Shown here piece after piece: positions 1-26,279 of a DNA stretch of 26,279 nucleotides. The DNA is from a virus, in IMG/VR virus record IMGVR_UViG_3300030102_005480, positions 1 to 26,279 of that record; one strand, 5' to 3'. The notes beneath the pieces are model-generated. The model was not told the origin of the DNA, did not search any database, and saw only the letters and a list, made by a program, of their open reading frames with translations. The translations under genes were made by a program, and so were the position numbers. Within the stretch, counting starts at the first letter, position 1, and every line of letters starts with the position of its first letter.

Positions 1-995
1 GATCCGTAACCGTAGTCACAAGCCCTAAAGCGAGTCCAGTTTGACGGTATATCGTAGGGTTTGACTACGTGTATCTGTCTGTTAAACTCTGGAAACGCTG
101 AACCTTCATTTATATCCCAGTCACCTTCAAGGAGTTGTCTTCTTTGATGCTCTGGTAAGGATAGAAGGTTTGCTTCGTACATCCCATCCTCTGAGAGATA
201 TGGATTATCAAACAGAGTAGCAGGTATAAACTTTCTTTTAAATAGAGGTTCACCCTCTCTTGTATGACCTTTAGGCCATGTAATTATTTGACCATTTTCA
301 TCTGTTGCCCAGAACGATTCTCCTGGAGTACTGGGTTCAATAAAGTGCCTACGAACCCACTGATGTCCAGGCCCACCTGGGTTGCTTGTTGCTCTCATGT
401 ACAGAGGTAGACCACTAGCCTTTGTAGCTCTGAGTCGTGACCTCATGTAATTCCATGAGTAACTGGAGGGCCACTGAGTCAACTCATCAAAACCAATCCA
501 GTTAAAAGCTTGACCTTGGTATCTCATAACGTCATCGTCACGATCAAGGTATGACATCCAAAGTGTTGCACCGTTTGGTGCTACCCAAGTCTTGTCTCTT
601 TCCATGAACTTTATTCCTGGAACAGCCTTTGGGTAAAGCTGTTTACTTACAGATATAAGTTCTCGTAACTCTTCTGTACTCCTACGAACAAGTAGCATTC
701 GTGCATGTGGATTCGTAAAATATCTAACTGGATCAGCCACCATCGAATACGACTTACCACCACCTGCTGCTCCTCCGTATAGCACTTCTTGTTCTGTAGA
801 AGCTAGAAACTTAGTCTGTGGTCCTGGATTAGGCTCAAATATTACCTCTTGTCTGCCCACAGAAAGGGCATCGTTCTCCAGGTTCGAGGGAGATGTAGTC
901 TCCTTCTTCGTCAAGATCTCTGGTGTTTCTACCACCAATTCTTTTTTCTTCGATCTTCTGGCTTTTCCTTGCCGCTTCTTTATATTTTTTGGCAT
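1..995 (-). CDS. terL: Terminase large subunit (N-terminal part, runs off left end)
   Basis: Packaging motor ATPase and nuclease that pumps DNA into the prohead and cuts concatemers. Read by eye in the frame whose codons start at positions congruent to 2 mod 3. The Walker A motif GGAAGGGKS lies near residues 74-82, the Walker B motif IGFDE near 167-171, and the ATPase coupling motif ATSNPGG follows. The last visible residues, CDYGYG, look like the first Asp of the RNase H-like nuclease domain. The C-terminus lies outside the window. The start is uncertain: ATG at 995 gives a Lys/Arg-rich N-terminus (MPKNIKKR) but overlaps the upstream gene by 161 bases and has no clear ribosome binding site. 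GTG at 935 or 860 are alternatives. Function is sure, start is not. Confidence 0.93.
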   Translation of the reverse strand, partial: MPKNIKKRQGKARRSKKKELVVETPEILTKKETTSPSNLENDALSVGRQEVIFEPNPGPQTKFLASTEQEVLYGGAAGGGKSYSMVADPVRYFTNPHARMLLVRRSTEELRELISVSKQLYPKAVPGIKFMERDKTWVAPNGATLWMSYLDRDDDVMRYQGQAFNWIGFDELTQWPSSYSWNYMRSRLRATKASGLPLYMRATSNPGGPGHQWVRRHFIEPSTPGESFWATDENGQIITWPKGHTREGEPLFKRKFIPATLFDNPYLSEDGMYEANLLSLPEHQRRQLLEGDWDINEGSAFPEFNRQIHVVKPYDIPSNWTRFRACDYGYG

Positions 996-1335
996 ACTGC
1001 TTATAGTTCGAGGAAGCTCTACGCCTTTTTTCTTCCATTCTGACACGTTTGTATAACCCTACATGCGATATTTCTCTACCAGATTCTTTCGATAACCAAG
1101 CTGCTACTTTTCTTACGCTGTATTCTTGAAGAAATAGTTTAGCTTTTTCTAGTAACTCTAGCTCTTCAGGGATAGGTAACAGTAAGTCTGGATCTGTTTC
1201 GTCTTGTTTGTAACCAAAAGGTACGTGTCTTCCTACTCGTATAATCGGATACCACTCTCCTAGTTCCCCTTGTAATGGTATCTGCCAGTCTACTTTGGTT
1301 GGGTGGTCTGCTGCTGTTGCTCTTTTACTCATCAT
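835..1335 (-). CDS. Conserved phage protein between terminase subunits, Zn-ribbon-like tail
   Basis: A 166-residue charged protein between the two terminase genes. Residues about 60-95 (KAKLFLQEYSVRKVAAWLSK and after) look like a helix-turn-helix of the resolvase or recombinase kind. Residues 95-140 are a Lys/Arg-rich helix, and the C-terminus carries one CPFCGQ knuckle. The start is MM at 1335 or 1332 and overlaps the end of the small terminase gene by about 11 bases. Its position and HTH would fit a DNA-recognition or packaging accessory role, possibly a second small-terminase-like factor. This is inference; I do not recognise a named family. Confidence 0.8.
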   Translation of the reverse strand: MMSKRATAADHPTKVDWQIPLQGELGEWYPIIRVGRHVPFGYKQDETDPDLLLPIPEELELLEKAKLFLQEYSVRKVAAWLSKESGREISHVGLYKRVRMEEKRRRASSNYKQYAKKYKEAARKSQKIEEKRIGGRNTRDLDEEGDYISLEPGERCPFCGQTRGNI

Positions 1336-1687
1336 CTTTCGCAGGTAAAATAAATAAAGGTTCTGATGCCTTTACTTCTACCTTGTCTGTTTTAGTAAAT
1401 CCTGCACGATCTAAAATATCTTTTGCTGCTAACATCTTTTCTTTTACACCTAGATCAGTTGGATCTGCCATAACAGAAAACATTGTATATGCTGCTTTGG
1501 TTGAAGACTGTGCTATAAACTTCTTTGTAAGCTCTGCAATCTCATCTGTCAAGCTATTAACAACAGCAGTAGAAGCTACACTATCAGCGTAACCTGCTAG
1601 TTTCTTAGCCTGTACAGGATCACCCTTTGCTTCTTCAAAAAGAACATCAAGAAACTTCTGTTGTTTTTCTGTTAGATTTTTAACCAT
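1325..1687 (-). CDS. terS: Terminase small subunit
   Basis: A 120-residue protein opening with LTEKQQKFLDVLFEEAKGD, the usual N-terminal DNA-binding helices of small terminases. It ends with an AAKDILDRAGFTKTDKVEVK segment, a recurring C-terminal signature of phage small terminase subunits, followed by a short acidic tail. It would form the ring that recognises the packaging site and recruits the large subunit. It lies one gene upstream of terL in the same leftward transcript and overlaps the preceding gene by 8 bases. The call rests on sequence pattern and synteny. Confidence 0.75.
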   Translation of the reverse strand: MVKNLTEKQQKFLDVLFEEAKGDPVQAKKLAGYADSVASTAVVNSLTDEIAELTKKFIAQSSTKAAYTMFSVMADPTDLGVKEKMLAAKDILDRAGFTKTDKVEVKASEPLFILPAKDDE

Positions 1688-2144
1688 ATTTCACCATATA
1701 TACTACGAAAGATAGAATACCTACAAACAGTAAGAGAATAAAACCTGAAAGACCCCAAGTTATAATTGCCTCTTGCATTTCAGCTTTACGATATTCTTGT
1801 TCCTTCTTTTGTTTACGTATCTTACCCTCAGTGGCTACAAGCTCATCCCAGGCAGATGGCCCCATGCTGAAACTGATCCAGTCCTTCAATTCCTTTCTCA
1901 TGGATTCTGCTTTTTTCTTGGCGGTAAAGATTTCTAGAGCTTCGGCTTCAACAGATTGTCCATTGAGTGCTTTCCACCAAGGAGGGTTTTTATTTTTTTG
2001 TTCTGCGTAGGACAGATCACTCATAGCACTTGCCCATTGAGTCAACTGTCCTGACATATCTTGCAGATCTTTACCTACCTGAAAGCCTTTCTTCAAAGCA
2101 TTGAAGGCTACGGTTGCACCACCGATAATTGTTACTGGGTCCAC
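1680..2144 (-). CDS. Membrane-anchored hypothetical protein
   Basis: A 154-residue protein with a weakly hydrophobic N-terminus (MDPVTIIGGATVAFNALKKG), a long charged helical middle (residues 80-125, rich in Lys and Glu) and a strong transmembrane helix near 128-150 (WGLSGFILLLFVGILSFVVY). The start codon is GTG at 2144, preceded by a clear GGGAGG ribosome binding site about six bases upstream. It sits directly before terS. It could be a membrane-active late protein such as a holin-type or injection protein, but no family is recognised. Confidence 0.8.
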   Translation of the reverse strand: MDPVTIIGGATVAFNALKKGFQVGKDLQDMSGQLTQWASAMSDLSYAEQKNKNPPWWKALNGQSVEAEALEIFTAKKKAESMRKELKDWISFSMGPSAWDELVATEGKIRKQKKEQEYRKAEMQEAIITWGLSGFILLLFVGILSFVVYMVKYG

Positions 2145-2196
2145 GAGCCTCCTCCCAAAGTACTCCTATGATCAATAAAAAAACTAAGTGTTTCTT

Positions 2197-2361
2197 TCAG
2201 AGTGGTTTGCCTGTCAGTATGGCTCTTTCTATATCAAACCTACCAATACCTAAGTCTCGTAACTCTCTGTCAGTCATTTTTTCAAGTTGTATACGTGCAA
2301 CTTTACGTCTAGCTGACTCTGCCCTTGCTTCTAATAATCTGCTGAATATTCTTTTAAACAT
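2197..2361 (-). CDS. DUF1127 (YjiS-like) small protein
   Basis: A 54-residue Arg-rich protein. The second half carries the DUF1127 signature almost unchanged: LEKMTDRELRDLGIGRFDIE, residues 26-45. Known cellular members in Alphaproteobacteria affect phosphate and carbon metabolism and, in Rhodobacter (CcaF1), bind RNA. A phage copy could modulate host RNA turnover or metabolism. The ATG at 2361 is preceded by GAGGAT about eight bases upstream. It is the first gene after a 92-base gap holding a probable promoter, so it may lead the terminase transcript. The family call is confident, the role in the phage is inference. Confidence 0.88.
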   Translation of the reverse strand: MFKRIFSRLLEARAESARRKVARIQLEKMTDRELRDLGIGRFDIERAILTGKPL

Positions 2362-2419
2362 TATCTATCCTCGTTGTTTGTGTTAGCCCTAACTGGGTGA
2401 GGATAGTTATATTCAAATA

Positions 2420-2448
2420 GTTATATCATAGTAGTGACAAAAATGCAA
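2420..2448 (-). promoter_or_regulatory. Probable sigma70-type promoter before DUF1127 and terminase genes
   Basis: On the minus strand TTGCAT (2448-2443) is followed after 17 bases by TATAAC (2425-2420), a good -10 with a weak -35. A second TATAAC lies 14 bases further on (2411-2406). The element begins right after the stop codon of the upstream gene. It sits in the largest gap of the leftward block, which suggests a separate transcript for DUF1127, terS and terL. Confidence 0.45.
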
Positions 2449-2453
2449 CTCCG

Positions 2454-2819
2454 TTATGTAGGTTGGTAATGCTCTTCACCAGACAGAATTACATGAAAGT
2501 CTGAACTAGACTCTTCAAATCCTACAATCTTATCTCCTTCAGATAGGGCAAGGTATGCCCCACCTTCTATTACTTCTTCTAAGCCATTACCTGCAATACT
2601 GTGATTATCAATAATAAAATGATACGTTGTAGTTGCAGCTTCATACCATTGAAGACTATACTTCTTAGTTGAAGCAGAACCATTTGATACGTGTAAAAAT
2701 CTAATCAGACTAACAAAATTATTAGGACAGGTGTATATAACGTCACCACTGGACCCACCTGAAGTTGCACTAAGATCTTTAGCTGCTGAGAAAAATTTAG
2801 CGTCTGATAGTAAGGTCAC
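2454..2819 (-). CDS. Hypothetical protein, probable small structural or decoration protein
   Basis: A 121-residue, mostly beta-strand-like, acidic protein with little charge clustering and many Ser, Thr and Gly residues. It resembles small virion proteins found near tail and capsid genes in marine phages, as in the stretch VSLIRFLHVSNGSASTKKYS. The start is GTG at 2819, overlapping the upstream stop as GTGA, with AAAGG upstream. There is no signal peptide or membrane segment. The structural role is inference from composition and fold-like pattern. Confidence 0.75.
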   Translation of the reverse strand: MTLLSDAKFFSAAKDLSATSGGSSGDVIYTCPNNFVSLIRFLHVSNGSASTKKYSLQWYEAATTTYHFIIDNHSIAGNGLEEVIEGGAYLALSEGDKIVGFEESSSDFHVILSGEEHYQPT

Positions 2820-3058
2820 TTTTTACCTTTAACTTTCTTTACAACTTTAGTTGTCCAAGCTTCGTTAACATCAGGAGTAGATGGATCATCTGCCATCAAC
2901 TGACCTTTATCGTTACGAGCACGTACTTTTTTAGTCTCTGTGTTTTGGCTTTCCCAAAACTCTAGTGCTGCAGGGTCTTTACTATGCCACTCTCCTCGAA
3001 TCCATTCTCCAAGGATATTGCCATACTTATCTACTACTTTATCACCTTCTATTATCAT
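2816..3058 (-). CDS. Hypothetical protein
   Basis: An 80-residue protein. The first half has a beta-hairpin look (GDKVVDKYGNILGEWIRGEW) and the end is very Lys-rich (KVVKKVKGKK). It is translationally coupled by ATGA overlaps at its own start (3055-3058) and by GTGA at its end. No family recognised. Confidence 0.72.
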   Translation of the reverse strand: MIIEGDKVVDKYGNILGEWIRGEWHSKDPAALEFWESQNTETKKVRARNDKGQLMADDPSTPDVNEAWTTKVVKKVKGKK

Positions 3059-3474
3059 TTTTTACCTCTTCTAGCCATACCGCCTCTAGATTTACCAGAG
3101 AAACTCATGGGTTTTCCGTTTTTATTTTTTGTAGTTTTTTTCTTTTTAGCTGCTTTTGCAAGATTCATAGGGTCTTTGCCTTTTTTAATTGCATCTGCAA
3201 CTTCAGATTTTGTCATAGAACCAACAAGAACTTCAACCTTTATACTACCTGATCCTGGACGTGCTTTGGGTTTGATAGGTTTAATTGGTTTTTTAAGATC
3301 TTCTGCATATACAGCAGCCATCACTTTACCATCTTTATTTGTGTAATAAAGTGATCCTGCTTTCTTAGCTGCAGCAATACTCTTATACTTACCTGCATTT
3401 TTTTTAGCTTCTTTAACAGATAAACCTTTTTCTTTTAGTTTACTGTTTAAATATTTTTGTAGTGTTACAGCCAT
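3055..3474 (-). CDS. Lysine-rich basic protein
   Basis: A 139-residue protein with very high Lys content. Residues 1-60 hold the best structured part (LNSKLKEKGLSVKEAKKNAGKYKSI and after), a helix followed by a strand pair. A Pro/Lys linker containing KARPGSGS follows, then a short helical part (MTKSEVADAIKKGKDPMNLAKAAKKKK), then a Gly/Arg/Lys-rich tail. The KPxxRPGS linker recurs in the basic protein at 7164-7706. It may bind DNA non-specifically inside the capsid or in the infected cell. This is inference; no named family. Confidence 0.78.
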   Translation of the reverse strand: MAVTLQKYLNSKLKEKGLSVKEAKKNAGKYKSIAAAKKAGSLYYTNKDGKVMAAVYAEDLKKPIKPIKPKARPGSGSIKVEVLVGSMTKSEVADAIKKGKDPMNLAKAAKKKKTTKNKNGKPMSFSGKSRGGMARRGKK

Positions 3475-3483
3475 TGTTCTTTC

Positions 3484-3855
3484 CTACTTATAAGTGTTAG
3501 GGGCTTTTTTGATACCAGTATTTATAGTACCAGTTGATTTAATCATACCACCTTGGTTGTACATAGCAACCTTACCACCTTTAGTGTAAGCTTTCTTTTT
3601 CATACCACCCTTGGCATAACCTTTTTTCTTCATACCACCCTTGGCATAACCTTTCTTTTTCATCATGCCGCCTTTGTTTGCACCTTTAGCTGCAGACTTC
3701 ATAGGTTCAGTTTTATTACCATCTCCATCAAGATCTAAAAAATCTGGTTTTGGTCCTCCACCTTTGGCGTAGCCTTTCTTCTTCATGCCGCCCATTGCAT
3801 AACCTTTCTTTTTCATGCCACCCATTGCGTAGCCTTTTTTCTTCATCTTTTTCAT
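3484..3855 (-). CDS. MKKKGYAxGG repeat protein with degenerate EF-hand-like insert
   Basis: A 123-residue protein made of six ten-residue repeats, consensus MKKKGYA(M/K)GG. Three lie at residues 4-33 and three at 65-94. They are separated by PKPDFLDLDGDGNKTEPM, which resembles a calcium loop, though the last position is Met instead of Glu. The C-terminus (GGMIKSTGTINTGIKKAPN, residues 102-120) closely resembles the end of the unrelated basic protein at 7720-8379. It overlaps the next gene by TAATG. The Gly/Lys/Tyr repeats suggest a disordered nucleic-acid-binding or condensing protein. Function unknown. Confidence 0.8.
   Translation of the reverse strand: MKKMKKKGYAMGGMKKKGYAMGGMKKKGYAKGGGPKPDFLDLDGDGNKTEPMKSAAKGANKGGMMKKKGYAKGGMKKKGYAKGGMKKKAYTKGGKVAMYNQGGMIKSTGTINTGIKKAPNTYK
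3574..3663 (-). repeat. Three 30-bp coding repeats (MKKKGYAKGG), second block
   Basis: Three in-frame 30-base units encoding MKKKGYAKGG, MKKKGYAKGG and MKKKAYTKGG. The first two are nearly identical at DNA level. They match the block at 3757-3846, so the gene probably grew by unit duplication and could slip or recombine. Confidence 0.9.
3757..3846 (-). repeat. Three 30-bp coding repeats (MKKKGYAxGG), first block
   Basis: Three in-frame 30-base units encoding MKKKGYAMGG, MKKKGYAMGG and MKKKGYAKGG near the start of the repeat protein. The third-codon positions vary (ggc/ggt, tac/tat), so selection appears to hold the peptide repeat and not just the DNA. Confidence 0.9.
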
Positions 3856-4532
3856 TATTCATCCTCACTATATAAATTGTTAAAGACTCGTTGCGTATCC
3901 CATACATAGTCTACGTTTTCTTTCGAGTTATAAATATGTTGGTTTGGTTTAAAGTCTGGAGCACCTTCTCCAGTTTCAAACCAAGCAGGGTGAGTTACTC
4001 TCACTCTATTATTGGGCAACGCAACTATGTTACCTGTGTATTCTCCTGCATCTAACAACTCCAAGACATGAGATTGTTTATGTTGAGCAGGATCGTCTGC
4101 TACTTCGTTATCTGTGTAGTCTACAGTGAAGTAGTACTTTGCAGGATAGAACTCACCATCTACTTTAGCTATCCAAGGAGCAGGTGTCGCTCTTTCTAAT
4201 TTATATACTGAGTGTGTATGAGACATACAATCCCAGGGTTGTGCTAGATATGGTGGTAACTCTGTAGGCCATTCCTCAAGGGGGGTATCTGCCACGAGTG
4301 CTGTTAAAGGCATTCTCGCCCACATTGCACCACCATGTACATTTTCTGAGTCATCAAAGTCTGATTCACAACCTGTAAATATAACTTGAAAACTGAGAGT
4401 TCTGTTTGGCATGGTGGTTACACCTATAACCATACAATGTAAAAACTCTCCATGATATTCTTCTAAATTCTTTGTGTATTCTCTACGCACCCATGCTTTG
4501 AAGTACGGTATACTACTTTGTAGATACGGCAT
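3855..4532 (-). CDS. Hypothetical protein
   Basis: A 225-residue protein starting MPYLQSSIPYFKAWVRREY. It is rich in aromatic residues and beta-like stretches (LSFQVIFTGCESDFDDSENVHGG and onward) with a conserved-looking WARMPLTALVADTP segment. I chose the ATG at 4532. It overlaps the upstream gene by 20 bases, whereas an earlier ATG at 4580 would overlap by 68. There is no signal peptide or transmembrane helix. It looks globular and well conserved, unlike the Lys-rich neighbours, but I do not recognise its family. Confidence 0.78.
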   Translation of the reverse strand: MPYLQSSIPYFKAWVRREYTKNLEEYHGEFLHCMVIGVTTMPNRTLSFQVIFTGCESDFDDSENVHGGAMWARMPLTALVADTPLEEWPTELPPYLAQPWDCMSHTHSVYKLERATPAPWIAKVDGEFYPAKYYFTVDYTDNEVADDPAQHKQSHVLELLDAGEYTGNIVALPNNRVRVTHPAWFETGEGAPDFKPNQHIYNSKENVDYVWDTQRVFNNLYSEDE

Positions 4533-4818
4533 CTTTTTTATGTTTCCTTCGCAATTCCGCTTTAGCTTGTTTAAAGACATTTGCTATCGCTGTCTTGCCC
4601 ATGACTTTAGCACGTTGCTCTGCTACGGTCAATATTTGGATCTTTCTTGCGTAAGGCTTCTTTAATCTTTTTACTTTAGCTACTGTAGCTTTGGCGTCAG
4701 CCATTGTAGCGAACTTGATAGATACTGTATCTTTAGGGTTTTCATCCGTATATAGTCTACGTCCAGACCCTTTTGGTTTTTTACCTGTTCCTACTTTTGG
4801 ATCTGGTTTTTTTGCCAT
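4513..4818 (-). CDS. Conserved basic phage protein
   Basis: A 101-residue Lys-rich protein. The core, GSGRRLYTDENPKDTVSIKF followed by ATMADAKATVAKVKRLKKPYARKIQI, is a pattern I associate with a recurrent small protein of marine phages. It is probably a small alpha/beta domain followed by a basic helix. It is the last of three consecutive basic genes (4513-5347). Function unknown. Confidence 0.8.
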   Translation of the reverse strand: MAKKPDPKVGTGKKPKGSGRRLYTDENPKDTVSIKFATMADAKATVAKVKRLKKPYARKIQILTVAEQRAKVMGKTAIANVFKQAKAELRRKHKKDAVSTK

Positions 4819-4820
4819 GT

Positions 4821-5057
4821 TTATTTCCTAAAGGCTCTGGTCTTTTTTGCGATCTTTTTAGGTTGAGCCACATGCTGCTTACCTGCCGCCTTGCCTTTTC
4901 GTTTTGCTCTGGTTGTAGCGGCATACTCACTGCTGCTAAGAGACTTAATAGCCGCAGTAGGTAGATAACGCTCACCAGTCTTAGAACTAGGCTTACCACT
5001 CTTTGTACGCCATTTCTGTTTCGTCCAGTTCTTGAGAGACTTCTGTGGAGCTTTCAC
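4821..5057 (-). CDS. Conserved basic phage protein
   Basis: A 78-residue protein rich in Lys, Ser and Trp: LKNWTKQKWRTKSGKPSSKT, then GERYLPTAAIKSLSSSEYAA and a basic tail. This arrangement recurs in marine phages and is familiar to me from cyanophage-like genomes, always without a known function. Its start overlaps the stop of the gene at 5054-5347 (ATGA). Probably a nucleic-acid-associated protein, by composition only. Confidence 0.8.
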   Translation of the reverse strand: MKAPQKSLKNWTKQKWRTKSGKPSSKTGERYLPTAAIKSLSSSEYAATTRAKRKGKAAGKQHVAQPKKIAKKTRAFRK

Positions 5058-5347
5058 GACTTATAGCCTCCACCCTTGGCTTTGTATTGTTTAGCTAACA
5101 TCTGAGCTTTACGAGCAGACCACTGACCAGGGTTGCCACCCTTACCTCCTGCTTTAATAGAGTTAAATAAAGATTTACGCATTCCAGGTTTTGTATAGTT
5201 ACCTGCTTTGTTTACAGTGCTTCCACCTCTGGACATTCCAACTGCTTTTTTCAAAGTCTTTGCTTGTCCTGCGTGAGTTTTAGAGGCTTTATTTAAACCT
5301 TTAATTACTTTCTTTACTTTGTTTTTATTTTGTTTTGTTAAAGCCAT
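5054..5347 (-). CDS. Conserved basic protein with GQWSARKAQ motif (DUF5872-like)
   Basis: A 97-residue very basic protein. Residues 60-97 read KSLFNSIKAGGKGGNPGQWS then ARKAQMLAKQYKAKGGGYKS. The GKGGxPGQWSARKAQxLAxxYKxxGGGY block recurs in phages, large eukaryotic viruses and some bacteria; I recall it as DUF5872, but the number should be checked. The N-terminal half is a Lys-rich, probably disordered stretch. It is the first of three adjacent basic genes with overlapping stops and starts. Confidence 0.8.
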   Translation of the reverse strand: MALTKQNKNKVKKVIKGLNKASKTHAGQAKTLKKAVGMSRGGSTVNKAGNYTKPGMRKSLFNSIKAGGKGGNPGQWSARKAQMLAKQYKAKGGGYKS

Positions 5348-5352
5348 TTCTT

Positions 5353-5448
5353 TTAAGCCTTACAGTTACAATCAGGACCACAATTTTTATTTAAAATTGC
5401 ACATCCTATTCTTTTGAAGTATCTCCACATCCATTTTATTATCTTCAT
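5353..5448 (-). CDS. 31-residue Cys-rich microprotein
   Basis: Encodes a 31-residue peptide. A basic, Trp-containing N-terminal half (MKIIKWMWRYFKRIG) is followed by Cys-rich KNCGPDCNCKA. It is coupled to the upstream gene by an ATGA overlap at 5445-5448. The CGPDCNC cluster could bind a metal ion. The peptide fills what would otherwise be a 97-base gap in a compact operon, which supports it. Similar CGPDC-tailed peptides occur in marine phages as far as I recall. Confidence 0.55.
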   Translation of the reverse strand: MKIIKWMWRYFKRIGCAILNKNCGPDCNCKA

Positions 5449-5639
5449 AGTGAAACTCCCATTTTAATTTTTGTGCATTGTGGTACTGCTAGGTATCCCT
5501 GTTGTTGAAAATATCTAGCCACCACTATTGCCTCTTGAGCACATGCTTCCTCTGTAGCAAATGTAGCTTCTGTTTTTGCCATTACCTCGCAGGATATTGC
5601 TGCAGGTGTACTACAGAGAAGCATAAATGCTATCCACAT
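5445..5639 (-). CDS. Small exported Cys-containing protein
   Basis: A 64-residue protein with a short signal-peptide-like N-terminus (MWIAFMLLCSTPAAISCEVM), then TEATFATEEACAQEAI and a C-terminal PQC. Two Cys in the mature part (in EEAC and VPQC) could form a periplasmic disulfide. Its layout resembles the 57-residue protein at 16597-16770. It starts by TAATG overlap with the predicted outer-membrane protein and ends by ATGA overlap with a Cys-rich microprotein. This suggests three envelope proteins made together. Confidence 0.7.
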   Translation of the reverse strand: MWIAFMLLCSTPAAISCEVMAKTEATFATEEACAQEAIVVARYFQQQGYLAVPQCTKIKMGVSL

Positions 5640-6025
5640 TAGAAGCTGACCGTAGCCCCTACTGTAATGTCACCAAACTCTAAGTCTGAATCTGTAGATA
5701 CTTCAGTATATAAATTTATGTTTGTGCTAGGAACTGTGTAGTCCATTGTAAAATCTAAACCTTGAAAGATGTCTCCATCTTCTAGTTCTAGCATGTCAAT
5801 GTCTGTAGCCATAGTAAAACCTATGCCCATAGCTGTCAAACCTGCTGATGGTGTTAGTTCCCATTCCCAGTCTTCTACACCTGTTGTGTAGTTAAAATCT
5901 GAGGATGCACCAATAGATACTGTTTGTCCTGCTACAGGAAAATCTTTTGCGTAAGTTGTTGTGCTTGCCATGATTGCAGCCAAACCTACCCATGCTGCTA
6001 TCACAGCTATTTCTTTTTTATTCAT
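5639..6025 (-). CDS. Predicted outer-membrane beta-barrel protein
   Basis: A 128-residue protein. Residues 1-26 are a Sec signal peptide (MNKKEIAVIAAWVGLAAIMA, cleavage after TTTYA). The mature part alternates polar and hydrophobic residues in strands separated by acidic turns (DFNYTTGVEDWEWELTPSAG; FTMDYTVPSTNINLYTEVST). It ends ITVGATVSF with the terminal Phe typical of outer-membrane barrel proteins recognised by BAM. It is too short for a large porin and would suit a small barrel. Phage-encoded outer-membrane proteins such as lambda Lom can change the host surface or block superinfection. That role here is inference. Confidence 0.75.
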   Translation of the reverse strand: MNKKEIAVIAAWVGLAAIMASTTTYAKDFPVAGQTVSIGASSDFNYTTGVEDWEWELTPSAGLTAMGIGFTMATDIDMLELEDGDIFQGLDFTMDYTVPSTNINLYTEVSTDSDLEFGDITVGATVSF

Positions 6026-6038
6026 GTTCTTTCATCCT

Positions 6039-6335
6039 TTACCATTTAACTTTGTTAGCCCAATATGCAGCAGACATCTTGCCTTTTTTAATATTCTTGC
6101 TGTGTCGTGCTTTAAAACTTGCCCTCTTCTTTTTCATCCTATCTGATTCACCTGCTTTGGGTTTACCTGCAGTAGAGGCTCCTTGCTCACCAAAACGAAT
6201 CAATTTATACTTTCCACCTTCTGATGCCATGACAACGTGAGACTTAGTTGGGTGATCAGGAGTCCTCTTGGGTTTGTTGACTCCTTTTAACCCCAGTCTT
6301 TTCATTGTCGCTTTGACACGCTCAGGTACACTCAT
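6039..6335 (-). CDS. Conserved basic protein (NKPKRTPxHPTKSH family)
   Basis: A 98-residue protein with an extremely conserved-looking core. GVNKPKRTPDHPTKSHVVMA and YKLIRFGEQGASTAGKPKAG are followed by FKARHSKNIKKGKMSAAYWA and NKVKW at the end. I recall this family from cyanophages and other marine phages (a DUF, possibly DUF6321), always uncharacterised. It has a small beta domain followed by basic helices. It overlaps the upstream lipoprotein gene by ATGA. Family recognition is confident, function is unknown. Confidence 0.85.
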   Translation of the reverse strand: MSVPERVKATMKRLGLKGVNKPKRTPDHPTKSHVVMASEGGKYKLIRFGEQGASTAGKPKAGESDRMKKKRASFKARHSKNIKKGKMSAAYWANKVKW

Positions 6336-6694
6336 TTGTATCTCTCGTACTTAGGGTTATCTTTCCTACCAAATAACGTGAGTATAAAGTTCATTATACC
6401 TCTACCAATTTCTGTAGGTGTTGGCAAGAGCCAACCTAAAATTAAAAGTAGCATTACCCAGGGTGGTATGTTTGTGTTTATAATATCTAAGCTTCCCACT
6501 GATCCTGTCTCTACTTCTTTTGAAACTATATCTCGTCCTGCAGATGTAGTTGTTTCAACAGACATAACTGACTGTCGGTTCTCTGCTCCTATCTGAGCGT
6601 TACTGTTGACGGTAGGACCGCCTGATCCTCCTAGGAACCCTAGCGGATTCAAACCACATCCAGATAAAAATAGAACGAAAACTAACCATCGCAT
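6332..6694 (-). CDS. Probable u-spanin (lipoprotein with C-terminal transmembrane helix)
   Basis: A 120-residue protein with a lipoprotein signal (MRWLVFVLFLSGC, lipobox LSGC, lipidated Cys13). A periplasmic Ser/Thr/Asn-rich stretch follows, including PTVNSNAQIGAENRQS. The transmembrane helix lies near residues 78-95 (PWVMLLLILGWLLP), with a basic C-terminal tail. An outer-membrane lipid anchor plus an inner-membrane helix in one chain is the architecture of unimolecular spanins such as T1 gp11 (131 residues). These fuse the two membranes at lysis. It is placed directly after the endolysin gene with a TAATG junction. Confidence 0.65.
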   Translation of the reverse strand: MRWLVFVLFLSGCGLNPLGFLGGSGGPTVNSNAQIGAENRQSVMSVETTTSAGRDIVSKEVETGSVGSLDIINTNIPPWVMLLLILGWLLPTPTEIGRGIMNFILTLFGRKDNPKYERYK

Positions 6695-7161
6695 TACATC
6701 ATCTCAAAGTGGGGAGCATCGATGAAGGGTCTACGGCCCTGGCTTCGTCTTAAGTCTACATATGCCATCATAGCATCTTCTGCGCTTCCTGGGTAAGATC
6801 TTATGTCTCCTTCACTCCAGGCTGCTCCCCATTTGATAGCGCAGCCAACTTCTTCTGCTGCAGCTTTAAAAGCGTCACAAATATCATCGTATAAGTTTAA
6901 CTCCCAGGATACTTCTGGCCCTACGTAGGCTACAACATCTACAGCCTGTGAGTATCCATCCTCTTGAGGAAGATGTTTAGATCGCATCGTCTGTGATCTT
7001 CCTGCTGCTACGTTAGCCTCTTGCTCTTCTATGGTTCTTACACCACACGTCACTCCGAAATCAACACCAGTTATTTCTATGGCTCTTTCAACAACAGAGA
7101 CTAGATCAGGGTGTACTCCTTTGAGCCTGTCTTTTGATCTTTGACTTAAATTAAAACTCAT
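6694..7161 (-). CDS. Endolysin, M15-family D,D-/L,D-peptidase
   Basis: A 155-residue peptidoglycan peptidase of the VanY/M15 type. It has the expected zinc ligands: His63 in SKHLPQEDGYSQAVDVVAYV, Asp75 in the same motif, and His151 in DAPHFEM, with a conserved IKWGAAW stretch between. Length and lack of a signal peptide match single-domain phage endolysins that reach the periplasm through a holin. It cleaves peptide cross-links of the host wall at lysis. The following gene is the probable spanin. Confidence 0.88.
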   Translation of the reverse strand: MSFNLSQRSKDRLKGVHPDLVSVVERAIEITGVDFGVTCGVRTIEEQEANVAAGRSQTMRSKHLPQEDGYSQAVDVVAYVGPEVSWELNLYDDICDAFKAAAEEVGCAIKWGAAWSEGDIRSYPGSAEDAMMAYVDLRRSQGRRPFIDAPHFEMM

Positions 7162-7163
7162 AA

Positions 7164-7706
7164 CTATGGCCTTTGTTTTGGTCTAATTTTAGGAATAGGT
7201 TTCTTTACTGAACCTGGTCTTGGCTTTGGCTTTACAACTTTCTTTTTAGGCTGACTGCTCAATACTTTCTTAACAGCTTTTTTAGAACTGCTTTTTATTT
7301 GTTTGTCTTTAGCTGTAGAGGCAAAACCCATAGGTTTTGTTACTTTAGGTTTTTTCTTAGTGCCTGTTTTAATTCCCACTCTTACGTTAGGCTTGGCTTT
7401 CTTTTTTTCTTTTTCGCTATTTTTTGCAGCACTCAGTATTCGATCTGTTACACTTGCACCTAATGCACCTATAGTTGCACCAGTTCCTAAAGCTTTTAAT
7501 TCCTGTTTAGCTGTAGTTACACTACCCATTATTGCTTTTTTTATTTTCTTCTCACCTTCAGTGTCTGGACCAAAAAATACTTTTTTGTATCTAGAAGGAA
7601 TTTGTGCATTTCTAACCATATCTTTTGTTAGTTTTGAAAGAGGTACACCTATACTTCTAGCTATAGATTTTCCTAGTGCTAAAGCTGTGTCTGTTTTAAA
7701 TGACAT
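7164..7706 (-). CDS. Very basic hypothetical protein
   Basis: A 180-residue protein. The N-terminal third is helical (ALGKSIARSIGVPLSKLTKD), a Gly/Ala-rich amphipathic or membrane-like segment lies near 69-93 (ALGTGATIGALGASVTDRIL), and the rest is Lys/Pro-rich and probably disordered. The tail VVKPKPRPGSVKKPIPKIRP shares its KPxxRPGS core with the basic protein at 3055-3474. It could be an internal virion or ejection protein, but there is no family match. Confidence 0.72.
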   Translation of the reverse strand: MSFKTDTALALGKSIARSIGVPLSKLTKDMVRNAQIPSRYKKVFFGPDTEGEKKIKKAIMGSVTTAKQELKALGTGATIGALGASVTDRILSAAKNSEKEKKKAKPNVRVGIKTGTKKKPKVTKPMGFASTAKDKQIKSSSKKAVKKVLSSQPKKKVVKPKPRPGSVKKPIPKIRPKQRP

Positions 7707-7719
7707 TATCTCATATCCT

Positions 7720-8379
7720 CTATTTACTGTCTTTTGCTTTCTTCAGACCAGTTTTTAATTCTGTAGTTGACTTAGTTAAGCCACCATTAGCGTAGCTGTA
7801 AGGTTGTGCGGCATTTATTCCACGTGAAGGTTGAAAGGCACGTACAGGTTGTGCCACAGGTGCTCTTCTGTTTCTTCTACCTGGTCCTGATGCTCTAGCA
7901 GTTCTACCAACACTTCTTGGTTTTCTATTCTTTCTAAAAAATTCTTCCAACATTTTTTGTTGTTTTTTCATAAAAGCATCGTCAGTGCCTCTACGTTTGC
8001 CTGTCAAATCAGCGCCTACCAATTGAGAGAGAACAGACTTTGGGACTCTTGGATTTGTTGTAACTCCTCTCCTTGCTTGATCAGCAGCTATTTGATCGTT
8101 AATTGCTTTTATACGTGCCTCTTCTGCTTTTGTTGGTGTTCTTGTACGAACACCTCTAGTTGTCTCCTCAACTCTTTTACGTAACTCTGGAGGTAATTTT
8201 CTTCTAGGTTTTTTTGGTATTGGTCTACCTTTGTCCAGTGGTTTCAAAAGGCTACGTGGCGTAGGTTGTGGATAATCTCTACCCGTTCTAAATACTCTAC
8301 GTGGTGCAATTTCAGGATCAGGTTGTCTTATTGGAAGTAATCCTCCAGGATGTAATCCTGTCTTTTTCTTTTTAGGCAT
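7720..8379 (-). CDS. Arg/Lys/Pro-rich hypothetical protein with shared C-terminal motif
   Basis: A 219-residue protein with strongly basic, Pro-rich, probably disordered composition. One helical patch is rich in charged residues (RTPTKAEEARIKAINDQIAA). The last 25 residues, beginning YANGGLTKSTTELKTGLKKA, resemble the tail of the repeat protein at 3484-3855: (YA)xGG(L/M)xKSTxxxxTG(L/I)KKA. It overlaps the upstream EF-hand membrane gene by TAATG. It may be a virion or DNA-associated protein. Confidence 0.72.
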   Translation of the reverse strand: MPKKKKTGLHPGGLLPIRQPDPEIAPRRVFRTGRDYPQPTPRSLLKPLDKGRPIPKKPRRKLPPELRKRVEETTRGVRTRTPTKAEEARIKAINDQIAADQARRGVTTNPRVPKSVLSQLVGADLTGKRRGTDDAFMKKQQKMLEEFFRKNRKPRSVGRTARASGPGRRNRRAPVAQPVRAFQPSRGINAAQPYSYANGGLTKSTTELKTGLKKAKDSK

Positions 8380-8708
8380 TATCTCATATCCTTTTTCATT
8401 GATGTTTTATTACCCATTGGCTTTCCTGCCATATATGCTGTTGCACCCATGTATGCTGCTACCACACCAGTCTGGGCAATATAAAATAGCCCAAGCAAAT
8501 CTGCGAGGGCGTTAACTCTTGAGTCTGACATTAAAGGTGTAAAGAGAAAGATAGTAAAGATAATCATCATACCCATAGCTACCCAAGCCATAAACTTCTG
8601 TGATTCAGCCTTTTCTTCTCGTAGCTCTACTTCAAGCATACGTTCTTTCATGGCTATCTCTTCTGCTGTGATCTTACCGTCACCATCTACGTCAAAGTCT
8701 ATGACCAT
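8379..8708 (-). CDS. Two-helix membrane protein with N-terminal EF-hand loop
   Basis: A 109-residue protein. Residues 6-17 (DVDGDGKITAEE) are a full canonical EF-hand calcium loop with Asp at 1, 3 and 5, Gly at 6, Ile at 8 and Glu at 12. A charged helix follows (18-38), then two membrane helices near 40-60 (MAWVAMGMMIIFTIFLFTPL) and 67-94, and a short basic tail. Size and topology resemble small phage holins, and the gene lies upstream of the endolysin and spanin in the same transcript. Holin is a plausible but unproven call. Confidence 0.78.
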   Translation of the reverse strand: MVIDFDVDGDGKITAEEIAMKERMLEVELREEKAESQKFMAWVAMGMMIIFTIFLFTPLMSDSRVNALADLLGLFYIAQTGVVAAYMGATAYMAGKPMGNKTSMKKDMR

Positions 8709-8978
8709 TTAATCCCCCACAACTTCTTTAGTTCCACAGACACGTTCATACACCATGTCTCCAACGTAGGCTTCAGCCCACTTGTTTTCAGTGAAGGTAC
8801 AAAAATGCCATAAATCATTTACGTCATTGTTCAACACATCAATTATTTCTTGTTGTTCGTTGACTGTTTCAGTTAGATGCTCAATATCGTGAACCATCTC
8901 ACTGGCATACCAAACAACACCTGCCAGTTGGACAGCCATTGCTACAACAAGGGCTATAGGTAGTTTTAAAGTGTCCAT
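8709..8978 (-). CDS. Single-span membrane protein with coiled coil (spanin- or holin-like)
   Basis: An 89-residue protein with an N-terminal membrane helix near 5-25 (KLPIALVVAMAVQLAGVVWY). It continues into a coiled coil at 28-56 (MVHDIEHLTETVNEQQEIID) and a C-terminal part with two Cys (60 and 81). An N-terminal anchor plus periplasmic coiled coil is the plan of Rz-type inner-membrane spanins. Because a u-spanin candidate is also present, this could instead be an accessory lysis or infection-control protein. Confidence 0.7.
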   Translation of the reverse strand: MDTLKLPIALVVAMAVQLAGVVWYASEMVHDIEHLTETVNEQQEIIDVLNNDVNDLWHFCTFTENKWAEAYVGDMVYERVCGTKEVVGD

Positions 8979-9049
8979 ATAAAAACCATCGCTACAATAA
9001 ATCCTAGAATAAAACCTACTGTCAGTGTTTTCTTGTTAGCTAGAATCAT
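8966..9049 (-). CDS. 27-residue transmembrane microprotein
   Basis: Encodes MILANKKTLTVGFILGFIVA and seven more residues, a single hydrophobic helix with a basic N-terminus. It fills the only gap between two neighbouring genes. It starts one base after the upstream stop (9051-9053) and overlaps the next start by 13 bases, as expected for translational coupling. It could be a holin or antiholin peptide. Shortness keeps the confidence moderate. Confidence 0.45.
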   Translation of the reverse strand: MILANKKTLTVGFILGFIVAMVFIWTL

Positions 9050-9050
9050 T

Positions 9051-9350
9051 TTAATGCTGTGTTTTAGGTTCTTCCACTGTTTCTTCATACTTATCCTCCC
9101 ACTCTCTTTTTCTCTCTGGGTCTAGAACGTCAAATCTGGACAACATACCCTCAAGGTACATTGACCTTTCTATTCTATCCAGAGATTCCCAGTTTCCTGT
9201 GTGTTCAAAGTAGGCTCTACGAGCATAAAAGACATCTGATCGGGGAATATGTACCCTTCTCAGTTTCTTTTCGTCTTGGTTAGCTAGTGCGTTGTAGAAC
9301 TCTTCTAGTACTGAGTCTGACTCAAAGTACTTTATTCTGTTTTTACTCAT
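9051..9350 (-). CDS. Hypothetical protein, first gene of the leftward block
   Basis: A 99-residue charged helical protein (SDSVLEEFYNALANQDEKKL, then VHIPRSDVFYARRAYFEHTG). It has no membrane segment or known motif. It is the first leftward gene after the divergent control region. The ATG at 9350 has no ribosome binding site and lies only about 14 bases from a probable -10 box, so translation may be nearly leaderless. Function unknown. Confidence 0.75.
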   Translation of the reverse strand: MSKNRIKYFESDSVLEEFYNALANQDEKKLRRVHIPRSDVFYARRAYFEHTGNWESLDRIERSMYLEGMLSRFDVLDPERKREWEDKYEETVEEPKTQH

Positions 9351-9363
9351 TTGGATTTCGGTA

Positions 9364-9391
9364 GTTGTACTTAAAGTAATACCATTGTCAA
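9364..9391 (-). promoter_or_regulatory. Probable leftward promoter with an operator-like dyad in its spacer
   Basis: On the minus strand a perfect -35 TTGACA (9391-9386) is followed after 16 bases by TACAAC (9369-9364). The dyad TACTT-T-AAGTA (9378-9368) occupies the end of the spacer and touches the -10. It would start transcription about seven bases before the ATG at 9350. A regulator bound to the dyad would block or remodel this promoter. Confidence 0.55.
9368..9378. repeat. TACTTnAAGTA dyad, copy 1
   Basis: TACTT-A-AAGTA, inverted repeat with a single central base, inside the leftward promoter. It belongs to a family with copies at 9454, 9524 and 16124. Confidence 0.75.
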
Positions 9392-9453
9392 TATTATCTT
9401 TTATTTATTTTCAATAAATGGACAACAAAAGAAGAATATGAGGTACTATAAGT

Positions 9454-9468
9454 ATTACTTTAAGTAAT
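9454..9468. repeat. ATTACTTnAAGTAAT dyad, copy 2
   Basis: Perfect seven-base arms ATTACTT-T-AAGTAAT. It is preceded by a TACTATAAG stretch that could serve as a -10 in the rightward direction. Confidence 0.8.
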
Positions 9469-9523
9469 TACTGTTAGTATTCTAATATTAGTAATAAATA
9501 TAAGAATAAAAATAAAAGTATTA

Positions 9524-9538
9524 AATACTTTAAGTATT
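9524..9538. repeat. AATACTTnAAGTATT dyad, copy 3
   Basis: Perfect seven-base arms AATACTT-T-AAGTATT. Its right flank (ACTGTTAGTAT) repeats that of copy 2, so about 20 bases are nearly duplicated. A weaker relative, ACTTCAAGTATA, follows at 9568-9579. Confidence 0.8.
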
Positions 9539-9737
9539 ACTGTTAGTATATACTACTAGTTATACTGACTTCAAGTATAAAACAACAAGTAATTACCCCC
9601 GATGACACTATGTCACACCCATATAGTGTAAGCATATATTCTTGTATCTTGTTATTAATAGTACAAATCCCCTGTCATCTAACAAGATATACTTATTCTT
9701 CCTCTTATATAGTTTCATACCGTTAGTTATAACTAAA

Positions 9738-9747
9738 TGTGATCACA
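9738..9747. repeat. TGTGATCACA palindrome, copy 1
   Basis: Ten-base perfect palindrome, repeated at 9995-10004 and 10070-10079 in the same non-coding region. The half site TGTGA equals that of CRP/FNR-type sites, but the usual six-base spacer is absent. Confidence 0.6.
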
Positions 9748-9830
9748 ACTCAAGTGTAAACCACTTGATTAACAATGTGGTTAACAGTCGAAAAATACCC
9801 CTCTCTGTCATTGGGTGTATATACGTAACG

Positions 9831-9861
9831 GTATACGGGGGGGTGGCCCATGCCCCTATAC
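9831..9861. repeat. G/C-rich imperfect hairpin
   Basis: GTATACGGGG pairs with CCCCTATAC, leaving one bulged C and a loop of about 12 bases that itself contains GGGTGGCCCA. It stands out in an otherwise very AT-rich region. It has no following T-run on either strand, so it is not a standard terminator. Confidence 0.5.
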
Positions 9862-9885
9862 CTTTATTTTCTTTTATTAAGCAAA

Positions 9886-9903
9886 TAGTTTAATGTTAAA
9901 CTA
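9886..9903. repeat. TAGTTTAA-n2-TTAAACTA dyad, copy 1
   Basis: Perfect eight-base arms around TG. It is the first of a spaced array that continues at 9908 (one mismatch), 9940 (perfect) and about 9973 (degenerate). Confidence 0.8.
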
Positions 9904-9907
9904 CTTT

Positions 9908-9925
9908 TAGTTTAATCTTAAAGTA
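9908..9925. repeat. TAGTTTAA-n2-TTAAAGTA dyad, copy 2
   Basis: Same element as at 9886, with one mismatched pair near the end of the right arm (G for C) and spacer TC. Confidence 0.65.
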
Positions 9926-9939
9926 TCACTGCTCAAAAA

Positions 9940-9957
9940 TAGTTTAACTTTAAACTA
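9940..9957. repeat. TAGTTTAA-n2-TTAAACTA dyad, copy 3
   Basis: Perfect eight-base arms around CT. Centre-to-centre distances in the array are 22, 32 and about 33 bases, close to two and three turns of the helix. Confidence 0.8.
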
Positions 9958-9992
9958 ATTCTTTGCGAATAACGTTTAGTATTAAACTTTTA

Positions 9993-10006
9993 TTTGTGAT
10001 CACAAA
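9993..10006. repeat. TTTGTGATCACAAA palindrome (copy 2 of TGTGATCACA)
   Basis: Fourteen-base perfect palindrome containing the TGTGATCACA core. It lies just beyond the TAGTTTAA array. Confidence 0.65.
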
Positions 10007-10069
10007 ACAAAAGGTTTTATGTATACCCCCCAGTATTAATTGGTCACTCAAAGTATACCCCTAGATTTT

Positions 10070-10079
10070 TGTGATCACA
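10070..10079. repeat. TGTGATCACA palindrome, copy 3
   Basis: Third copy of the ten-base palindrome, 75 bases after copy 2. It is preceded by TATACCCC and a T-rich run. Confidence 0.6.
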
Positions 10080-10328
10080 GTATTACCACCAGTTAGAACA
10101 GAAATAGAACAAAGCAAGAAATAGCTTTCACACTTAATATAACGCTCACTGAGTAGCTTTTATCTTTTTGTATACTGTTGTTCATAAAATAAGCTTTCCC
10201 CTAATTCTTGATATTTGTTGCATACTTACAACACAAAATAAAATAGTGGTTTTCTGGGTATTGTGCTTACCAGTTAAACAGCTAACTTGGTTACACAATT
10301 TATATATATTTAAAAAGGATTAATTAAA

Positions 10329-10538
10329 ATGAAATACGAAACCGACATAGTAGATAGCAAAGTAAATAGCTTCATGATTAACTTTTTAAAAAGTGGTGGT
10401 TTTAACATGAAAACTAATAAAGATTGTATTGAATTTTATACACCTAAAAAGAATAGATTAATCTTTAAGTCTCAAAAGTGGGATACACACTACAAGGTTA
10501 CTTTTGCAGAAAAGTTATTTTTAAAACAAACTGTATAA
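10329..10538 (+). CDS. Hypothetical protein, first rightward gene
   Basis: A 69-residue basic protein (KVNSFMINFLKSGGFNMKTN, later FYTPKKNRLIFKSQKWD). An AAAAAGGA ribosome binding site stands about eight bases before the ATG. It is AT-rich (about 27% GC in the first 60-base line), like the GP88 gene that follows 17 bases later. It has a beta-rich look and no recognised family. Confidence 0.65.
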   Translation: MKYETDIVDSKVNSFMINFLKSGGFNMKTNKDCIEFYTPKKNRLIFKSQKWDTHYKVTFAEKLFLKQTV

Positions 10539-10555
10539 TAGAGGGATTAATAAAA

Positions 10556-11509
10556 ATGAATATGATAGTTAATCAAAATGATTTTAACACTTATAAAGAT
10601 CAATCCAGACAAGCTTTAAAAGCTATGAAAGAGCATTGCAACACTGATACATTCATTAATGATTGTAAAAGAATTGCATACGAAAAAATAGAGCAAGCTT
10701 TAGACAACAATGGTCAATTGATATGGTCAAAGCTTCCTAAACTAATTGGACAAAATACAAAGATTAGTAAAGATATTGCTAATAGTGACAAAGATATTGA
10801 AATATTTGGTTTATCACTAGCACCCCATTTTATTAGTGGGTTCAATACTTGTAATGGTTTAAGCATGGGGTGTGCTCAAGCTTGCCTAATGTTTACTGGT
10901 ATGGGGCAAAAATTCATGATTGCAACAGATGGTGAGCACAAAGTAGCAATTGCCAGAATTATCAGGACTATTCTTTGGTTTAAATATCGTGATCAATTCA
11001 AAGCTAAATTGTTACGTGAGATAGAATTAAAACAAAAATTACTAGCTAAGAAAAATATTAGCATGGCATTTCGTCCTAATGTTTTCAGCGAAGTAAAATT
11101 TGAAAAGTTATTTCCAGAATTATTTGAGTTATGCAAAAGCTTAAACATTCAAGTTTACGATTATGTAAAAGATATAAATAGAATTGTAGAAAATCCATAT
11201 AAAGATTTTTATAGTATGACGTTCAGTCTATCCGAAAACAATTCTTTGTTTATTCCTACGGCTCTAAAACATGGTTCAAACATAGCTATTGTTACTGATA
11301 TACCTACAAACAAGGCTAAAGATAAAAAGAGCTATCTATATAGCGTTCCAGATACAATTACTGTTGATGGTATAACTCTTAATACTGTTGATGGTGATAG
11401 CCACGATGCAAGGTTTTTAGACAATAAAAAGAATTGCTTTGTTGTCCTACGTGGCAAGGGTCAAGAGATAAGAAAAGATACAACTAACTTCATGAGAAAG
11501 GTATTCTAA
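10556..11509 (+). CDS. GP88-family phage protein
   Basis: A 317-residue member of the GP88 family, named after mycobacteriophage gene product 88. Recognisable blocks are FNTCNGLSMGCAQACLMFTG (Cys 99, 106 and 110), the VYDYVK segment, the MTFSLSENN segment, and a C-terminal DGDSHDARFLD then VVLRGKG. The three clustered Cys could bind a metal or iron-sulfur cluster, but the family has no established activity. I chose the ATG at 10556 with GAGGG upstream; an in-frame ATG at 10478 would overlap the previous gene. Several 60-base lines are about 23% GC, against about 43% for the replication genes, which suggests separate acquisition. Confidence 0.85.
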   Translation: MNMIVNQNDFNTYKDQSRQALKAMKEHCNTDTFINDCKRIAYEKIEQALDNNGQLIWSKLPKLIGQNTKISKDIANSDKDIEIFGLSLAPHFISGFNTCNGLSMGCAQACLMFTGMGQKFMIATDGEHKVAIARIIRTILWFKYRDQFKAKLLREIELKQKLLAKKNISMAFRPNVFSEVKFEKLFPELFELCKSLNIQVYDYVKDINRIVENPYKDFYSMTFSLSENNSLFIPTALKHGSNIAIVTDIPTNKAKDKKSYLYSVPDTITVDGITLNTVDGDSHDARFLDNKKNCFVVLRGKGQEIRKDTTNFMRKVF

Positions 11510-11510
11510 A

Positions 11511-11603
11511 ATGTTTTTAACTTGGATCATAGGTACAATAGCAATAACGGCTATTCTGGGAATACTAGCGTGGATCATAACTTATTTAATAATGGAGGTA
11601 TAA
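11511..11603 (+). CDS. 30-residue transmembrane microprotein
   Basis: Encodes a single hydrophobic helix (MFLTWIIGTIAITAILGILA, then WIITYLIMEV). The ATG follows the GP88 stop by one base and its own stop touches the next ATG, so it fits the operon spacing exactly. There is no strong ribosome binding site, so translation would be coupled to GP88. Role unknown. Confidence 0.5.
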   Translation: MFLTWIIGTIAITAILGILAWIITYLIMEV

Positions 11604-11777
11604 ATGGATCAACTAATTTATCATAAGAAAAAACTCTATCAATTGAGCGATTACATGAACGCTCTGGAAGTCTCAGCAAGTAGCATGTTCAACAGTGAAC
11701 AACAAAGATATGAAGCAGTAAAAAGAATATGCGAGGTAAACAATATTTTAGAAGGGATATTGAATGATGAAGAATAA
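11604..11777 (+). CDS. Small helical hypothetical protein
   Basis: A 57-residue polar helical protein (KKLYQLSDYMNALEVSASSM) with a strong GGAGG ribosome binding site five bases before the ATG. It overlaps the next gene by 14 bases. No family recognised. Confidence 0.65.
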   Translation: MDQLIYHKKKLYQLSDYMNALEVSASSMFNSEQQRYEAVKRICEVNNILEGILNDEE

Positions 11778-11976
11778 TTTATTGAGATTAAATAACGCTA
11801 CTGGTGCAGCATTGGAAGTGCTTGAAGAATTAGCAGAGCTAACAACTAAGCTAGAGCACATTCAAGATTTAGCAATTGAAGTAAAAGGTTCGGGAGCTTT
11901 ACCAGTAGAGGCAATAGAAGAATTAGAAGGCATAGCCAATGCTTGTGGAGTACTGATAGCAAGGGGAAAAGAATAA
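11764..11976 (+). CDS. Small coiled-coil hypothetical protein
   Basis: A 70-residue acidic, Leu/Glu/Ala-rich helical protein (ALEVLEELAELTTKLEHIQD). It is likely a helical hairpin or coiled-coil dimer. AGGGA precedes the ATG pair at 11764. It joins the next gene at TAATG. Confidence 0.65.
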   Translation: MMKNNLLRLNNATGAALEVLEELAELTTKLEHIQDLAIEVKGSGALPVEAIEELEGIANACGVLIARGKE

Positions 11977-12209
11977 TGAAATATATGACAACTCTTAACG
12001 TCTGGGACAACAGCATAAAGAAAGCTATTGAGACGGGTCAAATAAAGCTACAGCGAGGGCAATGGCTACGCTGTGGGACTAAGGGCAAACGCTGTAGATA
12101 TGTAGGTTTAACTAGCGGCAAATCTATATGGGTTACGCACTGGCAAGGATCGCCACAAAAAACAAACACAAAATTTTTAAACGCTGTTGAAGCATACAAT
12201 GGAAGGTAA
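11976..12209 (+). CDS. Small basic hypothetical protein
   Basis: A 77-residue basic protein with a compact beta look (GQIKLQRGQWLRCGTKGKRC, then YVGLTSGKSIWVTHWQGSPQ). The ATG at 11976 overlaps the previous stop by one base, with AGGGG upstream. The GQWxRCG and IWVxHWQG pieces resemble short phage or plasmid proteins of unknown role. Confidence 0.68.
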   Translation: MKYMTTLNVWDNSIKKAIETGQIKLQRGQWLRCGTKGKRCRYVGLTSGKSIWVTHWQGSPQKTNTKFLNAVEAYNGR

Positions 12210-12213
12210 GATA

Positions 12214-12423
12214 ATGACTAAGAAAATATTAAAACACTGGGCGCTATTCTACAAAAATGGGGAGCGACATTTTATAAACGCACCTACTAGGGCAGAGTTA
12301 GACAGTGCTGTATTCGGTGGGGCATATGCGCCAAGGTTTGACAGTGTGACTTACTATGTCGAATATGAGCGTGACATAAAAGACACACAATATAACCAAG
12401 TTCACGAAGTGTATTTAAAGTAA
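12214..12423 (+). CDS. Small hypothetical protein
   Basis: A 69-residue protein (MTKKILKHWALFYKNGERHF), with a probable beta-alpha-beta pattern. The start is the ATG at 12214, placed correctly behind GGAAGG. An upstream in-frame ATG at 12187 would run into the previous gene. Confidence 0.65.
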   Translation: MTKKILKHWALFYKNGERHFINAPTRAELDSAVFGGAYAPRFDSVTYYVEYERDIKDTQYNQVHEVYLK

Positions 12424-12475
12424 TAATTCTATCTGATATTGAAGGGATAGAACAAACAAAAAGGGATAATAAAAA

Positions 12476-12664
12476 ATGACAGTAACACTTAACCAAATAC
12501 TAGCTATGGAAAATGTCCTAGCTACTCGTAAAATACCTAGCGACATTGCAGCAATGGCAAAAGCCAAACGCTACAGTGAAAGCAAACAAAAAGTAATTAC
12601 GCTAGGTGATCAACCATTACACTATGTATTAAGAATATTAGCAAAAGAAGGGTTAGACAAATGA
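12476..12664 (+). CDS. Small helical hypothetical protein
   Basis: A 62-residue protein (MTVTLNQILAMENVLATRKI), mostly alpha-helical and basic. AAAAGGGA precedes the start. It ends in an ATGA overlap with the next gene. No family recognised. Confidence 0.62.
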   Translation: MTVTLNQILAMENVLATRKIPSDIAAMAKAKRYSESKQKVITLGDQPLHYVLRILAKEGLDK

Positions 12665-13032
12665 GCTACATAGACACACTAAAAACAATCAACACGACTG
12701 AATTGAAAACACAAATGCTTGACGCTGCTACTGATGCGACAGACACCTACATTAAGGATGTACTGAAGGGTGAGGATGCCTTTGCCTGTGGGTTCGCTTG
12801 GGTAAATATTTATCCTAGGTTCAAGGGCAATACCAAGGATGGTAAAGCAGAACGCAAAGTAATAAAAGAACTAGGGTTCGAGCTAGACTACACTGGTAAA
12901 AGGTTCAGCCTATGGAATCCTAGCAAGTCATACTTCCAGAACATAGACTGTAAGGAAGCAGGTGCTAGAGCAGCAGCCAAAGTTCTGGAGAGTGTGGGCT
13001 TTGATGCTTTTGCAAACAGTAGGCTAGACTAG
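12661..13032 (+). CDS. Conserved hypothetical phage protein
   Basis: A 123-residue globular protein. The centre, FACGFAWVNIYPRFKGNTKD, followed by KVIKELGFELDYTGKRF, looks well conserved and enzyme-like, but I cannot name it. It is coupled to its neighbours by ATGA at the start and TAGTG at the end. Confidence 0.72.
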   Translation: MSYIDTLKTINTTELKTQMLDAATDATDTYIKDVLKGEDAFACGFAWVNIYPRFKGNTKDGKAERKVIKELGFELDYTGKRFSLWNPSKSYFQNIDCKEAGARAAAKVLESVGFDAFANSRLD

Positions 13033-13181
13033 TGGAGTACGTTATTCACATCAGCAAAAAGGGTGGTGAGTGTTTCGCTTACCACTCTACAAAAGATAAG
13101 TCAGAATTAGATAGGCTTGTTGGCAAGTATCTAAGGATGAAGGGTATAACAATTGAAGTAAAGAAAAGGTTTTTAACATGA
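13032..13181 (+). CDS. Small hypothetical protein (GTG start)
   Basis: A 49-residue basic protein (VEYVIHISKKGGECFAYHST and after) with a GTG start overlapping the previous stop by one base (TAGTG). It ends in an ATGA overlap with the next gene. The tight fit on both sides supports it. Confidence 0.6.
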   Translation: MEYVIHISKKGGECFAYHSTKDKSELDRLVGKYLRMKGITIEVKKRFLT

Positions 13182-13591
13182 CAAATTTTACAAGAGAACA
13201 ACTAAAAACATTACGTGCTGAGATAAACTCATTACTACTAACACATAACTTTGAGGAAACTTGTGATTTAAAAATAAAAACTCTTGTTGATAGCTGCACC
13301 TACAGTGGTGGCGAGGCTACATTCAAAGTAAAAGTATTACTTGATGGGGCAGAGACTAAAGAAGAAAAGGATCTAAAGAAAATGGCTATCCTAGCTAGAT
13401 TAGATACATCTAAGATACACGAATACATAGACCATAGGTCAGTCAGGTATCGTATGCAGCTAGTAGGCTACAAAACTAAAGCAAGGAAAATGCCTTGGAT
13501 TGTAAAGGATCTTTTGTCTATGTCTGGGAATGAGTACAAGCTCACTGATGCACAAGCTAGACAGTGGTTCGAGTATGAGGTGCAGCCATGA
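13178..13591 (+). CDS. Hypothetical protein
   Basis: A 137-residue basic protein with N-terminal helices (TREQLKTLRAEINSLLLTHN), a beta-rich middle (TYSGGEATFKVKVLLDGAET) and a C-terminal helical part. AAAGG lies upstream of the ATG. It is coupled on both sides by ATGA overlaps. The layout of a helix plus a strand-rich domain does not point to a known family. Confidence 0.7.
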   Translation: MTNFTREQLKTLRAEINSLLLTHNFEETCDLKIKTLVDSCTYSGGEATFKVKVLLDGAETKEEKDLKKMAILARLDTSKIHEYIDHRSVRYRMQLVGYKTKARKMPWIVKDLLSMSGNEYKLTDAQARQWFEYEVQP

Positions 13592-13764
13592 GATACAAAG
13601 ACATTACAGTAGAAGCAGATGATCTAGAGTGTGACGAAACAGACACAATCTATAAAGCAATTAAAAATCATATCTTGGATGTTGGGATTGCAACACCTAA
13701 AACATTAACAGGATTTAACTGGAGACTAGACGTTAGAATGAGGATGGATAACTATGACACCTAG
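13588..13764 (+). CDS. Small hypothetical protein
   Basis: A 58-residue acidic protein (MRYKDITVEADDLECDETDT). It begins by ATGA overlap with the preceding gene and overlaps the next one by 11 bases. It fills an otherwise empty 160-base gap. Confidence 0.6.
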   Translation: MRYKDITVEADDLECDETDTIYKAIKNHILDVGIATPKTLTGFNWRLDVRMRMDNYDT

Positions 13765-13954
13765 AATACAAGAGATGTACAAAGACATATACTACGCAGA
13801 CTATGACGATGTAGAGATAGATCAACTAATTGTAGGACTGCTAGGTAGTAGAATGAACTTAGCAAGTTGGCACAATGTCTCAGAGACAGTGAGCAGCTAC
13901 AAGCTAGACGATCAGATAGAACTAGACTTTGAACCAGAGGATAACTTGAGATGA
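13754..13954 (+). CDS. Small acidic hypothetical protein
   Basis: A 66-residue strongly acidic protein (YKDIYYADYDDVEIDQLIVG) with an acidic tail FEPEDNLR. GAGGA stands upstream. It belongs to a run of acidic, Tyr-rich products reaching to 15535. Confidence 0.62.
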   Translation: MTPRIQEMYKDIYYADYDDVEIDQLIVGLLGSRMNLASWHNVSETVSSYKLDDQIELDFEPEDNLR

Positions 13955-14280
13955 TACTATACAAGTCAAGTAAAGGACAGTGGGTTGGTACTCAGCGTGA
14001 CGCTCAGAGATACTTCCCTAAAGACTGGAAGCAAGTCGATGTGCCAGTGTCTAAGGTTTACCTTATCGAGTTCTTAAATGAGAACAAGGTAGGGGCTACA
14101 CAGACTGAGCAACAACAGCCAGTGGTGGTAGCACCTGACCCAGAACAAATAGACCCAGAAGCTTATGGTTGGGTGTCCTGGGCATACGAGACGCTCAAGC
14201 GTGGAGATAAACATGAAGCACTCAAAATGCTAGAGCGAGGATTAAGTAAACAGAAGGAACTACAAAATGAAACTAATTAA
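13951..14280 (+). CDS. Hypothetical protein
   Basis: A 109-residue protein with a small N-terminal domain (MILYKSSKGQWVGTQRDAQR), a Gln/Pro-rich linker near 55-70 and a C-terminal helical hairpin (AYETLKRGDKHEALKMLERG) resembling one tetratricopeptide-type repeat. It is coupled to the previous gene by ATGA. Confidence 0.68.
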   Translation: MILYKSSKGQWVGTQRDAQRYFPKDWKQVDVPVSKVYLIEFLNENKVGATQTEQQQPVVVAPDPEQIDPEAYGWVSWAYETLKRGDKHEALKMLERGLSKQKELQNETN

Positions 14281-14470
14281 AGTCAGAGTAAATAAAACAA
14301 TAGAGTATGAAGTGTCTGTGCCTGTGCAGGAAGATCACAGATATGAACACATAGCAGACTACTTACAAACTATAGACTGGAATAAAGAGATAAAAGTATC
14401 ACCACAAAACTATAAACACATAGCAGAATACTATGACTGGTTAGACTGGGAGGCAGTACAAAATGGATAG
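14267..14470 (+). CDS. Small acidic Trp/Tyr-rich protein, paralogue A
   Basis: A 67-residue acidic protein. It opens with a beta strand pair (MKLIKVRVNKTIEYEVSVPV) and ends in NYKHIAEYYDWLDWEAV. The protein at 14794-15018 has the same plan: MRIRVKAEETVYLEYFVDVP at the start and YDWEEV near the end. The two are probably duplicates separated by one gene. The dense acidic and aromatic surface resembles DNA-mimic proteins, but this is only compositional. Confidence 0.65.
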   Translation: MKLIKVRVNKTIEYEVSVPVQEDHRYEHIADYLQTIDWNKEIKVSPQNYKHIAEYYDWLDWEAVQNG

Positions 14471-14792
14471 TAATGAAATAATGAAAGCAATAGAAGGAGC
14501 TAAGACTGTGAAAAACAAAGAAGTAAAATTAAAGACAAAGCTAACTCGTAATGAGGTGGCAGACCTACTCGAAGTATACCGAATCATGGATGATATATGT
14601 GATGATTTTAAAGAGATGTTTGATACTGATCTTAGTAAGGTACGTAAGTTAGAAGAGATGTCATACACATTGAAGAACATGTTTGATTTCAGACCACGTA
14701 TAGGCGAGGACGGTAGCCCTAATCACTGGCGTCCATACGTTCTTCCTGATGATGAAGAAGCATGGTTTCATAAACCAGAGAAGGATGAATAA
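14463..14792 (+). CDS. Hypothetical protein
   Basis: A 109-residue charged helical protein (KLKTKLTRNEVADLLEVYRI) with an acidic C-terminus (YVLPDDEEAWFHKPEKDE). It overlaps the previous gene by 8 bases and sits between two paralogous acidic proteins. Confidence 0.68.
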   Translation: MDSNEIMKAIEGAKTVKNKEVKLKTKLTRNEVADLLEVYRIMDDICDDFKEMFDTDLSKVRKLEEMSYTLKNMFDFRPRIGEDGSPNHWRPYVLPDDEEAWFHKPEKDE

Positions 14793-14793
14793 A

Positions 14794-15018
14794 ATGAGGA
14801 TACGAGTAAAAGCAGAAGAGACTGTCTATCTGGAATACTTTGTTGATGTACCAGAAGAGATAGTAGAACAAAGTAAAGAGAGAATATCTAAGACTTACTT
14901 AAAGAATGCTATCCATAACTGGATAGAGGAAAATGAATCGGAGTTTAACTACCAAGACTATGACAGTGTTAAAGAGTGGTATGATTGGGAAGAGGTAGGA
15001 GATGAGTGGAACAATTGA
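14794..15018 (+). CDS. Small acidic Trp/Tyr-rich protein, paralogue B
   Basis: A 74-residue protein with about 20 acidic and 8 basic residues. It starts MRIRVKAEETVYLEYFVDVP and ends in an aromatic/acidic stretch (SVKEWYDWEEVGDEWNN). I chose the ATG at 14794, with AAGGA eight bases upstream, two bases after the previous stop. It is paralogous in layout to 14267-14470. Confidence 0.66.
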   Translation: MRIRVKAEETVYLEYFVDVPEEIVEQSKERISKTYLKNAIHNWIEENESEFNYQDYDSVKEWYDWEEVGDEWNN

Positions 15019-15056
15019 AAACTAGTTTTGGAATTGAAATGAAAGAGGAGAAAAGT

Positions 15057-15275
15057 ATGGCAGATAAAACATACGAAAAAATATTTGCAAAACTATCAGG
15101 ACATTTTCTGACTCAGGAATTACCTGATAACTGGAGAGACTTTGATGAGGACTACCTAGAAGAATGGTTTACTGAGTGTGCACTGGATACCTACCAGTAT
15201 TGGGAGTGGGATGAAGTGTATGATATGATTGACAGAATAGTATTTGATTTAATTAAGTTAGGAGTAAAACTATGA
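15057..15275 (+). CDS. Small very acidic hypothetical protein
   Basis: A 72-residue protein with roughly 18 acidic and 7 basic residues and several Trp (DNWRDFDEDYLEEWFTECAL). The start is the ATG at 15057 behind a textbook GAGGAG site; upstream GTG 15006 and ATG 15039 are in frame but worse placed. It ends by ATGA overlap with the next gene. Confidence 0.65.
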   Translation: MADKTYEKIFAKLSGHFLTQELPDNWRDFDEDYLEEWFTECALDTYQYWEWDEVYDMIDRIVFDLIKLGVKL

Positions 15276-15535
15276 ACACCAGAATGTTTAACTACAAGAA
15301 CCAGTCAGTGATGTTTATAAACTGTAGTCTTGATCACTGCTACAACACTGCTGATTACATGATAAAGAGAGAAAAAAATAACGGATACTGGAAGCCTAGA
15401 CTTTATGATGATTACGATCAGGATCATCCATCAGTCGAGAGCATCTATGATTGGGTTGAAATAAAGGACAGTGTTACTGACCTAGTACCTATCACTGCTG
15501 AAGAAGTGGAGAAAGCATACAATGAGCTACGATAA
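15272..15535 (+). CDS. Hypothetical protein
   Basis: An 87-residue acidic, Tyr-rich protein (MNTRMFNYKNQSVMFINCSL) with a YDWVEI piece near residue 63. That echoes the YDW motifs of the two acidic paralogues upstream. It is coupled by ATGA at its start and overlaps the next gene by 14 bases. Confidence 0.65.
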   Translation: MNTRMFNYKNQSVMFINCSLDHCYNTADYMIKREKNNGYWKPRLYDDYDQDHPSVESIYDWVEIKDSVTDLVPITAEEVEKAYNELR

Positions 15536-15929
15536 ATGGATCATGATTGAGGGTGGTACAAAGAGCCAACAGAAGTATGCCATAAGTATGATCATGTTCT
15601 TTAAGAATAAGTTCGACATAGATCCATACATAGAGGTATGCTTTCGAGGACAGAGTCACAGTATAGGTGGATGCATCCAGATGGAAGAGGGTGAGTATCG
15701 GATAGACTTAGACAGATCTATGAGGCTCAGAGATATGCTTACGACACTGGCTCACGAACTGGTGCACGTCAAACAGTACGAGTGTGGAGAGCTAACACAG
15801 AACAGTGAGGACAACATACCATACTGGGATAAACCCTCAGAGATAGAAGCCTATGGGCGTGAGGTAGGACTGTTTATTACTTGGGCAGAGGAAAATAATT
15901 TAGGCAACAAAACCTGGGCACAAAGGTAG
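15522..15929 (+). CDS. Putative HExxH zinc metallopeptidase
   Basis: A 135-residue protein with a zinc-binding HELVH motif (His78, Glu79, His82) in LTTLAHELVHVKQY. A likely third ligand is Glu109 in PSEIEAYGRE, 27 residues on. This is the gluzincin layout, seen also in SprT-like and ImmA-like proteins. It has no signal peptide, so it would act in the cytoplasm and could cleave a host or phage regulator. The gene ends the first rightward cluster, directly before a new control region. Confidence 0.72.
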   Translation: MSYDKWIMIEGGTKSQQKYAISMIMFFKNKFDIDPYIEVCFRGQSHSIGGCIQMEEGEYRIDLDRSMRLRDMLTTLAHELVHVKQYECGELTQNSEDNIPYWDKPSEIEAYGREVGLFITWAEENNLGNKTWAQR

Positions 15930-15950
15930 AAGTAGTAGGAGGTACAATCT

Positions 15951-16019
15951 TTGACACCATATATTGTGTTGGTATGTTGTATAGCTTTTTACATTTGGGC
16001 TTTCTATATGTTGAGATAG
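15951..16019 (+). CDS. 22-residue hydrophobic microprotein (TTG start)
   Basis: A TTG at 15951 lies seven bases after a perfect AGGAGG and opens a 22-residue frame (TPYIVLVCCIAFYIWAFYML plus Arg), a single membrane helix. A consensus ribosome binding site with no other start nearby is hard to explain otherwise. The size makes it tentative. Confidence 0.4.
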   Translation: MTPYIVLVCCIAFYIWAFYMLR

Positions 16020-16119
16020 GTGAGACAACTTGCCCCACTTGAAATAAAAACAACAGTTGCCAACTAATAACTAAAGGTTATACCTAAAGTATACTAATAT
16101 TTATTATTCTTATATAAGA

Positions 16120-16136
16120 TATAATACTTTAAGTAT
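16120..16136 (+). promoter_or_regulatory. Probable promoter and TACTTTAAGTA operator-like site
   Basis: A perfect -10 TATAAT (16120-16125) runs directly into the dyad ATACTT-T-AAGTAT (16124-16136), placed where the transcript would begin. The first gene starts 25 bases later. No clear -35 is visible, the upstream sequence being A/T only. The dyad is the same as those in the 9368-9538 region. The 230-base gap also holds a related half site at 16084-16095. Confidence 0.5.
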
Positions 16137-16160
16137 AACTAAAAGAAAGGGACTAACAGT

Positions 16161-16397
16161 ATGAATAATGATGAAGATGATACAGAAGAGGTGATGTTTT
16201 TATCTGTTGATGAAATCAATAATCTTCTGGATAGACTTAAAAAAAGAGATAAAGATATTGTTGAATTAATTATTGAACAGAACAACACATTACTTGATGC
16301 TGTTGTTGACCTTCAATGGTTCATGAAAGAAAAGGGACTTACCTCTAAACAGTTCAAGGCTTGGATGGAGGAAAAAGATTTGAGGACATATCACTGA
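16161..16397 (+). CDS. Small acidic helical protein
   Basis: A 78-residue acidic protein, mainly one long coiled-coil-like helix (EINNLLDRLKKRDKDIVELI). GAAAGGGA precedes the start. It is the first gene behind the 16120 promoter and ends in a TGATG junction with the next gene. Confidence 0.68.
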   Translation: MNNDEDDTEEVMFLSVDEINNLLDRLKKRDKDIVELIIEQNNTLLDAVVDLQWFMKEKGLTSKQFKAWMEEKDLRTYH

Positions 16398-16582
16398 TGA
16401 GACATTTGAAATATGAACATGAAAAGGTAGTAGCCATTGAGTCATACATCAACGATCTGCAAAGAGACATTGATGATCTAGAATGGGATGGTGAACAAAA
16501 GAAAGCAGACAACCTCAGAAGAATACTGGAGGATGTCATAGAACAAAGGGACAAGGGTGAAGTATACTACCCAATGTTTTAA
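16397..16582 (+). CDS. Small helical hypothetical protein
   Basis: A 61-residue charged helical protein (EKVVAIESYINDLQRDIDDL). I chose the ATG at 16397, which overlaps the previous stop by one base. An in-frame ATG at 16361 lies inside the previous gene. No family recognised. Confidence 0.64.
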   Translation: MRHLKYEHEKVVAIESYINDLQRDIDDLEWDGEQKKADNLRRILEDVIEQRDKGEVYYPMF

Positions 16583-16596
16583 AAGGAAACAAAGAG

Positions 16597-16770
16597 ATGA
16601 TGTATATATTAGTATGGATGCAGTTATTCAGTACACAGTCTGTTGAACACTATCAGTTGGGATCGTATGCTACTCTGGAAGAGTGTACAGCAGCACTGAG
16701 CAAAGCAGCAGTGATGATAACACACAAGTCAGAGACAGTGGCTTGCCTAGAAGTGGAGACACAACAGTGA
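16597..16770 (+). CDS. Small exported Cys-containing protein
   Basis: A 57-residue protein with a hydrophobic start (MMYILVWMQLFSTQSVEHYQ), then GSYATLEECTAALSKAA and a C-terminal VACLEV. The pattern of membrane-targeted start, (F/Y)ATxEEC and a distal Cys matches the protein at 5445-5639 on the other arm. It ends by GTGA overlap with the cell wall hydrolase, so the two may act together in the periplasm. Confidence 0.6.
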   Translation: MMYILVWMQLFSTQSVEHYQLGSYATLEECTAALSKAAVMITHKSETVACLEVETQQ

Positions 16771-17162
16771 TCGCTGAGATGCTTACATGCATTGCGCTCA
16801 ACGTGTATTACGAGGCACGTAGTGAGCCATTGGAAAGTCAGATAGGTGTGGCTCATGTTGTCCTCAATCGTGTAGCCAGTGACAAGTTTCCTGATGATGC
16901 ATGTTCTGTGGTATATCAAGGTCTGGAGAAAGGTATAGGTAGGTGTCAATTTAGTTGGTACTGTGACGGTAAGTCAGATAAACCAAAGGATGAAATAGCA
17001 TGGGCATTTTCAAAATTGGTTGCACACAACGTAGTGCGTGGATACATGAAGGACAACACTGATGGGTCTGTCTACTATCATGCTAATTATGTTAATCCAT
17101 TTTGGAATAAACACTACAAACACACTGTAACTTTAGGATCACACATATTTTATAAGGAGTAG
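16767..17162 (+). CDS. SleB-type cell wall hydrolase
   Basis: A 131-residue Hydrolase_2 family enzyme related to spore-cortex lytic protein SleB, acting on the glycan strand of peptidoglycan. It shows the full family pattern: CIALNVYYEARSE with the catalytic Glu near residue 16, GVAHVVLNRV, a CQFSWYCDG block, the YYHANYVNPFW block and a final GSHIFY. The likely start is GTG at 16767, overlapping the previous stop as GTGA; ATG at 16779 is possible. No signal peptide. This is a second wall hydrolase besides the M15 endolysin, on the opposite transcript, so it may serve DNA entry or early wall remodelling. Confidence 0.88.
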   Translation: MIAEMLTCIALNVYYEARSEPLESQIGVAHVVLNRVASDKFPDDACSVVYQGLEKGIGRCQFSWYCDGKSDKPKDEIAWAFSKLVAHNVVRGYMKDNTDGSVYYHANYVNPFWNKHYKHTVTLGSHIFYKE

Positions 17163-17165
17163 ATA

Positions 17166-17381
17166 ATGCAACCAAAAGAAGTACCCAGTCATGTTCGTAT
17201 TCGATATGAACCCACCTTAAAACAGAAGGGAAGGAAGTGTAAACTGTACGGTAAAACATTTCTCAACATGGCAGAGGCAGCACGATACTGGGGTATCACT
17301 TATGCTTGGGCAACAGAACAAATAAACAAGGGATGGAATCAAGATGGCTTTCCCCCCAAAGCAAGGAAGGATTATAAATGA
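17166..17381 (+). CDS. Small basic protein, possible helix-turn-helix
   Basis: A 71-residue basic protein. LYGKTFLNMAEAARYWGITY followed by AWATEQINKGW looks like a helix-turn-helix of the kind fused to phage homing nucleases (NUMOD-like), but without a nuclease. AAGGAG precedes the ATG. It overlaps the next gene by ATGA. Confidence 0.65.
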   Translation: MQPKEVPSHVRIRYEPTLKQKGRKCKLYGKTFLNMAEAARYWGITYAWATEQINKGWNQDGFPPKARKDYK

Positions 17382-17542
17382 ATTGTTGGCACTGTCATAC
17401 TAAATTAACTTGGGGTGGTGATCACGATATTGACGAAGAGACTACACTCTTTGGTGACTACAGTATGGTTACTAATCTTACTTGTCCTGAGTGTGACTCA
17501 TTCGTTTTAGTTTATTTACCAAAGGATGATGAAGATGAGTGA
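17378..17542 (+). CDS. Zinc-ribbon microprotein
   Basis: A 54-residue protein with CWHC near the N-terminus and CPEC near residue 36, a four-Cys zinc-ribbon pair. An acidic tail (KDDEDE) follows. It is coupled by ATGA to the preceding gene and overlaps the next by 8 bases. Possibly a transcription or host-binding factor. Confidence 0.62.
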   Translation: MNCWHCHTKLTWGGDHDIDEETTLFGDYSMVTNLTCPECDSFVLVYLPKDDEDE

Positions 17543-17684
17543 GCAGTACTGTACAACAAAAGGATTAGGGTGGGCTTTCATTACCTGTGTATTCTTTATC
17601 CTGGGCATACCAGTCTTGATGTGGTTAGCTTTGGAAGGGGCTGACTGGTATACCAAGTTTGACTTAATGAATCCGATGTGGTAA
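17535..17684 (+). CDS. 49-residue membrane protein
   Basis: A short protein with one clear membrane helix (GWAFITCVFFILGIPVLMWL) and a short polar C-terminus. It overlaps the zinc-ribbon gene by 8 bases. It could be an infection-phase membrane protein; no family. Confidence 0.55.
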   Translation: MSEQYCTTKGLGWAFITCVFFILGIPVLMWLALEGADWYTKFDLMNPMW

Positions 17685-17688
17685 CGCT

Positions 17689-17826
17689 ATGAATGAACCG
17701 AAAGAATGGCACGTTGACAGGAGGAAGGGAATCTCGAAAGAGATAAGGCCAATGACCAAGGAAGAACGACAAAGAGCGAAAGAAAAGGAACAAGCAAATG
17801 ACAGCAGCAGTGAACAGCAACAATGA
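17689..17826 (+). CDS. Small charged hypothetical protein
   Basis: A 45-residue very polar protein (MNEPKEWHVDRRKGISKEIR) ending in Ser/Gln-rich SSSEQQQ. It overlaps the primase start by 29 bases in another frame. It fits the operon spacing, but low complexity keeps it tentative. Confidence 0.5.
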   Translation: MNEPKEWHVDRRKGISKEIRPMTKEERQRAKEKEQANDSSSEQQQ

Positions 17827-19393
17827 GATTACACATCAACCATGTCCTTTCGAGGATTGTGCAAGTTCAGATGCATTCAGCTACAACCTAGTCACCAAGG
17901 TAGGAAAGTGTCACTCCTGTAACAGGGGCTACCCAAACTCAGACAAAAAGTTTGATTGGGCAGAGGCAACATATCCACCACCACCGCCCAAAGTAGATCT
18001 ACGAAACGTCAAAGTAATCTCAGGTAGACACGAGGGTATCAGAGGATTAGATGAGGACGTAGCTAAACTCTACAACATTCAGTTACAGATAGGCGAAGGT
18101 GGTGAGCCAGTACGCTACGCTTTCAAGTACAAAGATAATGTTAAGTATCGTGGCTATCACGAGAAGAAGTTCTGGACAAAAGAACGTGGATCACTGACAG
18201 AACTATTTGGCCCTGAGTTCAACGCAGGATCTAGCAAACGTATATACATTACTGAGGGTGAGTTTGATGCAGCCAGTCTGTATCAGGTCTTAGGTAAATC
18301 TTACCCAGTAAAGTCACTGCCAAGTGCAGCACTGTCAGAGAAGTTTATCAAGGATAACTTTGATTATCTCAACGCTTTTGAGATGGTGGTCTACGCAGGT
18401 GAATTAGATGCAGCAGGTCAGGGTGCAGCACAGAAACTCTACAGCATGATGCCTGAGAAGTTTTACTATGTGCCTATGTCCAAGCACAAGGATGCCAATG
18501 AGTTCCTGATGGAAGGGGATGAGTCAGACCTAAAGTGGGCAGCACTCAAGCCACAGAGATTTGCACCAGACAACTTCTTTGTTGGAGACTTGGAAGTAGA
18601 GAAGGCTATTACTACTGAGAATCCTTACGAGTATGTACCGACAGGACACACTGGTATTGATGATAAGATCAGAGGACTGGTAAAGGGTGGACTCACGTTC
18701 ATCAAAGCACTCAGAGGTCAGGGTAAGACTGAGCTAGTCAGATACTTTGAGGTAGGGCTTCTCAAACAGAACACGAGACTTGCTCTTCTACATATGGAAG
18801 AGATGAAGTCTACAACCTACAGGGCAATGGCAACCTACGAACTAGGATGGAATGTCAGAACCAAAGAGGATGCAATCACTACAGGATTCAGTGAGGATCA
18901 GGTAATCAAAGCAGCACAGAAGATGGCAGGTGGTGAGAACACAGTTATCTTTGAGATGCGGAGCCATGATGATCCAATGCAACTCCTGGACTACGTTAGG
19001 CTTGCAGCAACAGTGTATGGTGCAGAGTACATCTTCATAGATCACGTCCAACGTTTAGCCTATCTATCAAACTCTGGTGTTGATGCAGCAACCAGTACTC
19101 TGACAACTCTTGGTTCACGAATGGCACAGCTTGCCAAAGAATTAAATATAGGTGTGGTATTTATATCACAGGTTAATGATGATGGACGCACCAAGTATGC
19201 AGCATCCCTTGAGGAAGAAGCTATCGTCTGTATAAAACTCAATAGAAATACTGAGTCAGAGGATGATGTGGAAAGAAACACAACCCATTTTATTGTTGAT
19301 AAGAACAGACCCTTTGCCAAGCTAGGTAATGCAGGGTCAGTGTTCTATGATCCTGAGACTACAGTTCTTGAAGAGGTAGTGTTCAACGTATGA
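17798..19393 (+). CDS. Bifunctional primase-helicase (T7 gp4-like)
   Basis: A 531-residue replicative primase-helicase. Zinc-binding Cys lie at 16, 21, 38 and 41. A TOPRIM primase core follows, with ITEGEFD at 151-157 and a second motif AGELDAAG at 200-207, where T7 has DMD. The helicase domain starts near 280: Walker A ALRGQGKT at 304-311, an HMEE block, Walker B YIFIDH with Asp415, and the sensor VFISQVN with Gln458. It unwinds DNA at the fork and primes the lagging strand for the polymerase encoded next, with which it shares an ATGA junction. AAGGA lies upstream of the ATG. Confidence 0.93.
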   Translation: MTAAVNSNNEITHQPCPFEDCASSDAFSYNLVTKVGKCHSCNRGYPNSDKKFDWAEATYPPPPPKVDLRNVKVISGRHEGIRGLDEDVAKLYNIQLQIGEGGEPVRYAFKYKDNVKYRGYHEKKFWTKERGSLTELFGPEFNAGSSKRIYITEGEFDAASLYQVLGKSYPVKSLPSAALSEKFIKDNFDYLNAFEMVVYAGELDAAGQGAAQKLYSMMPEKFYYVPMSKHKDANEFLMEGDESDLKWAALKPQRFAPDNFFVGDLEVEKAITTENPYEYVPTGHTGIDDKIRGLVKGGLTFIKALRGQGKTELVRYFEVGLLKQNTRLALLHMEEMKSTTYRAMATYELGWNVRTKEDAITTGFSEDQVIKAAQKMAGGENTVIFEMRSHDDPMQLLDYVRLAATVYGAEYIFIDHVQRLAYLSNSGVDAATSTLTTLGSRMAQLAKELNIGVVFISQVNDDGRTKYAASLEEEAIVCIKLNRNTESEDDVERNTTHFIVDKNRPFAKLGNAGSVFYDPETTVLEEVVFNV

Positions 19394-21351
19394 GGATTGT
19401 TGTCAGCGACATAGAAACAAACGGTCTTAACGACAGCGACAAGCTCTGGATCTGTGGCGGTAAGGATATTACCACTGGCGAGATCTCTAGGTTTGATAAC
19501 TGTCACGAGGATGAAGTTGCTAGGCGTGAAGCTATCAAGTGGTATGAGTCAGCAGACATGATTGTTGGTCACAACTTTGTACAGTTTGATGCGCCCATGA
19601 TAAACAAACTCCTTCAACCCAGATTGATAGATCCAAAAAAGATTGTAGATACTCTCCTAATTAGCAGGTTAGTAAACTACGACATCGAAACACCCAAGGG
19701 TGCTAAGTTTCCTCACAGTCTACAGGCTTGGGGTATCAGGTTAAACAAACATAAGGGAGACTTTCATGAGTTTGATAAATTCAGTATCGAAATGGTTGAC
19801 TACTGGTATCAGGACATCGAGGTTACAGAATCTTTGTTCAGTCATTTCAATGATATTATTTGGAGTCCTGATTGGCGTAAGTCTCTGAGGACAGAGCACG
19901 ATGTACAGATAGAGCTAGTCCGTACACAACACTACGGTTTTTTCTTTGATAAACCAAAGGCAGAGTTCCTTCTCAACTCAGTCAAGACAAAGATGAACAC
20001 ACTGGAAGAACAATTCCAAGTAGACTTCCCACCCAAACTTACTGAGGTCAATCGTATCAAGTATCGACTCAAGAAAGATGGCGGTGAGATGGCTACAGTT
20101 ACAAAGGCTAAACAAAAGTATGCCATGACAACTGTAGAAGATGATGACCTAGTTTGTTTTGATTGGATAGAGTTCAAGCCAGGATCTGCAAAGGACAGGA
20201 TAGATGTTCTGTGGGATGCAGGATGGAAGCCAGTAGATAAAACCAAGACTGCTATTAACTTCTCTCGAAAGAAAGTAGGAGACCCATACGGCAAGTCAGT
20301 AGCCTCTATGAACGAGGATTTTTACAATCAAAAGAAGAAAGACCTAGACAGGTACGGATTTACTGTATCAGAGGCAAACCTTGGTACACTGCCTGAGACA
20401 GCACCTACAGGAGCGAAAGCTCTAGCCCAGTGGTTGACACTTGAAGGACGCAGAAGCTCACTGGTTGAGTGGCTAGGGCAGTGTGGTGACGATTTACGTA
20501 TTCATGGTAGGATAAATAACATTGGAGCATGGACTGGACGCTGTGCTCACAAAGATCCTAACACCGCTAATATATCTTCTCCGTTTCATGGTGAACCTAA
20601 GTCAGCAGTGGATGAAGTCAAGAAACAATTTGACGTACATCTACGTGCATGTTGGACAGTTCCTTCTGGCTCTTGGCTAGTGGGTACAGATGCTGACGGT
20701 ATTCAGTTACGTGTGTTAGCTGACTATCTTTGGAGACACTTTGAAGCAGATCAGTACGCACAAGCCATCATGGAGGGGAAGAAGGAAGACGAGACAGACA
20801 TACACAATGTCAACAAGAAAGCTTTGGCGGTTCCAAATGGGACAAGGGATATGGCAAAGACTTTTATCTACGCTTGGTTATTGGGTGCAGGTGTGGCAAA
20901 GACTGGTCAGATCCTAAAGGTCAGTATGAAGGAAGCACAGGAAGCACGTACTCGTTTCGAGATGAGCATTGATGGTTTATACAACTTGAAGAATCAACTC
21001 GTACCTTACATTGCAGAGCAGGGATATTTCACTGGATATGATGGACGTAAAGTTCCAGTACCCAACGCACACAAAACACTGGCAGGGATATTGCAGAACG
21101 GTGAGGCTTGCTTGATGAAGCACAGTCTACTCAAGTGGCATGACAAAGCTAGACAGGAAGGGATAAATTTTAAGATGGTTGGTTTCATCCATGATGAATA
21201 CCAAGTGGAAGTAATAGGAACAGAGGAGGAAGCTAAAAGGTTAGGACAGATACAAGCAGATTGTATGTTAGAAACTGGTCAGGAATTAGGATTTAAAATA
21301 CCTACTCCAGGATCATATGATATAGGAAAAAATTGGGCTGAGACCCATTGA
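19390..21351 (+). CDS. DNA polymerase, family A, with 3'-5' exonuclease
   Basis: A 653-residue replicative polymerase of the T7 type. The exonuclease domain has DIE at residues 7-9, GHNFVQFDAP and the YWYQDIE block. The polymerase domain has motif A LVGTDADGIQLRVLAD, motif B RDMAKTFIYAWLLGAG and motif C GFIHDEYQ. Motif B has Tyr at the site of T7 Tyr526 and E. coli Phe762, a state common in lytic phages. Length is close to T7 (704), slightly shorter. It overlaps the primase-helicase gene by ATGA, so the two should be made in step. Confidence 0.95.
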   Translation: MRIVVSDIETNGLNDSDKLWICGGKDITTGEISRFDNCHEDEVARREAIKWYESADMIVGHNFVQFDAPMINKLLQPRLIDPKKIVDTLLISRLVNYDIETPKGAKFPHSLQAWGIRLNKHKGDFHEFDKFSIEMVDYWYQDIEVTESLFSHFNDIIWSPDWRKSLRTEHDVQIELVRTQHYGFFFDKPKAEFLLNSVKTKMNTLEEQFQVDFPPKLTEVNRIKYRLKKDGGEMATVTKAKQKYAMTTVEDDDLVCFDWIEFKPGSAKDRIDVLWDAGWKPVDKTKTAINFSRKKVGDPYGKSVASMNEDFYNQKKKDLDRYGFTVSEANLGTLPETAPTGAKALAQWLTLEGRRSSLVEWLGQCGDDLRIHGRINNIGAWTGRCAHKDPNTANISSPFHGEPKSAVDEVKKQFDVHLRACWTVPSGSWLVGTDADGIQLRVLADYLWRHFEADQYAQAIMEGKKEDETDIHNVNKKALAVPNGTRDMAKTFIYAWLLGAGVAKTGQILKVSMKEAQEARTRFEMSIDGLYNLKNQLVPYIAEQGYFTGYDGRKVPVPNAHKTLAGILQNGEACLMKHSLLKWHDKARQEGINFKMVGFIHDEYQVEVIGTEEEAKRLGQIQADCMLETGQELGFKIPTPGSYDIGKNWAETH

Positions 21352-21405
21352 CAACTACAGTAGAAACAATTAGATACAACAACAGTAAAAGAAAAGGAGG
21401 GCAAT

Positions 21406-21918
21406 ATGCCATCAACACAAATTGATATTAAAGGTACACTCGAATGGGCAAAAGTATTTGAGTCTAATAGAGACCAAGCAGAGTGGAATACCGATACTAA
21501 CGGTGAGTACAAAGTTACTGTAACCACTGACAAGAAGACAGCAGATGCTTTGAAGAAAGCAGGGTGTCAAAAAAAGATGGAGGAAGTAGATGGTGGGTTT
21601 CGACTCACTGTATCACGTCCTCACACTGGCGCTGAAGACTGGATGGGTGGTGAGCCTGTCGTTGCTGACATTTCAGGTAAGGCTTGGAGTCTAGATGATA
21701 AGGGTCTTATCGGTAATGGAAGCAAAGGTATTGTCAAAGTTGAAGTGTATCGTACAAAGAAAGGTCTTGTAGGCACACGCCTTATGGGTCTTCAAGTTCT
21801 TGATCATGTGATCTACAATCCAGAAGAATCACCTTCTGAAATGTTTGCAGATCACAGTAAGAGTTCTGGTGGTAAGTCTTCCTCCCAAAAAGAACCACAG
21901 GACTCAGTACCCTTCTAG
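21406..21918 (+). CDS. Single-stranded DNA-binding protein
   Basis: A 170-residue protein with a beta-rich core (GEYKVTVTTDKKTADALKKA; IVKVEVYRTKKGLVGTRLMG) as expected of an OB fold. A disordered Ser/Lys/Gly linker follows (SKSSGGKSSSQKEP), then the tip DSVPF. Phage SSBs (T7 gp2.5) end in an acidic tail with terminal Phe, and bacterial SSB ends in DDIPF. The position between polymerase and exonuclease and the very strong AAGGAGGG ribosome binding site fit an abundant SSB. Tandem hairpins follow. The family is inferred from pattern and context, not from a conserved motif. Confidence 0.75.
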   Translation: MPSTQIDIKGTLEWAKVFESNRDQAEWNTDTNGEYKVTVTTDKKTADALKKAGCQKKMEEVDGGFRLTVSRPHTGAEDWMGGEPVVADISGKAWSLDDKGLIGNGSKGIVKVEVYRTKKGLVGTRLMGLQVLDHVIYNPEESPSEMFADHSKSSGGKSSSQKEPQDSVPF

Positions 21919-21942
21919 GTTTTGTTCCTTTTACCCTAGAAG
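21912..21942. other. Hairpin overlapping the SSB stop codon
   Basis: CTTCTAGG (21912-21919) pairs with CCTAGAAG (21935-21942), an eight-base stem with a loop of 15. The SSB stop codon lies inside the left arm. It is followed four bases later by a stronger GC-rich hairpin. Confidence 0.5.
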
Positions 21943-21946
21943 AATA

Positions 21947-21983
21947 AGCCCCCACCTTTTTCGTTCATTTTTGGGTGGGGGCT
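21947..21983 (+). terminator. Strong GC hairpin after SSB, possible attenuator
   Basis: AGCCCCCACC (21947-21956) pairs perfectly with GGTGGGGGCT (21974-21983) around a T-rich loop of 17 bases. No T-run follows (ATACAAAA), so it is not a textbook intrinsic terminator. It may reduce readthrough into the exonuclease gene or stabilise the SSB transcript. Confidence 0.5.
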
Positions 21984-22003
21984 ATACAAAAAAAGGAAAC
22001 ACA

Positions 22004-22876
22004 ATGCCCACAATAGATACACTAGTTAAAGATATGGAAGATACTATCCTTGGTTTAAAAGGATGGGATCACATTGTTGGTTTGAAGATGGGTGACTCCA
22101 TTGCTAAGACTGCATTCCAAAGATTCAGTGAGCCACAGAAACCTCGTAAGTATTTATCTTTCTCTAGTATAGGAAGTCCCTGTCAAAGAAAACTTTGGTA
22201 CAAGATAAACGACACTGAGGCAGCAAAGCCTTTGTCTGCAGCAGACTTACTAAAATTTTTCTACGGAGACATGATAGAAGAGTTAGTTCTTTCTATTGTC
22301 AAAGTCTCTGGTCATGAAGTGACAGGGGAACAAGACCGCATGTTTATTGGTAACATGGCAGGTCACAGAGACGCAGTGATTGATGGTATGACAGTCGATG
22401 TTAAGTCTGCCTCTCCCTACTCATTCAAGAAATTTGCAGAGGGTAACTTACGTGAGGATGATCCCTTCGGATACATCAGTCAGTTGAGTTCCTATGTTTA
22501 CGCTGCAAAGGATGATCCACTCGTAACAAACAAAACACATGGGGCTTTTCTTGTTGTTGATAAAGTCAACGGAACAATCTGCCTGGATGTCTATGACTTC
22601 TCGAAAGAGTTAGAACAAAAAGAAAAAGAGATAGGCACTGTAAAGAAGATGGTGAAAGGTAAAATACCTGACCGTCCTTTTGATCCTGTTCCTGTCTCCG
22701 CAAACAGCCCTAACACAAAATTACCAAAAACCTGTAACTTTTGTGACTTCAAAAAGAAGTGTTGGCCTGAAGCCAGAAAGTTTGTGTATAGTAATTATGA
22801 TGCCTATCTGGTAGACGTAGTTAAGAAACCAAATGTACCAGAGGATCTTACCTACAATGACCAGGAAAAAATTTAA
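22004..22876 (+). CDS. RecB/Cas4-like PD-(D/E)XK exonuclease with probable iron-sulfur cluster
   Basis: A 290-residue nuclease. The PD-(D/E)XK core shows GHRDAVIDG at 120-128, VDVKSA at 131-136 (Asp132, Lys134) and the RecB-type QxxxY motif QLSSY at 160-164. Cys60 (SPCQRKLWY) and Cys244, 247 and 253 (TCNFCDFKKKC) have the spacing of the Cas4/AddB iron-sulfur cluster. It is the likely counterpart of T7 gp6 exonuclease, degrading host DNA or processing ends for recombination. I chose the ATG at 22004 with AAGGA seven bases upstream. Confidence 0.85.
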   Translation: MPTIDTLVKDMEDTILGLKGWDHIVGLKMGDSIAKTAFQRFSEPQKPRKYLSFSSIGSPCQRKLWYKINDTEAAKPLSAADLLKFFYGDMIEELVLSIVKVSGHEVTGEQDRMFIGNMAGHRDAVIDGMTVDVKSASPYSFKKFAEGNLREDDPFGYISQLSSYVYAAKDDPLVTNKTHGAFLVVDKVNGTICLDVYDFSKELEQKEKEIGTVKKMVKGKIPDRPFDPVPVSANSPNTKLPKTCNFCDFKKKCWPEARKFVYSNYDAYLVDVVKKPNVPEDLTYNDQEKI

Positions 22877-23252
22877 AGAGGCAGCACTCAGAGCAGGGTA
22901 TCGTTCTGGCTTTGAGGATGAAACAGCCAAGTACTTAAAAGAAAAAGGTGTTGAGTTCACCTACGAGAAAGAACGTATAGAGTGGCTAGATATAAGAACT
23001 CGTCACTACACTCCCGACTTTGTTTTAAGTAACGGTATTGTCATAGAAACCAAAGGACGTTTTGTATCTACTGATAGACGTAAACATATAGAGATACGAA
23101 AACAATTTCCTGATTTAGATTTACGTTTTGTATTTCAAAACAGCAGGATCAAGTTATACAAGGGTGCTAAGTCTTGTTACGCTGACTGGTGTAAACGTCA
23201 TGGTTTTAAATACGCAGATAAAATAATTCCTGATGAATGGTTAGAAGAATAA
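22857..23252 (+). CDS. Endonuclease I, Holliday junction resolvase (T7 gp3-like)
   Basis: A 131-residue protein that aligns almost without gaps with T7 endonuclease I: YRSGFEDE, the RHYTPDFVLSNGI block, IETKG, the FVFQNSRIKLYKG block and HGFKYADKIIPDEW. The catalytic residues are present: Glu20, Asp54, Glu64 and Lys66 (T7 Glu20, Asp55, Glu65, Lys67). It resolves branched DNA before packaging and helps break down host DNA. The start at 22857 overlaps the exonuclease gene by 20 bases; an ATG at 22833 is also in frame. Confidence 0.95.
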   Translation: MTRKKFKEAALRAGYRSGFEDETAKYLKEKGVEFTYEKERIEWLDIRTRHYTPDFVLSNGIVIETKGRFVSTDRRKHIEIRKQFPDLDLRFVFQNSRIKLYKGAKSCYADWCKRHGFKYADKIIPDEWLEE

Positions 23253-23254
23253 TC

Positions 23255-23282
23255 TTGACGGAATTAATTTAATTCTTATAAC
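23255..23282 (+). promoter_or_regulatory. Probable promoter with a perfect dyad in its spacer
   Basis: TTGACG (23255-23260) and TATAAC (23277-23282) are 16 bases apart, a good sigma70-type pair. The spacer contains the perfect palindrome GAATTAA-T-TTAATTC (23261-23275), which fills nearly all of it. It lies in the gap before the nucleotide-metabolism genes (53-residue protein, MazG-like, NrdJ). This suggests a promoter with its own operator. Confidence 0.55.
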
Positions 23283-23294
23283 TTGGAGGTTCCT

Positions 23295-23456
23295 GTGTTG
23301 TTTGAAATAACAATGCTGTTAAAGCTAGACCCTGACGCTAACTTTATAGCCTCAGATAAAGATGGTGCTGCAATAGGACTTGAACAAGTTGTATCAGATA
23401 CCATCTATGATATAGACGATGTTGAAATAATTGAAATAGAAGTAAAGGAAAAATAA
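23295..23456 (+). CDS. Small acidic hypothetical protein (GTG start)
   Basis: A 53-residue acidic protein (MLLKLDPDANFIASDKDGAA, then IYDIDDVEIIEIEVKEK). The start is GTG at 23295, about five bases behind a strong GGAGG. It ends in TAATG overlapping the MazG-like gene. It resembles small beta-alpha-beta phage proteins; no family. Confidence 0.65.
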   Translation: MLFEITMLLKLDPDANFIASDKDGAAIGLEQVVSDTIYDIDDVEIIEIEVKEK

Positions 23457-23833
23457 TGTTAACACGACAAGACTTGGAAGACATGGGATACTTTGATGCT
23501 TTTGATGAGGTTAAAGAAATTAACCTATCTGATTATGCAGAGTGGGTTGAGAATAAGATTGTAACCACTGGTGACAAAAGAATACTAGAAAACACTATGG
23601 GTTTTATTGGAGAGACTGGTGAGTTCTTTGAGAAGATAAAGAAACACGTAAGAGACAAGACACCGCTAGATAAGGAGGGTGTCACACTTGAAGCAGGTGA
23701 TGTTCTATTTTATTATGTAGCCCTGTTAAATGTGTTAGATATAAAATTTAAAGATGTTATAAAAAATAATATGAAGAAACTAGATAGCAGAGAGAAAAGA
23801 AATAAAATAAAGGGATCGGGAGATTACAGATGA
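23456..23833 (+). CDS. MazG-like nucleotide pyrophosphohydrolase
   Basis: A 125-residue all-alpha NTP pyrophosphohydrolase. The metal-binding motif is present: GETGEFFEK (Glu53, Glu56) followed by LEAGDVLFYYVALLNVL (Glu79, Asp82). It hydrolyses (d)NTPs or (p)ppGpp-type nucleotides to monophosphates, and in marine phages is thought to lower host alarmone or tune nucleotide pools. It is coupled by ATGA to the ribonucleotide reductase, which supports a nucleotide role. Confidence 0.85.
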   Translation: MLTRQDLEDMGYFDAFDEVKEINLSDYAEWVENKIVTTGDKRILENTMGFIGETGEFFEKIKKHVRDKTPLDKEGVTLEAGDVLFYYVALLNVLDIKFKDVIKNNMKKLDSREKRNKIKGSGDYR

Positions 23834-25728
23834 ACAACTACTTACCAACAGACTATCAATCATTTATTCATACATCACGCTATGCCAAGTACTTTGATGG
23901 TAAGGGCAGAGAGTCCTGGCCTGAGACAGTAGGGAGATATGTTGAGAATGTAGTTAGACCAGTCGTAGACACAGAGACAGCTAACGAAATAGAACAAGGA
24001 ATACTAAGCCTGGAAGTTATGCCTAGCATGAGAGCCATGATGACAGCAGGTATAGCTTTAGACAGAGACAATACAGCAGGATACAACTGTAGTTACTTAC
24101 CTGTAGATGACCCAAAGTCCTTCGATGAGGCTATGTTCATTCTCCTCTGTGGCACTGGTGTCGGATTCAGTGTCGAGAGGCAGTTCATTAGCAAGCTTCC
24201 CGAAATTCCTAAACTCTTCGAGAGTGATACTACCATTGTGGTAAAGGACAGCAAGGAAGGGTGGGCTAAAGCGTTTAGACAACTACTGGTACTCCTTTGG
24301 GCAGGTGAGATTCCATTGTGGGATGTAAGCAGGGTTAGACCTGCAGGTGCGAGACTCAAAACATTTGGTGGTAGAGCCTCTGGTCCTGCTCCTCTTGTTG
24401 ATCTATTCAACTTTGCAGTCAAGCTATTTAAAGAAGCAGAGGGGCGTAAGTTATCCTCAATAGAGTGTCACGATCTAATGTGTAAGATCGGAGAGATAGT
24501 AGTTGTAGGTGGTGTCAGACGCAGTGCCATGATCTCTCTATCTAATTTATCAGATGATCGTATGCGTCACGCTAAGTCTGGTAACTGGTGGGACAATGAA
24601 CCCCAACGTGCCTTGGCTAACAACAGTGTGTCATACACAGAGAAACCAGACAGTCTGTCCTTCATGCGTGAGTGGATGGCACTAGTCGAATCAGGGAGTG
24701 GTGAACGTGGTATCTTTAATCGGGAAGCAGCTAAGAAACAAGCTGCAAAGAATGGCAGACGTGCTGCTGACTATGACTTTGGAACTAATCCATGCAGTGA
24801 AATTATTCTTAGACCGTATCAGTTCTGTAATCTTACGGAAGTTGTGGTACGAGCCACAGATACGGTGGATGACTTGGCTAGAAAAGTCAGACTCGCCACA
24901 ATACTTGGGACGATCCAAAGCACGTACACGAAATTTCCATACCTGCGAAAAGTGTGGACAACGAATACTGAAGAAGAACGTTTGTTGGGTGTGTCACTAA
25001 CTGGTATTATGGACAACCCATTGATGACTACAAAAAATAAAGGACTGGATAAAACACTTGAAAACCTACGTAACGTTGCTGTTGTTACTAATGCTGAGTG
25101 GGCTGATCGTCTTGGTATTCCACAGTCAGCAGCTATCACCTGTGTTAAACCATCAGGCACAGTCTCACAGTTGGTTGACTCTGCATCTGGTATCCATGCA
25201 CGTCATTCACCTTATTACATTAGAACCGTTAGAGGAGATAACAAAGACCCTCTTACCACCTTCATGAAGGATCAGGGTATTCCTAGTGAGCCTGATGTAT
25301 TTAAACCAGATCAGACAACAGTATTCTCTTTTCCTGTAAAAGCTCCTAACAAGGCTGTGGTTACATCTGATCTATCTGCTGTTGATCAACTTAATATGTG
25401 GTTGATGTATCAGAGAAACTGGTGTGAGCATAAACCATCTGTGACTATCAACGTCAAGAAGGATGAGTGGTTTGAGGTTGGAACATTTGTGTATGAACAC
25501 TTCGATGAAATGTCTGGTGTGTCCTTCCTACCTTACAATGAACACACCTATCAACAAGCTCCGTATCAGGAGATAGGTAAAGAAGAATATAAAAATATTC
25601 TATCCACTATGCCAAAAAGTATTGACTGGTCTAGACTCAGCGAGTATGAAAAAGAAGACACTACTAGTTCGAGTCAAACATTTGCTTGCACTGGTGATGT
25701 CTGCGAGGTGGTAGACATAGGGGCATAG
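23830..25728 (+). CDS. nrdJ: Adenosylcobalamin-dependent ribonucleoside-triphosphate reductase (class II, monomeric)
   Basis: A 632-residue reductase making dNTPs from NTPs with coenzyme B12 radical chemistry. Active-site residues match Lactobacillus leichmannii RTPR in spacing: Cys87 (for Cys119), Asn320, Cys322, Glu324 in NPCSEIILRPYQFC, and Cys333 (for Cys419). The redox pair Cys620 and Cys625 lies in FACTGDVCEVV near the C-terminus (for Cys731/736). It is about 100 residues shorter than the bacterial enzyme, as usual for phage versions. It needs host-supplied cobalamin. It overlaps the MazG-like gene by ATGA. Confidence 0.95.
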   Translation: MNNYLPTDYQSFIHTSRYAKYFDGKGRESWPETVGRYVENVVRPVVDTETANEIEQGILSLEVMPSMRAMMTAGIALDRDNTAGYNCSYLPVDDPKSFDEAMFILLCGTGVGFSVERQFISKLPEIPKLFESDTTIVVKDSKEGWAKAFRQLLVLLWAGEIPLWDVSRVRPAGARLKTFGGRASGPAPLVDLFNFAVKLFKEAEGRKLSSIECHDLMCKIGEIVVVGGVRRSAMISLSNLSDDRMRHAKSGNWWDNEPQRALANNSVSYTEKPDSLSFMREWMALVESGSGERGIFNREAAKKQAAKNGRRAADYDFGTNPCSEIILRPYQFCNLTEVVVRATDTVDDLARKVRLATILGTIQSTYTKFPYLRKVWTTNTEEERLLGVSLTGIMDNPLMTTKNKGLDKTLENLRNVAVVTNAEWADRLGIPQSAAITCVKPSGTVSQLVDSASGIHARHSPYYIRTVRGDNKDPLTTFMKDQGIPSEPDVFKPDQTTVFSFPVKAPNKAVVTSDLSAVDQLNMWLMYQRNWCEHKPSVTINVKKDEWFEVGTFVYEHFDEMSGVSFLPYNEHTYQQAPYQEIGKEEYKNILSTMPKSIDWSRLSEYEKEDTTSSSQTFACTGDVCEVVDIGA

Positions 25729-25731
25729 CCA

Positions 25732-26217
25732 ATGGCGAAAAGAAACGCTTTCTCAATTAGAGAGGGAACAGCAGCAGAAAAAGAATTTATAAAGTTACGT
25801 GGAAATAACTTTGTTAGATCTGCTACAAGGGATGAAGACATCTTCGAACACTGGGATGTTTTGGACAAAGAGTTTGGTAAGGTTGACGTTAAAGCAGCCA
25901 AACGATTTGAAAGAAGAGGACCAGTGGACTATACAATCTGGTGGGAGTTACGTACAGTCAAACGTCCTCCCGACTGGAAACCCACTAAGGGATGGGGAGT
26001 ACCAAACGGAGTAGACAGATTCGTTGCGGTACGAGCCAAGGAAGCTTTCTACTTACTAGATCCTTCTGATATAATAGATGATCTAAGAAAGAGATGCACT
26101 GATTATTTTAAAGGAGAGTTTGGTCTTCTTACTAGACCAGGAAGAGGTGACTTGGTTACTATACTTCCCCTAGACTACGTGATAGAAAATAGTAGACATA
26201 CCGTTGAGGTAAGTTAG
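25732..26217 (+). CDS. Putative PD-(D/E)XK-fold protein
   Basis: A 161-residue protein beginning three bases after nrdJ. EGTAAEKEF (Glu16), EHWDV (Asp42) and VDVKAAKR (Asp52, Lys54) give the E-x-D-x-D-x-K arrangement of PD-(D/E)XK nucleases. A conserved Trp-rich middle follows (TIWWELRTVKRPPDWKPTKG). Similar small nuclease-like proteins occur in cyanophages next to metabolic genes, with unknown substrate. Nuclease activity is inferred. Confidence 0.68.
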   Translation: MAKRNAFSIREGTAAEKEFIKLRGNNFVRSATRDEDIFEHWDVLDKEFGKVDVKAAKRFERRGPVDYTIWWELRTVKRPPDWKPTKGWGVPNGVDRFVAVRAKEAFYLLDPSDIIDDLRKRCTDYFKGEFGLLTRPGRGDLVTILPLDYVIENSRHTVEVS

Positions 26218-26225
26218 GAGTTGAT

Positions 26226-26279
26226 ATGAAGTGTAAGAACTGCGGCTTTCTATTAGATGATGATGGTCATTGTGGAGAG
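26226..26279 (+). CDS. Start of a zinc-ribbon protein (cut by window end)
   Basis: The first 18 codons read MKCKNCGFLLDDDGHCGE, with a CxxC knuckle and a further Cys. AGGAG stands five bases before the ATG. The rest lies beyond the window. Confidence 0.6.
   Translation, partial: MKCKNCGFLLDDDGHCGE

Follow-up and report, generated by a model that had tools for sequence, protein, structure and literature searches.

The window, a 26,279-bp IMG/VR contig, is a fragment of a CRP-9-type roseophage. Phages of this type are defined by Cobavirus-type replication genes together with HMO-2011-type packaging and morphogenesis genes (PMC8528129). The window combines a Cobavirus-type replication module, whose primase-helicase, DNA polymerase and RNR match those of CRP-9 and the cobaviruses, with HMO-2011-type packaging/structural genes, among them terminase genes of 74% nucleotide identity to CRP-13; the HMO-2011-type morphogenesis genes are located past the contig end. 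HMO-2011-type and related roseophages have been reported among the dominant marine phages (PMC9038755). Promoters are not mentioned in the main text of that report or of the paper describing CRP-9 and CRP-13 (PMC8528129).

Two arms diverge from a common non-coding region. On the leftward arm lie genes for lysis and packaging, followed by the structural genes in full genomes. Its first gene (9051-9350, minus strand, 99 aa) is present in all HMO-2011-type and CRP-9-type phages examined. The rightward arm consists of small early genes, a second non-coding gap and the replication genes, and the first gene of this second rightward transcript (16161-16397, plus strand) encodes an acidic protein of 78 aa with a predicted long helix and a short helix. 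The replication transcript encodes an endolysin-like protein (16779-17162), in addition to the lysis region on the leftward arm. The leftward arm also encodes a predicted basic protein made of KKKGYAMGG/KKKGYAKGG repeats (3484-3855), and 15522-15929 contains a HELVH motif, its CRP-9 relative giving a weak SprT-like match.

The dyad and its conservation

Exact TACTTNAAGTA occurs four times in the 26,279 bases (9368-9378, 9456-9466, 9526-9536, 16125-16135); dinucleotide shuffles of the window give a mean of 0.13. An earlier note on this DNA had described these dyads at 9368, 9454, 9524 and 16124. The four copies are real and the first position is exact, the other three being off by 1-2 bases. 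All four are non-coding as stated there, lying either between the start codon of 9051-9350 and the gene at 10329 or within 15929-16161. The distance of 18-25 bases given for the outer two is about right, the next start codon being 17 nt from the 9368 dyad and 25 nt from the 16125 dyad.

The literal TACTTnAAGTA had to be rejected as the conserved unit, since neither CRP-9 nor CRP-13 contains it. What is conserved is the looser TACT-N3-AGTA, which is often arranged in tandem with a spacing of 12-13 bp. The window has eight exact copies of TACTNNNAGTA, seven in the two control regions and one in a gene (14566). In CRP-9 all seven copies and in CRP-13 all six fall in the same two non-coding regions; shuffled genomes contain 1-2.6 copies each. 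Across 12 near-full-length genomes the control regions, 7.3 kb in all, contain 61 copies and the remaining ~660 kb 14, a density ~390x higher in the control regions. The middle part of this enrichment is biased upward because the middle region was located through its own motif matches, in the interval 0.8-5.5 kb from the primase-helicase gene; the leftward region had been fixed beforehand. TACTN3AGTA lies upstream of the first leftward gene in 71 of the 80 IMG/VR relatives of that gene. A motif-blind census of all gapped 4+4 palindromes was made in 39 dereplicated leftward regions (<25% of 12-mers in common) against composition-matched controls, and TACTN3AGTA ranked first (119 copies vs 3.4 expected, 36/39 regions). 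Upstream of the second rightward transcript 37 copies are found vs 1.1 expected, and 18 of 23 dereplicated regions have at least one. Enrichment at promoters together with conservation among diverged genomes is what would be expected of operators, and the sites show both. Near-confinement to non-coding promoter regions and conservation upstream of the same genes, on which the earlier note had staked its proposal, hold in diverged relatives for the looser TACTN3AGTA only.

Chance palindromes in AT-rich intergenic DNA would be the simplest explanation, and the regions are indeed AT-rich, with a composition that also favours other weak palindromes. The shuffles, the motif-blind census (119 vs 3.4) and the genome-wide density (14 copies in ~660 kb elsewhere) refute this explanation, and we give it practically no weight.

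The integrase-bearing HMO-2011-type phages CRP-2, CRP-207 and CRP-603 have 0-1 copy each and none in the two control regions. Cobavirus CRP-5 has two exact copies in the control region, one of them in register with a TTGACA-17-TATACT promoter sequence, cobavirus CRP-4 a looser TACTTAAAGGATA array, and cobavirus ICBM2 no exact TACTN3AGTA copy. A scan of IMG/VR for two tandem dyads returned at least 117 loci; 52 of the 117 listed are CRP-9-type. In the marine phage contigs L332 (8887-8977), L234 (4209-4305) and L310 (964-1060), pairs of TACTN3AGTA separated by 57-74 bp lie close to the starts of structural genes; these contigs have no protein family or gene in common with the CRP-9 type. Scanning one genome per GTDB species gave single matches spread over unrelated taxa, among the matches listed. 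An Rfam search gave no match.

Putative operator clusters and predicted promoters

On the leftward arm of the window the dyads form two clusters and a separate proximal site. The upstream cluster (9526-9548) consists of the tandem dyads TACTTTAAGTA at 9526 and TACTGTTAGTA at 9538, the latter an imperfect copy in register, with degenerate copies TACTACTAGTTA at 9551 and GACTTCAAGTA at 9567. It overlaps the predicted main leftward promoter (9545-9574, minus strand; TTGAAG 9574-9569, 18 bp, TATACT 9550-9545), the -10 of which overlaps the 9538 dyad; the geometry is alike in relatives. The downstream cluster (9444-9479) lies in the presumed leader and comprises three tandem dyads, the perfect TACTTTAAGTA at 9456 flanked in register by the imperfect TACTATAAGTA at 9444 and TACTGTTAGTA at 9469. 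Nearest to the gene, a possible proximal promoter (9364-9391, minus strand) is formed by TTGACA (9391-9386), 16 bp and a weak -10, TACAAC (9369-9364). This TTGACA had been recorded before and is where it was said to be; a similar TTGACA-16-TACAAC is present in L013 and CRP-13. The perfect dyad TACTTAAAGTA (9368-9378) lies in the spacer and overlaps the -10, the first two bases of TACAAC being the last two of the dyad. Close relatives (L108-L114, L011) have it too, at position -28 relative to the gene start. If the proximal promoter were used, the leftward mRNA would be near-leaderless (9348-9369), starting ~7 nt before the ATG without a Shine-Dalgarno sequence.

In the second control region a perfect TATAAT (16120-16125) precedes the perfect dyad TACTTTAAGTA (16125-16135), as had been noted, and the two have the last T in common; this dyad is kept in L014 and L017-L020. 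The TATAAT is not accompanied by a good -35 at 16-18 bp. Further upstream, TTGCCA (16057-16062), 16 bp and TATACC (16079-16084) make a possible rightward middle promoter (16057-16084, plus strand), and by script TTGCCA-16-TATACC was also found in the relative L062. The imperfect dyad TACCTAAAGTA (16081-16091) overlaps its -10.

Among the 39 leftward regions, 35 have a sigma-70-like promoter toward the leftward operon, several of them a perfect TTGACA-17-TATAAT; promoter-like sites in the opposite direction occur in 8 and are scattered. In 27 of the 35 promoter-bearing regions a dyad begins 2-9 bp after the start of the -10, a position typical of repressors. The two cases at offset 2 are not independent of the motif because the dyad supplies part of the -10; in the 13 cases at offset 5, dyad and -10 have a single base in common. 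The spacing of neighbouring dyads peaks at 12 bp, and TAT is the commonest dyad centre (17/118). A second cluster follows the upstream one at 45-75 bp downstream. The middle arm has the same two-cluster layout, and its promoters are weak or non-canonical, a simple scan giving a candidate in 10 of 23 regions. The repressor geometry is therefore demonstrated for the leftward arm only.

The arrays might instead bind an activator, a phage middle or late factor that recruits host RNA polymerase, with the dyads at the start site acting as a feedback shut-off. Such a factor would suit the weak middle promoters and the TATAAT at 16120-16125, which lacks a good -35 and has an imperfect dyad centred ~46 bp upstream of the expected start, and restriction-modification C proteins are known to activate as well as repress from tandem dyads (PMC4824078). 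On the leftward arm, however, many relatives have promoters near or at consensus, and the dyads there cover the -10 and the sequence after it instead of standing ahead of the -35. As an account of the arrays as a whole we regard activation as unlikely; at the middle promoter it is possible.

Other dyad families in the region

The TACTTnAAGTA/TACTN3AGTA dyad is not the sole operator-like element of the region. Two further dyad families, which the earlier note had missed, lie on the early side: GTTTAAnnTTAAAC and TGTGATCACA. The second dyad family, TAGTTTAAnnTTAAACTA, occupies the early side of this intergenic region (window 9886-9957, L022, L024); GTTTANNNNTAAAC is present in 86 copies vs 0.15 expected and in 32 of 43 dereplicated relatives. 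The third dyad, TGTGATCACA, is found at 9738, 9995 and 10070 of the window and also in L024, L028 and L030. It reaches 45 copies vs ~0 expected in 22 of the 43 dereplicated relatives, occurs in CRP-2 (one copy) and CRP-603 (four), and is absent from CRP-9. Nine phages lacking the TACTN3AGTA array were compared in the leftward control region (L164, L167, L169, L170, L174, L184, CRP-2, CRP-207, CRP-603), and 7 of the 9 have AACATTAATGTT-like dyads in front of that structural operon.

Search for the regulator

The statement of the earlier note that no regulator gene is evident still holds after domain searches. Pfam and/or PHROGs searches of ~40 small proteins from the window and CRP-9 gave no regulator domain and no recognised DNA-binding domain. 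Among the searched proteins there was no HTH_3/XRE match, and no small HTH controller of the C type was found next to the operator. CRP-9 has a lone annotated cytosine methyltransferase.

Four candidates were rejected. The product of 9051-9350, a mostly helical model with no convincing fold match, is also present in array-less phages. That of 16161-16397, modelled as a long helix and acidic, is missing in 4 of 12 complete genomes, and 12661-13032 is missing in 9 of 24 early regions. Neither of the two structural models pointed to a regulator. Neither CRP-9 nor CRP-13 encodes the HTH-like 17166-17381, which does occur in L170, a phage without the array. The middle of this patchily distributed 71-aa protein, AEAARYWGITYAWATEQINKG, resembles a helix-turn-helix by eye, and Pfam gave no match. 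CRP-9 gp35, a small protein at the end of the rightward arm, is a candidate; it is found in 11 of 12 genomes, with partly similar proteins in array-less phages.

In presence profiling no small protein family fitted the array pattern cleanly. Nothing was both universal and array-specific except replication proteins, the endolysin and artefacts of overlapping frames; DNA polymerase, primase-helicase and SSB are present in 12/12 array-bearing genomes and in 0/4 without an array. This association with the Cobavirus-type replication module, an indirect correlation, and the AT-rich DNA between the two clusters would agree with the arrays being replication origins or initiator (iteron) sites, their closeness to promoters being secondary. 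That each genome has two separate sites, each just upstream of an operon, that on the leftward arm the dyads stand in constant register with promoter-like sequence that faces one way only, and that cobavirus ICBM2 has no exact copy all speak against an origin, which we consider improbable.

A host transcription factor or nucleoid protein could also bind the arrays and be relieved in infection, for example through titration by copied phage DNA. It would account both for the failure to find a regulator gene in the phage and for the silence of strong promoters at the start, and the similar paired arrays of unrelated marine phage contigs (L332; L234, L310) would be in keeping with it. CRP-2, however, infects the same host strain (FZCC0023) as CRP-9 and CRP-13 and has no array, which argues against a host regulator and for a phage-encoded partner. 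Moreover, array-less phages as a group tend to the AACATTAATGTT dyad in the same place, and no Rhodobacteraceae are among the GTDB matches listed. We hold a host factor to be rather unlikely; the partner is probably encoded by the phage.

Discussion

We propose that the TACTN3AGTA dyads are operators of one putative regulator acting on both arms, probably phage-encoded and probably a repressor, and assign this reading a probability of roughly 0.6. The element is present on both arms, near-confined to non-coding promoter regions and conserved in diverged relatives, so that a single regulator, as the earlier note had suggested, appears from sequence to be the best reading. An operator that covers the -10 and the start site usually represses, and a second cluster suits looping or roadblock; a repressor on both operons is therefore favoured. 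We infer all three of the following: binding by a single protein, repression over activation, and timing.

Homodimers would bind each 11-bp dyad, neighbouring dimers lying side by side at 12-13 bp. On both arms an upstream operator cluster would sit at the promoter and a second one roughly 45-75 bp downstream. Since the leftward upstream cluster overlaps the -10 and the start site, binding there should block host sigma-70 RNA polymerase, and the downstream cluster would add looping or roadblock. The regulator would hold back the structural operon and also, through the same kind of dyad, the second rightward (replication) operon; release would follow a change in its level or in operator copy number. 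A strong structural promoter available early would presumably need the repressor from the start of infection, which counts against repression.

More tentatively, and with some doubt, CRP-9-type roseophages may have a three-operator control region read by new-family regulators without a recognised DNA-binding domain, TACTN3AGTA serving the structural and replication operons and GTTTAAnnTTAAAC and TGTGATCACA the early side. TACTN3AGTA and the replication module would travel together; HMO-2011-type phages that have the other module would tend to AACATTAATGTT before the same structural operon, which would have been rewired at module exchange. The apparent change of operator along with the replication module would then also show how such an exchange can rewire a phage structural operon. 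The dyads supply a defined DNA bait, the promoter predictions are fixed, and two isolates grow on a single cultured host, so that control of the programme can be tested directly.

Several known systems resemble this arrangement in part. The sites of P2 Ogr-type late activators lie ~55 bp upstream of the start. As there, one short dyad is common to several phage operons; unlike there, the leftward dyads described here cover the -10 and the sequence beyond it. Ribbon-helix-helix operators (Arc, MetJ) are short dyads in tandem at close spacing, which fits side-by-side dimers as the present dyads do, although no ribbon-helix-helix protein was found here and the spacing is 12-13 bp. In gal and lac, paired operators repress by looping. 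The likeness to paired-operator repression (gal, lac, C.Kpn2I) is that one cluster covers the start site and a second lies within the transcribed leader; in our case the same element stands at two operons of one phage, and looping is a proposal. For C.Kpn2I, repression by roadblock has been described (PMC6237814).

The C-boxes of C.PvuII-type restriction-modification controller (C) proteins have the sequence GACT-tat-AGTC (PMC4824078). Both elements have an ACT-N3-AGT core and occur at least twice, at a promoter or close to one, and the TAT centre is the commonest here too. In the phages the outer bases are T/A instead of G/C, the tandem spacing is 12-13 bp, a second cluster lies 45-75 bp away, and phage operons would be controlled rather than a restriction-modification system. 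Tandem ACT-N3-AGT dyads at a promoter are thus found for the core, with differing flanking bases. Given a core like that of C-boxes and no C protein found, the phage regulator may work like a C protein without being one.
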